NCBI GenBank assembly: GCA_903893815.1
Contig: CAITNS010000043.1
Location: 1 to 64,000, forward strand
DNA: 64,000 nt
Origin: an uncultured Bacteroidota bacterium
Lineage (GTDB): Bacteria > Bacteroidota > Bacteroidia > B-17B0 > Aurantibacillaceae
Reading direction: 5' to 3'
Part shown: positions 1-64,000 of the stretch, in pieces
How positions within the stretch are numbered: position 1 is the stretch's first letter
How the letters are laid out: each line of letters opens with the position of its first letter
Made by a program: the position numbers and the translations under genes
Notes under the pieces: model-generated
Databases searched by the model: none
What the model saw: the letters and a program-made list of their open reading frames with translations, nothing else
What the model was told of the DNA's origin: nothing

Positions 1-296
1 CCAAGTATAGGTTGATGCGCCTGCTCCTGATAACGTTGTTGATTGACCTAAACAAACAATAGAGCTTGTTGCATTAGCAGTTACTACTGGCAAAGTATTA
101 ACTGTAATTTGTCTAGTAGCTGTGTTTGTGCATCCTGTTGCGGCTGTGCCTGTTACTGTATAGATAGTTGTTGCAGTTGGCGTAAAAGCTGTACCGTTAG
201 TTATTCCTCCTGACCAAGTATAGGTTGATGCGCCTGCTCCTGATAACGTTGTTGATTGACCTAAACAAACAGCAGAGCTTGTTGCATTAGCAGTTA
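1..296 (-). repeat. Near-identical tandem coding repeat, 213-bp period
   Basis: Bases 1-83 and 214-296 agree at 81 of 83 positions. The offset is 213 bp, exactly 71 codons, so each unit adds one 71-residue Ig-like domain without changing the frame. The first copy is cut by the window edge, so the array may continue to the left. The near identity points to recent duplication or ongoing recombination. Confidence 0.85.
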
Positions 297-1284
297 TTGT
301 TGGTAAAGCATTTACTACGATTGTTAGTGTATTAGTAGAAGCGCACTGTCCAGAAGGAGAAAATGTATACGTTTTTGTTATGGTATTATTTAATGCCGGC
401 GACCAAGTGCCTGCTATTGAATTAGTAGATAGCGATGGTAATGGTGTAAGCGTTTGACCTGCGCATATTGGCGCCACTGCATTAAAAACCGGTGTTGCAA
501 TACTATTGCAATAAGTAATCCTCACATGCCCATCACCACCATTTCCGCCATAAAAGGCACCATTGCTAACGCACCAGGCACCACCACCACCACCACCATA
601 ACTATTACCACCAGCTCCTCCTGAAGTAGAGCTATTTATACCTTGACCGCCTGAACCGCCGCCGCCTGTGGATGGAGCTACTACAGTTCCAGGGTTACCA
701 CCTGAAGCACCAGTTCCACCAGCTGAGCCACTATTCGCACCTCCACCGCCTGCACCAGATATGGTCGTTGACCCTGCTTGCCCTGCTCCCCCTGAAAATC
801 CAGTCCCAGACTGAACAGATCCTCCTGGTCCTCCAGTTGGAACATTAAAACAACTCTGAGAAGCGATTACGCCTGCGCCTGGCAAACCTCCAGTTGCTCT
901 CGCATATGAAGTTGAACTAGTCCAAACTTCAGAGGCTCCAGCACCTACAATTGACGTGCCACCAGCACCCACAGTAATATTTAATATAGTACCCGCAGCT
1001 AAATTTAAAGTTGTTTTAGCATAAGCACCACCACCACCACCGCCGCCTTTTTTTGGACAACTAGCTGTCGCTCCCTGGGCACCACCACCATTACCACCCC
1101 CTCCCCATGTTTCCATGAACAGGTTAGTTGCTCCAGCAGGTACAGTCCAAGTACAATTGCCAGCAGTATTACTAAAATCTACTCGCGTTATAGATCCATT
1201 TATGACAATAGTTGGGGCACAGGTTTGACTAATCGCGAGCGTTGAAAAAAACAAAGGCAGTATTAGGAGTAGTTTATTTTTCAT
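1..1284 (-). CDS. Gly-rich secreted protein with Ig-like repeats (5' part, runs off the window)
   Basis: The reading frame is open from the ATG at 1282-1284 to the window edge (428 codons), so the C-terminus is missing. It starts with a clear Sec signal peptide (MKNKLLLILPLFFSTLAISQ). A Gly-rich region with many GGGG and GGAGG runs follows at about residues 50-235, and then Ig-like/PKD-like repeats with the pattern C-x-G-Q-(S/T)-TLS-GAGAS-TYTW. The Gly-rich section encodes the CCACCACC-type runs seen on the plus strand. Architecture matches Bacteroidota surface adhesins, and a T9SS sorting domain is expected past the window edge, but that is inference. The Gly-rich part resembles the 46066-51036 protein, and the repeats resemble those in the 11722-14259 protein. 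Function is unknown; surface exposure is likely. Confidence 0.85.
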   Translation of the reverse strand, partial: MKNKLLLILPLFFSTLAISQTCAPTIVINGSITRVDFSNTAGNCTWTVPAGATNLFMETWGGGGNGGGAQGATASCPKKGGGGGGGAYAKTTLNLAAGTILNITVGAGGTSIVGAGASEVWTSSTSYARATGGLPGAGVIASQSCFNVPTGGPGGSVQSGTGFSGGAGQAGSTTISGAGGGGANSGSAGGTGASGGNPGTVVAPSTGGGGSGGQGINSSTSGGAGGNSYGGGGGGAWCVSNGAFYGGNGGDGHVRITYCNSIATPVFNAVAPICAGQTLTPLPSLSTNSIAGTWSPALNNTITKTYTFSPSGQCASTNTLTIVVNALPTITANATSSAVCLGQSTTLSGAGASTYTWSGGITNGTAFTPTATTIYTVTGTAATGCTNTATRQITVNTLPVVTANATSSIVCLGQSTTLSGAGASTYTW

Positions 1285-1348
1285 GGTTATTTGATTTTAT
1301 TGTTTGCGTTTTTTTTACTAAAATAAAATTATAGTTTTCGTTTCTAAT

Positions 1349-1915
1349 TTATATAAATACTTCAATCAATAGAGCATAATTTGCTTTATAGGTTTTTTCT
1401 AAATTAAAACTAGCTATTGATTTACAGACTCGTCTCACTTTATAAAAGCCTATGGTATTTTTTATTTTAATTATTTTTTTTACAGCAACACCTTTATTAT
1501 CAATGAATCTTTTATTATGGCTTTTCTCTAAGACAACAATTAAATAGCAAGTAATATCAGGTCTGGCAAGCTTTATTTTTAGCAATTTGTTAATATCAGC
1601 ATCAATTTTAGCACCACTAACATCAGTTTTAAATTCGATAGCAAAAAGTTCTTTTCTGTTTTTATCTTTGATCAACAGATCCACTCTCTCCATAGTTTTA
1701 ACGTCACTGTGATAAATTTTTTTCAACATTTCTTCTTGAAAAACATTTTGACCATCAGTAAAATTTGATTGTAATAATTTACAAAACTCAAGAGTAATTG
1801 GCGCCTCTTGTAACTTATGATTATTGAAATACATTTTATTGTACGAAACCCAAAATGCAATACCTTGTAAGGCTTTACCAAATGGCTTAATAATCGTTGT
1901 TAAAGATTTTTTCAT
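1349..1915 (-). CDS. Putative PD-(D/E)XK-like nuclease domain protein
   Basis: 188 aa, no signal peptide, rich in Lys. I do not recognise the family from sequence alone. The core has the spacing of a PD-(D/E)XK catalytic site: an acidic pair at E61/E62, D79 within ERVDLLI, then E94 and K96 in AIEFK, on what would be consecutive beta strands. The following segment (PDITCYLIVVLEKS) looks like the next core strand. Proteins with this layout include restriction-type nucleases and DUF-level housekeeping nucleases. The gene stands alone between a surface-protein gene and a 476-bp non-coding stretch, with no methyltransferase nearby. The nuclease assignment is an inference from motif spacing only. 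Confidence 0.6.
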   Translation of the reverse strand: MKKSLTTIIKPFGKALQGIAFWVSYNKMYFNNHKLQEAPITLEFCKLLQSNFTDGQNVFQEEMLKKIYHSDVKTMERVDLLIKDKNRKELFAIEFKTDVSGAKIDADINKLLKIKLARPDITCYLIVVLEKSHNKRFIDNKGVAVKKIIKIKNTIGFYKVRRVCKSIASFNLEKTYKANYALLIEVFI

Positions 1916-2391
1916 GTTATCTTACCATTAATTTCATTACTATTTTTTTTAATAATTAGTAGAATTTTTACATTATTTGATTTTTGATCTGAGTTATATT
2001 TTCTCGAAATTATTGGTAATAAATATATTTTAGTTTAATGTTCATCATCTTAATTTTTCTAATTAAAAAAAGCTTGATAAAATGATTTTACTTTTGTTCT
2101 TGCTGAAACGCTTATTTCTGACATGGTTTTAATTTTTTAGAGTGTATCAAATATATATTTTTGATATTTTTGATTTTAGTTTAAGTTAGTCCAAGTATTA
2201 TTTTGAAATTGGAGAATCTTAAATTTTGATTATTCGTTTTTTAGGTGATTGGAATATATTTTAGATTAGATGCTTTTTATAATGCAACTTATATTTCACC
2301 GTATTTATTATTTAGAGCGAATAGTATAATGCAAAAAGTTAAACACACTTTTTGATAAAATAGGTAGGTATAATTGGAAGTAGTTAGCTAG
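1916..2391. other. AT-rich intergenic stretch
   Basis: 476 bp between two minus-strand genes. I see no convincing gene, tRNA or strong hairpin. A 21-codon minus-strand frame at 2059-2124 (MSEISVSARTKVKS...) is the only readable frame with a plausible start and is too short to support. The region may hold the promoter of the 1349-1915 gene. Confidence 0.6.
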
Positions 2392-3492
2392 CTATATTTT
2401 CCAGATTTTAGCAGCATTTCTGTTTAAGTAGGGCAGCGCCTCCTTCAGTGAGGTTGTGCTTACAAAAGATGGCAATGTATTTAAGACGTCACTAAACATT
2501 AGTTTTAATTGCTTATGCATATCAATTTTAGTGCTCGTAGTATTTACAAACACATCTGCTAGTGTATAGAGCACAATTCGTTTTTCTTCTAACGTAAGTT
2601 TTTGTATAGTTTTTGAAACAGAATTTAATAACCATATTTCATACTTTTCCGATTCTTGTATTGTGCCATTTATGGTTAAATAAAATAATTTATATGCCAA
2701 ATAACGAATTTTTGGAAAGATATGTATTGGCGCTAAATCTTTCGATGAAAAATTATATGTTTCATATAATTTAACGCCTAATTTCTTTGACTCTGATTTA
2801 TCGTTATTCAAAAAATAATATCGAAACAACAAACAATTTCCAAAAACAAAGTCTTGTAATGATTTTACAGAGTGTTCTGGTTTTATTCCGAGCAAGTAAT
2901 ATTTTAAGCCAATTTCGTAATTAGGTATTATAAAAGTGGGATCAGCCATAAATTCAAAAAAGGCTTCTCTAACTATTGGTAATTTGGAAAAATTTTTAAA
3001 GAATAAGTCGTTTTTGTTTGGATTTGTTTTTAGTGCCTTATAAAATTCTTCGCCGAGCGCTCCTTTTTTTTGTAATTCAAGGCTTCCATCAAATTGTTCT
3101 GAAAAATCATAAACAGATTTCAATTCATTATGATGTATACAAGAGCTTAGTAAACTTAATGTGTTCCTATTTTTGACATGTACTTTTCCAAAGGACCATT
3201 CAAATGTTGATAGTTCGTTTAATTGTTTTTCTAAACTATACCAATCTTTGTAATTACAAAATTTAGCTAAAATATCTAAGGTTTGCAAATAGGGAATGTT
3301 ATCACTGCCCTCTAATAAAAAAAGTCGGTACAAGGTGCTTTCTGATATTACAGGCAATCCTTTTAGCTCAAAAAGTTCACAAACCTTTCGGCAATCAGCC
3401 TTTGTGTAAATAGGAAATGCAATGGTTTCAATTACTTTCCAGTACAAGCCTTGTTTTAAGTACGGTGATAATATGTATTTAGGTTTAGGCAA
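2392..3492 (-). CDS. Putative Bacteroidota regulatory protein, N-terminal HTH-like domain
   Basis: 366 aa, start TTG at 3490-3492. Residues about 45-90 carry the pattern S-x-STLYRLF...LQTLDILAKFCNYKDWYSLEKQL. It resembles the N-terminal domain of lineage-specific Bacteroidota proteins that end a helix-turn-helix-like segment with LA-x-(F/Y)-x-GY-x-x-W. The rest is alpha-helical and has no motif I recognise; it could be a TPR-like helical repeat. There is no signal peptide. The 510-bp region directly upstream carries three pairs of 10-bp direct repeats, which would suit autoregulation. The exact family and ligand are unknown. Confidence 0.6.
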   Translation of the reverse strand: MPKPKYILSPYLKQGLYWKVIETIAFPIYTKADCRKVCELFELKGLPVISESTLYRLFLLEGSDNIPYLQTLDILAKFCNYKDWYSLEKQLNELSTFEWSFGKVHVKNRNTLSLLSSCIHHNELKSVYDFSEQFDGSLELQKKGALGEEFYKALKTNPNKNDLFFKNFSKLPIVREAFFEFMADPTFIIPNYEIGLKYYLLGIKPEHSVKSLQDFVFGNCLLFRYYFLNNDKSESKKLGVKLYETYNFSSKDLAPIHIFPKIRYLAYKLFYLTINGTIQESEKYEIWLLNSVSKTIQKLTLEEKRIVLYTLADVFVNTTSTKIDMHKQLKLMFSDVLNTLPSFVSTTSLKEALPYLNRNAAKIWKI

Positions 3493-3540
3493 AGTGCTAT
3501 AAAATTAAATAAATAATAAATATAGACAGTATAAATTAAT

Positions 3541-3560
3541 ACTTGAACTAACTTGAACTA
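3541..3560. promoter_or_regulatory. Direct repeat pair 1 (2 x ACTTGAACTA)
   Basis: Two perfect adjacent copies of the decamer ACTTGAACTA, about 50 bp upstream of the TTG start of the 2392-3492 gene. The 10-bp period places both copies on one face of the helix, as expected for a dimer bound head-to-tail. The operator role is inferred. Confidence 0.55.
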
Positions 3561-3687
3561 ATTATTTGGTTTTAAAAGTGGGTTATTATTTATGTAATTG
3601 GCATTACTTACTAATACTATAGTACTTTGCTATTTATAGATAATACAAAGTAACAGCTTATTTACTAGTATTTATCGCGGTCATTCA

Positions 3688-3707
3688 ACTTGCAACAACT
3701 TGCAATT
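3688..3707. promoter_or_regulatory. Direct repeat pair 2 (ACTTGCAACA / ACTTGCAATT)
   Basis: A second pair with the same 10-bp period and the variant core ACTTGCAA. It starts 147 bp after pair 1. The operator role is inferred from the similarity to pairs 1 and 3. Confidence 0.5.
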
Positions 3708-3792
3708 GCATTATTTAAATGTAATTTGAAATATTTAAACACTAAATACAATGTTTATTTACTTTTTAATATTTGTATGATACAGAAAATAT

Positions 3793-3812
3793 ACTTGAAC
3801 TAAGTTGAACTT
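3793..3812. promoter_or_regulatory. Direct repeat pair 3 (ACTTGAACTA / AGTTGAACTT)
   Basis: A third pair with a 10-bp period, whose first half is identical to the unit of pair 1. It begins 105 bp after pair 2 and 210 bp before the ATG of the 4003-4230 gene. The operator role is inferred. Confidence 0.55.
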
Positions 3813-4002
3813 GATGAGGCGGTTTAAACTCAGGATATTTGAAAAAATATAAGATTAATAAGGCCTTTGATTACAAAAAATGTATGTATTGCAATATTAT
3901 TGAGTATAAAATATTTTTACAATTGATTAGTACAAATTAAAAAGTTAATCGTTTTACCTATAACTGCAAATATGCTTTATTTGCAGTTAGTTATATAGCA
4001 GT

Positions 4003-4230
4003 ATGGATATTAGACAAATTATACGAATTAATAAACTCATAAAATCTGAGCGTACTGGTACACCAAAAACATTAAGCACGTATTTAGCTGTAAGCGAACG
4101 CTCAACACATAATTACCTGAGGTTTATGCGAAACGAACTTAATGCTCCTATTAAATGGAATGCTAAAAAGAGATCGTATACCTATAAAAACACTGGCGAA
4201 TTAAAAATGGAGTGGCAAGAAAACATATAA
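4003..4230 (+). CDS. Stand-alone mini winged-helix DNA-binding protein
   Basis: 75 aa. It matches in layout the N-terminal winged helix of WYL-type (YafY-like) regulators: R-I-x-x-LI near residues 8-14, then GTPKTLSTYLAVSERSTHNYL as the helix-turn-helix, then RNELNAPIKWNAKKRSYTY as the wing. The effector (WYL) part is absent and the protein ends soon after the wing, so it probably acts as a small dimeric repressor or antirepressor. The repeat-bearing control region lies directly upstream and an orphan gene lies 143 bp downstream on the same strand. Confidence 0.7.
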   Translation: MDIRQIIRINKLIKSERTGTPKTLSTYLAVSERSTHNYLRFMRNELNAPIKWNAKKRSYTYKNTGELKMEWQENI

Positions 4231-4373
4231 TAAAGCTAAACTACCACCTCAATTTATTATAATGAATAAATTACTTGTTATTGAGTACTACATGATAGTA
4301 AATAATCTAAATAATAATCAAGCAAAATAATTAAGGATATAAACATGCATTGTTTAGTCAATTTTTAAAGTAG

Positions 4374-5090
4374 ATGATAGACTTTGTAAAAAATCAATTT
4401 GAGTGTTTTAAATTAGGGTTTGGAAATCCTAATGGAGACTATTGGTTTGTGGGGCCCGAAGAAGGGGGCAGTTCTGAATCGGTTGATTTAAGAATGCAAA
4501 TTTGGAAGCAACTTAATGCTGAACATTACACTGATATATATGACTTCCATAAATTATTTAACAACGGAACACTTCGTTTTTTTGATAACCCGATTAAGTT
4601 ACAAAGTACTTGGTCTGGTCTTATTGAAATTTTAATGGCTATGCGTGGCGAGGAATATTCTTTAAATCGTAAACGTCAAATACAATCTAAAGAATTTGGG
4701 AGAGGTAATTCTAATACTTGTATTGTTGATTTAATGCCCTACTCAAGCCAAAGTTTAGCGGATGTAAATTGGAACCTACACCACAAAGAAGCTAAAGTTG
4801 ATTATATCGCACGACTAAAAGCAATGAGAATAACACTTTTGGTAAATGAACTAATTACGTATCAACCAAAAGTTGTACTTTTTTATAGTAAATCCTATAT
4901 CAAAGAGTGGATTGAAATAATTAACAGAGTGGTTGATAACAATGTTACGTTTTTTCAGCATCCTGCTTTACCTCTGCTTTCTTATAAAAGCGACAGTACC
5001 TTATTTGTAATTACTGACCATCCAACTTCAATTACAATGAATTCAATTAAAACTGTAATTGGTTACAATCTTAAAGGCTTATTGGCTTAA
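4374..5090 (+). CDS. Orphan protein, possible uracil-DNA-glycosylase-like fold
   Basis: 238 aa, cytosolic. Three blocks stand out: GDYWFVGPEEGGSS at residues about 21-34, NTCIVDLMPYSSQS at about 113-126, and a C-terminal FVITDHPTS. An N-terminal WF(V/I)G-x-EEG block and a C-terminal HP motif recall a group of uncharacterised proteins that I associate with the UDG superfamily, in which the first block replaces the usual motif A and the HP block corresponds to motif B. Catalysis cannot be claimed. The gene follows the mini winged helix on the same strand with a 143-bp gap and precedes a symporter gene by 61 bp. Confidence 0.5.
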   Translation: MIDFVKNQFECFKLGFGNPNGDYWFVGPEEGGSSESVDLRMQIWKQLNAEHYTDIYDFHKLFNNGTLRFFDNPIKLQSTWSGLIEILMAMRGEEYSLNRKRQIQSKEFGRGNSNTCIVDLMPYSSQSLADVNWNLHHKEAKVDYIARLKAMRITLLVNELITYQPKVVLFYSKSYIKEWIEIINRVVDNNVTFFQHPALPLLSYKSDSTLFVITDHPTSITMNSIKTVIGYNLKGLLA

Positions 5091-5151
5091 TAATTGTAGT
5101 GGATATGTTTTAATTCGCTAATTCATACATTAGAATTTTTTTTGAATATAT

Positions 5152-6702
5152 ATGCTTGTTTTATTTGGTTATTTAGTAATTATATTTTTAATAACTTTTT
5201 TTCAAAAAAAAGAACTTTTAAAAGGCGTATTTAAAACGCACAAAAAAACGACCTGGTTTGTTTCGGGCATTTCATTATTTATGTACTATGTTTCTGTTGA
5301 GCAGGGGCAAGTTATTACAGGTGTTTTGGCAGCTCAAGGGATGTGGGGCCTTTGGATTTTTTGGTCGAGTTTATTGGGAGCATTTGTTTTGCCATTTGTT
5401 TTTGCGCCCTTATGGTCAAAGCTTAATTTCATAACAGATAACCAATTTATATTATTTCGTTTCTCAGGTTTTAGCGGTAAAGTATTGCATGCATTTCGTG
5501 CTTTTTACGTTGGCGGCCTTGTTGTTGCCATTCTTTTAAGTTACCATATATTGGCTTTTTCGAGAGTGATTGAAATTTATTTTGAAATAGATAAATTTTA
5601 TTCAATTTTTATAACGGGGTTAATTTTAATAGTATTTGCTTTAAAAAATAGTTTCCAAATTAAGTTAAAGACAGATTTTTTTCATTCGGTTATTTATTTT
5701 TTAGTGTTGTTTACTGCATTTTATTATCTGTACACTGCAAGTGGCGGCTTAAAAGCTGCTATTGATAATTTTAAACATTCAGGTCCTTTTAAATTAAATT
5801 TATTGCCACCGGCTGAAGTTAATTTCGCTTGGACATCTTGGTTTGCTTTTGTTTTTATACAATGGTGGAGCGCCCAATTATTTGATGGTGGAGGCCCCGA
5901 AATGGCAAGGTTTACAGCCGTAAAAGGAAATCGCAATGCCGTTTTAACAGCCTTATTTCCTATTTTGCTTTATGCCTTCTTATCAATCTTTATTGTAATT
6001 ATGTCTATTTTAGTTTTATCATTGCAACAAACTAATTTAGGTGAATCGCAATTTATTTATGCCATATTTAATTGTGTGCCTGAATTTTTTAAAATAGTTT
6101 GTTTAGTTGGATTTTTTGGAATGTTTATCACAACTGCCGAGTCGCAATTAAGTTGGGGAGGTTCTTTTTTAACGATTGACTTGTACAAAACTTATTTAAA
6201 TCCAAAACAAAGCGAAAGACATTTTCAATTCATTTCCTTTTTTTCAATGCTAATTCTAGCTATATGCGGAATTATATTTGCTTTTAATTTAGATAGCCTA
6301 CAAGGGTTGCTAAAAATAGTATTTAGCATTTCTGCGGGTGTTGCACCAGTATATATTTTACGATGGTTTTGGTATCGTATTAATGCTTGGTCGCAATTAA
6401 GTGCGATGATTTCGTCAGGGGTTTTCACATTAATTTTTCCCTATTTCTTTAATAAAAATAGTGTTATTTATGGCTTTGCTTTTGAGGAAGCGCGATTGAT
6501 AATTGTTACGATTCTTACCACATTTACATGGCTTATGGTTACTTTTTTAACAAAGAAAGATGATGCAGATATTATTGAAAGGATGAAGAAAATTGTACCT
6601 GACAAAAAAACGATTGTTAAGCAATTTGCTTTGGCCTTTGGTTTTGGTCTGGGTGTGGTAATACTTGTACTTGTTATTTGGAAATTAATTTTATCAATCT
6701 AA
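5152..6702 (+). CDS. Sodium:solute symporter family (SSS) transporter
   Basis: 516 aa, strongly hydrophobic with about 13 predicted membrane helices. The early segment SGISLFMYYVSVEQGQVITG and the later WWSAQLFDGGGPEMARFTAVKG have the layout of Bacteroidota SSS permeases (Na+-coupled uptake, LeuT fold); the helix around WTSWFAFVFIQWWS is typical. The substrate cannot be read from the sequence; relatives carry sugars, sialic acid, amino acids or carboxylates. It lies on the plus strand, convergent with the HD gene, with a hairpin between them. It has no obvious operon partner. Confidence 0.85.
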   Translation: MLVLFGYLVIIFLITFFQKKELLKGVFKTHKKTTWFVSGISLFMYYVSVEQGQVITGVLAAQGMWGLWIFWSSLLGAFVLPFVFAPLWSKLNFITDNQFILFRFSGFSGKVLHAFRAFYVGGLVVAILLSYHILAFSRVIEIYFEIDKFYSIFITGLILIVFALKNSFQIKLKTDFFHSVIYFLVLFTAFYYLYTASGGLKAAIDNFKHSGPFKLNLLPPAEVNFAWTSWFAFVFIQWWSAQLFDGGGPEMARFTAVKGNRNAVLTALFPILLYAFLSIFIVIMSILVLSLQQTNLGESQFIYAIFNCVPEFFKIVCLVGFFGMFITTAESQLSWGGSFLTIDLYKTYLNPKQSERHFQFISFFSMLILAICGIIFAFNLDSLQGLLKIVFSISAGVAPVYILRWFWYRINAWSQLSAMISSGVFTLIFPYFFNKNSVIYGFAFEEARLIIVTILTTFTWLMVTFLTKKDDADIIERMKKIVPDKKTIVKQFALAFGFGLGVVILVLVIWKLILSI

Positions 6703-6816
6703 TTTACCAGATTTAAAATCTTATTTGGAATCCACAATTACCTGAAAACAGTTGTTGCAATTGCCTGAATGGTTGGCATAATAATAATATCATGGTGATG
6801 GTATAAATGATATTTT

Positions 6817-6843
6817 AATTTAGGTAAAGATTTGACCTAAATT
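6817..6843. terminator. Bidirectional hairpin between convergent genes
   Basis: Inverted repeat AATTTAGGT (6817-6825) and ACCTAAATT (6835-6843) with a 9-nt loop, followed by TTTATTAT. It lies between the symporter stop and the stop of the HD gene at 6847, so it could end transcription from both sides. The stem is AT-rich and only moderately strong. Confidence 0.5.
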
Positions 6844-6846
6844 TTA

Positions 6847-8838
6847 TTATCTTGGATATTCTATCCTTACATGATATATATTCATCAATCGTTTTTTAAA
6901 TATTTTTTTAATCTGATTGATATCTCTGAATGTAATATCGGCATTCATAAATTGATTTTCGTTTATTTGATGGTTGATAATTCTATCTACTAACTCATCA
7001 ATGGCAATGGCATCATATTTTTTTAAACTACGCGACGAAGCCTCAACACCATCTGCCATCATTAATATGGCGGTTTCTTTACTAAAAGGAATTGGCCCAG
7101 GATATCTGAATAAATCTTCGTTAATTATTTCTCCTTCGTGTTCTTTTTTATAATTATATAAGAAATACCTTGTAGTTGTTGTGCCGTGATGTGTTCGAAT
7201 AAAATCGATAACGGTTTCTGGTAGTTTGTTTTCTTTAGCAATCTCTACACCTTTAATTACATGACCAATAATGATTTGCGCACTTTCCTCAGCAGATAAA
7301 TCTTCATGCGGACTAACTTCACCAACTTGGTTTTCAGTAAAAAAACGAGGGTTGCTCATTTTTCCAATATCATGATACATTGCACCAGTTCTTACTAATA
7401 AAGCGTTGCCTCCAATTTTATAACAAGCTTCTTCGGCTAAATTGGCAACCTGTAATGAGTGTTGAAAAGTACCTGGGATTTTTTGTGATAGCTGCCGTAG
7501 TAAAGGAGAATTTAAATCGCATAGTTCTAGCAGGGTAAAGTCAGATACAAAACCAAATAATTTTTCAAATATATAGATGAGAGGAAATGAAAATAAAACA
7601 CATACACTGCTTAATAAAAATGGAACATAACTTTGAATATTACTGATGGCTAACGGGGTACTATTTATTAGGTGATACGCCACAAATGCCAATACATAAA
7701 ACACAAAAGTTAGTAAGGCGGATACAAATAATTTAGAACGCTTGCCCATATCGGCTACACTAAATATGGTTCCTATACCAGCAATGAGTTGTATAAACAC
7801 AAATTCAAATTTATCGGGCGTAAAAAAAGCGCATATTAAAATGATATTTAAAAAATTAAATAGAGAAGTGCGGCTATCAAAGAAAACCCTAATCAATATG
7901 GGCACTAAACAAAAAGGAACGGCGTATATGTAGTTAACATTGTATTTTGCAACAATGCTCGTAATAATAATTATCAGTAAAATGATTAAAAATATGAATG
8001 TAACCTGTGTGTTTTGACTAAATATAGATTTTCGGAAAAACGCTAAAAATAGCATCATGATGCCTAATACTAAAATACAAGCCAAAAATTGACCTACAAT
8101 AATGGATAGTTGAGTGGTTTCAATTTCTTGTTCAGATAATGCTAAGTGATAGCTTTTTAAAATCTGTGTTTGTTCTTCTGTGACGATATCGTTTTTGCGT
8201 AACAAAACATCGCCTTTTTCAATTTTAGATTTATAAATGTAATTTACTTCAGGCTCTTCGATAGCCATTTCATTTGATAGTATTTCATCATAAACGATAT
8301 TGGGTTTTATCTCTCCTAAAAGTTGTGTTACAATTATAGCGTCTTTAATTTGTTGCGATAATATTTGATTTAATTTTTCCTTGTCAAATAACGTCTGTTT
8401 CCTTGTTAAAGCAACTTCGTTATTACTAACAATATACATTAGAGAATCTTGAAAATCCTTGCTTTCATTGGAATAGTAGACGCCAACTTCATATATACTA
8501 TCTAAGACTAATTTTACAGTTACCGCTTTATGATGTGGTAATTCCGTTAATTTCGAAATTAAAGAATTTATATTGCTCGATTTTTTTTTGAAGTATACAA
8601 TTTGTTTTGATAGTTCCTTTTTTTCAGTTGTTAACTCGGCATTAGTTTTCTTAACCAAAAAATCGATAGAAGATATTAGCTCATTATTTAACCATACATC
8701 TCCAACGTTAACCTGATTTATTTGCGAAGAATTATTTTTAGGAAGTAGGTATGTGCATACGGCAACGCAAAAGGCAAATACTATCCCTTTATACCAAAGC
8801 GCGTGTTTGTCTCTTATTTTAGTAAATAGTATGTTCAC
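6847..8838 (-). CDS. pgpH: 7TM-HD membrane phosphohydrolase (PgpH-like)
   Basis: 663 aa, start GTG at 8836-8838. Order of domains: one N-terminal membrane helix (about 16-34), an extracytoplasmic domain (about 40-240), a seven-helix membrane block (about 243-430) and a cytosolic HD domain. H460 (GTFQHSLQ) and the HDIGK motif at 489-493 are metal ligands of the HD superfamily. This is the layout of PgpH, which degrades cyclic di-AMP in Firmicutes, and Bacteroidota homologues are annotated as HDIG or 7TM-HD proteins. c-di-AMP as substrate is inferred from the family. A single-gene unit is likely. Confidence 0.88.
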   Translation of the reverse strand: MNILFTKIRDKHALWYKGIVFAFCVAVCTYLLPKNNSSQINQVNVGDVWLNNELISSIDFLVKKTNAELTTEKKELSKQIVYFKKKSSNINSLISKLTELPHHKAVTVKLVLDSIYEVGVYYSNESKDFQDSLMYIVSNNEVALTRKQTLFDKEKLNQILSQQIKDAIIVTQLLGEIKPNIVYDEILSNEMAIEEPEVNYIYKSKIEKGDVLLRKNDIVTEEQTQILKSYHLALSEQEIETTQLSIIVGQFLACILVLGIMMLFLAFFRKSIFSQNTQVTFIFLIILLIIIITSIVAKYNVNYIYAVPFCLVPILIRVFFDSRTSLFNFLNIILICAFFTPDKFEFVFIQLIAGIGTIFSVADMGKRSKLFVSALLTFVFYVLAFVAYHLINSTPLAISNIQSYVPFLLSSVCVLFSFPLIYIFEKLFGFVSDFTLLELCDLNSPLLRQLSQKIPGTFQHSLQVANLAEEACYKIGGNALLVRTGAMYHDIGKMSNPRFFTENQVGEVSPHEDLSAEESAQIIIGHVIKGVEIAKENKLPETVIDFIRTHHGTTTTRYFLYNYKKEHEGEIINEDLFRYPGPIPFSKETAILMMADGVEASSRSLKKYDAIAIDELVDRIINHQINENQFMNADITFRDINQIKKIFKKRLMNIYHVRIEYPR

Positions 8839-8920
8839 TTAACAAAAGAAAGTATAATTTTTAGATAAAATTTAAAAAGTAGCAGGGATTATGAACAACC
8901 ATTTATTAATTTACGACAAA

Positions 8921-11716
8921 TTATCTCACTAAGGTCACATGTCCCACGTGCGATTCAAAATCCTGAGTAACAATGTTTTGAAATTCACACTTCCAAACAT
9001 ATACATCGTCGGTACAAGGTTTGCCTTTATAAGTACCATTCCAACCAGCTTCGGTGTCATTGGTTTTATAAATTAATTCGCCCCATCTATCAAAAATCAT
9101 AAAGGTGTAATCTTTTACTCCTATAACGATAGGCTTAAAAATATCATTTAAATAGTCTTTATTTCCTGGAGTAAAAGCGTTTGGTATCCAAAACCTAAAT
9201 TCTGGTAAAACACGAACTAATAGAGTAGCCGTATTAGGGCAAGCATATGAATTGGTAATGGTTTGAGTTACATAATAATCTCCCCAAGTGCCATAAGTAT
9301 GAATTGGATTTACATCAGATGACCCTGATCCATCAGCAAAGTCATAATACCAACTTACAATATCGGTAGTAAGCGACGTATTAAAAAAGAAAATATCAGG
9401 ATCAAATATAGTTGTAAGTATTGGTGTAGCCGTAAAGCTAGCTATTGGCGATGGATTTACAGTAATGCTTGATAAAGAAACAATTTGACTACTATCTATA
9501 CATTGGCTGGTTGTTTTTATACTTAGAGTATAATCATACGTACCTGGTGGACTAAACACATGAGTTGGACTTGCCTCCGTTGAACTTGTTCCATCACTAA
9601 AACTCCATAAATAACTGAGATTGGAAGCAGAAGTGCTAGTATTTATAAATTTAACAGTCATAGGATCGCAGCCTAAAGCAATAATAGGTTGTATAGAAGC
9701 CACTGGATTTTCATATAATTCAATTGTTTTGGTTGTTGTATCCGAACAATTATTTTCGGTAACCACAAGTGTTATAGGATATAAACCTGAAGCACTGTAT
9801 GTTACATTGGATATTGTTTGACTAGTAGACATTTGTGTAGATGCAGGACCACTAAATGACCATGCAAGCGTTCCTCCGGGCCCAAGCAGCTGCGATGTAT
9901 TTGTAAATGAAAAATTATTGTTATTAAAACACAAGCCCGATGCAGATACATAGTTAAAATCTGCAATTGGATTTGTAATGACTGTAATGCTATTAGCAGC
10001 AAGTATTTGGCTGGTTGCCACGCAATTTTGATTTGTACTTATTGAGAGAGAGAAACCATAAACGCCTGGTGGTGTAAAAACATGTGTTGGGTTTTGTGCT
10101 GTTGATATTGTACCATCGCTGAACTGCCATAAAATAGACAAGGGAGTTCCTGAAGTACTTGTATTATTGAAATTTATGGTAAGAGGATCGCACCCCACAT
10201 TTGGATAGGCTCCAATAGAGGCCACGGGGCTTTCCCAAACAGTAACGGTTTTTGTTGCTGTTGCAGTACATCCATTTTCACTTACTGTAAAAATAACTGG
10301 GTAATCTCCCGGAGCGTTAAATGACACATTATTAACTGTTGCCGTATTAGCGGTTTGTGGCGTAGCATTTGCTCCAAAGTTCCAATTAATAATTCCAGTT
10401 CCTTGAAATGTGCCGCCGCCATTAAAGTTAAAGCTATTGCCATTTAAACATTGTGCAGATGGGGCTAAATAATCAGGAGTTAGTAAAGGGTTAACATTAA
10501 AAACTTCATATGCAGTATCGCCACAGGCACTGTTTGGATTAACGATTAAAGTTACTGTGTATGTTCCAGGCGATGGAAATGTATAAGTAGGATTGTAAAC
10601 GTTAGATGTATCTGCTAAAGTGTTAGGGTCTCCAAAATCCCAATGATAGGCACTTCCATTATAACTATTATTCGAATAACTTATTGTAAAGCCATTACAA
10701 TACCCAGTACCTTGACCGTTATTAGTAGTTGTTTGAGAAATAATATCTGCTACAACCACAAATGGACATGGAATAACATTAAATTGAAAATCCCTGTGAT
10801 GAACACCAATCAATTGTCCGTTTCTATATTCACTTACACAAACCCCAACAACCCACTGCCCTTGAATATTGGGAACGCCATCTAAAAATCCAGTGCTTGG
10901 ATTTATATTAATAGCTGGGCTTGATGCCATTGGGTAAGAAGAGCTGTAAGGAGCAATAAACGGAACACTTATGTATGGTTGAGGCGTGTTAACATTTGGA
11001 CAAGATGAAGGTGGATTAGCGCATTGTGAAGTAGGTTGTGCAGGTGGATTTGTATTAATAATTGGACAACATGCATCTAAACCATTAAATGGATCACATA
11101 AACTATAAACTAACGAATCTCCATCGGGGTCTGAGGCAACGTGATCAAAAGCAATAGGGATTCCATCGCAAATATAAATAGGGGGCCGCTTTGTAAAACG
11201 CGGACTGCTATTAACCGACACTACTTCTGGACCAGGAATATGCTCCCAATAAGAAGCTCCAACAAGTCCTGGGTTTACCAAATTTAATATTGTATTATTT
11301 CTACAACATCTTTGGTAAACAACATAGTATCCGCCAATAGAAGGAGGTAAATTCACAATTTTTTCATAGAGCGCTTCTTCCACACATGCATTCCCCGCTG
11401 TAGTTGGGGCACAAGGACTGTTATTTGTTGGTGGTACAGTTGAAAAAGAAATTGCATTAAACGTACTTGAAATAATTGGGTTATCAAACACATCATAAAC
11501 CGTAAAGTAAGCAGGAATTATGTTTCCATTATTGGCTGGAAATCCATCAAAAGGTGGAATACCATTTAGGCAATCCCTGTAAACCTTCATCGAAATTTTA
11601 TAATTATTTCCTCCTAAATAATCATAGTAAATTTCACCACCAACAATATGAGTTGCTTCTGCCAGTTTAAATAGCAGCACAAATAAGATAATTAGATATG
11701 TCTTTAGTTTAAAAAT
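8921..11716 (-). CDS. Large PKD-repeat surface protein with T9SS type B sorting domain
   Basis: About 931 aa if translation begins at the AUU codon 11714-11716; the first canonical start in frame is GTG at 11678-11680. The longer form has a full signal peptide (FKLKTYLIILFVLLFKLAEA, then THIVGG), while the GTG form starts inside its hydrophobic core. After a Cys-rich N-terminal domain (HIVGGEIYYDYLGGN...VYRDCLNG), several PKD domains follow, with a two-domain unit repeated. The C-terminus (FWIPNAFTPGNKDYLNDIF ... IFDRWGELIYKT) is a gliding-associated type B T9SS sorting domain. It is expected to be exported and attached to the cell surface. The upstream gene ends at 11722, six nucleotides before the AUU, so the two are translationally coupled. 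Confidence 0.85.
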   Translation of the reverse strand: MFKLKTYLIILFVLLFKLAEATHIVGGEIYYDYLGGNNYKISMKVYRDCLNGIPPFDGFPANNGNIIPAYFTVYDVFDNPIISSTFNAISFSTVPPTNNSPCAPTTAGNACVEEALYEKIVNLPPSIGGYYVVYQRCCRNNTILNLVNPGLVGASYWEHIPGPEVVSVNSSPRFTKRPPIYICDGIPIAFDHVASDPDGDSLVYSLCDPFNGLDACCPIINTNPPAQPTSQCANPPSSCPNVNTPQPYISVPFIAPYSSSYPMASSPAININPSTGFLDGVPNIQGQWVVGVCVSEYRNGQLIGVHHRDFQFNVIPCPFVVVADIISQTTTNNGQGTGYCNGFTISYSNNSYNGSAYHWDFGDPNTLADTSNVYNPTYTFPSPGTYTVTLIVNPNSACGDTAYEVFNVNPLLTPDYLAPSAQCLNGNSFNFNGGGTFQGTGIINWNFGANATPQTANTATVNNVSFNAPGDYPVIFTVSENGCTATATKTVTVWESPVASIGAYPNVGCDPLTINFNNTSTSGTPLSILWQFSDGTISTAQNPTHVFTPPGVYGFSLSISTNQNCVATSQILAANSITVITNPIADFNYVSASGLCFNNNNFSFTNTSQLLGPGGTLAWSFSGPASTQMSTSQTISNVTYSASGLYPITLVVTENNCSDTTTKTIELYENPVASIQPIIALGCDPMTVKFINTSTSASNLSYLWSFSDGTSSTEASPTHVFSPPGTYDYTLSIKTTSQCIDSSQIVSLSSITVNPSPIASFTATPILTTIFDPDIFFFNTSLTTDIVSWYYDFADGSGSSDVNPIHTYGTWGDYYVTQTITNSYACPNTATLLVRVLPEFRFWIPNAFTPGNKDYLNDIFKPIVIGVKDYTFMIFDRWGELIYKTNDTEAGWNGTYKGKPCTDDVYVWKCEFQNIVTQDFESHVGHVTLVR

Positions 11717-11721
11717 CTTTT

Positions 11722-14259
11722 TTAATTGCTAAACACTTGAAAAAACCCATTAAACTTCCTGCCGTCAGGCACATTAAGAATATAAAAATAACTGCCATCA
11801 CTTACCTTTGGCGACCAATCATTTTTATAATCGTCACTACTGTAAATTTTGTTTCCCCATCTATTATAAGAATTTAATGATGAACCTGGAAAATTTTCTA
11901 AACCATTAATTCTGAAAAAGTCATTGATGCCATCACCGTTAGGGGTTACTACGTTAGGCATGATAATATCACAATCAATGCTATTAATGTTGATAGCTAA
12001 GGTATCAGAATATAAGCACTGATCAGTCACAACAATAGTATAAGAACCACTACTTGGTGTATTACTTTGTGTAAAATAATAAGCATAACCAGTAGTATCA
12101 AATGGAATAATACCGCCCGCAGGAATTAACCAACTTACGGTGTAGGGTTGATTACCACCATCTATTCTTACAGTGATTGCTTTTATTGAGTCTAAACAAA
12201 ATAATACAGGTGATGTATTAATGATTTGTGGAGAGCTTGTTATAACACTTGGCGAAAATACAGAACTACTTGTACAAGATGGAATACTTGTTCCGGTAAC
12301 AGTATAGGAAGAAGTACCAATTGGAGATACAACAATGGAATTAGTTGTTGATCCTGTGCTCCAAGTATAACTAGTAGCCCCAGTTGCTGTAACGGTTGTT
12401 GTTTGGCCAGCACAATAAGGCGTGCCGGTAACTGTTAGCGTTGGTGGTGGAGTAACACTTACCGTATAAACAGCGGTATTTGAGCACGATGCTGCAACAG
12501 AACTTACCGTATAATTTGTAGTAACTGTAGGAGAAACAATAGTAGATATATTTGTTGTACCATTATTCCAAACATAAGTGGTTGGGCTACCAGAGGCAGT
12601 TAGAGTTGTACTTTGACCTAAACAAATCGAATTGTTTCCTGTAATTGAAAGGGAGAACCCAATGACAGTTACAGTTGCAACAGCTGAGTTTGTACAAGCA
12701 CCATTTGCTCCTACAACAGTATAAGTTGTATTTGATGAAGGGTTCACAAACAAACTGTCATTTGCGGCGCCATTACTCCAAGTGTATGTTGAAGCACCAG
12801 AGGCTACTACAGTTGCTGTTGTTCCTGCACAAATAACGGTATTGGTACTTACTACTGTTGGCGTAGAAACTGGGTTAATGGTGATTTGTTGAGTGACAGG
12901 TTTGTTACATATATCATTCACCGTTATGGTATAAATTTGAGTAGAGTTTATCGGACCAATATTAAAGGTAGGTGTATTTACAGCAGGGGCTGTCCAAGTA
13001 TAAGTATAAGGTGCATAACCATTTGTAGCACCTGCATTCAATACAATTGAGTTTCCAGTACAAACTGAAGTATTGTTTTGTCCTATACCAATTGGTGTGT
13101 AATCTTTTATGTACAGATTAAACTTAATGGCATTAGAAGATAAACATGATAATGTGTTGGTTGCGAAACTCGACATGGCAAACTTAATGGTATCCGTCCC
13201 CTCAATTAAGTTATCTTGAAGTGCATTGATATTACAAATTTTAATTGTGTCTTGGCCTGCAGCAAAAATCAATTTTGTTGGCCAAGTAAAACTTGCATTT
13301 CCAGATTGAATATAATCAGGACCTAACAATGCATTTCCAGTAACTTGTAAATTAAAAGAATCGACATTAGCTAAATTTCCATTTCTAATAAAATAAGCAC
13401 AGTAGGTATTACAATCTTCTACCAAAATAGAATCTGGTATATTAGAATTTGAATTAGTGGTGAAAACATTTAGTGGAGGTAAACTACTAAAAGAACCGCC
13501 TTCTAAAAATACACCTGAATCCCAAACGCCATCACCACCATCGGCAATCGCAATTTTTATATGGTAAGTTTGTCCGCAAACTATTTTCTCTAATGCATAT
13601 AAAACAGTTGTTAAACCATCAAACTCGCAGTTAATAGGATTTCCAGTATTGCTTCTGTAATAGGTGGCATTTAATCCAGCATTTACATTATCAATTGATA
13701 CAGCAGTGCTAGTACCTGGCAATAGAGCCACATTTTTATTAACGTAATTTCCTCCAGCGGGATTAGGGCCGCTTAAAAAGAATGCAAAGGCATCATTTAC
13801 ACCCGCATTTACATATTCAGGATATTCTTCAGAACCAAAACAGTATCTAAATTTTACCGAATCTCCTGTTGGAATAAAATCAAATTCTAATACAGCCGCA
13901 TCAAATGTGTTTACACCAGACACTACATCTAGTAAAGCATCACCTGGTCCAGTCCAGTTGGTTCCTGTACTTCCAGAGTTGTTTGGGCCCTGAGGCCCAT
14001 TGGCATTAGCCGTTGATGCGTGACCAGTACTTAAAAATATTCCAGACGGAATCCCTAAATTAGTGCTTGGGGTAGCAAAAAATTGAGCAATTTGAAGCGG
14101 ATCGCCTGAAAAAGTAATGTTACTAGCCGTAACGCCACTTCCCAATAAAACGTTCTGCACAAGTTGTTGTGGAGTTAGTGTCTGCGTTGTTGTTAATTGA
14201 GCTTTTATTGACCCAATAAAAAACATGCTTAATAAAATGTAGATGTAAAGTGTTCTCAT
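11722..14259 (-). CDS. Choice-of-anchor L surface protein with T9SS type B sorting domain
   Basis: 845 aa. Signal peptide MRTLYIYILLSMFFIGSIKAQ. Residues about 25-260 form a choice-of-anchor L domain, recognised by FSTGHASTANANGPQG-like text, the FGSEEYPEYVN block and NDAFAFFLSGPNPAGG. A Calx-beta-like region (about 270-390) follows, then a sensor of four Ig-like repeats with C-x-G-Q/T...Y-TWS...NTTYTV. The C-terminus (VTPNGDGINDFFRINGLENF...YNRWGNKIY) is a type B T9SS sorting domain. Likely a secreted adhesin or matrix protein; the ligand is unknown. It is the first gene of a two-gene unit with the PKD protein and has a well-formed promoter that ends just before the ATG. Confidence 0.92.
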   Translation of the reverse strand: MRTLYIYILLSMFFIGSIKAQLTTTQTLTPQQLVQNVLLGSGVTASNITFSGDPLQIAQFFATPSTNLGIPSGIFLSTGHASTANANGPQGPNNSGSTGTNWTGPGDALLDVVSGVNTFDAAVLEFDFIPTGDSVKFRYCFGSEEYPEYVNAGVNDAFAFFLSGPNPAGGNYVNKNVALLPGTSTAVSIDNVNAGLNATYYRSNTGNPINCEFDGLTTVLYALEKIVCGQTYHIKIAIADGGDGVWDSGVFLEGGSFSSLPPLNVFTTNSNSNIPDSILVEDCNTYCAYFIRNGNLANVDSFNLQVTGNALLGPDYIQSGNASFTWPTKLIFAAGQDTIKICNINALQDNLIEGTDTIKFAMSSFATNTLSCLSSNAIKFNLYIKDYTPIGIGQNNTSVCTGNSIVLNAGATNGYAPYTYTWTAPAVNTPTFNIGPINSTQIYTITVNDICNKPVTQQITINPVSTPTVVSTNTVICAGTTATVVASGASTYTWSNGAANDSLFVNPSSNTTYTVVGANGACTNSAVATVTVIGFSLSITGNNSICLGQSTTLTASGSPTTYVWNNGTTNISTIVSPTVTTNYTVSSVAASCSNTAVYTVSVTPPPTLTVTGTPYCAGQTTTVTATGATSYTWSTGSTTNSIVVSPIGTSSYTVTGTSIPSCTSSSVFSPSVITSSPQIINTSPVLFCLDSIKAITVRIDGGNQPYTVSWLIPAGGIIPFDTTGYAYYFTQSNTPSSGSYTIVVTDQCLYSDTLAININSIDCDIIMPNVVTPNGDGINDFFRINGLENFPGSSLNSYNRWGNKIYSSDDYKNDWSPKVSDGSYFYILNVPDGRKFNGFFQVFSN

Positions 14260-14264
14260 AATCT

Positions 14265-14295
14265 CAAAAATAAGCTATAAACAACTAATTAACAA
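14265..14295 (-). promoter_or_regulatory. Promoter of the choice-of-anchor L gene
   Basis: On the minus strand TTG (14295-14293), a 20-nt spacer and TATTTTTG (14272-14265) match the Bacteroidota promoter (TTG at -33, TAnnTTTG at -7). Only five bases separate the -7 box from the ATG at 14259, so the mRNA is expected to have almost no leader. Confidence 0.6.
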
Positions 14296-14361
14296 TTTTT
14301 TCAATCATTCAAAAGCACCTTTTAAATAAAAAAAGTACATTAGTACCAAAAATCTACAATA

Positions 14362-15747
14362 ATGGAACTAAATCAGATACAATCCTACGTCAATGCTAAC
14401 AAAGAAAGATTCCTAAACGAACTTTTAGATTTATTAAAAATCCCATCAATTAGTGCGAAGCCTGAACATAAACCCGACATGTTTACTACTGCCGAAGCTG
14501 TTAAGCAGCGTTTAATAGAAGCTGGAGCAGACAAAGTGGAAATATGTCAAACAAAAGGTTACCCTGTAGTGTATGGTGAAAAAATAATTGATTCTTCAAA
14601 ACCAACTGTAGTGGTTTACGGACATTATGATGTGCAACCTGCAGATCCATTGGATTTGTGGGATTCGCCACCATTTGAGCCTGTCATTAAAAAAACGGAA
14701 GTACATCCAGAAGGCGCTATTTTTGCTCGTGGAAGTTGTGATGATAAAGGCCAAATGTATATGCATGTAAAAGCATTTGAAACAATGATGAAAACGAACA
14801 CATTGCCTTGTAATGTTAAGTTTATGATTGAAGGCGAAGAAGAGGTTGGTTCTTCAAATTTAGGTCCTTGGATTATTGAGAATAAAGAAAAACTAAAAGG
14901 AGATATCATTTTAATTTCTGACACCTCTATAATTGCAAATGATATTCCTAGTATTGATAGTGGATTGAGAGGGCTTTCTTACATGGAAGTGGAAGTGGTT
15001 GGTCCAAACAGAGATTTGCATAGCGGTGTTTATGGCGGCGGAGTTGCAAACCCAATCAATATTTTATGCAAAATGATTGCTACTTGTCATGATGAAAATA
15101 ATCATATTACTGTTCCTGGTTTTTATGATAAGGTGCAAGAATTAAGTGACGCTGAAAGAGCTGAAATGGAAAAAGCTCCATTTGATTTAAATGACTTTAG
15201 AAAAGATTTGAATATTGATGAAGAGCGCGGAGAAAAAGGCTATTCAACAAACGAAAGAACTGGTATACGTCCAACTTTAGATGTGAATGGTATTTGGGGA
15301 GGTTATACTGGAGATGGTGCAAAAACAGTATTGCCGTCAAAAGCATTTGCAAAAATATCGATGCGTTTAGTGCCTAATCAATCTTCAAAAGAAATTAGTG
15401 ATTTGTTTATCAAACATTTTGAAAGCATTGCACCAAAATCAGTAAAAGTTAAAGTTACTGCCCATCATGGTGGAGAGCCTGTTGTTGTACCAACCAACTC
15501 AAAAGGATTTTTAGCAGCAAGCAAAGCGATGCAAGAAACCTATGGTAAAAAACCAGTGCCAACCCGCAGTGGAGGAAGTATTCCTATCGTTGCTTTATTT
15601 AAAAAAGAGTTAGGAATGGACAGTATTTTATTTGGTTTTGGATTAGACAGCGATGGTTTACATTCGCCAAACGAACATTATGGTTTATTTAATTATTACA
15701 GAGGGATTGAAACTATTCCTTTGTTTTATAAATATTTTACAGCTTAG
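14362..15747 (+). CDS. M20 family dipeptidase
   Basis: 461 aa, no signal peptide. Zinc-ligand motifs of the M20 family are visible: H88-x-D90 in VVYGHYDVQPADP, D127 in RGSCDDKGQMYMH, the catalytic and ligand Glu residues in EGEEEVGSSN (about 157-166), and a late His in GLHSPNEHYG. A dimerisation domain lies between (DLHSGVYGG onwards). Members hydrolyse dipeptides or related amides in the cytosol with two zinc ions. It is followed after two nucleotides by the flavoprotein gene, so the two are probably cotranscribed. The substrate range is not readable. Confidence 0.92.
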   Translation: MELNQIQSYVNANKERFLNELLDLLKIPSISAKPEHKPDMFTTAEAVKQRLIEAGADKVEICQTKGYPVVYGEKIIDSSKPTVVVYGHYDVQPADPLDLWDSPPFEPVIKKTEVHPEGAIFARGSCDDKGQMYMHVKAFETMMKTNTLPCNVKFMIEGEEEVGSSNLGPWIIENKEKLKGDIILISDTSIIANDIPSIDSGLRGLSYMEVEVVGPNRDLHSGVYGGGVANPINILCKMIATCHDENNHITVPGFYDKVQELSDAERAEMEKAPFDLNDFRKDLNIDEERGEKGYSTNERTGIRPTLDVNGIWGGYTGDGAKTVLPSKAFAKISMRLVPNQSSKEISDLFIKHFESIAPKSVKVKVTAHHGGEPVVVPTNSKGFLAASKAMQETYGKKPVPTRSGGSIPIVALFKKELGMDSILFGFGLDSDGLHSPNEHYGLFNYYRGIETIPLFYKYFTA

Positions 15748-15749
15748 TT

Positions 15750-17012
15750 TTGTCTAAACAAAACATAGCAATAATAGGTGGCGGGCCAGCATCATTGATG
15801 CTGGCTTGTTCATTAGATGCAAATAAATTCAACATTTCTATCTACGAAAAAAATGCAGCTTTAGGACGTAAATTTTTAGTAGCTGGAAAAGGCGGATTTA
15901 ACTTAACTCATTCAGAAGACTTTACTCAGTTCGCAGAACGTTATCAGCCACAAAAATTTATTGAACCATTTATTGAACATTTTTCAAATACAGATTTTAG
16001 AAATTGGTTGAAACAAGTTGGAATTGAAACCTACGTAGGAACAAGCAAGCGTGTGTTTCCTATAAAGGGAGTAAAACCAATTGAAGTTTTAAAAGCGATT
16101 GAATCAATTCTTAAAAAAAACAATGTTTCCATATATTATAACCATGATTGGAAAGGTTGGAGTAATGAGCAACTAATCTTTCAAACATCAAACAATCAAA
16201 CATCAAGGATTAATGCAGATGTGGTTGTTTTTGCTTTAGGTGGCGCTAGTTGGAAAGTAACAGGCAGTGACGGCAATTGGACAAATTATTTTAATGAAAA
16301 AGGAGTTATTACAAATGCATTTTTCCCTTCTAATTGTGCCTATAAAATTAATTGGAATTCAGCTTTTATAAAAATGCATCAAGGTAACGCTTTAAAAAAT
16401 TGCGAGTTTACTTGCGGCAATACTTCACAAAAAGGAGAAGCTGTTATTACTGAATTTGGAATTGAAGGAAGCGGTATTTATCCGTTGAGTGGAGAGATTA
16501 GAAAGCAACTTATTCGCCCCAACATTAGTCACCCTGAACTCGTTTCAGGGTCTCATGAGATGCTGAAACAAGTTCAGCATGACGTAGTAGCGAAATTATA
16601 TATCGATTTCAAACCCGATTTACCTTTAGAAGAAATCATCGAACGTATAGAAAATAAAGGAAAATTTTCCATTAAAGAAGTACTAGAAAAAAAGATAAAC
16701 TTATCTGATACTCAAATAGAGTTGTTGAAATTATATACTTCTAAAGAAGAATATAATAATGTTCAATTTTTAAGTCAACTCATAAAGTCTTTTCCATTAC
16801 ACATTGTAGGCTTGGCTCCGATAGATGATGCTATTTCTACTGTTGGCGGCATTTCATTAAATGAAGTAACTGATGGTTTAGAATTAAAAAAACTTCCCAA
16901 TCATTATTGCCTAGGCGAAATGTTAGATTGGGATGCGCCAACAGGCGGTTATTTGTTACAGGCTTGTTTTAGTATGGGTAAGTTTTTGGCAATTCAATTA
17001 AACGTAAAATAG
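15750..17012 (+). CDS. HI0933-like flavoprotein (TIGR03862 type) with an inserted palindromic element
   Basis: 420 aa, start TTG at 15750-15752, two nucleotides after the dipeptidase stop. The N-terminal dinucleotide-binding motif is IAIIGGGPASLMLACSL. GRKFLVAGKGGFNLTHSE is the family signature of HI0933/BaiN-type flavoproteins, and the C-terminal GGISLNEV ... CLGEMLDWDAPTGGYLLQ block is also characteristic. These are FAD-dependent enzymes; some reduce carbon-carbon double bonds, most are uncharacterised. Between residues about 259 and 278 there is an extra peptide HPELVSGSHEMLKQVQHD that comes from an in-frame palindromic repeat (16528-16583). The frame stays open on both sides, so the gene is probably functional. 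Confidence 0.88.
   Translation: MSKQNIAIIGGGPASLMLACSLDANKFNISIYEKNAALGRKFLVAGKGGFNLTHSEDFTQFAERYQPQKFIEPFIEHFSNTDFRNWLKQVGIETYVGTSKRVFPIKGVKPIEVLKAIESILKKNNVSIYYNHDWKGWSNEQLIFQTSNNQTSRINADVVVFALGGASWKVTGSDGNWTNYFNEKGVITNAFFPSNCAYKINWNSAFIKMHQGNALKNCEFTCGNTSQKGEAVITEFGIEGSGIYPLSGEIRKQLIRPNISHPELVSGSHEMLKQVQHDVVAKLYIDFKPDLPLEEIIERIENKGKFSIKEVLEKKINLSDTQIELLKLYTSKEEYNNVQFLSQLIKSFPLHIVGLAPIDDAISTVGGISLNEVTDGLELKKLPNHYCLGEMLDWDAPTGGYLLQACFSMGKFLAIQLNVK
16528..16583. repeat. Palindromic dispersed element inside a coding sequence
   Basis: 56 bp made of two 28-bp arms that are imperfect inverted repeats: GTCACCCTGAACTCGTTTCA... on the left and the complement of GTCATGCTGAACTTGTTTCA... on the right, meeting at CTCATGAG. 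It translates in frame as HPELVSGSHEMLKQVQHD, a peptide I recognise as recurring in many unrelated bacterial proteins because of such elements. A related half copy lies at 22167-22195. Confidence 0.8.
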
Positions 17013-17024
17013 AATTAGTTTATA

Positions 17025-20000
17025 TTACTGTATAATTACTTTTATACTATTTGTTTTTCTGTTGTTTGTGAAATTGAGTATGTATAATCCTTTTCCAAAG
17101 GACATTAAATTAATTTCTTTTTTAAGCGAGCCGTTTAAAGTTGTTAATTGCTCTGTATAAACTTTCTGACCAACCACATTAAAAATATCTAATTGATACT
17201 CTTCTTTTGTAGCTGCAGATATATTTATAGTAACGTTTCCTGAACTTGGGTTTGGATATACACTTATGTTATTTCTATTGTCTATATCTTTAACATTCGT
17301 AATTAACGAATTGTATAAATTGATATTATCTAAATACAAACCTTGTCCATAAAAACCTCTATTTTGAAATGCAAGCATCACACTTGCCTCTCCTGCGTAT
17401 GCTAATAAATCAATGGTATCTTTTTTCCATTGTGCTGAGGTTGGAATAAATAGTGAGCCCGTGTTATCTGGAGCAGTTGCTAATGCCGTATTTCCTTTTA
17501 CATAAAGTGGCGTATAGCTTGTTCCACAATCCGTTGATATTAAAACAGCAAGAGTGTCATTGTTTACACTACTATATCTTGCATAAGCTCTATCAAACGT
17601 TAGCATAGGATGAATAGAAGAACTAAAATCATATTTTGGTGTTCTTAATTCATCTCGTTTTCTGTTCACATCATTATTATAATTATCAAAATAAACCGAT
17701 TGAGAACTTGCGCCAAATCCTCCAGCTAAAGTACTATGCTCCCATACAGTTCCGTCGTTGCCTGCATCATAATTTTCCCAATTAGCTGGACTAGCTGTTG
17801 TTACAAAGCCTTCAGTAAAAGGAATAGCTTGAGGAGCTGTGACATTAATATAAGAAACTTTTGTGGTAGAGTTTGTGCCATTACCATTTGAAACCGTTAA
17901 GGTTACATTATATAAACCGGTTGCTGAATAACTAACTGTTGGATTTTGAAGGTTTGATGTTGATGGTGTTCCTCCAGCAAAAGTCCAGTTCCAAGTGGTT
18001 GGATTTCCAAAACTTAAATCAGTAAATGCTACCGATTGATTAACACAAATCATATTTGTGTTTGATGCAAAATCTGATGCTGGACCAAAGCTTGTATTGA
18101 TAGGTAATTCCCAAACACCTCTACCATAATAAGCAACACGTAGTAAACTAGCCGCTGTTCCTGGATTATACATCATGAAATCTCTAATGTTTGCAACCGA
18201 TGGTAAATTATAAGTGATGTTTACCCAATTCGTCATACTAATATCTTTATAATACACCGCATTGGCAGAGCAAACATAAATAGCTTCGTTAGTGCTAAAT
18301 TCATCATGGTAAATTTTTATAATATTTACCGTTGGTAAATTTGAAGAAACATTCGTCCATGTCGCGCCTTTATTTACCGAACGATACATTCTGTTCCCAC
18401 ATGAAATATAAACGACATTGGAATTTGTCTTTACAGTTGCAATGTTTGCTATCAAGCTTGTTGAACTAGGTGTTGTATAATTTGTAAAAGTTGGCGACGC
18501 CGCTAAAGCATTATCACTCCTATGAATTTTATTATTTGCTGTAATAACATATAGGATAGTTGAGTCTGCCTGCGAAGAGTTTATTGCTTTGACCGTTTGA
18601 TTAAATGTGCTTATTTGAGTCCACGTTGGACTTGCATTATTTAAGCCTGTTGTTCTCCAAATATTTTGCTCGCCACTAAAGGCAAGTGTATTATTTTTTT
18701 TAGTGAATTCTAAAACCATATTATTTGTTGCTACAAATGGCAAGTTATAACTAGTTTCAGAATTGTTGACAGGCCTTCTATCCCCAGTTTCATAATAATA
18801 AACAACGTTATTAGTTAAATAATCGAAGGATGATTTACTAGTCCAATCCCCACCTCTGTTTGTTTTCCATGAGTTTGATTGAAAATACAACTCTCCATTA
18901 TCTTGTGTGCCAATACTGATCATATCTCGTTTAATTGGACTTTGACTTGCATGATAAATTTCAGTTGCACCCAACTCATCACTTTTTGGTGCCCAATTAT
19001 CACCTAAATCATTACTCAACCAAACGCCACCATCATTTACATTAAATAATTTGTTTGGATAATTTGGATGAAATTTAATACCGTGCATATCTGTATGTAA
19101 TTGATCCCACCAATCTGTTAATTGAGTCCAAGAAATACCTCCGTCAGTGCTTCGCCACACAACATGCGCAACCACAAAAACTGTATTGGCGTTAGTAGGG
19201 TCGGCAGTCATTGCAAAATTATAATCTCCTTGTCCACCACCAGCAGCATCGTAACCAACTAAACTTTGCGCTGGGTTATTATATACTGTTGTAAAACTCG
19301 TGCCACCATCAGTTGATTTTAAAATAGTTCCTTCATCAGTTATCATTCCTAAATACACCACATTTGGACTAGCAGCACTAACCGCTAAGCGCATACCGTT
19401 TCCGCTTCCTCCACCTGGAATAACAACGCCATTTGTAATCTGTGTCCAGGTACTTCCAAAGTCAGTTGAGCGCCAAAATTCCGAAAATGTGCATGCATAA
19501 AGTGTACTGGAACTTCCTGGTTTAAATTGCATATCTGTAAAATCGCCACCTGTTTTTACCAAACTCCAATTTGAACCAGCATTGGTTGATTTATAAATTC
19601 CATTATCAGTAGCAGTAACCAAAACGTTAGTGTTAGTTGGGTCCATTAAAATTTCTATTGGCAATCTGTTTCCCATTCCAGTGCTTGATTGCAGCCAATT
19701 CTGTCCGCCATCTGTACTTTTCCAAATTCCAAAATCCGGATAATAATAATTGGGGTCACCTGTACCTAAATAAATAATATTATCGTTGGTATAATCTATA
19801 CAAGCCGATGCGCACGCCGTTGATGGCAGTTTATCGGTTCCTGTTTTTACCCAAGTTGCTGAACTATCATTGCTAATCCATAAACCTCCTGATGCAGTAA
19901 CAGCATACATTTTAAGCGGATTAGTTGGATGAAATTTTAATTGGCATACACGACCAATACCATTTACTTGTCCACTTTCATTTGTAGGAAAAAGGTTTGG

Positions 20001-20096
20001 CCCTGTTTGTTGCCAAGTTGTTCCTGGTTGAGAAAAACAGATGATGACAACTAGCATAAAAAAAGCTGTGAATGTATATTTGGTTTTAAATACCAT
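17025..20096 (-). CDS. BNR-repeat/PKD secreted protein with T9SS type A sorting domain
   Basis: 1023 aa. Signal peptide about 1-22 (FFMLVVIICFSQ). Residues about 30-660 contain repeated Asp-box/BNR units, e.g. WKSTDGGQNW, YKSTNAGSNW, WRSTDFGSTW, LKSTDGGTSF and WRSTDGGISW, predicting one or two beta-propellers of the sialidase/Vps10 type. A PKD domain follows (about 690-770; VAFTDLSFGNPTTWNWTFAG), then a jelly-roll-like domain, and a C-terminal type A T9SS tail (YPNPSSGNVTINIS ... GKGLYILNF). No sialidase Arg triad or other catalytic signature is evident to me, so binding or glycan hydrolysis are both possible. It lies 24 nt downstream of a small secreted protein gene and is probably cotranscribed with it. 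Confidence 0.88.
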   Translation of the reverse strand: MVFKTKYTFTAFFMLVVIICFSQPGTTWQQTGPNLFPTNESGQVNGIGRVCQLKFHPTNPLKMYAVTASGGLWISNDSSATWVKTGTDKLPSTACASACIDYTNDNIIYLGTGDPNYYYPDFGIWKSTDGGQNWLQSSTGMGNRLPIEILMDPTNTNVLVTATDNGIYKSTNAGSNWSLVKTGGDFTDMQFKPGSSSTLYACTFSEFWRSTDFGSTWTQITNGVVIPGGGSGNGMRLAVSAASPNVVYLGMITDEGTILKSTDGGTSFTTVYNNPAQSLVGYDAAGGGQGDYNFAMTADPTNANTVFVVAHVVWRSTDGGISWTQLTDWWDQLHTDMHGIKFHPNYPNKLFNVNDGGVWLSNDLGDNWAPKSDELGATEIYHASQSPIKRDMISIGTQDNGELYFQSNSWKTNRGGDWTSKSSFDYLTNNVVYYYETGDRRPVNNSETSYNLPFVATNNMVLEFTKKNNTLAFSGEQNIWRTTGLNNASPTWTQISTFNQTVKAINSSQADSTILYVITANNKIHRSDNALAASPTFTNYTTPSSTSLIANIATVKTNSNVVYISCGNRMYRSVNKGATWTNVSSNLPTVNIIKIYHDEFSTNEAIYVCSANAVYYKDISMTNWVNITYNLPSVANIRDFMMYNPGTAASLLRVAYYGRGVWELPINTSFGPASDFASNTNMICVNQSVAFTDLSFGNPTTWNWTFAGGTPSTSNLQNPTVSYSATGLYNVTLTVSNGNGTNSTTKVSYINVTAPQAIPFTEGFVTTASPANWENYDAGNDGTVWEHSTLAGGFGASSQSVYFDNYNNDVNRKRDELRTPKYDFSSSIHPMLTFDRAYARYSSVNNDTLAVLISTDCGTSYTPLYVKGNTALATAPDNTGSLFIPTSAQWKKDTIDLLAYAGEASVMLAFQNRGFYGQGLYLDNINLYNSLITNVKDIDNRNNISVYPNPSSGNVTINISAATKEEYQLDIFNVVGQKVYTEQLTTLNGSLKKEINLMSFGKGLYILNFTNNRKTNSIKVIIQ

Positions 20097-20120
20097 GATG
20101 GAATAATTTAATAAATAAAC

Positions 20121-20558
20121 TTAGTTTTGTTTTTGTTGGTCTTGCCATATTTTAAGTCGAGTATCTGCGTCTAAAATGGAGCCATCTTCTTGCACGTAAG
20201 GTTCCGTTTTTAGTTTCCAATGTTTAAATTTTTTTACGTCTAAGGCATATTTTTTTATATCCGCTTCATCACGTTCTTCTTTAGATTTAAACCAACGACT
20301 TAAGAAACCTCGTTTTGCTTCAACTGTTTTTGATTGACCAATAATGTCATCTTCATCCTTTGGTTTTTTTCTATTTTCCCAAAAGGCATCATACGCTTTT
20401 ATGGTCTCAAAGTAATTGGCTTTAGGATCTTTCATCATCTCAATCCAATATGGTTTTTTGGAATAGTTGACTGATTTTTTTTGAGTTTGTGAACACATCA
20501 CTATGCTACTAAGCATGATGATGATTATTACAAATAGATGTTTTAGGTTTATTATCAT
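20121..20558 (-). CDS. Small secreted protein of unknown function
   Basis: 145 aa. Signal peptide about 1-24 (LFVIIIIMLSSIVMCSQ); the Cys in VMCSQ could also be a lipobox residue, but the motif is poor. The mature part is charged and helical, with KPYWIEMMKDPKANYFETIKAYDAFWENRKKPKDEDD near residues 36-72 and RGFLSRWFKSKEERDE further on. I do not recognise a named family. It sits directly upstream of the BNR protein gene (24-nt gap), which suggests a partner in export, folding or anchoring of that protein. Confidence 0.75.
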   Translation of the reverse strand: MIINLKHLFVIIIIMLSSIVMCSQTQKKSVNYSKKPYWIEMMKDPKANYFETIKAYDAFWENRKKPKDEDDIIGQSKTVEAKRGFLSRWFKSKEERDEADIKKYALDVKKFKHWKLKTEPYVQEDGSILDADTRLKIWQDQQKQN

Positions 20559-20582
20559 TTTCTTGAATTAAATCACGCACAA

Positions 20583-20590
20583 CAAATTTA
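20583..20590 (-). promoter_or_regulatory. -7 box upstream of the small secreted protein
   Basis: TAAATTTG on the minus strand, ending 24 nt before the ATG at 20558; matches TAnnTTTG. No clear -33 TTG was seen. Confidence 0.45.
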
Positions 20591-20748
20591 TAAATCTTTT
20601 TAGCTATTTTCTTATTTAATTAACATGTATATGATATTCTTAAGCCACAACTAAAGGTTTTATGCAAAATATCACGATAAATGTGACCGTTTTAAGCATC
20701 TTTTTTAATTTAAACTTGTAAATTAGCTTTCTTAAAAAAAATTACGTT

Positions 20749-22167
20749 TTGCAAAACATTAAAGAATATTTTAACATCATTGCTTCTAAAAGAAAAGGGC
20801 GTGGACTATCAAATTACTATTGGAAAGAAATTACGAATTATTGTAATTATTTTTCTCACGAAGATAGTTCTGTTTTGGAAGTTGGTTGTGGAAGTGGAGA
20901 TTTGTTAGCTGGAATTGCCGGAAGTAGAAAAGTAGGAATAGATTTTAGCGAAGGACAAATTGCTTGGGCTAAAGAAAAACATTCGGGCAAGAATATTGAA
21001 TTCATTTTAATGGATGCGAATAATATTACTTTGACAGAAAAGTATGATTTTGTTATTATAAGTAATTTGATTGGTTTTGTTGAAGATATACAAGTGGTAT
21101 TTGAACAAGTACAAAAAGTATCTCACCCAAACACAAAAATAATTGTTCAGTACTATAACTCCTTATGGGAACCCGCGTTGAAATTTGCAGAATTAATTGG
21201 ATTAAAAACTAAAACACCTACTCAAAATTGGTTAAACACAAAAGATGTAAACAATTTACTATTTGTATCTGGATTTGATGTTTATAGAAATAGTAAACGA
21301 TTTATCTTCCCCTTTTACATTCCGTTAATTGCAGAGTTACATAATTTGTTTTTAGCGAAGTTTCCTTTCTTTAGATTCTTTAGTTTAAATACCTATTCGT
21401 TTGCAAAACCTTTACCATTAAGCAATCCAGACGATTATAAAACGAAATACTCTACAACGGTTGTTATTCCTGCTCGTAACGAAAGTGGTAATATTGAAAA
21501 TGCCATTACCCGTTTACCAAAATTTGGGAAGCATGTAGAGATTATTTTTATTGAAGGAAATAGTACAGATGACACTTGGCAAAAAATTCAAGAGATTCAA
21601 CACAAGTATAAAGACACACACGATATAAAAATTGGACAGCAAAAAGGAAAAGGAAAAGCAGATGCGGTCCGTGAAGGCTATAAAATTGCAACAGGCGACA
21701 TCTTAATGATTTTGGATGCTGACTTAACGGTGCCACCAGAAGATATTCCTAAATTTTATGATGCGATTGCAGGAAGCAAAGGCGATTTTATTAATGGCAC
21801 ACGTTTAGTATATCCGATGGAGGGAGAAGCGATGCGTTTTTTAAATTATTTAGGTAATCATTTCTTTAGCTGGGTATTTACTTGGTTACTCGACCAACGA
21901 TTTAAGGATACATTATGTGGAACGAAAGTGATGTTTAGGAAAGACTACATTAAACTAACTAAGAACAGAACATATTTTGGTGAGTTTGATCCTTTCGGAG
22001 ATTTTGATTTATTGTTCGGCGCGCATAAATTGAATTTAAAAATTGTTGAAATTCCAATTAAGTACAGAGATCGTACTTACGGAGAAACCAATATTTCTCG
22101 TTTTAAACATGGCATCATTTTATTACGTATGTGCGCTTTTGCAAGTAGAAAATGTAAATTTATTTAG
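20749..22167 (+). CDS. Methyltransferase-glycosyltransferase (GT2) fusion
   Basis: 472 aa, start TTG at 20749-20751. The N-terminal half (about 1-210) is a class I SAM methyltransferase with motif I VLEVGCGSG at 42-50 and an acidic residue in the next strand (GIDFSEGQ). The C-terminal half (about 235-472) is a family 2 glycosyltransferase: TVVIPARNESGNIE at 237-250, D-x-D at 323-325 in ILDADLTVPP, and a later FGDFDLLFGA, as in dolichol-phosphate-mannose-synthase-like GT2 enzymes. There is no C-terminal membrane helix pair. It probably modifies a polyprenyl-linked or surface sugar and methylates the product or a related acceptor. The stop TAG overlaps a copy of a repeat element. Confidence 0.85.
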   Translation: MQNIKEYFNIIASKRKGRGLSNYYWKEITNYCNYFSHEDSSVLEVGCGSGDLLAGIAGSRKVGIDFSEGQIAWAKEKHSGKNIEFILMDANNITLTEKYDFVIISNLIGFVEDIQVVFEQVQKVSHPNTKIIVQYYNSLWEPALKFAELIGLKTKTPTQNWLNTKDVNNLLFVSGFDVYRNSKRFIFPFYIPLIAELHNLFLAKFPFFRFFSLNTYSFAKPLPLSNPDDYKTKYSTTVVIPARNESGNIENAITRLPKFGKHVEIIFIEGNSTDDTWQKIQEIQHKYKDTHDIKIGQQKGKGKADAVREGYKIATGDILMILDADLTVPPEDIPKFYDAIAGSKGDFINGTRLVYPMEGEAMRFLNYLGNHFFSWVFTWLLDQRFKDTLCGTKVMFRKDYIKLTKNRTYFGEFDPFGDFDLLFGAHKLNLKIVEIPIKYRDRTYGETNISRFKHGIILLRMCAFASRKCKFI

Positions 22168-22195
22168 TTATCCTGGACTTGTTTCAGCATCTCAT
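22167..22195 (+). repeat. Half copy of the palindromic element
   Basis: 29 bp that match the reverse complement of the right arm of the 16528-16583 element at 26 of 29 positions (core ACTTGTTTCAGCATCTCAT). The second arm is missing. It begins on the last base of the upstream stop codon and fills the gap to the next gene. Confidence 0.65.
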
Positions 22196-22213
22196 TATTA
22201 TTATCTTTAGATC

Positions 22214-22675
22214 ATGGACGAGCGTATTTGGATTTATACTTTAAGTAAAGAGTTAAGCAACGAACAATTAGTTGATTTTAAAAATCGTTGTCAAAACTTT
22301 GTAAGCGGCTGGACTGCGCACGATGTGAGTTTAGATGCTTCTTTTGAATTATACCAAAGTCGATTATTGATTTTTAAAGTTAATGAAGAAAAATATAACG
22401 CCAGCGGCTGCAGTATTGATAAACAAGTTCGCTTTGTAAAAGAATTAGAACAAGCATTTTCGATTGAATTGCTAAATCGTTTATTAGTAGCTTACGAAAA
22501 TAATAATCAAGTGGAGGTAGTTAAATCTTCGCAAATAAAAGAGCTGCTATCGGCGAATATAATTTCAGCTAGTACTTTAGTGTTTGATAATACCATTACT
22601 GAATATAAGCAATTAGAGACTAATTGGAAGCAGCCATTGCATCATACGTGGCTCCAAAAATACTTAACAAATTAG
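22214..22675 (+). CDS. Conserved Bacteroidota hypothetical protein
   Basis: 153 aa, cytosolic. The pattern RIWIYTLSKELSNEQL ... FVSGWTAHDVSLDASFEL ... ASGCSIDKQVRFVKELEQAF is that of a widespread Bacteroidota protein that databases often label 'ABC transporter ATPase', although it has no Walker motifs and is too short for one. The conserved ASGCSIDK block suggests a functional Cys. The role is unknown. It follows the methyltransferase-GT2 gene on the same strand after 46 nt. Confidence 0.75.
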   Translation: MDERIWIYTLSKELSNEQLVDFKNRCQNFVSGWTAHDVSLDASFELYQSRLLIFKVNEEKYNASGCSIDKQVRFVKELEQAFSIELLNRLLVAYENNNQVEVVKSSQIKELLSANIISASTLVFDNTITEYKQLETNWKQPLHHTWLQKYLTN

Positions 22676-23006
22676 ATAGATAATTAAAAAATGCAATTAT
22701 TAAGCCCGCTTACCTCTACGAAGAAAAATAAATAAACCTAACTATGTCTTTTCCTAATTTGGTTTGCAGGGCAAGCATCTACTAAGTCGGAAGTCAATTT
22801 TTTATTTTTCAAATTCCTTGTAATGGTTTCTGTCAAAAAATCGATCAAATGACACCAACGGTTTTGAGAATAGGAGGAGGAATAACTAAATCAAAAAACA
22901 AAGTATTATTTTATAATCATCACCATTTTTTATAAAAAATTCCGATATAATATTTAAATAACTAGTAATTTTTCCGTTACAAAGGAATTATTTGTACTTT
23001 TGCTTA
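22676..23006. other. Intergenic stretch of about 330 bp
   Basis: Only very short frames occur here and none resembles a protein. The last 12 bases before the ATG at 23007 hold a -7 promoter box (separate entry). The rest shows nothing I can support. Confidence 0.6.
22995..23002 (+). promoter_or_regulatory. -7 box directly before the AAA_14 gene
   Basis: TACTTTTG, a match to TAnnTTTG, with only CTTA between it and the ATG at 23007. This predicts a leaderless mRNA and argues against the in-frame TTG at 22992, which lies upstream of the box. Confidence 0.6.
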
Positions 23007-24137
23007 ATGAATACATTACAAAGAGTTGCTTATGTTAATATAGAAAAATGGCTTTCTAATCATAAAGCGTTAGTTTTAATAGGAGCAAGGCAAGTTGGTA
23101 AAACAACATTGGTTAATCAATTAATTGAAAATAGTAACGAAAAGGCCTTGTATTTAACTGGCGATGAAGCAAACGTACAAAACATACTTTCAACAGCATC
23201 CTTAGCTCAACTAAAAGATTTAATTGGCACAAATAAATTATTAGTTATTGATGAAGTGCAACGAATAGATAATGCTGGACTTCTATTAAAACGCATTGTA
23301 GATAATTTTAAAACAGTAAAATTAATAGCGACGGGTTCATCTGCCCTTGAAATTTCAGACAAAATTTTTGAACCATTAACGGGTAGGCATATTTTATTGC
23401 ACTTATATCCTTTTTCGTTATTTGAATTGTATAAGCATGAAAATATCATTACTATTAATGAAAACTTGCCATTTCATTTAGTACATGGGTTTTACCCTGA
23501 AATATGCACTAATAGAATTGATGCTGAATTATTATTAAAAAATTTAGCATCACAGTATTTATATAAAGATGTTTTAATTTGGAAGGATATTCGTAAACCA
23601 GAATTGCTCGATAAACTATTGCAACTATTAGCATATCAAATGGGATCAGAAGTATCTTTAAATGAATTAGCCACTCAATTAAAAGTAAAAACAGAAACTG
23701 TTGATAGCTATATTGATTTATTAGAGAAAGCTTTTGTTGTGTTTAGGTTAAAAGCTTATAATACAAACCAGCGCAAGGAAGTTAGCAAACTTAAAAAAAT
23801 ATATTTTTGGGATAACGGCATTCGCAATGCCATTATTAATGATTTTAGACCGATACAAAATAGACAAGATGCTGGGGCTCTTTTTGAAAATATGATGATT
23901 GCCGATAGACAAAAAATGAACGAATGGAAAAGCAAAAACAGTAAACCTTATTTTTGGAGAACTTTACAACAGCAAGAGGTAGATTATTTAGAAAAAACTA
24001 GCAGCCAACTAAATGCGTTTGAATTTAAATATAGCCTTACTCAAAAAGTTAGATTTACAAAAGCCTTCTCAAATGTTTATCCCGAGGCCACAACACAAAT
24101 TATTAGTCCAAATGATATAAAAGATTTTTGTTGGTGA
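23007..24137 (+). CDS. AAA_14/DUF4143 family ATPase
   Basis: 376 aa from the ATG at 23007. Walker A GARQVGKTT at residues about 26-34, Walker B LLVIDEVQR with the DE pair, then sensor ATGSSALEI, as in AAA_14 ATPases. The C-terminal third matches DUF4143 (KIYFWDNGIRNAIINDF ... PYFWRTLQQQEVDYLE ... AFEFKYS), which itself resembles a nuclease-like PD-(D/E)XK fold with the motif EVDYLE...EFK. The family is frequent in Bacteroidota and archaea, often patchily distributed. Its function is unknown, with defence or mobile-element roles suspected. It is convergent with the amidohydrolase gene (15-bp gap). Confidence 0.88.
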   Translation: MNTLQRVAYVNIEKWLSNHKALVLIGARQVGKTTLVNQLIENSNEKALYLTGDEANVQNILSTASLAQLKDLIGTNKLLVIDEVQRIDNAGLLLKRIVDNFKTVKLIATGSSALEISDKIFEPLTGRHILLHLYPFSLFELYKHENIITINENLPFHLVHGFYPEICTNRIDAELLLKNLASQYLYKDVLIWKDIRKPELLDKLLQLLAYQMGSEVSLNELATQLKVKTETVDSYIDLLEKAFVVFRLKAYNTNQRKEVSKLKKIYFWDNGIRNAIINDFRPIQNRQDAGALFENMMIADRQKMNEWKSKNSKPYFWRTLQQQEVDYLEKTSSQLNAFEFKYSLTQKVRFTKAFSNVYPEATTQIISPNDIKDFCW

Positions 24138-24152
24138 TAATTTCAAAAAACA

Positions 24153-27100
24153 CTACCAACCACTCTCTTCACTATCGCAGTGAAAGCGGTTTTGTTTTTT
24201 AGGTTGAGGTTTAATGACTTTAGCGCCTTTATTTTTTTCTATAATTAATTTGGCGATGATACGCGCTCGTTCTTTTTTTATGTCTTCTTGTAATTTTACG
24301 TCATCGTTTTTATCGTAGTAAACTTGTCCGTCGATGATAGTTGTATTTACTTTAGCGTAAATACTTAAAGGATTATCTGTCCATAAAACTAAGTCAGCTG
24401 ATTTGCCTACTTTAATACTTCCTACTTTGTCATCAATGTGCAACATTTTTGCAGGATTTAAAGTAATTAATTTTAACGCCTGTACTTCTGTTAAGCCACC
24501 ATATTTAATAGTTTTAGCTGCTTCTTGATTTAAACGTCGTCCCATTTCAGCATCATCTGAGTTGATACCCGTGTTTACACCCACTTTAGTTAACATGGCT
24601 GCGTTTTGAGGAATGGCATCCATTACTTCTAATTTATAAGCCCACCAATCGGCAAAGGTAGAAGCGTTAGCTCCATGTGCTTTTAACTTGTCGGCAAGTT
24701 TGTAGCCTTCTAAAATATGTGTAAAAGTGTTTACTTTAAACTTCATACTGTCTGCTACATGCAACAACATATTTACTTCGCTTTGAACGTAACTGTGGCA
24801 AGTAATAAAACGTTTGTTATCTAATATTTCTGCTAAGGCTTCTAAATCTAAATCTCTGCGTGGAGTTGTTGTTTTGCTTGTCTCTATTTGTTTCGGAGTA
24901 AGTTTACCAAAATCTCCCATTTGTTTTCTATAAGCGGTAGCTCTGGTAAAATAATCGTAATACAATTGTTCCACACCCATACGTGTTTGAGGAAATCTTA
25001 CTTGATCAGGGTTTGTACCGTTTGAATGTTTAACATTTTCACCTAAAGCAAATTTGATAAAGCCAGGTGCATTTTCAAATTTAAACTCGTCAGCACTTTT
25101 ACCCCAACGTAATTTAATAATACAGCTTTGTCCGCCAATTGGATTTGCAGAACCATGTAACAACTGAGCCGTTGTTACTCCGCCAGCTAACTGACGATAC
25201 ACATTAATATCATCAGGATTAATAACGTCGCTCATTCTAACTTCTGCACTGCTGGCATCAGCCCCTTCATTTACGCTAAACAAGGCAATATGTGAATGTT
25301 CGTCAATAATACCAGGTGTTAAGTGCATCCCCTTTCCATCAATGGTTTTTGCATTAGCAGAATTGGTAGCTTGAATATTTGGAGCTATTCGTACAATTTT
25401 TCCGTCTACTATAAAAATGTCTTGATCTTTTAAAATTGAGTCTGTTTCATTTGTCCAAATGGTTGCATTTTTGATGATAATAGATTCATGTCTGTTTTTG
25501 AATTTTGTCCATTTTTCTTTTACAAGTTCTTTAATTGTATTCGACTCAGGCAAAGCTTCTCCGTAGGCACCAAAAGGATAGTAAACGCTTCCGCAATCTA
25601 AATCACTGTTTTTTGAGGTAGTATTTTTAGTTTTACTGGTATCGGTATTATTGATGTAGGTTAATTTGAAATCAACCCAAGTGCCGTCAGCATATTGACC
25701 AGAACCATTAAATGATTTTGTTTGCTCAACATAGTTACCCGATAAACGCATGTTAAATGTTGAATCGTAGGGAAAACTTAAAGTTAGGAGGTTGTTTTTA
25801 AATGAAACATTACCTTTTGATTTTAAACTATCTTTTAATTGAATAGTGGCTGTGTAGTTTTCTTGATCTTTATGAATGCTTGTTTTATATGAGTTAGAGC
25901 CATAATCTAATAGATAGTTACCAGAAATAGTTGGTATGGATAAATCGTTATATTGGTGCTTTATTCCATTGCTCCATGTTTCGTAAATGATAGCATCTTC
26001 TTCAAAAATAGATTTAGAACAGATAAAGAAATTAGCAATCATTCCTTTTTTTAAGCTTCCAATTTTTTCTTGCATGCCTATAAAGCTTGCTGGATTAAAG
26101 GTTAATGCTCTTAATGCATTGCTTTCTGATAAGCCATATTTAATAGCTTTTCGAACGTTTTTTAAGAAAACAGATTTGTCTTTTAAATCAGCAGTCGTGA
26201 TGCAAAATTGAACATAATTTTTTTCGAGATACGCTAAATTTGCTGGTGCCATTTCCCAATGTTTTAAATCTGTTAACGAAGCTTGCTCAGCATCAAAAGG
26301 ATCTTCTACATCAATTGCATCAGGGTAATTTACAGGAATGATATATTTTGAATAGGTTTCTTTAATGTCATAAATTCTCTGGTATTCGTTGCCTCCGCCT
26401 TTAATAATGTATTTCACTTTAAATTCATCACCTACTTTTTTTCCACGAATATCATTGTATTTATCATTGCCTTCAAAAATAGAGGGTAGCTCCTGTAATT
26501 TATTAAACGCTTCTAATGAAATATTATACTCTGTTTTTGTAGCATTCGTTTTATACCAATTTGCATCATAATAGGTTTGTCTTAACAAGGCAATCGCACC
26601 CATTAAAGAAGAAGGATAATCTTGTGGAGAGCTTCCTTTGTTAAAGGAATAAAAACCTGCTGCTCTATCTTTAATAATACTTTCGTTTTCTTTGGCATTT
26701 ACTAAATTCACTAAAGCACCACTTCCTCTTACAATACCATCTTTTTGATGAGTTAACACAGCTCCAAAGCCTAATTTACGTAACTCATCTGCTTTTTGTT
26801 GATTATGTAAAAATACTTTTTGTGCTTCTACTTCGCTTTTAATTGCTTGATTCCAGCCAAAAGCACCTTTTTTTGGAGCATCGTCATTCTGCATTCTTTT
26901 TACCTCTGGCATGCCATAATCGCTGTATAAATCAATAAAGGCAGGATAAACGTGTTTTCCTTTTAAATCTATGGTAACGGCATCTTTGCTCGACACTAAA
27001 TTTGCACCTGCATTCACAATTACGCCATCTTTTACAAATAAGGTCGCGTTTACAATCGTCACATCCGCATCCACATGCAGTGTACAATTGGTAAAGGCAT

Positions 27101-27209
27101 AAAGCGTATGTATGTTGTTTGGCGCTCCATTATTAGGAAAAGTAGTTTGAGCTACTAAACTCTTATTGATAACAAAGGCAGCAGATAATATTAAAAGTAG
27201 TTTACGCAT
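24153..27209 (-). CDS. Double amidohydrolase, secreted
   Basis: 1018 aa with signal peptide MRKLLLILSAAFVINKSLVAQ. Two amidohydrolase modules are fused. The first (about 25-430) keeps the domain frame (GKHVYPAFIDLYSDYG, ALTFNPASFIGMQEKIGSLKKG) but has YSD where the metal-binding H-x-H should be, so it looks inactive. The second (about 560-985) has an intact start, GIIDEHSHIALFS, and the C-terminal signature NPAKMLHIDDKVGSIKVGKSADLVLW. Bacteroidota carry similar proteins of about 1000 aa as predicted periplasmic amidohydrolases; the substrate could be a cyclic amide or dipeptide. It has its own -7 box 20 nt upstream. Confidence 0.88.
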   Translation of the reverse strand: MRKLLLILSAAFVINKSLVAQTTFPNNGAPNNIHTLYAFTNCTLHVDADVTIVNATLFVKDGVIVNAGANLVSSKDAVTIDLKGKHVYPAFIDLYSDYGMPEVKRMQNDDAPKKGAFGWNQAIKSEVEAQKVFLHNQQKADELRKLGFGAVLTHQKDGIVRGSGALVNLVNAKENESIIKDRAAGFYSFNKGSSPQDYPSSLMGAIALLRQTYYDANWYKTNATKTEYNISLEAFNKLQELPSIFEGNDKYNDIRGKKVGDEFKVKYIIKGGGNEYQRIYDIKETYSKYIIPVNYPDAIDVEDPFDAEQASLTDLKHWEMAPANLAYLEKNYVQFCITTADLKDKSVFLKNVRKAIKYGLSESNALRALTFNPASFIGMQEKIGSLKKGMIANFFICSKSIFEEDAIIYETWSNGIKHQYNDLSIPTISGNYLLDYGSNSYKTSIHKDQENYTATIQLKDSLKSKGNVSFKNNLLTLSFPYDSTFNMRLSGNYVEQTKSFNGSGQYADGTWVDFKLTYINNTDTSKTKNTTSKNSDLDCGSVYYPFGAYGEALPESNTIKELVKEKWTKFKNRHESIIIKNATIWTNETDSILKDQDIFIVDGKIVRIAPNIQATNSANAKTIDGKGMHLTPGIIDEHSHIALFSVNEGADASSAEVRMSDVINPDDINVYRQLAGGVTTAQLLHGSANPIGGQSCIIKLRWGKSADEFKFENAPGFIKFALGENVKHSNGTNPDQVRFPQTRMGVEQLYYDYFTRATAYRKQMGDFGKLTPKQIETSKTTTPRRDLDLEALAEILDNKRFITCHSYVQSEVNMLLHVADSMKFKVNTFTHILEGYKLADKLKAHGANASTFADWWAYKLEVMDAIPQNAAMLTKVGVNTGINSDDAEMGRRLNQEAAKTIKYGGLTEVQALKLITLNPAKMLHIDDKVGSIKVGKSADLVLWTDNPLSIYAKVNTTIIDGQVYYDKNDDVKLQEDIKKERARIIAKLIIEKNKGAKVIKPQPKKQNRFHCDSEESGW

Positions 27210-27228
27210 AATGTGGTTATAAGTGTAA

Positions 27229-27236
27229 CAAATATA
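27229..27236 (-). promoter_or_regulatory. -7 box of the amidohydrolase gene
   Basis: TATATTTG on the minus strand, 19 nt before the ATG at 27209. It forms a divergent pair with the box at 27293-27300. Confidence 0.5.
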
Positions 27237-27292
27237 GCATTATAGCTTATTTATAAAAATTTGTTTGATGTATTTATTTAAGGATAAATTGT

Positions 27293-27300
27293 TAATTTTG
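27293..27300 (+). promoter_or_regulatory. -7 box of the cytochrome c gene
   Basis: TAATTTTG on the plus strand, 20 nt before the ATG at 27321. The same octamer with the same flanks (GTTAATTTTGAGC) precedes trmD at 43567-43574. Confidence 0.55.
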
Positions 27301-27320
27301 AGCTAACTAAAAATTATACA

Positions 27321-27926
27321 ATGGCTACAGGCATGCTTCATTCTCACACCTTATTTGTGGTGTTATTTACATTAATCTACTTAATTAAAACGATTTTATT
27401 ATTAAGTGATAAGGAAGAATTATTGGAGAAATTTAAAAAGAAAACTAAAGTAGCAGAAATGATTGTGAGCTTTGGCTTTTTGGCAACAGGCATCTTTTTA
27501 TTGACGCAAGTTCCCGAAATCAATAAGTTTATGATTGTTAAATTAGCATTGGTTTTCGCTTCTATCCCATTAGCGGTTATTGGTTTTAAAAAGAAAAACA
27601 AAATATTAGCAACTTTATCTTTCTTCTTTATCGTGGTATCATTTTCTTTAGCCTACAAATCAAAAGGCGCTAAGGCTGGAGAAAAAATTGTAGCTGTTAA
27701 TGGCAAAGAAATTTTTACAGATAAATGTGCTTTATGTCACGGTGATAATGGTAAATTAGGGTTAAGTGGCGCTAAAGATTTATCGGTGACTCAATTGCCA
27801 CACGCTGGTATTGTAGAAATTATTGCCAACGGTAAAAACACGATGGCGGCATACAAAGATGCTTTAACCGCTGAACAAATTGAAGCAGTAGCCTCATACA
27901 TCGAAACAGATTTAAAAGGAAAATAG
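27321..27926 (+). CDS. SirB2-like membrane protein fused to cytochrome c
   Basis: 201 aa. The first 112 residues contain four membrane helices (about 8-28, 46-63, 69-89 and 96-113) with the layout of SirB/SirB2-type small membrane proteins. Residues about 122-201 form a class I cytochrome c domain with the haem motif C136-A-L-C139-H140 and a distal Met in GKNTMAAYKDALT. It is probably anchored in the inner membrane with the haem domain in the periplasm and would carry electrons in respiration. It is followed after 5 nt by hflX on the same strand. Confidence 0.85.
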   Translation: MATGMLHSHTLFVVLFTLIYLIKTILLLSDKEELLEKFKKKTKVAEMIVSFGFLATGIFLLTQVPEINKFMIVKLALVFASIPLAVIGFKKKNKILATLSFFFIVVSFSLAYKSKGAKAGEKIVAVNGKEIFTDKCALCHGDNGKLGLSGAKDLSVTQLPHAGIVEIIANGKNTMAAYKDALTAEQIEAVASYIETDLKGK

Positions 27927-27931
27927 TACTA

Positions 27932-29131
27932 TTGAAATCAGAACTGCACTCTACCGAAACACAAGCAAATACCGCTGTATTAATTGGCGTTATTAATAAA
28001 CGACAAAACGAAGCTTTATCTTATGAATATTTAGATGAGTTGGCTTTTTTAGCCATGACCTATGGCGTTGAAACTAAAAAAGTATTTACTCAAAAATTAG
28101 AAAGACCAGATAAAGCGACCTTTTTAGGAAAAGGAAAATTAAGCGATGTTAAAACGTACATTAAAGAAAACAAAATTACCGTTGTTATTTTTGATGATGA
28201 GTTATCGCCTTCGCAGCAGCGAAATTTAGAAAAAGAATTAGGAACGAGAATATTAGATAGAACAACGTTGATTCTGGAAATATTTTCGCAACGCGCACAA
28301 ACAGCTCATGCTAAAACGCAAGTACAATTAGCGCAATTACAATATTTATTACCACGCTTAACAGGTATGTGGACTCACTTAGAGCGTCAACGTGGTGGCA
28401 CAGGAACACGTGGTGGAGCAGGGGAGAAAGAAATTGAAACAGACAGACGTATTGCTCGTGATAGAATTGCTCAGCTAAAAGAAGATTTAAAAGTGATTGA
28501 CAAACAGATGGCTACGCAGCGTAAAAACCGTGGTGAATTTGTTCGTGTGGCTTTGGTAGGTTATACCAATGTTGGTAAATCTACCATCATGAATATGATT
28601 AGCAAAAGCGAAGTATTTGCGGAAAATAAATTATTTGCAACATTGGATACAACGGTAAGAAAAGTAACCATTGATAATTTATTTTTCTTGTTATGCGACA
28701 CGGTTGGCTTTATTAGAAAATTGCCAACACAACTAGTAGAGAGTTTTAAGAGTACCTTAGATGAAGTTCGTGAAGCGGATATTTTATTACATGTGGTAGA
28801 TATTTCTCATCCTAATTTTGAAGATCATATCAATGTGGTTCGCCAAACTTTAATTGACATTGGCGCTGGAGATAAAGAAACGATTTTAGTATTCAATAAA
28901 ATCGACGCCTTTAAATATGTGAAGAAAGACGACGATGATTTAACGCCAGTTACTAGAGAAAATTTATCATTAGATGAATTGAAAAAAACCTGGATGACAA
29001 ACTTAGATCAAACTTGTGTTTACATCAGCGCTAAAAACAAAGACAATATCACAGACTTTAAAAAACTCGTGTACGATACCGTGAAGAAAGTTCATGTGAT
29101 TCGTTTTCCCTACAATAATTTGTTTTATTAG
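27932..29131 (+). CDS. hflX: GTPase HflX
   Basis: 399 aa, start TTG at 27932-27934. The N-terminal HflX subdomain ends with LGTRILDRTTLILEIFSQRA, and the Gly-rich linker RQRGGTGTRGGAGEKEIE is typical. The GTPase domain shows G1 GYTNVGKST (210-218), the G2 Thr region TLDTTVRK, G3 DTVGF and G4 NKID. HflX binds the 50S subunit and rescues or splits stalled ribosomes under stress. Length matches family norms (about 400 aa). The gene is coupled to the upstream cytochrome gene by a 5-nt gap and converges with the TlpA-like gene 2 bp downstream. Confidence 0.96.
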   Translation: MKSELHSTETQANTAVLIGVINKRQNEALSYEYLDELAFLAMTYGVETKKVFTQKLERPDKATFLGKGKLSDVKTYIKENKITVVIFDDELSPSQQRNLEKELGTRILDRTTLILEIFSQRAQTAHAKTQVQLAQLQYLLPRLTGMWTHLERQRGGTGTRGGAGEKEIETDRRIARDRIAQLKEDLKVIDKQMATQRKNRGEFVRVALVGYTNVGKSTIMNMISKSEVFAENKLFATLDTTVRKVTIDNLFFLLCDTVGFIRKLPTQLVESFKSTLDEVREADILLHVVDISHPNFEDHINVVRQTLIDIGAGDKETILVFNKIDAFKYVKKDDDDLTPVTRENLSLDELKKTWMTNLDQTCVYISAKNKDNITDFKKLVYDTVKKVHVIRFPYNNLFY

Positions 29132-29133
29132 AC

Positions 29134-30360
29134 TTAATGCTTAGAAAGCAACTCCCCAATTAACTTCTCCGTCTTAATGGTATAATCTTCATAAGCTTTA
29201 CCAGTGGCTGGCCCGCTAAATCCTGTGTAAACTGATTTTACCACATGGTTAGCATCTAAAAAAATAGTGGTAGGAAATGCCATCACGCCATTTAAAAAAG
29301 GTAAGCTTTCAGAGGCTTTGTCTTTTCCTGTTAATCCTGTTAATAATATATCGTAGCCAATATCAAAACGTTTGGTTAAGCGCGTTAAGTTGGTTTTAGC
29401 ACGTTCGGCATCCGATGTTCTTTCGTAAGCCAAGGCAATAATTTCTAAACCTTGTTTATTGTATTGTTTGTAAACTTTTGATAGATAAGCGCTTTCGTCC
29501 ATACAGTTAGGACACCAGCTTCCCATAATTTGCACAATCACTGCTTTGTTTTTGTATTTAGGATCGCTTAAACTTATTTTTTCGTTTTTGGTATTGTAAA
29601 AAGTGAAATTAATTTCCGCATTAGGATTTTTTAAATAGGTTAAACTTTCAGGGTCGTGTAATTCAAATTTATCATTGCGTTTCCCAATCCAGTTTTCATG
29701 CCATGTAGCACCCGAATAAAAATCACCTTTGGTAATTTCTGTTCCATTATTTTCTGCAATAAATAAAAAGGCGTGTGAACCGTCAAAGCAGCTTAAGTAT
29801 AATTTACCATTATGCATCATGCCATCCAAATAACGGTAATCGCCTGTTTCTGTTAAAAAGGTTCCATACACATAAGCGCTTCCGTTAGCATGCGTAAACA
29901 TGCCAATAGCTTTGGAGCTATCGGCAGTACCTGGACTAAAAGTCACTTCCCATTTACCTTCATAAAAGGTATTTGGTTTTCCGGGCACATAAGGAAATCG
30001 TTTGGAGTCGCCCGCTTTGGCAGTAAAGGCAATGCTGTTATTTTCTTTTTTTGTATGATTAATCCAAAGTCCAGTTAAGATGGAATCGCCAATTAATTTG
30101 GTTCTAAATTCAGTATCAAATATGGGCATCTTAAAATTGAAGGAATCTTTCTTCAATTTTATTTCATCCACTACAATTTGCTCTTGTGCATTACGAATAA
30201 TTAATTGGTGTTTGCCTTTCAGTTTTTTTATTTCAAAATTAAAAGGAAGTTCAATTTGTTTTTCTGGATTTAGAGAAAGCACGCCGCGCCAAATTCCTAA
30301 TTTGGGTTGAGCAAAGCTTAAAGTGGTAATAAAAATAAGTACCGAGGCCAGTTTTAACAT
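29134..30360 (-). CDS. TlpA-like thioredoxin-fold protein with N-terminal extension
   Basis: 408 aa with signal peptide MLKLASVLIFITTLSFAQ. Residues about 20-240 are a beta-rich domain without a name I can give. Residues about 250-408 are a TlpA/AhpC-type thioredoxin fold with C283-P-N-C286 in QIMGSWCPNCMDE and a cis-Pro region (MAFPTTIFLD). Expected to be a periplasmic disulfide reductase or oxidase. It is the last gene of the minus-strand glycan block (36 nt after GH92), which may or may not mean a shared role. Confidence 0.88.
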   Translation of the reverse strand: MLKLASVLIFITTLSFAQPKLGIWRGVLSLNPEKQIELPFNFEIKKLKGKHQLIIRNAQEQIVVDEIKLKKDSFNFKMPIFDTEFRTKLIGDSILTGLWINHTKKENNSIAFTAKAGDSKRFPYVPGKPNTFYEGKWEVTFSPGTADSSKAIGMFTHANGSAYVYGTFLTETGDYRYLDGMMHNGKLYLSCFDGSHAFLFIAENNGTEITKGDFYSGATWHENWIGKRNDKFELHDPESLTYLKNPNAEINFTFYNTKNEKISLSDPKYKNKAVIVQIMGSWCPNCMDESAYLSKVYKQYNKQGLEIIALAYERTSDAERAKTNLTRLTKRFDIGYDILLTGLTGKDKASESLPFLNGVMAFPTTIFLDANHVVKSVYTGFSGPATGKAYEDYTIKTEKLIGELLSKH

Positions 30361-30396
30361 ACTGCTAAATAAAAATTATTTTTCGATAAAACCTAT

Positions 30397-33318
30397 TTAT
30401 CTGACCTCTATTTCATCAATAAATATGAACGCATCACCTCCATTTCCTTGGTGCCAGTCTGGTAATTTACCAAAATTGGTCGCTTTTATTTTAACAAATC
30501 TCGCCTTAGCATTTACTTGATTATTATGTAAAAATGTACGCATTTGTAAATTGTAATCGTCGGCTGCTACACCATTCTCTATTACACCAAAAGGTTTGTA
30601 ATTAATGCCGTCTTCAGAAATTTCGTAGGATACTTGTTTTGGGTACAAAATCCAGGAGCGAGTGTCTTGCAAAAACTCAGCCGTTACATATTGTATAGGA
30701 GTTACTTTTCCTAAATCCACAATACAGTTAAAGTCTTGCCCCTGAAAACCTTGCCATCCTCCGCTTCTCCAATTAGTAGTTGCATGTTGTCCGTCAATAA
30801 TACCTTCATCACCGCCAGCATCGTATTGTTTGTTGTATTGACTTTGTATGGCTATTTTCCAATTATTTGGTTTGCGATATGCATTGGCTGTAGTTATAGA
30901 ACTGCTTTCTAAATTTAAAATGGCTTTGGCTTTAATGGTAATAGATGAATCAGATGTAAAAGGACCAGTATATATTTTTGAGTTAGCTTTTGGTTCCGAA
31001 CCATCAATGGTGTAAACTAATTTTACTTTAGGATCTGGATGCTCAATACTAATGGTTTTTTCTGTATTAGTTATTTTGGCGGGAGTAATGATAACAGGCA
31101 CTTGTATAATTTGTTTTGTAGTAATGTTTGTAGAAGGTCTCAATAAAGCAGATTTACCAAATAGATTTTTGTCATCTAATTTTTCTTGCATTATAAACTC
31201 TAATTTTCCTCCTGCTAAAATAGTGCTGTGAGATAAAATAGAACTGTTGGATAGTTTCCCATTAATGCTAGACGATTGAATATATTGAAATGTAGTAGTT
31301 GGATTTTTTTTAGAAATCTCAAAAGTTTTTCCGTTTTCTAAATGAATTTTGACGTTGTCAAATAACGGCGAGCCAATTGTGTATTCTGCTTTACCCGGAC
31401 AAACCTGATAAAAGCCCATAGAGCTTAATACATACCAAGCACTCATTTGTCCGCAATCTTCGTTACCAATTAATCCATCAGGATTATTTTTATAAAACTC
31501 GGTTAAGATTTGATAGATTTTTTCTTGTGTTTTTTGTGGCTTGCTAACATAGTTGTATAAATAGGCCATGTGGTGGCTTGGTTCGTTGCCATGTGCATAC
31601 TGACCAATTAATCCTGTTATATCAGCTTGTGTTCTACCTTCAGTTTCACTTTTAGCACTAAACAAATTATCTAGTTTTTGTTCAAACTGCTTCTCTCCGC
31701 CCATTAATTTTACAAGACCTGAAACATCTTGTGGAACAAAGAAAGAGTATTGCCAACTATTAGCTTCTGTGAAATGGTTATTGACTTCTCGAGGTTCAAA
31801 AGGAGAAAGCCAATTCCCATTTTTACGTGGACGCATAAAACCTGTTTTTTTATCGTACACATTTTTGTAGGCTTGTGCACGTTTCATGTATAAATCGTAA
31901 TCTGTTTTTTTATTTAATTTTTTGGCTACTTGAGCAATACACCAGTTATCGTAAGCATATTCTAATGTTTTGGAAACACTTTCTGATTCATCATCTATTT
32001 GTACGAAATTGTTTTTATTAAATGTAGGAATGTTCCAACTCGTATAATTAGAAGCAGCTACCATAGATTCGTAAATAGCATTTTTGTCAAAGCCAGTAAC
32101 GCCTTTTGTCATCGCATCAGCAATTACCGAAACACTATGAAAGCCAATCATGCAATTGGTTTCATTAGCTGATAGTTCCCACATCGGTAATCGACCACTT
32201 TCTTTATGTTGTTGTAAAAACGTATTGATGATATCGGTTGTACGTTTTTGTTCAATGATCGTAAACAGTGGGTGCAAACCTCTAAAAGTATCCCATAATG
32301 AAAACACAGTGTAAGGCGTAAAACCATTTGCTTGATGAACTTTTAAATCGCGACCTCTGTATTTTCCATCTACGTCGCCAGCCAATGAAGGATGAGTGAA
32401 ACAATGATACAAGGCTGTATAAAAAATAATGTTTTGTTCATCGTTTATAGTTTGTATTTCTATTTTGGATAATTCTTTTTCCCAACTAAGTTCTGCATCT
32501 TGTTTGTATTTTTCAAAATTCCAATGTGTCGCTTCAGCCTCTAAATTTAATTTTGCGCCATCAGTACCTGTTTGTGAAATCCCTACTTTAATGAGTAGTG
32601 GTTTACCATCGCGGTTATCAAATTGAAAATAAGCCCCAACATTTTTTTCTTTTTCCGACATTCCTTTTGAAAGTGTTTGAATATTAATTTTTTTAGAAAT
32701 AATAGGCTTATTGAATTTGATGATATAATACACATGTTGTTCATTAGCCCAAGCTTCGCTGATACGAGAGCCAATAACTGTTACACTATCTACAATAGTT
32801 AAGGAGCAGTTTAATGTTTTATCTCTGTGCAATAAATCAAGCACAATAGTCGCAGTATCCATTTTAGGAAAACTGTATTGATGAATACCTACGCGTTCTG
32901 TTGCTGTTAATTTTGCATTCACATTATTGTTTAGCGTCACTTCATAAAAACCCGCACTTGCTTTTTCTTTCAAATGAGAAAATTTAGTAGCGTAAGTTTT
33001 ATTTTTGAAATTACTTTTTTGAAGCGTTGGCATTATTAGAATATCGCCATAATCACTAACGCCTGTGCCGCTTAAATGTGTGTGTGTAAATCCATAAATA
33101 ATTGAATCAGAATAATGGTAGCCACCACAACCTTCCCAACTGCCATCAATACGCGTATCTGGACTTAATTGCATCATGCCAAAAGGAACAACCGCTCCTG
33201 GAAACGTATGCCCTGCACCGCCAGTTCCGATAAATGGATTGACGAATTGGGCATGTTTTGTTTGTGCTACAAAAGTTGAGAAGCTGAGAGTGAAAAATAT
33301 AAGTAATAGGCTCTTCAT
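30397..33318 (-). CDS. GH92 alpha-mannosidase with accessory tail
   Basis: 973 aa, signal peptide MKSLLLIFFTLSFSTFVAQ. GH92 enzymes are Ca2+-dependent exo-alpha-mannosidases. The N-terminal beta-sandwich starts with VNPFIGTGGAGHTFPGA, a family signature; the (alpha/alpha)6 barrel follows, with FSLWDTFRGLHPL, GNEPSHHMAYLYNY and the catalytic-region block IGNEDCGQMSAWYVLSSMGFY. After the barrel come an FN3-associated/CHB_HEX_C-like module (VYTIDGSEPKANSKIYTGPF) and a discoidin-like (F5/8 type C) module. The tail resembles that of the GH20 gene. It acts in the periplasm on mannose branches of N-glycans. It lies 31 nt downstream of the GH2 gene. Confidence 0.95.
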   Translation of the reverse strand: MKSLLLIFFTLSFSTFVAQTKHAQFVNPFIGTGGAGHTFPGAVVPFGMMQLSPDTRIDGSWEGCGGYHYSDSIIYGFTHTHLSGTGVSDYGDILIMPTLQKSNFKNKTYATKFSHLKEKASAGFYEVTLNNNVNAKLTATERVGIHQYSFPKMDTATIVLDLLHRDKTLNCSLTIVDSVTVIGSRISEAWANEQHVYYIIKFNKPIISKKINIQTLSKGMSEKEKNVGAYFQFDNRDGKPLLIKVGISQTGTDGAKLNLEAEATHWNFEKYKQDAELSWEKELSKIEIQTINDEQNIIFYTALYHCFTHPSLAGDVDGKYRGRDLKVHQANGFTPYTVFSLWDTFRGLHPLFTIIEQKRTTDIINTFLQQHKESGRLPMWELSANETNCMIGFHSVSVIADAMTKGVTGFDKNAIYESMVAASNYTSWNIPTFNKNNFVQIDDESESVSKTLEYAYDNWCIAQVAKKLNKKTDYDLYMKRAQAYKNVYDKKTGFMRPRKNGNWLSPFEPREVNNHFTEANSWQYSFFVPQDVSGLVKLMGGEKQFEQKLDNLFSAKSETEGRTQADITGLIGQYAHGNEPSHHMAYLYNYVSKPQKTQEKIYQILTEFYKNNPDGLIGNEDCGQMSAWYVLSSMGFYQVCPGKAEYTIGSPLFDNVKIHLENGKTFEISKKNPTTTFQYIQSSSINGKLSNSSILSHSTILAGGKLEFIMQEKLDDKNLFGKSALLRPSTNITTKQIIQVPVIITPAKITNTEKTISIEHPDPKVKLVYTIDGSEPKANSKIYTGPFTSDSSITIKAKAILNLESSSITTANAYRKPNNWKIAIQSQYNKQYDAGGDEGIIDGQHATTNWRSGGWQGFQGQDFNCIVDLGKVTPIQYVTAEFLQDTRSWILYPKQVSYEISEDGINYKPFGVIENGVAADDYNLQMRTFLHNNQVNAKARFVKIKATNFGKLPDWHQGNGGDAFIFIDEIEVR

Positions 33319-33349
33319 AAGGTATAGTAAAGTTACTCAATTAATAAGT

Positions 33350-35869
33350 TTAATGATTGATATCGTATAAGGAAATGTATTGTATTTGCTTGTATAATTC
33401 CATTCCTACATTTGTTTTTATTTCAATGATTTGATTAGGCTCGAGGTTTATATAATTATCGCTAAAAGAAATGTTGGGGTCTTTTGAATACAAATACAAG
33501 TCTTTGACAAAGGTTTTGCTGGAGAGTAGCAGACATTTTTTTTCTTTAGAAAATTGGATGTTGATTTCAGGCATTTGTAATTGCAATGCTTTTGGTTTTA
33601 CAAAACATGAAATGTGTTTAGTGAGTAATTTTCCTTTTGAATCGATAAACTCAACTGATAAGTAAATTTCATTTTTCGTAAAAAGCTCCATATCGCTTTT
33701 TTTTATTTTAAAATATACTTTGCTTTCATTAGCAGATATAATTGCTTCATTACTGTTAGTATATAATACATGACCTTTCATGTTTTTGATAGATATATTT
33801 AGCGTACCCTTTGCGTCAGTTTGTTTGTCTGATACAACAAAAATATGAAAGTCATTTTTCTCTTCTTTGACAGAAATAGTGATATCGTTAAATAATTTTT
33901 TTGTTTCATAGTACAAGGCTTTTGGCTTATAGTTATAATCAATAGCGCTCCAAGAAGTAACAGGCCAACAATCATTTAATTGCCAATACAAGGTTCCCAT
34001 ACAATATGGCTTTGCTCTGTGATGTGCTTCAATGGCTATTTTCATTCCATCGCGTTGTAGTAGTTGAGACACATAATTATATTGCATAAAATCTTTTGGA
34101 ATTTTATAATCACGTTCCATATATGTTTGAATGGTTTCATAACCCTTTGGATGTTTTTGATGCGCATTCACAGACTTAGAATTTAAATTTAATTCATTGC
34201 TATCGCAAAAGGTTTTAAATGTATTGATGTCAGGCATTCCTTGAAACCCATATTCGCTCATAAAGCGCCCGACTTTTTTGGTGTAAGTTTCAAAAGGTTC
34301 GTTGCCCCACCAAACGCCCCAGTAATGTGAATCGCCTTGCTGTAGACTCTCCTTGTGCCCCCAACCAATAGATGGAGATGAAGGCCAATAGTACACACTA
34401 GGATTTTGTTCTTTTATAATTTTAGGAATGATTTGGTGAAATAAATTATCATAATCATTCCAAATTTTTGCTGAATCCTTTTTTGAGTATTTATATTGTT
34501 TTTGCCAACCCCAATTTTGCCAACCTTCGTCAACTTCATTGTTTCCGCACCATAATGCTAGACTGGGATGTGATCGTAAACGTTTTATTTGTTCTGTTAT
34601 TTCTTGCTTGACATTTTCTACAAAGGCTGAATCTCCAGGATACATCGCGCATGCAAACATAAAATCCTGCCACACTAAAATCCCGTTTCTATCACATTCT
34701 TTATAAAATTCATCATTAGCGTAAACACCGCCACCCCAAACTCTTAGCATATTCATATTGGCATCTTTCGCCATTTGAATTATCTTTTTGTAATCGATTT
34801 TGGTTGTCCTTGAAACAAAATTATCTTGAGGGATATAGTTTGCTCCTTTCATAAAGACAGGCTTACCGTTTAGTTTAAAATAGAAACTTTGCCCTACAGA
34901 ATCCTTCTCTTGAATTAACTCTAAGGTTCTTAAACCAATTGTTCCATAATGACTAATGGCTAAACCATTGTATCTGAGATTGACATCATAACCATATAAA
35001 TTAGCATCTCCCAAGCCATTACTATTCCATAGTTTGGGATTACGAATAGAATAATGAAACGTGTCGATGTTAACACCCTTTTCTAGGTTTAAGGGGTAAT
35101 TAGTATTGTATTGAAGTTTTGCATTGTTTATTTCTCCACGATAGGTATTAATGTTAAGTCTTCCAGAAATAGCAGTATCACTTTTTGTTTCTACAATAAA
35201 TACAATATCGGCTAAGGAATCACTGATGTTTTTAATAATTGGATTAACTGAAACAACATTCACATCATTCCAACAATTTAATTTAATTGGCTTGTAAATA
35301 CCACAGGTTACAAAACGCGGTCCCCAATCCCAACCATATTGGTACTGAGCTTTTCGAGTAAATACCTTTTCATCACCCGGTAAAATATATGGTAATTTAG
35401 CGGCGTCTGCTTTTCCTTTTTTGACAGCAGACTCAAAAATTATCTGTAGGGTATTTTCTCCTCCCTTTAAATATGGCTTCACATCAACGCTCCAGGAACG
35501 GAACATGTTGTTGCATTCTAAGATTGGTTGCCCATTTAAAAACACTTTCGCGTAAGTATCTAAGCCTTCAAAATTTAATTCAAGATTTTTGTTTTTTAAA
35601 GTGATATTGTCACAGTTAAATTTCCCTACATATTCCCAACTTTCGTTTTCAATCCATTGCAAACTTTTTTCATTATCTGAATAAAAAGGATCTTTAATTA
35701 ATTTGTTATTCAATAAATCAGTATGAATAGTTCCTGGCACAATTGCAGGATAATATGGATTGGAACCAGATTTTTTGAATTGCCAACTAGCATTTAAATC
35801 TACGGTTGAGTTTTGTGCCATCAAAAACACAGAACTTACAATACATATAGCTATTAAAAAGTTTTTCAA
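33350..35869 (-). CDS. GH2 beta-mannosidase
   Basis: 839 aa, start TTG at 35867-35869, signal peptide MKNFLIAICIVSSVFLMAQ. The N-terminal sugar-binding domain is followed by an immunoglobulin-like domain and a TIM barrel. The acid/base E445 lies in LALWCGNNEVDEGW and the nucleophile E539 in RFMSEYGFQGMPD, both standard for GH2 beta-mannosidases. QYQYGWDWGPRF in the N-terminal domain is also characteristic of the mannosidase branch. It removes the beta-1,4-mannose from the chitobiose core of N-glycans (or from mannan oligosaccharides). Its start overlaps the cutC stop by 4 nt (TTGA), so translation is coupled. Confidence 0.95.
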   Translation of the reverse strand: MKNFLIAICIVSSVFLMAQNSTVDLNASWQFKKSGSNPYYPAIVPGTIHTDLLNNKLIKDPFYSDNEKSLQWIENESWEYVGKFNCDNITLKNKNLELNFEGLDTYAKVFLNGQPILECNNMFRSWSVDVKPYLKGGENTLQIIFESAVKKGKADAAKLPYILPGDEKVFTRKAQYQYGWDWGPRFVTCGIYKPIKLNCWNDVNVVSVNPIIKNISDSLADIVFIVETKSDTAISGRLNINTYRGEINNAKLQYNTNYPLNLEKGVNIDTFHYSIRNPKLWNSNGLGDANLYGYDVNLRYNGLAISHYGTIGLRTLELIQEKDSVGQSFYFKLNGKPVFMKGANYIPQDNFVSRTTKIDYKKIIQMAKDANMNMLRVWGGGVYANDEFYKECDRNGILVWQDFMFACAMYPGDSAFVENVKQEITEQIKRLRSHPSLALWCGNNEVDEGWQNWGWQKQYKYSKKDSAKIWNDYDNLFHQIIPKIIKEQNPSVYYWPSSPSIGWGHKESLQQGDSHYWGVWWGNEPFETYTKKVGRFMSEYGFQGMPDINTFKTFCDSNELNLNSKSVNAHQKHPKGYETIQTYMERDYKIPKDFMQYNYVSQLLQRDGMKIAIEAHHRAKPYCMGTLYWQLNDCWPVTSWSAIDYNYKPKALYYETKKLFNDITISVKEEKNDFHIFVVSDKQTDAKGTLNISIKNMKGHVLYTNSNEAIISANESKVYFKIKKSDMELFTKNEIYLSVEFIDSKGKLLTKHISCFVKPKALQLQMPEINIQFSKEKKCLLLSSKTFVKDLYLYSKDPNISFSDNYINLEPNQIIEIKTNVGMELYKQIQYISLYDINH

Positions 35870-36552
35870 GACAAGGTTGCTTTTAAGTTTTTTATTTCAT
35901 TTGCGTCTACAATGTCCGAACTATTAGTAAGTGCTGCCGAATGAAATTGGATGCAGCCTGTTTCCTTTGCAATTAATCCTATATTATTACTTCTGATACC
36001 ACCTCCTGGAATAATCGTAATTTTTTCTCCATACTTTTCTTGACAAATTTTTAATGTTTCAATTCCGTTTAAAGCGTTTTGTTTTCCACCTGATGTGAGT
36101 ACCTTATTAAAGCCAAGTCCTATAATTTCCTCTAATGCTTTTTCTATATCTACACATTCATCAATAGCTCTGTGAAATGTTACCGACATTGGTTTTGCGA
36201 GTTCAACTAATTCTTTATTTGCTTTTACATCAATAGTATCGTTAGAATTTAAAACACCAAAAACTACGCCATCTATGTTAAGTTCTTTGCAAAATAAAAT
36301 ATCATGCTTCATCATTTCTATCTCTTCAGTATCATAAACAAAATTTCCTCCACGCGCACGAATAATCACATGTAAAGGAATATGTAATAATTTTTTTGCT
36401 TCAATAATGTCAGCTTGTGATGGAGTAATTCCTCCTAAACTATAATTATCACAAAATTCAATTCTGTCTGCTCCAGCCTCTTGAGCTTGTGCGCAAGATT
36501 GTAAATTGAAGCATGCAATTTCTAATACATATTTAAAGGATGTGTTTAGCAT
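35866..36552 (-). CDS. cutC: CutC family protein
   Basis: 228 aa from the ATG at 36550-36552. LEIACFNLQSCAQAQEAGADRIEFCDN followed by GGITPSQADI is the CutC signature, and VTFHRAIDECVD and VLTSGGKQNALNGIE belong to the same TIM barrel. CutC was described as a copper homeostasis factor, but its enzymatic role has remained unclear. It is embedded in the glycan block: it overlaps the end of the glycosylasparaginase gene by 20 nt and the start of the beta-mannosidase gene by 4 nt. This favours a role tied to sugar or amino-sugar metabolism here; that is inference. Confidence 0.95.
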   Translation of the reverse strand: MLNTSFKYVLEIACFNLQSCAQAQEAGADRIEFCDNYSLGGITPSQADIIEAKKLLHIPLHVIIRARGGNFVYDTEEIEMMKHDILFCKELNIDGVVFGVLNSNDTIDVKANKELVELAKPMSVTFHRAIDECVDIEKALEEIIGLGFNKVLTSGGKQNALNGIETLKICQEKYGEKITIIPGGGIRSNNIGLIAKETGCIQFHSAALTNSSDIVDANEIKNLKATLS

Positions 36553-37525
36553 CAATTAATTGATTGTTTATTTCAGGAGAGTATACAGCATAGTTAAAAC
36601 CTTTCTGCAAGCAGTAGGCGCCATGCTCCCCTTTTTTGTTAATGGCAATGAATCCAATTTGTAATTCATCTAATGGTTTGTTTTTTCTTTTTGCGATGCT
36701 AATGATTCGCTCGACTGCTTTTCTGCAAGCTTCTTCAGGAGAGAATCCTTGACGCATTAATTCTACAACAGTATGACTTCCTACAATTCGCATTACTTCT
36801 TCACCATGTCCTGTAGCGGTTGCAGCGCCAACTTCATTATCTACAAATAATCCCGCGCCAATAATGGGTGAGTCTCCAATACGTCCGTGCATTTTAAAAG
36901 CCATGCCACTGGTTGTGCACGCGCCTGATAAATTGCCGTTCATATCTAAGGCTACCATTCCAATTGTATCATGGTTTTCGATATTGGCTATCGGTTTGTA
37001 TTTTGATGTTTTTAACCACTCTTTCCATTCCTCTTCAGATTCTTTGACTAGTAAATTTTCTTTTTTAAATCCTTGTGATAAAGCAAAATCTAAAGCACCT
37101 TCTCCTACCAACATGGTATGTGGTGTTTTTTCCATTACGGCTCTTGCTACCGAGATAGGATGTACAATATGTTCCAAACAACCAACGGAACCAATATTTG
37201 CGAAATCATCCATGATGCAAGCGTCTAACGTTACCCTTCCATCACGGTCAGGTCTGCCGCCATAACCAACACTACGTTCTTTTGGATCAGCTTCTGGAAT
37301 TTTTACTCCAGCTTCCACTGCATCCAATGCTCTTCCTTTAGTCGATAAAATTTTCCAAGCCTCTGCGTTGGCTTCTACACCAAAACGCCAAGTAGAAATC
37401 ACAATTGGTTTGATTTGTTCTTTAGATGCATTAGTTATAACCTCTGATGCTTTACTTTTATTAAAGGCAAACAAGGAAGTTGCAAAGGCTGAAAGCTTTA
37501 TGAATTGTCGTCGGTTTGTGTTCAT
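36533..37525 (-). CDS. N4-(beta-N-acetylglucosaminyl)-L-asparaginase (glycosylasparaginase)
   Basis: 330 aa from the ATG at 37523-37525, the start chosen because it opens a signal-like leader (MNTNRRQFIKLSAFATSLFAF, with a twin-Arg-like RRQFIK) and lies 1 nt after the GH20 stop; a longer upstream frame would overlap GH20. The Ntn-hydrolase nucleophile is T187 in NHDTIGMVALD, where autocleavage gives alpha and beta chains; GACTTSGMAFKMHGRIGDSPIIGAG forms the oxyanion and substrate pocket. It cleaves the GlcNAc-Asn bond of glycosylasparagines once peptide bonds around the Asn are gone. It is predicted to be exported. Confidence 0.94.
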   Translation of the reverse strand: MNTNRRQFIKLSAFATSLFAFNKSKASEVITNASKEQIKPIVISTWRFGVEANAEAWKILSTKGRALDAVEAGVKIPEADPKERSVGYGGRPDRDGRVTLDACIMDDFANIGSVGCLEHIVHPISVARAVMEKTPHTMLVGEGALDFALSQGFKKENLLVKESEEEWKEWLKTSKYKPIANIENHDTIGMVALDMNGNLSGACTTSGMAFKMHGRIGDSPIIGAGLFVDNEVGAATATGHGEEVMRIVGSHTVVELMRQGFSPEEACRKAVERIISIAKRKNKPLDELQIGFIAINKKGEHGAYCLQKGFNYAVYSPEINNQLIDAKHIL

Positions 37526-37526
37526 G

Positions 37527-39806
37527 TTATTGTATTTGAATTTCATCGCAAAATAGCCAAGCGGGTTCTCCAGCGCCAGGATTACCAGTTGGAATGTTGC
37601 CAAAGTTGGCCGCAATAATTTTAACGTAGGTCGTTTTAATTTTAGTGACTTGTAATTTCGCAAAACGATTATCTTTTACGGTTGTTTTGCCAATAGATGT
37701 AAATGTTTTACCATCGTCAGAAATTAAAAATTCAATTTCTTTTGGCAAGTAAATCCAGCTTAATTCTTCATTTAGAAATCCAATTTGTATTTGTGAAATT
37801 TCTTCTTTGTTTTCTAAATTAATAATTGCCTCTAAATCATTTCCGCCCCAACCAAGCCATTCGTTATTGGCTCTCGGTAGTTTGGCTACAATACCATTTA
37901 CCAAATTAAATCCACCACCATAATTGTAAGATTTACTAGGAGGTGTTTTTAATGTAATGGGTTTGTTGGTGGCTTTATTAATCGAATAATTACGAGAAGC
38001 TATTTTTCCTTTCAATTCTTTGCCTTTAAATAATGCACTTGTAATGGTAACATCTTTTTCTAACTCTATAGGCGATTGATATAATAAGGATGCAGCTGTT
38101 GGTGTTGTGCCATCAGTTGTAAAACGAATTTCTCCAAGAGACGAATTAGCATTTAACTCTAAGGCAATATGTTTGGTTGTTGTTGACGGTGAAACTTTTG
38201 ATTCTACTTTATATAACGCTATCGCGTAATTGATATTTAATTTATCTAACAATAAAAAGTGTTTTTGAAGCCGAGTTAAAAAAGCAGTTTCATTTTTTAT
38301 TTCTTTTGGTGTCCATACTACTTCGGCTAATGCTGCCATACGAGGTAGTGCCATATATTCTAAATGCTTTTCATTTAAAATATATTCCGTCCATAGATTG
38401 GCTTGTGCTCCTAGAATATAGTGTTGTTCTTCTGCATTCAGTTCATTAGGAATTGGTTCGTAACTATACACTTTTTCAATAGGAGTATAACCGCCAATTG
38501 CCAGAGGTTCATCTGATGCCGGAGCTTGATAATGGTCAAAATAACAATGGGAACCAGGAGTCATCACTGCCATATGTTTTTGTTTGGCTGCCGCTATTCC
38601 TCCTTCAATCCCTTGCCAGCTCATAACCGCAGCGTTAGGCGCTAGGCCTCCTTCTAAAATTTCGTCCCATCCAATAATTTGTTTGCCTTTACTATTTACA
38701 TATTTCTCTATACGTTTAATAAAATAACTTTGTAACTCATGTTCATTTTTTAGGTGTTCATCTTTTATTCTCTTTTGACATTGCTGACAAACCTTCCATC
38801 TCGTTTTAGGACTTTCATCGCCGCCAATGTGAATGTACTTTCCAGGGAATAAAGGAATCACTTCATCCATCACATTTTGTATAAATTGAAAGGTTGAATC
38901 TTTTGTACAAAATACGTCTTCAAATACCCCCCAACCTTTTTCTACATCTATTTGTTTTCTAGTACATGATAGATAAGGATAAGAGGCAATAGCCGCAACA
39001 GCATGGCCAGGCATTTCTATTTCAGGAACAATGGTAACATGCCGCTTAGCAGCATAAGTGACAACTTCCTTAATTTGTTCTTGTGAATAAAATCCACCAT
39101 AAGGGATACTATCATATTTATGATCGCTGTATTTACCAACCATAGTGCCTTTTCTCCATGCACCCACTGTAGTTAGCTTTGGATATTTTTTAATTTCAAT
39201 GCGCCATCCTTGGTCGTCTGTTAGATGCCAATGAAAAGTATTCATTTTATACAACGCTAAAATGTCGATGTACTTTTTAATAAAACTGATTGGAAAAAAG
39301 TGACGAGATACATCTAAGTGCATGCCTCTCCATTCAAATCGGGGTGAATCTTTTATTTGAACGCATGGTATTAAAAGTGCATTGCCTTTTTCAATTGGCA
39401 TTAATTGAATCAATGTTTGTAATGCATAAAAATTTCCTGCGCTATTTCCTTCTGCTAAAATTGTAATAGCATTTTCAGAAATGGTTAGATGATAATTTTC
39501 TTTGTTGTCAGCTTCCCAATCAGGAATTGTAAATTGAATGTAGTTCCCATTTTTTGGCTGTTTATCGACTATCTGAAGCGTAAAACCATAATAGGTTTTT
39601 AAATAGTAGTTAAGCCAATCAATTTCATTTTGCACTTTTAGCGAAGTTGAGACAATTTTTGTGGAAGAGGAAAGCACAAAATTTCCCGGCAACTGTTTGC
39701 ACTCTTTAGGAAAAGGAATAATTGGTAACGAAGATTGTTGTTCTTGAGAAATGATTCTCAACGAAATAATAATTAATAGTATGAAGAATAATTTATTCCT
39801 CCTCAT
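37527..39806 (-). CDS. GH20 beta-N-acetylhexosaminidase with accessory tail
   Basis: 759 aa, signal peptide MRRNKLFFILLIIISLRIISQ. The N-terminal GH20b-like domain (about 25-150) is followed by a TIM barrel with RGMHLDVSRHFFP, HWHLTDDQGWR and the catalytic pair D330-E331 in IHIGGDESPKTRW, as in substrate-assisted GH20 enzymes. After the barrel come a CHB_HEX_C-like module (FTTDGTTPTAASLLYQSP) and a discoidin-like module that ends in EPAWLFCDEIQIQ. It removes terminal GlcNAc, such as the antenna or core GlcNAc of N-glycans. It overlaps the upstream 150-aa gene by 14 nt. Confidence 0.95.
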   Translation of the reverse strand: MRRNKLFFILLIIISLRIISQEQQSSLPIIPFPKECKQLPGNFVLSSSTKIVSTSLKVQNEIDWLNYYLKTYYGFTLQIVDKQPKNGNYIQFTIPDWEADNKENYHLTISENAITILAEGNSAGNFYALQTLIQLMPIEKGNALLIPCVQIKDSPRFEWRGMHLDVSRHFFPISFIKKYIDILALYKMNTFHWHLTDDQGWRIEIKKYPKLTTVGAWRKGTMVGKYSDHKYDSIPYGGFYSQEQIKEVVTYAAKRHVTIVPEIEMPGHAVAAIASYPYLSCTRKQIDVEKGWGVFEDVFCTKDSTFQFIQNVMDEVIPLFPGKYIHIGGDESPKTRWKVCQQCQKRIKDEHLKNEHELQSYFIKRIEKYVNSKGKQIIGWDEILEGGLAPNAAVMSWQGIEGGIAAAKQKHMAVMTPGSHCYFDHYQAPASDEPLAIGGYTPIEKVYSYEPIPNELNAEEQHYILGAQANLWTEYILNEKHLEYMALPRMAALAEVVWTPKEIKNETAFLTRLQKHFLLLDKLNINYAIALYKVESKVSPSTTTKHIALELNANSSLGEIRFTTDGTTPTAASLLYQSPIELEKDVTITSALFKGKELKGKIASRNYSINKATNKPITLKTPPSKSYNYGGGFNLVNGIVAKLPRANNEWLGWGGNDLEAIINLENKEEISQIQIGFLNEELSWIYLPKEIEFLISDDGKTFTSIGKTTVKDNRFAKLQVTKIKTTYVKIIAANFGNIPTGNPGAGEPAWLFCDEIQIQ

Positions 39807-40245
39807 CGTTATTTACTAATTCTGCTAATTCTTTTGGAAAATCATCTGCTAAAATATAAACGCCAGTCATAGGGTTTACTACCTGACGAACACTTTTTAA
39901 ATACACATTAAACAAGGAGCTGTCACTTGATTCAACTTTGTCTGTTTTACTCACTGCTTTTTTAGAAAAAGGTAGTTGCGTAATTGAGCCATCATCCATG
40001 GTGCATTCTAAAATCATCATGTCGGGAATTTCAAACGCAAATTCATCATCGTTAGGGTATAAACCTCTTAATAAATAAGTAGCATTATTAACCACTTTAA
40101 ACTCTCTTACATTGCCTTGCACATCAAATTCATCTTCCCATAAATATTTGATATTGTCTTCTGTTTCTTCTCCTTCATTATCTTTATCGGCGTAAGCTTG
40201 ACTAAATTTTGAATTTACTAATTTGACGTTAATCGTTACTTTCAT
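39793..40245 (-). CDS. Uncharacterised 150-aa protein in the glycan block
   Basis: 150 aa, acidic, no signal peptide or membrane helix. Predicted beta-rich with patches such as KVTINVKLVNSKFSQAYAD and FDVQGNVREFKVVNNATYLLRGLYPNDD. The final residues (ELAELVNNDEEE) are strongly acidic. I know no family for it. It lies between the FHS permease (24-nt gap) and GH20 (14-nt overlap), so it belongs to the same transcription unit. A cytosolic role in sugar metabolism or regulation is possible but unsupported. Confidence 0.7.
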   Translation of the reverse strand: MKVTINVKLVNSKFSQAYADKDNEGEETEDNIKYLWEDEFDVQGNVREFKVVNNATYLLRGLYPNDDEFAFEIPDMMILECTMDDGSITQLPFSKKAVSKTDKVESSDSSLFNVYLKSVRQVVNPMTGVYILADDFPKELAELVNNDEEE

Positions 40246-40269
40246 TACTTGCTATGTTATAAATTTATA

Positions 40270-41679
40270 TTAATGTGCCGCACTAGAATTAGAATCTAAT
40301 TCAATGCCTTGTTTTTTAAAGATAGAAGTTACTTTGTAAGCATACCAAGCTAAATAAGCAAAGCAAAATACAGTAATAATATAGGATAAATGCGGATTTA
40401 ATACATCTACTAAAAACCCTTGAAATGGAGGAATTAAGGCTCCGCCTAAAATCATCATTACTAATAAAGAAGATCCTTGATTGGTGTATTTTCCTAAACC
40501 ATTAATAGCTAATGCAAAAATACAAGGCCACATCACTGAACAAAATAATCCACCGCTAATAAAAGAGTATAATGCTAAATTTCCTGTGCTCACTAATCCA
40601 ACAACCATCATCACACAAGCTGTTAAGCTTAGTATCATTAAGGTACGAGCAGGATTGTCGCCCGAAAAAATGAATATTAATGTTGCTAATAAAATATATG
40701 GGATGTAAAATATATAATCGTCCACGTTGCTTCCTCTTAAATAGTTAATGCCATAGATAACTCCAAAAGCAATAAATGGCGTAATAAATTGCATAATGAT
40801 TTTAATTGTTTTGCTAAAATTAAAAACCGCTAAAGCACCGGTCCAACGTCCAATCATTAAACTACCCCAATACAAGGAAATAAAGTGAGAAATTTTTGTA
40901 TGGTCAATTCCTTTAATTTCGGGCATTGCTAATAATGCGCCCATGTTACTTTGTATGGTTACTTCAACGCCCACATATATAAAAATGGCTACCATCCCTA
41001 ATGTTAATTGCGGATATTTTAAAGCGCCTAAGTCTTTATCTAACTTTTCGGAATTGGTTACTTCTGGTAATTTAGAAAACCATAAAATGCTAGCACACAA
41101 AATAAATAAAGCAAATAAAATGAGTGCAGGAATTTTCACAGCCTCTAAGCTGCTATCTGCTGCTGCTGGCGCACTAATGTTTCCAAATAATGCATAACTT
41201 AAAATTACGGGACCAATGGTTGTTCCAAAAGAGTTAATACCTCCAGCTAAATTTAAACGTTGTGCCCCAGTTTCTTTAGCGCCAAAGTTTATTACGAAAG
41301 GATTAGCTACAATTTGTTGTAAGGCAAATCCTAAACCAATGATAAATAAGGCACATAATAATAATGGGTAGGAATTTAAACTTGCTGCTGGAATAAAAAA
41401 TAATGAGCCAATGGCTGAAATTAATAAACCTAAAATGAGGGCTTTTTTATAACCAATTTTATTTACAGGATCTCCATATGCACGAGAAGCAAAAAAATAA
41501 ATTATAGAACCTACGGCATAAGCCGCATAAAAAGCTAAATCAACTAATTGAGACTGAAATTGTGTGAGTGTAAATTTTTCTTTGAATAAAGGAATTAAAA
41601 TTCCGTTACTAGCGGCCACAAAACCCCAAAAGAAAAACACACTAATTAGTGCAACAAACGATGATTGTAATTTCTGCAT
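40270..41679 (-). CDS. FHS-family sugar MFS permease
   Basis: 469 aa, about 12 membrane helices. The text FFFWGFVAASNGILIPLFKEKFTLTQFQSQLVDLAFYAAYAVGS is typical of the fucose/galactose/glucose:H+ symporter (FHS) family of MFS, as is GLGFALQQIVANPFVINFGAKETGAQRLNLAGGINSFGTTIGP. It probably imports the released monosaccharides (mannose, GlcNAc or galactose) across the inner membrane. It heads the minus-strand glycan block, the first gene if the eight genes form one operon. Confidence 0.92.
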   Translation of the reverse strand: MQKLQSSFVALISVFFFWGFVAASNGILIPLFKEKFTLTQFQSQLVDLAFYAAYAVGSIIYFFASRAYGDPVNKIGYKKALILGLLISAIGSLFFIPAASLNSYPLLLCALFIIGLGFALQQIVANPFVINFGAKETGAQRLNLAGGINSFGTTIGPVILSYALFGNISAPAAADSSLEAVKIPALILFALFILCASILWFSKLPEVTNSEKLDKDLGALKYPQLTLGMVAIFIYVGVEVTIQSNMGALLAMPEIKGIDHTKISHFISLYWGSLMIGRWTGALAVFNFSKTIKIIMQFITPFIAFGVIYGINYLRGSNVDDYIFYIPYILLATLIFIFSGDNPARTLMILSLTACVMMVVGLVSTGNLALYSFISGGLFCSVMWPCIFALAINGLGKYTNQGSSLLVMMILGGALIPPFQGFLVDVLNPHLSYIITVFCFAYLAWYAYKVTSIFKKQGIELDSNSSAAH

Positions 41680-41786
41680 AAAAATTAAATTGATATGTAT
41701 CTAAAGTAGAACTTTTAGTTCATTAGAGTTTCAGTAGCTAAACCCTTTTATTAACAACCTTCTTTTTACTACTTCTTTATAAAATT

Positions 41787-41814
41787 CATAACTCATAACC
41801 CATAACTCATAACT
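41787..41814 (+). repeat. Heptanucleotide tandem repeat (CATAACY) x4
   Basis: Four tandem copies CATAACT, CATAACC, CATAACT, CATAACT, ending 7 bp before the ATG at 41822. Each copy lies in the leader or promoter of the methyltransferase gene. Slippage of 7-bp units could alter spacing, not frame. Function inferred at best. Confidence 0.7.
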
Positions 41815-41821
41815 TCACAAA

Positions 41822-42694
41822 ATGCAATTATTAACTCCAACCCACTGGCAAGACTATGAACTAATAGATTGTGGTGATTTTGAAAAACTGGAACGTTTTG
41901 GTAAATACATTACTATTCGCCCCGAACCACAAGCTGTCTGGAAAAAAAAATACTCATATGCTGAATGGGAAAAGCAAGCGCATGTGAAGTTTGTGCCTAA
42001 AAGCAGCTCAAGTGGAGAGTGGAAGGCCTTAAAAAAAATGCCCGATCAATGGACCATTTCTTATCCTTTGGGGAATACAGAAATCACCTTGCGTTTAGGT
42101 TTAACCTCATTTAAACACGTAGGCGTTTTTCCTGAACAAGCGTGCAATTGGGATGTAATTTTTGATTATCTATCTCCTTTAGAAAAACCTAAATTCTTAA
42201 ATTTATTTGCCTACACCGGAGGAGCTTCTGTGGCTGCAAGAGCAGCTGGAGCGGATGTAACACACGTAGATAGTATTAAGCAAGTTGTGAATTGGGCTAA
42301 TGAAAATATGCAAAAATCTAATTTGGATAATATCCGTTGGATGATTGATGATGCTTTGAAGTTTGTAAAGAAAGAACAACGTCGTGGGAATTTATACCAA
42401 GGTATTATTTTAGATCCTCCCGCTTTTGGACACGGACCAAATGGTGAGAAATGGAAGTTAGAAGATAATATTTTAGAAATGATTGATAGTGTATTGCAAA
42501 TATTAGATCCTAAGCAACATTTACTGATTCTCAATGCTTATTCATTGGGCTTTTCGGCATTAGTTCCTCAAAATTTATTAGAGCCTTTCGCTACCAAACA
42601 TAAATCCAATTTAAGTATCGGAGAATTATATTTAGACGCAAAAAGTGGAATTAAATTACCACTTGGTGTTTGGGGAAGATTAGAGAAAAAATAA
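41822..42694 (+). CDS. Class I SAM-dependent methyltransferase (RlmI-like)
   Basis: 290 aa. Resembles the RlmI/RlmK-like rRNA methyltransferases: motif I-like FLNLFAYTGGASVAARAAGADVTHVDS (about 120-146) and a catalytic-loop DPPAFGHGPNGEKW at about 198-211. An N-terminal domain without a PUA signature (about 1-115) precedes it. Homologues modify 23S rRNA cytosine C5, but no catalytic Cys in the expected TCS motif is obvious here, so the exact target stays open. It lies 142 bp downstream of the divergent permease gene and converges with the next gene (2-bp gap). Confidence 0.82.
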   Translation: MQLLTPTHWQDYELIDCGDFEKLERFGKYITIRPEPQAVWKKKYSYAEWEKQAHVKFVPKSSSSGEWKALKKMPDQWTISYPLGNTEITLRLGLTSFKHVGVFPEQACNWDVIFDYLSPLEKPKFLNLFAYTGGASVAARAAGADVTHVDSIKQVVNWANENMQKSNLDNIRWMIDDALKFVKKEQRRGNLYQGIILDPPAFGHGPNGEKWKLEDNILEMIDSVLQILDPKQHLLILNAYSLGFSALVPQNLLEPFATKHKSNLSIGELYLDAKSGIKLPLGVWGRLEKK

Positions 42695-42696
42695 AA

Positions 42697-43491
42697 TTAT
42701 TTAATAATATTTTTAATCAACTCAACTTTAGCAACGTTTAATTTCTGTAGTTTCGATTCTCTAAATGTTTCGTTCCATTTAATAGCAATCTTTGATTTTT
42801 GAAGATCTCCAGCACCTGCGACTTCATTAAATACAGCTGTAAAATCATCATTTTTGCCTCTTTCTAAAATCATCGTTTTGTTCTTTTTTGCATTCGGATT
42901 TTCAGTTCCATTAGGCATAATGGCAACACACTTATTTGGACTCATGATGCCAATGCCATCACCTGTATAAATACATTCAAATTTACCATAAGCTTTAGCG
43001 GTAGCGGATTCATTCTTTTTTAATGTACAAGTAAAATTACCTTCGGTAAATTCGTTTTTAGTTGGAGGTAAATCAAAATTTGGGGCCTTTGTAACTTGTC
43101 CGCCAGCTGAAGCTTTGTAAATACCTTTTAATTCTAAAGTAAATTTATCAGCTTGCATGTCTGTACCTCTGAAATCAAGTACTTCTGTTTCCTCTTCGTT
43201 CGGTTGAACCACAAAATTTTTATCTCTACAAAATACTGTTTTTCCTTCCCCTACATAATTAATTTCACCTGGCTTTACCAATAAGTAATCATTGGTTTTA
43301 TTAAAAATCTTGATTTTAAATTTCACTTTTTTTCCAACGGCCACGGCATCAATAATGTAAACATTATAGTCGTCTGTTTCTAAGGTTACTTCTTTATAGA
43401 TATAATTTAAAGCTGGGTTTATTTTTTCTTTTTTTTGTCCGAAAGATTGTAAACCAATTAATAAAGTAATAGCCAGTAGAATATGTTTCAT
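42697..43491 (-). CDS. Secreted protein of unknown function
   Basis: 264 aa, signal peptide MKHILLAITLLIGLQSFGQ. The mature part is beta-rich and Lys/Asn-rich, with VKFKIKIFNKTNDYLLVKPGEI and DFRGTDMQADKFTLELKGIYKASAG; the first half reads like a domain with Ig-like strands. No catalytic motif or sorting tail was seen and the family is unknown to me. The protein is presumably periplasmic. Single gene, convergent with the methyltransferase and divergent from trmD. Confidence 0.8.
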   Translation of the reverse strand: MKHILLAITLLIGLQSFGQKKEKINPALNYIYKEVTLETDDYNVYIIDAVAVGKKVKFKIKIFNKTNDYLLVKPGEINYVGEGKTVFCRDKNFVVQPNEEETEVLDFRGTDMQADKFTLELKGIYKASAGGQVTKAPNFDLPPTKNEFTEGNFTCTLKKNESATAKAYGKFECIYTGDGIGIMSPNKCVAIMPNGTENPNAKKNKTMILERGKNDDFTAVFNEVAGAGDLQKSKIAIKWNETFRESKLQKLNVAKVELIKNIIK

Positions 43492-43566
43492 TTCAAGTGT
43501 AGTTTTGTGTTAAATAAATATAGTTTAATGGAATAATTAAACCACTATAATTCCTGATTTTTTTGT

Positions 43567-43574
43567 TAATTTTG
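43567..43574 (+). promoter_or_regulatory. -7 box directly before trmD
   Basis: TAATTTTG, with only AGC between it and the ATG at 43578, predicting a leaderless trmD mRNA. The box also shows that the frame upstream of this ATG is not translated. Confidence 0.6.
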
Positions 43575-43577
43575 AGC

Positions 43578-44252
43578 ATGCATATTGATATCATTACAGT
43601 TCATCCACCATTATTAGAAAGCCCATTTAGCCACAGTATTTTAAAAAGAGCCGCTCAAAAAGGTTTGGTGTCTGTTAACGTGGTTGATTTACGCGACTAT
43701 GGCATTGAACCACACAGAAAAGTAGATGATTATGCTTTTGGTGGTGGCGCAGGTATGGTGATGATGATTGAACCAATTGCCAACTGCATTAATGATTTAA
43801 AAAGCAAGCGAACCTACGATGAAATTATATACATGACTCCAGACGGAGAAACACTCAAACAAAGCACTTGCAATCATTTATCGACTTTAAAAAATTTAAT
43901 TGTTTTGTGTGGCCATTACAAAGGAATTGATGAGCGTATTCGTGAGCACTTTGTTACCAAGGAAATCTCCATTGGAGATTATGTATTGAGTGGAGGTGAA
44001 TTGCCAGCTGCTGTTTTATGTGACGGCATTATTCGATTAATTCCAGGAGTTTTAAATGATGAAACGTCTGCATTATCCGATTCATTTCAAGACAACTTAT
44101 TGTCACCACCAGTTTATACTCGTCCTGCTGATTATAATGGCTGGAAAGTGCCAGAGCTTTTAACCAGCGGAAACACTAAAAAAGTAGAAGAGTGGAGGCA
44201 TGAACAGTCTTTGGAAAGAACTAAATTAAGAAGACCTGATTTGTTGCTCTAA
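43578..44252 (+). CDS. trmD: tRNA (guanine-37-N1)-methyltransferase TrmD
   Basis: 224 aa from the ATG at 43578 ([10 protein letters not shown]). SPOUT-fold trefoil-knot motifs are present: [28 protein letters not shown] and [15 protein letters not shown], which bind SAM and position G36-G37. It methylates N1 of G37 next to the anticodon and prevents +1 frameshifting. Length is close to the family norm (about 225-250). Unlike many bacteria, rpsP, rimM and rplS are not next to it. Confidence 0.97.
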
Positions 44253-44342
44253 ACAAACAACCCTCTGTTAATTATTCATTATTATATCTCAGTTGCGTTT
44301 TTATATACTGCTTATTTTTAGTAGATATTAAAATTAGTAAAC

Positions 44343-45212
44343 GTGTCGAATAAAACAGCTACTCAAAAATTAAAAACATCTTCGGTTACCGTTGTCATTA
44401 GTTTGGCTTTGGTGTTATTTATGCTTGGCCTTTTAGGATTAGTGGTTATCAATGCTAAAAAGTTATCTAACCATATTAAAGAAAATGTAGGCTTTCAGGT
44501 AGTGTTAAAAGACACAACCACTCAAGCTGAGTTAGATATTTTAAAACAAGAAATCAGTTCATCTGCTTTTACTAAGGAAGTAGCATATATAAGCAAAGAC
44601 GAGGCCGCGAAAAAATTACAAAAAGACTTAGGAGAAGATTTTATTACATTCTTAGGTTACAACCCTTTATTATCATCCTTAGATGTAAAGTTGAATTCAG
44701 ATTACGCTAATATTGATAGTTTAGCAAGTTTCGAAAAACAGATCATGCAAAAACATTTTGTGAAAGAGGTAATCTATCACAAAGACATGATTAAGCAAGT
44801 GAACGATAATGCAAAAGTGATTAGTATTTACATTTTAATATTTAGTGGTTTGTTACTAGTAGTTGCCATTGCATTAATAAATAACACCATTCGTTTATCC
44901 ATTTATGCAAAACGCTTTTTAATTAGAACGATGTATTTAGTGGGCGCTACGCAAGGTTTTATACGAATGCCATTTATTTTGAAAGGTGTTCGTCAGGGAG
45001 TTATTGCGGGCTTACTAGCAGGGTTTTTATTAGCTGGCTTTTTAGTGTTGAGTACAAATTATATCCCAGATTTATTACAACTGCAAGACCCTAATTTATT
45101 AGCGGTTTTATTTGGAGGTATTGTGGCTTTAGGCGTATTAATTTCTGGCTTAAGCGCCGCTCTTTCGGTGAGTCGCTACTTACGTTTAAAAACGGACGAT
45201 TTATATTTTTAA
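44343..45212 (+). CDS. ftsX: Cell division protein FtsX
   Basis: 289 aa, start GTG at 44343-44345. Layout of FtsX: N-terminal membrane helix (about 17-37), a periplasmic domain (about 40-160, FQVVLKDTTTQAELDILKQEI), then three membrane helices with LINNTIRLSIYAKRFLIRTMYLVGAT between them. FtsX pairs with the ATPase FtsE and activates peptidoglycan hydrolases at the septum; ftsE is not adjacent here, as in many Bacteroidota. It is followed directly by the DUF4846 gene, which may overlap translationally. Confidence 0.93.
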   Translation: MSNKTATQKLKTSSVTVVISLALVLFMLGLLGLVVINAKKLSNHIKENVGFQVVLKDTTTQAELDILKQEISSSAFTKEVAYISKDEAAKKLQKDLGEDFITFLGYNPLLSSLDVKLNSDYANIDSLASFEKQIMQKHFVKEVIYHKDMIKQVNDNAKVISIYILIFSGLLLVVAIALINNTIRLSIYAKRFLIRTMYLVGATQGFIRMPFILKGVRQGVIAGLLAGFLLAGFLVLSTNYIPDLLQLQDPNLLAVLFGGIVALGVLISGLSAALSVSRYLRLKTDDLYF

Positions 45213-45215
45213 ATC

Positions 45216-46064
45216 ATCGTAAATAAAAACACATATTTTAAATTTGGTGTTTTAACCTGTGTGTTATGTTTAATTTCTGTTTTTGCTTTTCGTAAACAAC
45301 AACCTTCTTTATTAGTTATTTCTACTGGAAAAACAGTTGCAGAACGTTTCTCAACACCTACAGGTTTTGTCAGAGTAAAATCTGAAATAAATTCTTTCGG
45401 AGCATTTCTCCAAAGCACGTCTTTAAAACCAAACGGCACGTTAGTTCATTTTTATAACGGACAAGAAAAACCAAATAAAGTAGCCGCCGCAGTTTTAAAT
45501 GTTGATGTCGGTTCAAAAGATTTACAACAATGTGCAGACGCTGTGATGCGTTTACGCGCTGAATATTTATATCAAAATAAATTATACGATGCTTTGCATT
45601 TTAATTTCACTAACGGGTTTAATGCAGAGTATACTAAATGGAGAAAAGGCTATCGCATTGCGGTAAAAGGTAATAAAGTAAGTTGGGTAAAGACAACGAA
45701 AGAAAGCATTTCTTACACATCGTTTAAAGAATATTTAAACATGGTATTTACCTATGCAGGTACGGCATCTTTGAGTAAAGAATTAAAACAGGTTGCTCAA
45801 AAAGATATGCAGATTGGTGATGTGTTAATTTTGGGAGGAAGTCCCGGACATGCGGTTATTGTGGTTGACATGGCCATTAATGTAAAAACAAACAAAAAAT
45901 TATTTATGATTGCTCAAAGTTATATGCCAGCACAAGACATTCATGTTTTGATTAATAATAACAATCCAGCAATCTCTCCTTGGTATGAATTGGATATAAA
46001 CGCTGAACAAATTAATACCCCAGAGTGGACGTTTAAAAGCAGTCAATTAATGAGATTTAATTGA
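45216..46064 (+). CDS. DUF4846 secreted protein
   Basis: About 282 aa if it starts at the AUC codon 45216; the first canonical in-frame start is GTG at 45261. The longer form has a proper signal peptide (VNKNTYFKFGVLTCVLCLISVFAF), the shorter one only a truncated hydrophobic stretch. The mature protein shows the DUF4846 signature: QCADAVMRLRAEYLY, NFTNGFNAEYTKWRKGYR and GDVLILGGSPGHAVIVVDMA, with a likely hydrolase-like active region around GSPGHAV and AQSYMPAQDIHV. The role is unknown; an NlpC/P60-like fold has the same GHAV logic, but that is speculation. It directly follows the ftsX stop. Confidence 0.8.
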   Translation: MVNKNTYFKFGVLTCVLCLISVFAFRKQQPSLLVISTGKTVAERFSTPTGFVRVKSEINSFGAFLQSTSLKPNGTLVHFYNGQEKPNKVAAAVLNVDVGSKDLQQCADAVMRLRAEYLYQNKLYDALHFNFTNGFNAEYTKWRKGYRIAVKGNKVSWVKTTKESISYTSFKEYLNMVFTYAGTASLSKELKQVAQKDMQIGDVLILGGSPGHAVIVVDMAINVKTNKKLFMIAQSYMPAQDIHVLINNNNPAISPWYELDINAEQINTPEWTFKSSQLMRFN

Positions 46065-46065
46065 T

Positions 46066-49000
46066 TTATTTTGAAATTACCATTTTTTGCACAGGTAAAT
46101 TGACATCGTCCGAAAGAATTTTAACATAATACAATCCATTTGCAAATTCTGTTAATGGTTGTAGTACAAAAATATTTTTTCCTTCTTTAAATGTTTTCTT
46201 TATTGTTTTAAGAGTTCTTCCGATTGCATCCGTAATTTCAATATGGCAAGAAGCGTTGTTTTTTAAGTTTAATTCTAACACAAAATGATCTGTAGCAGGA
46301 TTTGGGTAACTAATAATCGAGTTCTCTCCTTCATATTTGCAAGAAACTACAGAAGACATAAATATTTTTTCTTCACCATTAAAATCTATTTGTCTGATTC
46401 TGTAGTAGGAGTTCTCATTTAACGGCTTAGTATCTATAACATCATAATTTTTTATTGTGTTACTATTTCCGGCGCCATTCACGCGTGTTAACTCTTGCCA
46501 TACATAGCCATTTTCACTTCTTTCAACTATAAACTGTGCGTTATTGTGTTCAGAAGCAGTTACCCAATTGATGTTTACTTCTCTGTTATTACAACCTGCG
46601 TTAAACGAATATAATTCAATAGGTAAAATATTTAAATGATCGGAAGCAATTGTAAACCATGAAAAACCAGTTAAACCTGTTCGTGCAATAATTACATCTG
46701 AAACAGTTCCAGTTGTTGGAGGCATATGAGAACCATCTAAAGTCCAAACTACATGTGGCGGTGGAGACTTTATTATTCTTAATGATGGAAGATAAGCAAC
46801 GCCAGCAAATCCGTTAGCGCGCAATGTAATATCGTAATTCCCTAAAGAAGTTCCTCCTAAACCACCACCAGCGGTTGTTTCCCAATAACCATCATTATAT
46901 AAGTTGTTAAGAATTTGTCCTGCATCATTTAATGGAAGGTTAGCGTAAAACAGAGGATTAGCTAATACAAAACGCATGGTTAAGCTACCACCTGGATTTG
47001 GTGCGTTTGTGTAATCTACTCTCGACCAACGATTAAATACTATACCGCTTATATCTACACCAACAGGAAATAAGCCAGTTAAACCACTATTAGTAGAGGA
47101 CGAAAACCAGCGCTTAAACCTTCCTAATATTGTTCCTGAAGTTCCATATGCATAACTTAATGATCCTAAACTTACTGGACTTGTTCCTAGTTCTAATACG
47201 GTAGTTCCCATTAAATCAATGTCACCAGTAATCATATTTAAATTATTATAAGCAGTAGCATTTTGATTTAAAACTAATTTTGTTCCATTAGTTTTTTCAA
47301 TAATTAAATCATAAAAATTTGTGGATGATGTTCCAAAACTTCCTCCATTGTAAAGGCCTCCTGTAAAGCGAGTTTTCCCTTGATTTAAATTAATAGTGGA
47401 ACCATTATTATTAAAATCACGATAAACATCTAATTGATTATTTTGATAATAGGTAAGTGTAGTTCCGTTTTGCAAAGTCAAATCTCTTACCTCCGCATCT
47501 AATGCTCCAATAGTTGGCCAAAATGGTCCAATTGGTGTTGTTGGAATGATTGCATCTGTAACTTGGGTTGGAATTCCTCCACACCAATTTACGGTATTGT
47601 TCCAATTATCATTCACGGGCGTATTTACTAAGCCTAACCAAGTTCCATTTTTAATCACCGTCAGCACAATTTGATCGGAAGCATTTGTGCAGCCAAATAG
47701 AGCTGTACTATTGATGGTTAAACTAACGGTTCCTGTACTTATGTCAGATGAACCTGGAGTGTAAATAGCATTAACTATCGCATTATTGTTGAAAGTTCCA
47801 TTTCCGCTTGTGCTCCATGAAACAGATGCTGCATTGGATGAACTTGCTGCCGCTAAAATATAAGGACTAGATTCGCAAACCCATCCGTCGGCACCTGCAA
47901 GTGGTGTTGGCTGTGGATTTACAGTTACAGTTGTGTAGTAAGGTCTTGACCAACCGCAACAATTTTCTCTAACACGGTATCGTATACTGTATGTGGTTGG
48001 TGTGGTAACTGTAGGTGCAGTAAATGAGGCGGTTTGAGAAGTAGCTGTTAATAGTGGTGTATTTGCATTTGTTGTATACAAGGCCCAATCGTATGCTAAT
48101 TCAGTTCCCCAAGCTGGTACACTAACGGTAAACGGACTGCCTGAACAAACCGTTTGACTAGAAATTGAAAATGCGACCGTAGCTGGGCGAGTGTTATCAA
48201 TAATTCTTATCCAATCTTCATAAGTACCTCCGTTGGTGGTAATATCGTAAATTCCATTAGCTGTGTAAAATATTTTCGTCGGACTTGTTGCATTATTGAA
48301 AGAGGATACTGTATTGGAAATATCATCTATATAAGACGCTGCTCCAGAGAACACCCAAGTGCTAGCCGACGCACGTGAGAGTTCGATTTCCGAGTTAACA
48401 CAACCTTTGCCGTTTATAGGATGAGACATGGCCAAAGTTGTAGGATTTGGAATAGAAGAGCTAGGATTACTAACAACTCCATCAGTTATCATGTAATCAT
48501 TTCGTCCATTAGCACCAGGTTGTCCATTTCCTCCAATTCCACCATTTCCTCCACTACCTCCTTGTCCTCCAGCTCCAACTTCACAATTACCACATGATCT
48601 TCCGCCTGTTGCAGAACCACCAGCTGTTAAGCTATTATTATTACCACCACCACCTAGTCCGCCAGAACCTCCATTTCCTCCCGGACTTCCTCCGTTTCCT
48701 CCATTTCCACCACCAGCTACACTGCTGGGCAAAATAATCGTTATATTTTGAATAAGAGGTCCCGTTGTAGAAGTTGTTCTATAAATTCCAAATGAACCGC
48801 CGCCGCCATTACCGCCAGTACCTCCGGTACCACCCTGTCCTCCGCTTCCACCGCCACCGCCAGCGCTTCCACCACCATCATCACAAAAAGTACAGTTTTG
48901 GCGACCGCCGCCGCCGCCGCCTTCGCCACCACCACCACCACCGCCATCTGCACCACTAGCACTACTCCCGTTAGGCACCCAATAAGTTCCAAACGTGCTA

Positions 49001-51036
49001 TTTGTAGTTGGAGGCACTCCAGATGCAGAAGTTCCTGCCGTTCCGTTGGTGCCATTTTGTCCTTTTCTGCCATCCCTGTTACAATCTGTTCCACCACCAC
49101 CACTGGCACCTGCTCCGCCATTCGCATTTCCGCCACTGGCTCCGCCGCCACCATTGTTTCCATTGGTACCAGCAGCATTATTATTACTATTGTAGTCGGC
49201 TCCTCTGCCGCCTGCGCCGCCTGCGCCACCTAATGTTGTTCCCGAACCAGCCGCAGCACCTCCTGCTCCTCCTAAAGTATTTGATGTATTATTATCACAA
49301 TGACCTGAGTTTCCGTTTGCCCCAGCATTTCCATTTGCGCCAGCAACCCCATTAGCCCCATTACTTCCGCTCGAAGCGTTTCCAACATTTAAGGCACAGC
49401 GATTAATGGTGTAATTGGAACAGTTATTCATTAAAATTCCATAATTACTTTTTCCTAAACCTCCAGTACTAGTTCCTGTAACGTTAGTTGTAGTTATATT
49501 CAAATCCTGCAACACCCAGTTATTAGCGCTAAATGCTTTGATTCCCACTCTATGAACTGTTGTAGAGCTAATTATTTCTTCAGCAGAAAAAGTTAAATTG
49601 GTATTTACGGCACTTGATTTTGTCCAAATACCAGCACTGTTTATCCATCTTCCATCAATTACAACATTAGATGGTAAATTAATTTGGTTTGGCTCAGTAT
49701 AATTTCCTCCTGTCATTCTAATGTTCGTTCTACTTCCACCTACCAATTGTATAGCTCGCCAAAGATTTTGAACAGGAGATGCTGGATAACCTAGATTGGC
49801 ATTATTTCCTGAAGTGGCATCCACATATATCATATCGCAAGAAGGCGCGTTAACATTGGTATTACAAGTAGCAATAGCATCTGCTGCTCCACATGCATCT
49901 CCATAAGTTAAATTGATGGTGTAGGCTCCTGAGTTCGAAAAAGTAATATTGGTGCAACTATTGGTTGGTGCAGAAACAGTTACACCAGCTGAAGGACTTA
50001 CAGACCATCCAAAGGAGGTATTATTGACACTAGCATTAGCATTGGGTTGAGCAGTAGTGCAAAATGAATAAGGAACTCCAGGAACAATAGATGTGCCGCA
50101 GGCTCCGCTAACTATTGGAGAAGCAAAGGGATGATAAGTTACCCTAACACAATTTGAAATAACAGTTTGTGTTGAAAAATTAGCCGTGCAATTAGAAGTG
50201 ATTAAACAACGGTATAAACGAGTTCCAGGAGTTTGAGGTGGCACATAGGTCGAAGCTGTAGCTCCAGCTATATTTGTCCATCCACTTGCAAAGGCACAGT
50301 CTGTATTTGTGCTTACTTGCCATTGGTAAAAACGACCAAGAGACCAACCATTGTATGAATTAACAGATACAGATAAGGTGGTTGTTGAACCAATACATAA
50401 AGTTCTATCGTAAGGAGAAGGTTGTGTTAGTATTGTTGGCGCAGAGGCAAAAGACCAGTTTATAATTAATTGATTGATTCCATAACCAGCGCCATTATTA
50501 TCGGAACAACGGTTGTACATCGATAAAAAGTTACTGGTTGTAAACCCGCCTGTGTAAGTGTTATTCTGACAAGGAGGCAATGCCCAAAAATTAATATCGC
50601 CTATTCTCAATCGTCCGCATCTTGTATCATCACTATTAAAAGTTGGAAAACCACAAGTATTAGCAGAGCAATTGCTACCGCAGCCATCATCTTCCCAACT
50701 TTCCATGTCCACATTAATTTGATTAATTGGTTGAGCAACAATATTAGCGGCATTTATAATTCCTGGATTCCATGTTGAACAAAAAGTAGCGTCGGCACCA
50801 TAGGTATCTGTACATCCACTATAGATGCCAGGAGCACTTGTAACACCATTAAAATTGGCATTATCAGTTCCAATCCAAACTCTGTAGCGAGGGTCTGGTT
50901 CATTAAATCCCCCATCATTTCCACAATCATGATTATGCCTAAAACCATTAATTTGCACGCTAGCATTAATATTTACCTGTGCAACAACAGACAATGAGGC
51001 AAAAATCAATATAAAATGAAGAATAAGGTTTTTCAT
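46066..51036 (-). CDS. Giant Gly-rich secreted protein with T9SS type A sorting domain
   Basis: 1656 aa from the ATG at 51034-51036, chosen because MKNLILHFILIFASLSVVAQ is a clean signal peptide; upstream in-frame codons are not needed. Regions: N-terminal Cys-rich beta domain (about 25-200), Ig-like domains (about 205-400), a segment that looks like a right-handed beta-helix start (DATSGNNANLGYPASPVQNLWRAIQ, about 415), a Gly/Asn/Ser-rich stretch (about 560-800) with GGxGG and GGAGG repeats, PKD/Ig-like domains, and a C-terminal type A tail (SYPNPATDHFVLELN ... NGLYYVKILSD). Expected to be exported and surface-bound. The Gly-rich part resembles that of the partial protein at 1-1284. Confidence 0.9.
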   Translation of the reverse strand: MKNLILHFILIFASLSVVAQVNINASVQINGFRHNHDCGNDGGFNEPDPRYRVWIGTDNANFNGVTSAPGIYSGCTDTYGADATFCSTWNPGIINAANIVAQPINQINVDMESWEDDGCGSNCSANTCGFPTFNSDDTRCGRLRIGDINFWALPPCQNNTYTGGFTTSNFLSMYNRCSDNNGAGYGINQLIINWSFASAPTILTQPSPYDRTLCIGSTTTLSVSVNSYNGWSLGRFYQWQVSTNTDCAFASGWTNIAGATASTYVPPQTPGTRLYRCLITSNCTANFSTQTVISNCVRVTYHPFASPIVSGACGTSIVPGVPYSFCTTAQPNANASVNNTSFGWSVSPSAGVTVSAPTNSCTNITFSNSGAYTINLTYGDACGAADAIATCNTNVNAPSCDMIYVDATSGNNANLGYPASPVQNLWRAIQLVGGSRTNIRMTGGNYTEPNQINLPSNVVIDGRWINSAGIWTKSSAVNTNLTFSAEEIISSTTVHRVGIKAFSANNWVLQDLNITTTNVTGTSTGGLGKSNYGILMNNCSNYTINRCALNVGNASSGSNGANGVAGANGNAGANGNSGHCDNNTSNTLGGAGGAAAGSGTTLGGAGGAGGRGADYNSNNNAAGTNGNNGGGGASGGNANGGAGASGGGGTDCNRDGRKGQNGTNGTAGTSASGVPPTTNSTFGTYWVPNGSSASGADGGGGGGGEGGGGGGRQNCTFCDDGGGSAGGGGGSGGQGGTGGTGGNGGGGSFGIYRTTSTTGPLIQNITIILPSSVAGGGNGGNGGSPGGNGGSGGLGGGGNNNSLTAGGSATGGRSCGNCEVGAGGQGGSGGNGGIGGNGQPGANGRNDYMITDGVVSNPSSSIPNPTTLAMSHPINGKGCVNSEIELSRASASTWVFSGAASYIDDISNTVSSFNNATSPTKIFYTANGIYDITTNGGTYEDWIRIIDNTRPATVAFSISSQTVCSGSPFTVSVPAWGTELAYDWALYTTNANTPLLTATSQTASFTAPTVTTPTTYSIRYRVRENCCGWSRPYYTTVTVNPQPTPLAGADGWVCESSPYILAAASSSNAASVSWSTSGNGTFNNNAIVNAIYTPGSSDISTGTVSLTINSTALFGCTNASDQIVLTVIKNGTWLGLVNTPVNDNWNNTVNWCGGIPTQVTDAIIPTTPIGPFWPTIGALDAEVRDLTLQNGTTLTYYQNNQLDVYRDFNNNGSTINLNQGKTRFTGGLYNGGSFGTSSTNFYDLIIEKTNGTKLVLNQNATAYNNLNMITGDIDLMGTTVLELGTSPVSLGSLSYAYGTSGTILGRFKRWFSSSTNSGLTGLFPVGVDISGIVFNRWSRVDYTNAPNPGGSLTMRFVLANPLFYANLPLNDAGQILNNLYNDGYWETTAGGGLGGTSLGNYDITLRANGFAGVAYLPSLRIIKSPPPHVVWTLDGSHMPPTTGTVSDVIIARTGLTGFSWFTIASDHLNILPIELYSFNAGCNNREVNINWVTASEHNNAQFIVERSENGYVWQELTRVNGAGNSNTIKNYDVIDTKPLNENSYYRIRQIDFNGEEKIFMSSVVSCKYEGENSIISYPNPATDHFVLELNLKNNASCHIEITDAIGRTLKTIKKTFKEGKNIFVLQPLTEFANGLYYVKILSDDVNLPVQKMVISK

Positions 51037-51174
51037 AACATACATTGCGCTGTAATAGCGTTGCAAATAAAAAACAATCATGTAATATTAACATTTGCTA
51101 AACATTAACATTTTTCATTTGCATGTAAACTTTACATCAAAAAGTTGACTAATAGTTAATGATTTTTCAAATTT

Positions 51175-52308
51175 TTATCTAAATATTTTGCTAGAAATGT
51201 AAATGACCCAGTCCATTAAAAAAGGCATTTTATAATAGAGATTGGTAATCGTAGTTTTAAAATAATAATTCCTAAAATATTTTTTTCGAATGTCTTTATC
51301 GTAACTTTTCATAAAGTCGGCCGAAAAAATATTTTCTTTAAAACATTTTTTAATTTGCCAAGCGGCATAACGTCCTGAGGACATCGCTGGCGCAATACCT
51401 TCGCCAGTAGCTGGTTCTACAAGCCCTGCGGCATCTCCGCATAATAGTATGCGATTGCCAGAGATTGGTAATTTACCATCAAAGTAACCGATAGGAATTG
51501 ACCAACCTTTTTCTTCACCAACCAATTCAGCGTCAGCAAAGCGTTCTTTAAATTACGGCTCTTCATTCATCAGGTAATGAAATTCTTTACGCATATTGAT
51601 GTGATGCTTGGCTAACATTTTTTTATTAGCGGCAATGCCCACATTATTTAAACCATCAGTGGAAGGAAAAATCCAGAAGTAACCTTTTGGAATGTTTGGT
51701 AAAAAATGAATCTCTAAACAGTCTTGTTCTACACCCTTTACATTTTTGTAATAAGAACGAATGCCAGGATAGGTTTCAACTAACGTTTCACGCGCATTTG
51801 TTAAAGCGGATTGAACGTTGGAGTGCGAACCGTCAGAACCAATGATCATTTTTGCTTTTAATTGTGTTCCGTCTTGTGTAGTGACGATAACGCCATCTGA
51901 TTGAACTTCTATTTTTTGTGCAGTGGTATTTTCGAAAATGGTTGTTTTGGTTTCTTCTTTTACCATCTGCAATAAAAAATTGTCAAACACGGTGCGTGGC
52001 AGACTAGAGAAAAATCCCTTTAAACGAATTTCAACTAAGTGTTTTTTAGGAGATACAAATTTGGCGCGTTTAATAATAGCGCCTTGATTGATGGCTAATA
52101 GTTTGGCGCCAAATTTTGTAGAGATGGTATTTAAAATTTTATAAGCATAACCACCGTAAGCATCGCCACAAATTTTTTCTCTAGGAAAAGATTGTTTATC
52201 CAATAAAGCAACATTTAATCCTGCATCAAACAAACCCAAAGCACATGTGCTTCCAGCTGGCCCCGCTCCGCATATGATGACATCGAATTGTTGCATTTCA
52301 TTACTCAC
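51175..52308 (-). pseudogene. Geranylgeranyl-reductase-type FAD oxidoreductase interrupted by one in-frame stop
   Basis: The N-terminal part (52308 to 51553) has the FAD-binding motif VIICGAGPAGSTCALGL, GDAYGGYAYKIL and IIGSDGSHS. The C-terminal part (51552 to 51175) has the second FAD motif LLCGDAAGLVEPATGEGIAPA. Both lie in the same frame, separated only by a TAA at 51553-51555 within NEEP-stop-FKERFADAEL. One base change (for example AAA to TAA) explains it. The intact protein would be about 377 aa and belong to the geranylgeranyl reductase family, which reduces prenyl chains. The gene could be recently inactivated, could be read through, or the base could be an assembly error. GTG start at 52308; ATG at 52296 is an alternative. 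It overlaps the TPR gene by 8 nt. Confidence 0.85.
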
Positions 52309-53572
52309 AATTTTCTCTTAATAATTGTTCAATAGGTTTTTCTCCTTCTAAAACAACATAGTCTTTGAGTTTTAATAGAAAATTCCAATCGGAACAAGCG
52401 TTTATTTTATTATGAATTTTTGTGTAAACTAAACCTCGAAAGTAATACGAATTGGCAATAGTTGAATCAATAGCAATTGATTTATCAAAATCCTTGATGC
52501 TATTTTTATAGTCACCTAATCTGTAATAAATACATCCTCTGGTGTCTGTTGCATTTCCGTTTTTTTTATCAATTAAAACAGCTTGGTTAGCATAAATTAG
52601 CCCTTCTTTATAATTTTTCATTAAAAAGCAACACCAACCTGCTTGGTTATAATATGTTGATGATTTTGGATTAAGTTTAATGCATACTTTATATGATTGC
52701 TGAGCATTGAAATAATTTTTATTTTCCATTTCAGCATTTCCTAACATGTAATATAATTTGTGATTTTTCGGAAAATACTTTTTACTTGTTTTGAAATCTT
52801 TTATAGCCATGCCATACTGTTTAGAATTATAGTATGCTTGAGCTCTAAAATATACTGCAAAGTAAAGGGAACTATCTTTTAAAAGCATTTTATTATAGGC
52901 ATTTATTTCTGTTTTATAGTCTTCCTCTACATCACATATTTGGGCAAATAGATATAGTAGATTAGTGCCAGTAGAATCAAAAGATAGTGCTTTATTGTAA
53001 AATAATTTTGAGCTTTCTATACTATCAAGATTTATATAATTAAATCCTAGTAAAGTATATATATCAACTTTGTCTTCTATTTCTATATTATATTCTCCTT
53101 TATATTTTAAAAGAAATTTTAAATTTTCAATTGATTCTTTATATTTATTAAGTTTAAATAAAACTTCTGCTTTAAGTTTATTTGCCTTAATATCATCAAA
53201 ATAATATTCTAAATAATTGTCGTAATCTTTTAATGCGTCTTCCCATTTTTCCAAAAGAAAATTACAATCTGCTCTCATTTTAAGCACAAATGTTTTATTT
53301 GCTATACTATTGTCTAGTAAGAGGGATTTACCGCAATCACTGATAGCTTTTTCAAATGATTTTGTGTAATAATAACAATATGCTCTTCGTGTATAATATT
53401 GTGCTTCTTTTGGTTCAGAAATAATGAGTTTGTTATATAGAGCTAAAGCTTTTGTGTAATTATTATTATTGAACGCGATATAAGCCTGTTCCTCTATTGC
53501 ATTAGATGTTTGGCTATGTATGTTACTACTTAATGTGAAAAATATTACTAAAAAGTGTAAAAGATGTTTCAT
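52301..53572 (-). CDS. Secreted TPR-repeat protein
   Basis: 423 aa from the ATG at 53570-53572, chosen because it opens the signal peptide MKHLLHFLVIFFTLSSNIHSQ. The mature part has about ten tetratricopeptide repeats (for example YIAFNNNNYTKALALYNKLII, RAYCYYYTKSFEKAISDCGK and RGCIYYRLGDYKNSIKDFDK). It probably is a periplasmic scaffold; TPR proteins commonly mediate protein-protein contacts. The last codons overlap the start of the reductase-like gene. Upstream lies a -7 box about 15 nt before the start. Confidence 0.9.
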   Translation of the reverse strand: MKHLLHFLVIFFTLSSNIHSQTSNAIEEQAYIAFNNNNYTKALALYNKLIISEPKEAQYYTRRAYCYYYTKSFEKAISDCGKSLLLDNSIANKTFVLKMRADCNFLLEKWEDALKDYDNYLEYYFDDIKANKLKAEVLFKLNKYKESIENLKFLLKYKGEYNIEIEDKVDIYTLLGFNYINLDSIESSKLFYNKALSFDSTGTNLLYLFAQICDVEEDYKTEINAYNKMLLKDSSLYFAVYFRAQAYYNSKQYGMAIKDFKTSKKYFPKNHKLYYMLGNAEMENKNYFNAQQSYKVCIKLNPKSSTYYNQAGWCCFLMKNYKEGLIYANQAVLIDKKNGNATDTRGCIYYRLGDYKNSIKDFDKSIAIDSTIANSYYFRGLVYTKIHNKINACSDWNFLLKLKDYVVLEGEKPIEQLLRENCE

Positions 53573-53586
53573 AAAATTATCAGAAA

Positions 53587-53594
53587 CAAATATA
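53587..53594 (-). promoter_or_regulatory. -7 box of the TPR gene
   Basis: TATATTTG on the minus strand, 14 nt before the ATG at 53572; matches TAnnTTTG. Confidence 0.5.
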
Positions 53595-53610
53595 AGCCAT
53601 AGCAAACAAA

Positions 53611-53636
53611 AAAGGCCGTCTTTTCAGACAGCCTTT
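53611..53636 (-). terminator. Rho-independent terminator of the tRNA-His gene
   Basis: Inverted repeat AAAGGC-C-GTCT (53611-53621) and AGAC-A-GCCTTT (53626-53636) with a 4-nt loop and one mismatch. Read on the minus strand it ends in a T-rich tail. It lies directly downstream of the tRNA. Confidence 0.75.
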
Positions 53637-53642
53637 AAGAAG

Positions 53643-53717
53643 GGTAAATGAAGGGGCTCGAACCCTCGACCCTCGGTACCACAAACCGATGCTCTAACCA
53701 ACTGAGCTACATCTACC
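53643..53717 (-). tRNA. tRNA-His (anticodon GTG)
   Basis: 75 nt on the minus strand. Acceptor stem GTAGATG with CATTTAC, preceded by G-1 (53717) opposite C73 (53643), the identity pair of histidine tRNAs. D arm GCTC/GAGC, anticodon stem TCGGT/ACCGA with loop TTGTGGT (anticodon GTG), T arm GAGGG/CCCTT with loop TTCGAGC. The 3' CCA is not encoded. Confidence 0.95.
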
Positions 53718-53728
53718 ATTTTGGGCTA

Positions 53729-53736
53729 CAAATGTA
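53729..53736 (-). promoter_or_regulatory. -7 box of the tRNA-His gene
   Basis: TACATTTG on the minus strand, 11 nt before the tRNA 5' end; matches TAnnTTTG and leaves a short 5' leader for RNase P. Confidence 0.5.
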
Positions 53737-53775
53737 ATGTTTTTTTTGTTTTTACTAAAATTTATGAGTAAAAAT

Positions 53776-55347
53776 TTATTTTACTGCATCTTTGCTATAA
53801 TTCACCATATAATGCAAACCCACAGACTCCTTGCGGCGCATAGCGTGTTTGATGATTAAATAGCCAATACAAATCAAATTACGCAATTCGCCCAATTTTT
53901 GAGTAACCGTTGTTTTTTCGTAAAGCGCTTCATTTTCTTTATATAAAATCTCCAAACGATCAAAGGCACGTTTTAAACGCAATTCGGAGCGAACAATACC
54001 TACATAATTACTCATAATTTGCTGTACTTCGCGTTGCGACTGGGTAATTAATACCATTTCCTCGGCATGTTCTGTTCCTTCGGCATCCCAGTTGGGAATG
54101 TTTTCGGTAAATGAAATGCTTGGTAAATTTTCGGAAGTCAATTTAGCAGCTCTATGCGCAAATACGACTGCTTCTAGTAATGAATTACTAGCTAAGCGGT
54201 TTGCGCCATGAAGGCCGGTGCAAGCACATTCGCCCACGGCAAATAAATTACCTATGGTAGATTGCCCGTTATTATCAACCAAAATGCCACCACATAAATA
54301 GTGCATGGCAGGCACCACAGGAATTAAATTTACAAAAGGGTCAATATCCAAATCCATACATTTATTGTAAATGTTAGGGAAATGCTCAATAAATGCTTTT
54401 CTATCTAAATGCCGACAATCTAAATACACAAAATCTTCACCTCGGGTTTTTAGTTCATTGTCTATGGCGCGAGCAACAATATCACGAGGCGCCAAGGATA
54501 AACGCTCATCATATTTTTGCATAAACTCTTTACCATCTATGGTTTTTAACACGGCACCAAATCCACGGATGGCCTCTGTAATTAAAAAACTCGGATACTC
54601 TCCTGGATTGTATAAAGAGGTTGGGTGAAACTGTACAAACTCCATATCCTTTACTCTTCCTTTGGCCCTGTATACCATAGCAATGCCATCGCCAGTAGCA
54701 ATAGTTGGGTTGGTGGTGGTACCATATACATGACCTGCGCCACCAGTTGCCATTAAGGTAATTTTTGAAAGAACGGTTTCTATTTTTTGAGTTTTAGTAT
54801 TTAAAATATAAGCACCAAAACATTTAATATCTTTTGAGTGAGAGGTGACAACTTCTCCTAAATGATGCTGAGTAATCACGTCAATAGCATAATGATGATC
54901 GAGTACGGTAATGTTTTTATGTTTACGAATTTGCGCAATTAAAGCACGTTCAATTTCATAACCCGTAATGTCTTTATAATGTAAAATGCGGTGTTCAGAG
55001 TGACCACCTTCTTTAGCTAAATCGTAAGTACCTTCTTTATTTTTATCAAAATTAGCACCTAGTTCAATTAATTCGCGTACTCGTTCCGTGCCTTCTGTTA
55101 CTACTACCCTTACTGCTTCTTCATCACATAATCCTGCGCCTGCAATTAAGGTGTCTTGTATATGTTTTTCAATCGTGTCCTTATCATGCCACACAGCTGC
55201 AATGCCGCCTTGTGCATATTTAGTATTCGATTCGTCTTCGTTACTTTTAGTCACAATAAAAACAGAATTATTTTCTGCAACTTTAAGCGCATAACTCAAA
55301 CCAGCAATACCGCTACCAATAATTAAAACATCTACTTTTTGTTGCAT
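53776..55347 (-). CDS. nadB: L-aspartate oxidase NadB
   Basis: 523 aa. FAD-binding VLIIGSGIAGLSYALKVAEN at the N-terminus; family blocks TKYAQGGIAAVWHDKDTIEKHIQDTLIAGAGLCDEEAV, FVQFHPTSLYNPGE, and GANRLASNSLLEAVVFAHRAA are all present. It oxidises aspartate to iminoaspartate in the first step of NAD synthesis, using fumarate or oxygen. NadA and NadC are not in the window. It follows ribE with a 3-nt gap, suggesting cotranscription. Confidence 0.97.
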   Translation of the reverse strand: MQQKVDVLIIGSGIAGLSYALKVAENNSVFIVTKSNEDESNTKYAQGGIAAVWHDKDTIEKHIQDTLIAGAGLCDEEAVRVVVTEGTERVRELIELGANFDKNKEGTYDLAKEGGHSEHRILHYKDITGYEIERALIAQIRKHKNITVLDHHYAIDVITQHHLGEVVTSHSKDIKCFGAYILNTKTQKIETVLSKITLMATGGAGHVYGTTTNPTIATGDGIAMVYRAKGRVKDMEFVQFHPTSLYNPGEYPSFLITEAIRGFGAVLKTIDGKEFMQKYDERLSLAPRDIVARAIDNELKTRGEDFVYLDCRHLDRKAFIEHFPNIYNKCMDLDIDPFVNLIPVVPAMHYLCGGILVDNNGQSTIGNLFAVGECACTGLHGANRLASNSLLEAVVFAHRAAKLTSENLPSISFTENIPNWDAEGTEHAEEMVLITQSQREVQQIMSNYVGIVRSELRLKRAFDRLEILYKENEALYEKTTVTQKLGELRNLICIGYLIIKHAMRRKESVGLHYMVNYSKDAVK

Positions 55348-55350
55348 GAT

Positions 55351-55935
55351 TTATTTTTTAAGTAAGCGAGCCACATACTTCCCAACAATATCAAACTCTA
55401 GGTTAACAACATCGTTTACTTTTAAATGTTTAAAAACGGTGTTTTCAAATGTATAAGGAATAATGCAAACAGAGAAAGCATCGTCTTTTGAATCAACTAC
55501 CGTTAAGCTTGTTCCGTTAATAGTGATACTTCCTTTTTCTACTGTGACGTTTCCTAATTTATTATTGTATTCGATGGTGTAAGTCCAACTGCCTTTATTA
55601 TCAATTATAGAAGTTACAATTCCTGTTTGATCGACATGGCCTTGCACAATATGTCCATCAAATCTTCCATTAGCAGGCATGCAGCGCTCTAAGTTAACTT
55701 CATCTCCCACTTTCAAATTCCCTAAATTGGTTTTTTGTAAAGTTTCATCAATAGCGGTAACTGTATATTGATGCCCGTTAATTTTTACAACAGTTAAGCA
55801 CACACCATTATGAGCTACGCTTTGATCTATTTTTAATTCGTGAGTAAAAGCACAACTAAAAGTAAAATGCACATTAGTATTTTCTTTTTCAATAGCTTCT
55901 ACTTTCGAAAGTCCTTCTATAATTCCTGTAAACAT
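55351..55935 (-). CDS. ribE: Riboflavin synthase alpha subunit
   Basis: 194 aa with two lumazine-binding repeats: N-terminal MFTGIIEGLSKVEAIEKE with VAHNGVCLTVVKIN, and C-terminal GRFDGHIVQGHVDQTG with GSITINGTSLTVVD. It dismutates two 6,7-dimethyl-8-ribityllumazine molecules to riboflavin. Length fits the family (about 200 aa). The -7 box touches the start and no leader long enough for an FMN riboswitch exists. Downstream lies nadB, another cofactor gene that makes a flavoenzyme. Confidence 0.97.
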   Translation of the reverse strand: MFTGIIEGLSKVEAIEKENTNVHFTFSCAFTHELKIDQSVAHNGVCLTVVKINGHQYTVTAIDETLQKTNLGNLKVGDEVNLERCMPANGRFDGHIVQGHVDQTGIVTSIIDNKGSWTYTIEYNNKLGNVTVEKGSITINGTSLTVVDSKDDAFSVCIIPYTFENTVFKHLKVNDVVNLEFDIVGKYVARLLKK

Positions 55936-55939
55936 GATA

Positions 55940-55947
55940 CAAATATA
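55940..55947 (-). promoter_or_regulatory. -7 box directly before ribE
   Basis: TATATTTG on the minus strand with only four bases (TATC) before the ATG at 55935. It predicts a leaderless ribE-nadB mRNA. Confidence 0.6.
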
Positions 55948-55952
55948 CTAAA

Positions 55953-58900
55953 TTAAAAAAACGCCCTTACTTGAGCGCCGCCAATATTTATAATTTTACT
56001 ATTGGGCGATTTTCTCCCGTTGTAATTAATACTAATTTGTATGTTGTTGGTTAAGTTACGTTGGTAGCTTAATTCCCATGTGTAGTTATAACCTGTTTTT
56101 AGAGCGTTCAACATTTCGTAGGCTACAGGCGTATTTTCAGGGGCATTATATGATATGTTAATGAAGTTAGCTTTACCAGTGATACTTCCTTTTTCTACCT
56201 GATTAAATTTAAATTCTAAACCAAAATCGTTGAGCTCAGCTTTTTCAGCATTACCAATCGTCATGGCTTCTGTTCTATTAATAATATTTTGTTTTTTGTT
56301 GTGTTTATAAAGTACGCTAATTCTAAAGGCAGTATTAGGTTGATAGCTTAATTTTTGTTCAAAGTCATAAGACTCTAGCTTATAATTTCGAGTACTAAAA
56401 AATTCAGATACCGTTGATTTAATGCCATACAAATTAGTGCTATTTAAACTCCAAGCCTTGGTTACATTCCATCTCCAACGCCATTCATGTGTCGTATTTT
56501 CTCTTGTTTCAAAGCCATTGGTTAATAGCTGTTTGCTTAAATTACTTTGATAGGTGTAATCTGTGCCAAATACAGCAGCACTTTGATTAAAAAATAAACT
56601 TTGTCGTAACGAAGAATTTAATGCGGTTAGTAAAGAGTCGTCTAAACGAATATCCGTAGGGTTAAACGTAAATAATTTTCCGTTATCGTACGATTTTTTA
56701 TCAACTCGATAAACAGATTGCGTAGCAAAACGACTTATAAATTTAAGCGCTTTGCCAGAACTATCTTTTAAAAAAACAGCGGGGCGAAGGTTTAATGAAA
56801 AACTAAATTGATCGTGTAACACTTTTACATACTGATTGGTGGGCGTATACACTTTAATATACAATGCTTGATCGGAAAATTGCGCAATTTCAAATTCATT
56901 TAATTCGGCTATGCCGTTATCGTTATAATCTTTCCAAGTATACGTTCCTTGCCCTGCAGCTACTAACAAATAGTAGTATTCTTTTTTATTTTCTAAACCA
57001 TAGCCAGTTTCGTAAAACATGCTCGACGTGATAAAACCTTTTATTAATCGTGGCGAATATTCTATTCTGCTTAATAAGGTATTATCAGGCTTAATCGTCA
57101 TGGAGTCTCTTTTTAATTTCAATTCACGGTATGTAAATACGACTGAAAATGGATGATTACGAATGCTATTAATATTTGCCGAGAAACCCGTGTTTTGTGC
57201 ATAAGTAGAGTCTTTTAATATGGAATTGTAGGCTTGCTTATCTCTTCGCTCTCGATAAAATAATTTGTATAAATTCCCGCTAGTATCTTTATTAGTGATG
57301 TTTCCTTCCCATTCCCAAAATTGGTAACTGCGAGATAATAAACTATCTGAAGTGTTTTTTCTAAACCTATTTTGTTCAAACTCATCCAAAAAATTTACTC
57401 TCAATTTCCAAAACGATTGAGAGAAAGCTGTTTTGTGTCGATAAAAATTACTGAGTTGAGAGTTGTAATTACTAGTTAAATAAGAACCGTTGTAGGTTAT
57501 ATTACTTGTTTTGGTATTAAATAAACCTTGTACGCTGTGCTTTAATCCATCATAAAAAACGCCTTCTTTAAAGAAGTTAACACCGTATAATAATTTTAAT
57601 TTATTATTTTTTTGAATTCCTACTTGAGCAAAACCTACATGCTGGTCGGTATTGATGGGTGCATTAATTGGCCGATTCCAGTCGCGCTCAAATTCAATAG
57701 CTCGGTAGCGTTCTATAGGATTAAAATTTTGTTGTACATATTCGTATCCTATATTATAAACTGCATTTAGAGATTGTTTACTGACTGTATCTTGTTTTAT
57801 AACGCTTTGATTATTGCTGTTTACCTTTAGTCCATATCCGTCATCGTTTTGAGAATTGAATTTACTAAAGGTGTTAATGTCATTTTTGGTATACACACCT
57901 TCTACGTCTAAATTATGATTTTTATTAAATTCATAATTGGCACCGGCTGTAAACATTTGTTTTTTCTTAGGAGTAACTAAAGGAATTACTGGCTCATAAT
58001 TTCCTTGTAAAACACCGCCTACTGGCGCTACCCATTTATACACTTTTCCGTTAGCTGTGGTTGATACTTGAACATAGTATCCATTATTTTCGCCTACGTA
58101 GCTATACTTTACGGTGTATTTAGCGCTATCAGGATTTGTTGAGTAAACAAAAATGCCCGGGTATAATAATGCAGAAACAATGGTGTCTTTTTTCCAATAA
58201 AACACATCGGTAGTGTTAAATGTTGCTAGGTTAGCTCCGCTCGTTACGGCTTTGCTCAAAGTGTCACCAATATTAAACATGGTAAGTTTTTGCGGTTCGG
58301 TTAAGGTTTGTTGCAGGGTTTTGTTTTTGTTATCTTGCTCACCAAAAAAGTTAAGTCGCACTTTTAATTTCTTTGCTTCTATTTCTTCACTAAAAAAATA
58401 TAATGAACGCGCGTAGTTTCTTTCGGCATATTGAAACTCTGCAATGATACGTTTGTCTTTGGTAATAATTTGTTTGGCAGTAAAGGTTAATTCAGAAGTA
58501 TTATAATCAATGATGTAATCATTCTCTTGTCCACGTTGAAGTAATTTTCCATCAATATATATTCGTTCAGTACCTGAAAGCACAATGATAAACTGCTCAT
58601 TGTTATCGCCACGTAATCTGTAAGGTCCTTGATTGTTTTCTGTTCCTTGAATTACATTTCTTGCAAATTTTCCTCTACTAACAGCGCCACTCAATTGTGT
58701 TTTAAAAACCACTTGTTGTTTGTTAATCGTGTCGTAATAATTATTAGAAAAATAAGCGCCTTGCGAACGTTTATAAAAGTTCATGAAATAACTAGTGGGA
58801 CGTTGTAATTGAAAATCTCCAACAATGAGCTTCGAATTTTTATTGGATAATTGCACAAACACTTTATCAAACTCTTGCAACTGAGCCGTTGTTCCATCTG

Positions 58901-59459
58901 CTTGAAAAGGAATATTATCATCCGTGGCAGCTAATAATAAATCTACTTCTTGTGTTAATTTTCCACTTACTTGCAAGTTCAAACTCGAGTTAACCACTAC
59001 ATCTTGGTTGTTGCCAAAACTAATACCACGACTAATACTTCCGTTTTTATTTAATCCGTCAGATACAAACGATTCGCTTGCCGGAGCTGAACCTGCAAAA
59101 GCTAAAGTAAGCGGGTTTTGTGGTAGCGATAAATCTTTCGTGAGTTTTGATGTGCTTTGGTGATAGTATGATTTCTCAAAATTATAGGGAAATGTTTTAT
59201 AGCTTACCAATAGTGGGTCGCTAGGTTTTACTTTAAATATGATGGCTTTTAAAGGATAGTTAATGCGATAAGTAGAAGAATCTAATGTGTTATTTTTTGT
59301 AGAAAGATTTAATGTACCAGGAATTAAACTTAAACTATCTAAAAAAAGAGTATCAGATTTGACGAAAAAATATTTTTGTTTTAGGTTCGTTTGAGATTGG
59401 GCGGATATAAAACATCCACACAAAAACGTAACTATAAAAATAAATCTAAAACTCACCAT
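55953..59459 (-). CDS. Large outer-membrane beta-barrel protein of unknown function
   Basis: 1168 aa with a signal peptide (about 1-22, FLCGCFISAQSQ). After an N-terminal soluble part (about 25-150) comes the conserved region GSISRGISFGNNQDVVVNSSLNLQVSGKLT (about 140-169), then GPYRLRG at 278-284 and a TERIYIDGKLLQRGQENDYIIDY block. The C-terminal 600 residues alternate polar and aromatic residues (many Y and F) as in a large beta-barrel and end in FF. Similar proteins are frequent in Bacteroidota as uncharacterised outer-membrane proteins, and a role in export is possible. It sits 17 nt upstream of ribE but that gene has its own promoter. Confidence 0.8.
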   Translation of the reverse strand: MVSFRFIFIVTFLCGCFISAQSQTNLKQKYFFVKSDTLFLDSLSLIPGTLNLSTKNNTLDSSTYRINYPLKAIIFKVKPSDPLLVSYKTFPYNFEKSYYHQSTSKLTKDLSLPQNPLTLAFAGSAPASESFVSDGLNKNGSISRGISFGNNQDVVVNSSLNLQVSGKLTQEVDLLLAATDDNIPFQADGTTAQLQEFDKVFVQLSNKNSKLIVGDFQLQRPTSYFMNFYKRSQGAYFSNNYYDTINKQQVVFKTQLSGAVSRGKFARNVIQGTENNQGPYRLRGDNNEQFIIVLSGTERIYIDGKLLQRGQENDYIIDYNTSELTFTAKQIITKDKRIIAEFQYAERNYARSLYFFSEEIEAKKLKVRLNFFGEQDNKNKTLQQTLTEPQKLTMFNIGDTLSKAVTSGANLATFNTTDVFYWKKDTIVSALLYPGIFVYSTNPDSAKYTVKYSYVGENNGYYVQVSTTANGKVYKWVAPVGGVLQGNYEPVIPLVTPKKKQMFTAGANYEFNKNHNLDVEGVYTKNDINTFSKFNSQNDDGYGLKVNSNNQSVIKQDTVSKQSLNAVYNIGYEYVQQNFNPIERYRAIEFERDWNRPINAPINTDQHVGFAQVGIQKNNKLKLLYGVNFFKEGVFYDGLKHSVQGLFNTKTSNITYNGSYLTSNYNSQLSNFYRHKTAFSQSFWKLRVNFLDEFEQNRFRKNTSDSLLSRSYQFWEWEGNITNKDTSGNLYKLFYRERRDKQAYNSILKDSTYAQNTGFSANINSIRNHPFSVVFTYRELKLKRDSMTIKPDNTLLSRIEYSPRLIKGFITSSMFYETGYGLENKKEYYYLLVAAGQGTYTWKDYNDNGIAELNEFEIAQFSDQALYIKVYTPTNQYVKVLHDQFSFSLNLRPAVFLKDSSGKALKFISRFATQSVYRVDKKSYDNGKLFTFNPTDIRLDDSLLTALNSSLRQSLFFNQSAAVFGTDYTYQSNLSKQLLTNGFETRENTTHEWRWRWNVTKAWSLNSTNLYGIKSTVSEFFSTRNYKLESYDFEQKLSYQPNTAFRISVLYKHNKKQNIINRTEAMTIGNAEKAELNDFGLEFKFNQVEKGSITGKANFINISYNAPENTPVAYEMLNALKTGYNYTWELSYQRNLTNNIQISINYNGRKSPNSKIINIGGAQVRAFF

Positions 59460-59516
59460 GCTTATAACGGTTTATAAATATAGAAATTGTATTTTTATCC
59501 TTTAAATTGATTTTAA

Positions 59517-60281
59517 ATGAAGATAATTACATACAATGTAAATGGCATTCGTGCCGCAATGAATAAAGATTTAGTTGGCTGGTTAAAAGCTGCAAATCCA
59601 GATGTATTATGTTTACAAGAAACAAAAGCCACATCCGATCAAGTGGATGTTAAGGCATTTGAAGCCTTAGGCTATCATTTATATTGGTATTCTGCTCAAA
59701 AAAAGGGCTATAGTGGCGTGGCCATTTTCTCTAAAATCAAACCAAAACATGTTGAATATGGTTGTGGAATTGAAAAATACGATTTTGAAGGCCGAATTAT
59801 TAGATTAGATTTTGATACTTGTTCAGTGATGAGTGTTTACCACCCAAGCGGAAGTAGTGGCGATGATAGACAAGCGTTTAAAATGCAATGGCTCACTGAT
59901 TTTCAGAATTACATTGATGATTTAAAGAAAAAGCTACCAAATTTAATTTTATGCGGAGATTACAACATCTGCCATAAGCCAATTGATATCCATAACCCTA
60001 AATCAAATGCTAACACCTCAGGGTTTTTGCCTGAGGAAAGGGAGTGGATGGAGCAGTTTATTCAATCAGGCTTTATAGACTCTTTTAGGCACTTTAACCA
60101 AGAACCCCATCAATACAGTTGGTGGAGTTACAGAGCAGGGTCGAGAGGCAAAAACTTGGGTTGGCGAATTGATTATAATTTAGTGGCTAATCACCTAGAA
60201 AAACAACTCAAACGAGCAGTGATACTGCCAGATGCGGTGCATAGTGACCACTGCCCAGTTCTTCTAGAAATCGAATTTTAA
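59517..60281 (+). CDS. xth: Exodeoxyribonuclease III
   Basis: 254 aa, cytosolic. Endonuclease/exonuclease/phosphatase fold: KIITYNVNGIRAA (N7 metal region), LCLQETKA (metal-binding Glu), SVYHPSG (YxPsG catalytic Tyr region), LCGDYNICHKPIDIHNP (catalytic D and N), RIDYNLVA and the terminal HSDHCPV (catalytic D-H). It removes 3' nucleotides and cleaves at abasic sites. Divergent from the outer-membrane protein gene with a 57-bp gap. Confidence 0.96.
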   Translation: MKIITYNVNGIRAAMNKDLVGWLKAANPDVLCLQETKATSDQVDVKAFEALGYHLYWYSAQKKGYSGVAIFSKIKPKHVEYGCGIEKYDFEGRIIRLDFDTCSVMSVYHPSGSSGDDRQAFKMQWLTDFQNYIDDLKKKLPNLILCGDYNICHKPIDIHNPKSNANTSGFLPEEREWMEQFIQSGFIDSFRHFNQEPHQYSWWSYRAGSRGKNLGWRIDYNLVANHLEKQLKRAVILPDAVHSDHCPVLLEIEF

Positions 60282-60321
60282 GAAATTGATCTAATTTTTT
60301 AGTTTTTTTAGTTTTTTAGAT

Positions 60322-60329
60322 TATATTTG
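60322..60329 (+). promoter_or_regulatory. -7 box of the peptide-binding lipoprotein gene
   Basis: TATATTTG on the plus strand, 27 nt before the ATG at 60357; matches TAnnTTTG. Since it overlaps the in-frame TTG at 60327, it supports the ATG as the start. Confidence 0.5.
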
Positions 60330-60356
60330 TCTTACTATAAACTTATATACCTAGGT

Positions 60357-62126
60357 ATGAAAAAAATATTTATTACACTAGCATCAGGCTTATTCGTATT
60401 AGGATTAGCTTTTTGCAGCTCATGTTCAGACGAAAACAAAGGTAATCACGACGGTGCAGAAGGAAAAGGCGGCGTTTATATGGGCGGAATGATGCGAATG
60501 AACGAGGTTGAGGCTTTTAAAAGTTTAAATCCTATTGCTGTTAATGAAGTTGTGGGTTTCCATATAGGTGGCCAGTTGTTTGAAGGATTAGTAAAGTTTG
60601 ATCAAAATGATTTATCAATAAAACCAGCAATTGCTAGCTCTTGGGAATCAAATGCTAATCAAACAGAATGGACTTTCCATATCCGCCAAGGTGTTAAGTT
60701 TCATGCAGATGCTTGTTTTTCAGATGGTAAAGGAAGAACGGTAACAGCTAATGACATTAAATTGTGTTTTGAAAAATTATGTACTGCTGATCCTAATAAT
60801 GCTCAGTTTGACGTAACGTTTAAAGATAGAGTAGTTGGTGCTAATGAGGCTTTTGCTTCGTCAAAGGCAGGAAAAAACATGCCTGTGTCAGGTATTAAAG
60901 TCATTGACGATACAACTTTAGTTATTTCATTAAAAGATCCATTTGCTGGATTCTTAAACATTTTAGCTATGCCAGGATGCTGGGTATATCCTAAAGAAGC
61001 TATTGATAAATACGGTGTAGATATTCGTATTCACCCAGTAGGAACAGGCCCTTTTTACTTAGAAACAGTAAAAGAAGGCGAAGTTTTAATCATGAAAAAA
61101 AATCAAGATTATTATGGAGTTGATAAAGACGGGAACAAATTACCATACTTAGATGGATTAAAATACACGTTCATTCGTGAGAAAAAAGCAGAGATTTTAG
61201 AGTTTAAATCTGGTAATTTAGATATGGTATATCGTTTACCTGTTGAGATTTTCCATGAGATTATGGGAGATTTAGAAAATGCTAAAGATCGTAAAACAGA
61301 TTTCCAAATCTTAAATTCAACAGCTTTCAACACCAATTACCTTGGATTTAACAATACAAGTGCGGTGTTTAACAAAAGAGAAGTTCGTTTAGCATTTAAC
61401 TTTGCTATCGACAGAAAAAAAATTGCGGATTTCACAATTCAAGGTGAAGGTAATTCAGCTGATTATGGTATTGTGCCTTATGTTGAAGCATTTGAAAAAG
61501 ATGGATATGATTTTAAAGGCTTAAAAGGATATACCTTAGATGTTGCTAAGGCAAAAGAATACTTGAAACAAGCTGGTTACCCAGATGGCAAAGGATTCCC
61601 TAAAGTAACATTGCAAATTAACAGTGGCGGTGGAGATAGAAATATCTTAGTTGCTGAGGTTGTGCAAAAAATGTTGAAAGAGAACTTAAATGTGGATATC
61701 GAAATTAATACCGTTCCATTTGCTGAGCATATTGAACAAATTTCTGCTGGTAAATCTGATTTCTTCCGTTTTGCTTGGGTTGCTGATTACCCTGATCCAG
61801 AAACATTCTTAACTATTTTTTATGGAAAACATGTTCCAGCTAGTGCCACTGAAAAGTCATTTGTTAACTACACACGATTTAAAAACGCTCGTTTTGATTC
61901 ATTATTTGCAGCTACATTTACTGAGCCTGATAAAGCAAAACGTTATGCAATGTTAGCTAAGGCAGAGCAAGTGTTATTGGACGAGGCGCCATTTATGCCA
62001 ATATTTTATGATCAAAATTTCCGTTTAGAACAATTAAACGTTCGTAATTTTCCTGAAAACGCAATGAATTATATGGATTTATCAGTGGTATATTTAATAC
62101 CGAAAGATAAAATGCCTAAAAAATAA
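60357..62126 (+). CDS. ABC-transporter oligopeptide-binding lipoprotein (SBP family 5)
   Basis: 589 aa from the ATG at 60357, which opens MKKIFITLASGLFVLGLAFCSSCSDENKG; a lipidation Cys lies in FCSSCS. Family 5 substrate-binding signatures follow: the SSWESNANQTEWTFHIRQGVKFH block (about 85-107), HPVGTGPFYLE and VRLAFNFAIDRKKIADF. Members deliver oligopeptides, dipeptides or metals to an ABC transporter; permease and ATPase genes are not in this window. A strong terminator follows. Confidence 0.93.
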   Translation: MKKIFITLASGLFVLGLAFCSSCSDENKGNHDGAEGKGGVYMGGMMRMNEVEAFKSLNPIAVNEVVGFHIGGQLFEGLVKFDQNDLSIKPAIASSWESNANQTEWTFHIRQGVKFHADACFSDGKGRTVTANDIKLCFEKLCTADPNNAQFDVTFKDRVVGANEAFASSKAGKNMPVSGIKVIDDTTLVISLKDPFAGFLNILAMPGCWVYPKEAIDKYGVDIRIHPVGTGPFYLETVKEGEVLIMKKNQDYYGVDKDGNKLPYLDGLKYTFIREKKAEILEFKSGNLDMVYRLPVEIFHEIMGDLENAKDRKTDFQILNSTAFNTNYLGFNNTSAVFNKREVRLAFNFAIDRKKIADFTIQGEGNSADYGIVPYVEAFEKDGYDFKGLKGYTLDVAKAKEYLKQAGYPDGKGFPKVTLQINSGGGDRNILVAEVVQKMLKENLNVDIEINTVPFAEHIEQISAGKSDFFRFAWVADYPDPETFLTIFYGKHVPASATEKSFVNYTRFKNARFDSLFAATFTEPDKAKRYAMLAKAEQVLLDEAPFMPIFYDQNFRLEQLNVRNFPENAMNYMDLSVVYLIPKDKMPKK

Positions 62127-62147
62127 ATTTAAGAATAAACTATTTGA

Positions 62148-62178
62148 AACCGTCCGCCAGTTAGCGGCCGGTTTTTTT
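62148..62178 (+). terminator. Rho-independent terminator
   Basis: Hairpin AACCG-T-CCGC / GCGG-C-CGGTT around CAGTTA (62148-62173), with T7 at the end. It follows the lipoprotein gene on the plus strand. Confidence 0.85.
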
Positions 62179-62254
62179 GTTTTAATTATATAAGAATGTA
62201 AATAAACTTGACTCATATTTTATCAAATCATTGATTTTTAGTAAATTCGCATAT

Positions 62255-63688
62255 ATGACAACCATTTCTAAAAAAAGTAACATCGATAGTAAACAAAGTT
62301 TAGTTATCGTTTGCAGTTCATTTAAAAATAAATCAGAATATAATTTAACGAAAGAACAAGTTGATTATATATCTAACGACATAAAAACAAATGATAAAAA
62401 ATTTGTTTGCATCAATACCTTATCTCGTTTAGTTTTTGTGATTGTAGTAGATGATAAAAAAAATCATTACACCATGTTAGAGGCAATTCGTAAAAACGGT
62501 GCAACTATAGCAGATACAATAAATAGCGAAAAGCGTACATCTGTTTGTTGTGTTAATGAATTATCTAACACCGATTATTCTTTAGCTTTAGCAGAAGGCA
62601 TCGCCTTAGCTAATTATCAATTTATTAAGCATAAGCCAAGTGCTAAAAAAACAGCTAATACATTAAAAGATATAGCAGTAGTAGATTCAAAAATTTCTGC
62701 ACAACATATTTCTAATTTATCTATTGCAATTGACGCAACATTAAAAGCTCGTGATTTGGTAAATGAACCTGTAAATACTTTAAATGCAACGGATTTAGCA
62801 AATGCATTTAAGGCTATGGGAAAGAATGCCGGTTTTAAAGTAGAAGTTTTAAATAAAACTAAAATTAAACAATTAAAAATGGGTGGTTTGTTGGCCGTTA
62901 ATCAAGGAAGCGTTGATGAACCAACATTTTCTGTAATGGAATACAAACCAAAAACCGCAAAAAATAAAAAGCCTTATGTATTAGTTGGTAAAGGTGTTGT
63001 GTACGATACGGGCGGATTAAGTTTAAAGCCTACCCCAAACAGTATGGATTTAATGAAATGCGATATGGCAGGTGCTGCAGCAGTAGGCTGTACGATGTAT
63101 GCGATTGCAAAAGCAAAATTAAATGTTCACGTTATTGCATTAGTTCCTGCAACAGATAATCGCCCTGGATTTAATGCCTTTGCTCCTGGAGATATTATTA
63201 CAATGATGGATGGCAGTACTGTTGAAATGTTAAACTCAGATGCAGAAGGGCGTATGATATTAGCAGATGCTTTACATTATGCAAAACGTTATAAGCCCGA
63301 AATGGTTATTGAGTTATCTACTTTAACCGGTGCAGCAGCTGCGGCTATTGGTCAGTATGGCATTGTAAGTATGGGAACTGCAACAGATGAACAAAAAACT
63401 AATTTAACGGTTAGCGGTTTGCGTATGCATGAACGTTTAGCTGAATTTCCGTTTTGGGATGAATATGATGAGTTAATTAAATCTGACATAGCTGATCAAA
63501 AGAATTTAGGTGGGCCTTATGGAGGCGCGATTACAGCAGGTAAGTTTTTGGTAAAATATACAGACTATCCTTATATGCATTTTGATATTGCAGGGCCCGC
63601 ATTTGTAACTGCTAAAGACAGTTATAGAGGAAAAGGTGGCACCGGTTATGGTGTAAGACTATTATTTGACTTTTTCTCTAGTTTGTAA
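62255..63688 (+). CDS. M17 leucyl aminopeptidase
   Basis: 477 aa from the ATG at 62255. The C-terminal catalytic domain shows the M17 blocks: VGKGVVYDTGGLSLKP (metal Lys and Asp), MKCDMAGAAAVG, VPATDNRPGFNAFAPGDIIT and the signature NSDAEGRMILADAL, with two metal ions. The N-terminal macro-like domain is poorly conserved. It removes N-terminal residues from peptides. It follows the peptide-binding lipoprotein, compatible with peptide use. An imperfect -7 box (TAAATTCG, 62242-62249) lies 5 nt before the ATG. Confidence 0.94.
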   Translation: MTTISKKSNIDSKQSLVIVCSSFKNKSEYNLTKEQVDYISNDIKTNDKKFVCINTLSRLVFVIVVDDKKNHYTMLEAIRKNGATIADTINSEKRTSVCCVNELSNTDYSLALAEGIALANYQFIKHKPSAKKTANTLKDIAVVDSKISAQHISNLSIAIDATLKARDLVNEPVNTLNATDLANAFKAMGKNAGFKVEVLNKTKIKQLKMGGLLAVNQGSVDEPTFSVMEYKPKTAKNKKPYVLVGKGVVYDTGGLSLKPTPNSMDLMKCDMAGAAAVGCTMYAIAKAKLNVHVIALVPATDNRPGFNAFAPGDIITMMDGSTVEMLNSDAEGRMILADALHYAKRYKPEMVIELSTLTGAAAAAIGQYGIVSMGTATDEQKTNLTVSGLRMHERLAEFPFWDEYDELIKSDIADQKNLGGPYGGAITAGKFLVKYTDYPYMHFDIAGPAFVTAKDSYRGKGGTGYGVRLLFDFFSSL

Positions 63689-63690
63689 GA

Positions 63691-64000
63691 TTGAAGTATT
63701 TACTACATATTGTTTTATTTTGTTCTCTACTGAGTTTTGCTCAAAACAATACCACGGAATCTTTAATTGTAGTGCATTATGATGAAAGCAATAAAGCAAA
63801 CTTAGGCCAATTCATTTATCGTTATAATTTTGTAAATAATGTATATGCTGGCAGAGATCAAATAATTTCTATAAATGGCAGAAAGGATAATAAAGATTTT
63901 GTGCGTTGCGATAAAGGAGAAAATACTTTATATAAAAATCGTTATTTAATTTCAGGAATTGGCAATGTTATTGATTTATCAGAAAAAAAAGTAGTTTACG
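63691..64000 (+). CDS. Secreted protein, 5' part only (runs off the window)
   Basis: Frame open from the TTG at 63691-63693 to the right edge (103 codons). It starts two nucleotides after the aminopeptidase stop and has a signal peptide MKYLLHIVLFCSLLSFAQ. The mature part begins NNTTESLIVVHYDESN. No family can be assigned from the fragment. Likely cotranscribed with the aminopeptidase gene. Confidence 0.75.
   Translation, partial: MKYLLHIVLFCSLLSFAQNNTTESLIVVHYDESNKANLGQFIYRYNFVNNVYAGRDQIISINGRKDNKDFVRCDKGENTLYKNRYLISGIGNVIDLSEKKVVY

Follow-up and report, generated by a model that had tools for sequence, protein, structure and literature searches.

Whose binding sites are the three closely set pairs of direct repeats in front of a putative regulator gene of an uncultured Bacteroidota bacterium (Aurantibacillaceae), and which genes would they control? 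The window analysed here, a stretch of 64,000 nucleotides (positions 1 to 64,000 of contig CAITNS010000043.1), carries them between this regulator gene (2392-3492, minus strand) and a gene for a small winged-helix-like protein (4003-4230, plus strand), and the coordinates confirm the divergent arrangement that a sequence-only reading had described. That reading had reported three pairs of ACTTG(A/C)A repeated at 10 bp and had taken them for an operator array. All three are present: a proximal pair at 3541-3560 (ACTTGAACTA-ACTTGAACTA), a middle pair at 3688-3707 (ACTTGCAACA-ACTTGCAATT) and a distal pair at 3793-3812 (ACTTGAACTA-AGTTGAACTT), with their starts 147 and 105 bp apart as it had claimed. 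Its consensus holds with one exception, the second copy of the distal pair, which reads AGTTGAA and is one base off ACTTGMA.

Read from the regulator side, the conserved unit spans about 22 bp (AGTTCAAGTTAGTTCAAGTATT) around the core TTCAAGT-N3-TTCAAGT. The proximal tandem site is this very sequence (3538-3559, minus strand), 45 bp before the regulator start codon; TTAGTTCAAGT lies at exactly -59 of the regulator gene in the window and in the related genomes G014 and G138, and a proximal-like site is found at a similar position in G046, G055 and G419. The middle site (3685-3706, minus strand) is a variant, ATTGCAAGTTGTTGCAAGTTGA, of which ATTGCAAGTTGTTGCAAGT is identical in G014 while the second half is decayed in G138. 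The distal site (3790-3811, minus strand; AGTTCAACTTAGTTCAAGTATA) is kept in both of these relatives.

Such sites are remarkable for where they lie, not for how many there are. The pattern ACTTGMA-N3-ANTTGMA has four matches in the 3,694,075 bases of the window's own genome (G000), three of them in this stretch, and because a reversed control pattern also has three matches genome-wide, it is the clustering that is unusual and not the total count. Loose matches (up to three mismatches) number 26 in the window against 36.9 expected, that is, no excess over chance, and the same tolerance over 12 genomes yields 171 matches, and the reversed control 161; the weaker matches are therefore background. 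The exact form GTTYAAGTNNGTTYAAGTW occurs in seven of 395 genomes, compared with 13 for its reversed control, so that its total is not above chance either. It sits at the regulator locus in five of the seven (G000, G055, G138, G239 and G419; elsewhere in G029 and G307), an overlap which is partly circular because the pattern was written after the sites of those five genomes had been seen. At up to one mismatch to TTYAASTTNGTTCAAGTATT, G000 and G014 have three matches each, all at the regulator locus, and a wider regulon was rejected since neither genome has such a match elsewhere. Their distribution suggests a regulator dedicated to its own locus.

The regulator gene and the winged-helix gene were each searched in 60 related genomes, and a profile of the regulator was run against 395 genomes of the class, of which 27 had a match at E <=1e-6 and ten at E <=1e-29. 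We counted 12 homologues, all with upstream DNA, namely those of the latter ten genomes plus G014 and G211; G002 was excluded because its contig begins inside the gene, and weaker N-terminal matches were kept outside the count, 18 such loci being scanned with a site matrix. This matrix was trained on 15 sites, and simple shuffles of the window reached a maximum score of 15.5. Tandem repeats lie upstream of the regulator homologues of G014 (86% identical to that of the window), G055 (54%, an N-terminal fragment) and G046 (36%). Searching upstream of homologous loci, the check named in the sequence-only reading, finds the site conserved near the regulator start in seven of the 12: in six (window, G014, G138, G046, G055 and G419) it has the same orientation and lies 43-53 bp before the start codon, and in G292 it is reversed, at 108 bp, with a score of 16.5. 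The G416 homologue has a degenerate site in the customary position, with a score (10.2) that shuffled sequence also reaches, and no site precedes the regulator in G228, G239, G152 or G211, G239 having one before a small gene instead. At the 18 weaker loci, contig C58 of G239 apart, no site scores above 12. Outside the training set, four places exceed the shuffle maximum: L068:11125 (27.0), before the small gene of G419; L072:12759 (21.8); L070:3975 (16.5), the G292 site just mentioned; and a single place covered by both L053 and L097 (19.8).

The conserved sequence, the 10-bp period, the position near regulator homologues and the recurrence in genomes of several families support the proposal of an operator array. 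We assign the repeats to the 366-aa regulator, the protein predicted to bind them, because none of 13 other winged-helix loci carries them. Two genomes deserve separate mention. In G152, the site at L072:12759-12780 (plus strand) is 3.8 kb from the regulator gene, between another regulator-like gene and a 243-aa ORF, and no small-protein gene was found in this genome. In G138 (locus L134), the regulator is 92% identical to that of the window, and the winged-helix gene and a transporter gene are ordered as in the window; yet this genome is filed in another family, as Chitinophaga pinensis, so that transfer, mis-binning or mislabelling may lie behind the shared locus.

The regulator itself resembles little that is annotated. 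Its start codon is TTG in the window and ATG or GTG in relatives. For the window protein, searches of Pfam and NCBIfam (E up to 1) and of PHROGs and PADLOC (E up to 0.1) returned no match; 11 homologues gave only scattered weak matches to Pfam and NCBIfam (best E 0.0071), and a sequence search of the PDB returned nothing convincing. The regulator's first 100 residues can be aligned with the N-terminal ends of further proteins from the class, which vary in their C-terminal parts. From this alignment with unannotated proteins and from a low-confidence model, we read the N-terminal part as a putative helix-turn-helix, followed by a helical C-terminal part; the predicted structure, built from three sequences, is all-helical with a mean pLDDT of 52, too poor for a fold search. 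A phage or plasmid origin was also considered and rejected: the regulator has no match in plasmid and phage collections, and three viral contigs that carry the exact 17-mer encode no recognisable regulator (best tblastn E 0.99).

If the array belongs to the regulator, what does the regulator control? A fourth tandem site, which went unnoticed in the sequence-only reading, points to an answer. It lies at 2178-2199 (plus strand; AGTTTAAGTTAGTCCAAGTATT), downstream of the regulator gene and inverted relative to the proximal site. A site stands at the same distance before a homologous 126-aa gene, whose product begins MSEIS, in G014, G138 and G419, and in G292 and G239 a site likewise precedes a homologue of this small gene. 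In the relatives this is the first gene of a cassette; in the window, 21 codons of it are left, MSEISVSARTKVKSFYQAFFN (2059-2124, minus strand), the identity of the remnant being judged by eye. After the first gene, the relatives' cassette encodes further small proteins, a KAP NTPase, small proteins that look membrane-like by eye and a glycosylase-like protein, whose motifs we take to be like those of uracil-DNA glycosylases. The region in G014 also encodes OmpA, DUF4230 and hemopexin-repeat proteins and a TerB-like protein below the family cut-off. The neighbouring cassette of the relatives is thus like KAP P-loop NTPase (PF07693) cassettes in carrying such an NTPase (G014, G138, G419 and G239). 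Unlike these, the genome of the window (completeness rating 99.99%) has no KAP NTPase match up to E 0.001, and only two distant homologues of the small proteins, on another contig. This comparison indicates that the cassette has been lost from the genome of the window, the regulator and its predicted operators being left behind, and the sites resemble a switch that has outlived its main target.

The same association recurs in a second cassette of G239, on contig C58, where a distant regulator-like gene is divergent from an operon that encodes a KAP NTPase and another small protein of this type. The site between them was not in the training set and scores 19.8; of the 49 further loci scanned, only the two that cover this place exceed the shuffle maximum. 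More broadly, a recurrent cassette of YPYL-type small proteins, KAP NTPase, small membrane-like proteins and glycosylase-like protein is seen at L062, L134, L068, L070, L071 and L097. The small proteins tested had no Pfam, NCBIfam or PADLOC match and a marginal one in PHROGs (E 0.046), and nine other proteins of the cassette loci, the NTPase excluded, matched no PADLOC model. Two ORFs of the window may be noted alongside. The first, of 188 aa (1349-1915, minus strand), adjoins the place of the missing cassette and shows, by eye, a PD-(D/E)XK nuclease-like pattern; the second, of 238 aa (4374-5090, plus strand), contains the motif GDYWFVGPEEGG, which we take to recall uracil-DNA glycosylases. 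Neither has a Pfam match.

The position of the site relative to the promoter suggests how the small gene would be controlled. Passages of two papers give TAnnTTTG as the -7 box of the Bacteroidota main sigma factor; in F. psychrophilum this box occupies -12 to -5 (PMC9723704, PMC7366714). A match to this box, TATATTTG (2148-2155, minus strand), lies 44 bp from the start of the fourth site. The geometry recurs: the site starts at -75 and TAnnTTTG lies at -31 from the small-gene start codon in four of six genes (window remnant, G014, G138 and G419), three of these four exact cases being close relatives (window, G014 and G138). The site is at -77 and the box at -33, with one mismatch, in G292; in G239 about 125 bp separate the site from the start codon, and the box keeps the same offset from the site with two mismatches. 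An offset of 44 is therefore exact in four of the six genes and holds in five at up to one mismatch, and among the 53 offsets tested no other has any such match; its score was reached by none of 2000 shuffles of the four less related sequences. These promoters are like the Bacteroidota main promoter in their -7 box and unlike it in what precedes the box: the site ends 22 bp before it, and five of the six small genes have no TTTG in between, G239 having one near the -33 region. If TAnnTTTG is taken as the -7 box, the tandem site is next to the -33 region, a fixed place beside a main-sigma promoter that is the one looked for in a class II-type activator. A constant site-to-box geometry without TTTG is as expected of an activator that contacts the polymerase, and at the small gene the site has the geometry expected if the regulator replaces the -33 contact; activation is our inference from this arrangement.

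At the regulator's own gene the arrangement is different. A weak -7-like box, TATATTTA (3517-3524, minus strand), which may belong to the regulator's own promoter, follows 13 bp after the proximal site; it reads TATGTTTA in G138 and is not evident in G014. Because the site is reversed here and stands 13 bp from the weak box, the arrangement suggests autoregulation, probably by repression.

The most serious competitor is that the regulator represses at every site; the constant spacing at the small gene would then reflect occlusion of the promoter and not activation. We hold this to be the less likely reading, though one with some substance: a site beside the -33 region can also be used to repress, that of the regulator gene spans the expected -33 region, and the missing -33 element at the small gene says little, given the johnsoniae passage of PMC7366714. 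The constant spacing between site and -7 box is rather what is expected if the protein contacts the polymerase, however, and the orientation of the site is opposite at the two kinds of promoter, both of which speak against repression throughout.

Could the array instead serve the divergent gene? The repeats may have been the operator of the 75-aa winged-helix protein, whose match to HTH_11 is weak and below the cut-off, or of both proteins. The distal site does face the winged-helix gene in the window and in G138, and 44 bp from its start stands GATATTTG (3834-3841, plus strand), one mismatch from TAnnTTTG and a possible promoter toward the divergent gene; its counterpart has two mismatches in G014 and is not seen in G138. 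Control of the divergent gene by the winged-helix protein is nonetheless improbable, and the suggestion that the repeats are its operator did not survive the comparison. The 13 other winged-helix loci, several of them weak matches (E down to 3.5e-4) and one a copy on contig C55 of the same genome, have no exact repeats within about 1.5 kb on either side and no matrix score above 13.8; the array of G014 faces other genes; and most close winged-helix loci share a different upstream element. This element, TTAGTACAAA...AATCGTTTTA (3927-3956, plus strand), lies about 47-76 bp before the winged-helix gene, is common to seven of eight aligned upstream regions including that of the window, and is likely the gene's own promoter or operator. 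Just upstream of the gene there is also a perfect 12-bp inverted repeat, TAACTGCAAATA-N5-TATTTGCAGTTA (3961-3989); in G046 (L018) a perfect palindrome of another sequence occupies roughly this position, and several others keep part of the first arm only.

The spacing within the array had also been proposed to allow all pairs to face one side of the helix, with possible DNA looping between operators. The arithmetic is right in the window, where 147 and 105 bp equal 14 and 10 turns, and the middle-to-proximal step of G014, 106 bp (10.1 turns), is close to the latter. It fails in both relatives that keep the array, intact in G014 and with its middle pair decayed in G138: the distal-to-proximal distance is 252 bp in the window and 207 and 193 bp in these relatives, or 24.0, 19.7 and 18.4 turns, and the distal-to-middle step of G014 is 101 bp (9.6 turns). 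Same-face phasing is not conserved, so looping is left without evidence and we regard it as a very doubtful reading. Least probable of all, the repeats would be the end sites of a mobile element carrying the regulator, as the inverted proximal and fourth sites flanking its gene and the presence of the cassette in some relatives and its absence in others might suggest, but no transposase or recombinase was noticed by eye among the ORFs listed near the regulator, the latter has no match in plasmid or phage collections, and sites set at a constant distance from start codons and -7 boxes are more in keeping with promoters.

The fourth site and the lost target gene best explain the sites, and we consider it probable that these are the operators of a dedicated local regulator that would activate a cassette and control itself, the cassette having been lost here. 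Two half-sites in head-to-tail order, TTCAAGTTAG and TTCAAGTATT, would be bound by the 366-aa regulator from a single face of the DNA, and in relatives this protein would control the neighbouring cassette. It would activate the first small gene, standing in for the -33 contact, and it would regulate its own gene, probably as a repressor. After the loss of the cassette, what would remain in the window is the regulator with its operators, plus the promoter of the cassette and the 21-codon remnant of its first gene.

This is an ordinary kind of control. Locally acting, autoregulated transcription factors with tandem direct-repeat operators include those of the OmpR/PhoB type, and the present system is like them in its two head-to-tail half-sites about one helical turn apart, set beside the predicted target promoter, and in the location of the regulator gene beside its predicted targets. 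It is unlike them in its half-site, TTCAAGT-N3, and in that the regulator fits no Pfam or NCBIfam family, so that no receiver domain is recognised. In the literature searched, the regulator, its site and its target were not found described: searches on Bacteroidetes KAP NTPases and defence and on regulators with 10-bp direct repeats showed nothing on the regulator or the cassette among the titles listed.

It is tempting to go further, although we do so tentatively and with rather less than even confidence: an undescribed family of Bacteroidota regulators that use tandem TTCAAGT-N3-TTCAAGT sites may govern an undescribed inducible cassette, possibly for stress or anti-phage functions, whose switch has stayed intact after the cassette itself was lost. 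The analysis provides a testable DNA site for a regulator family without annotation in the libraries searched, and it predicts the point of action at the promoter, with the start of the site 44 bp from the -7 box. It also points to a recurrent KAP-NTPase cassette, the control of which could help to find its trigger.
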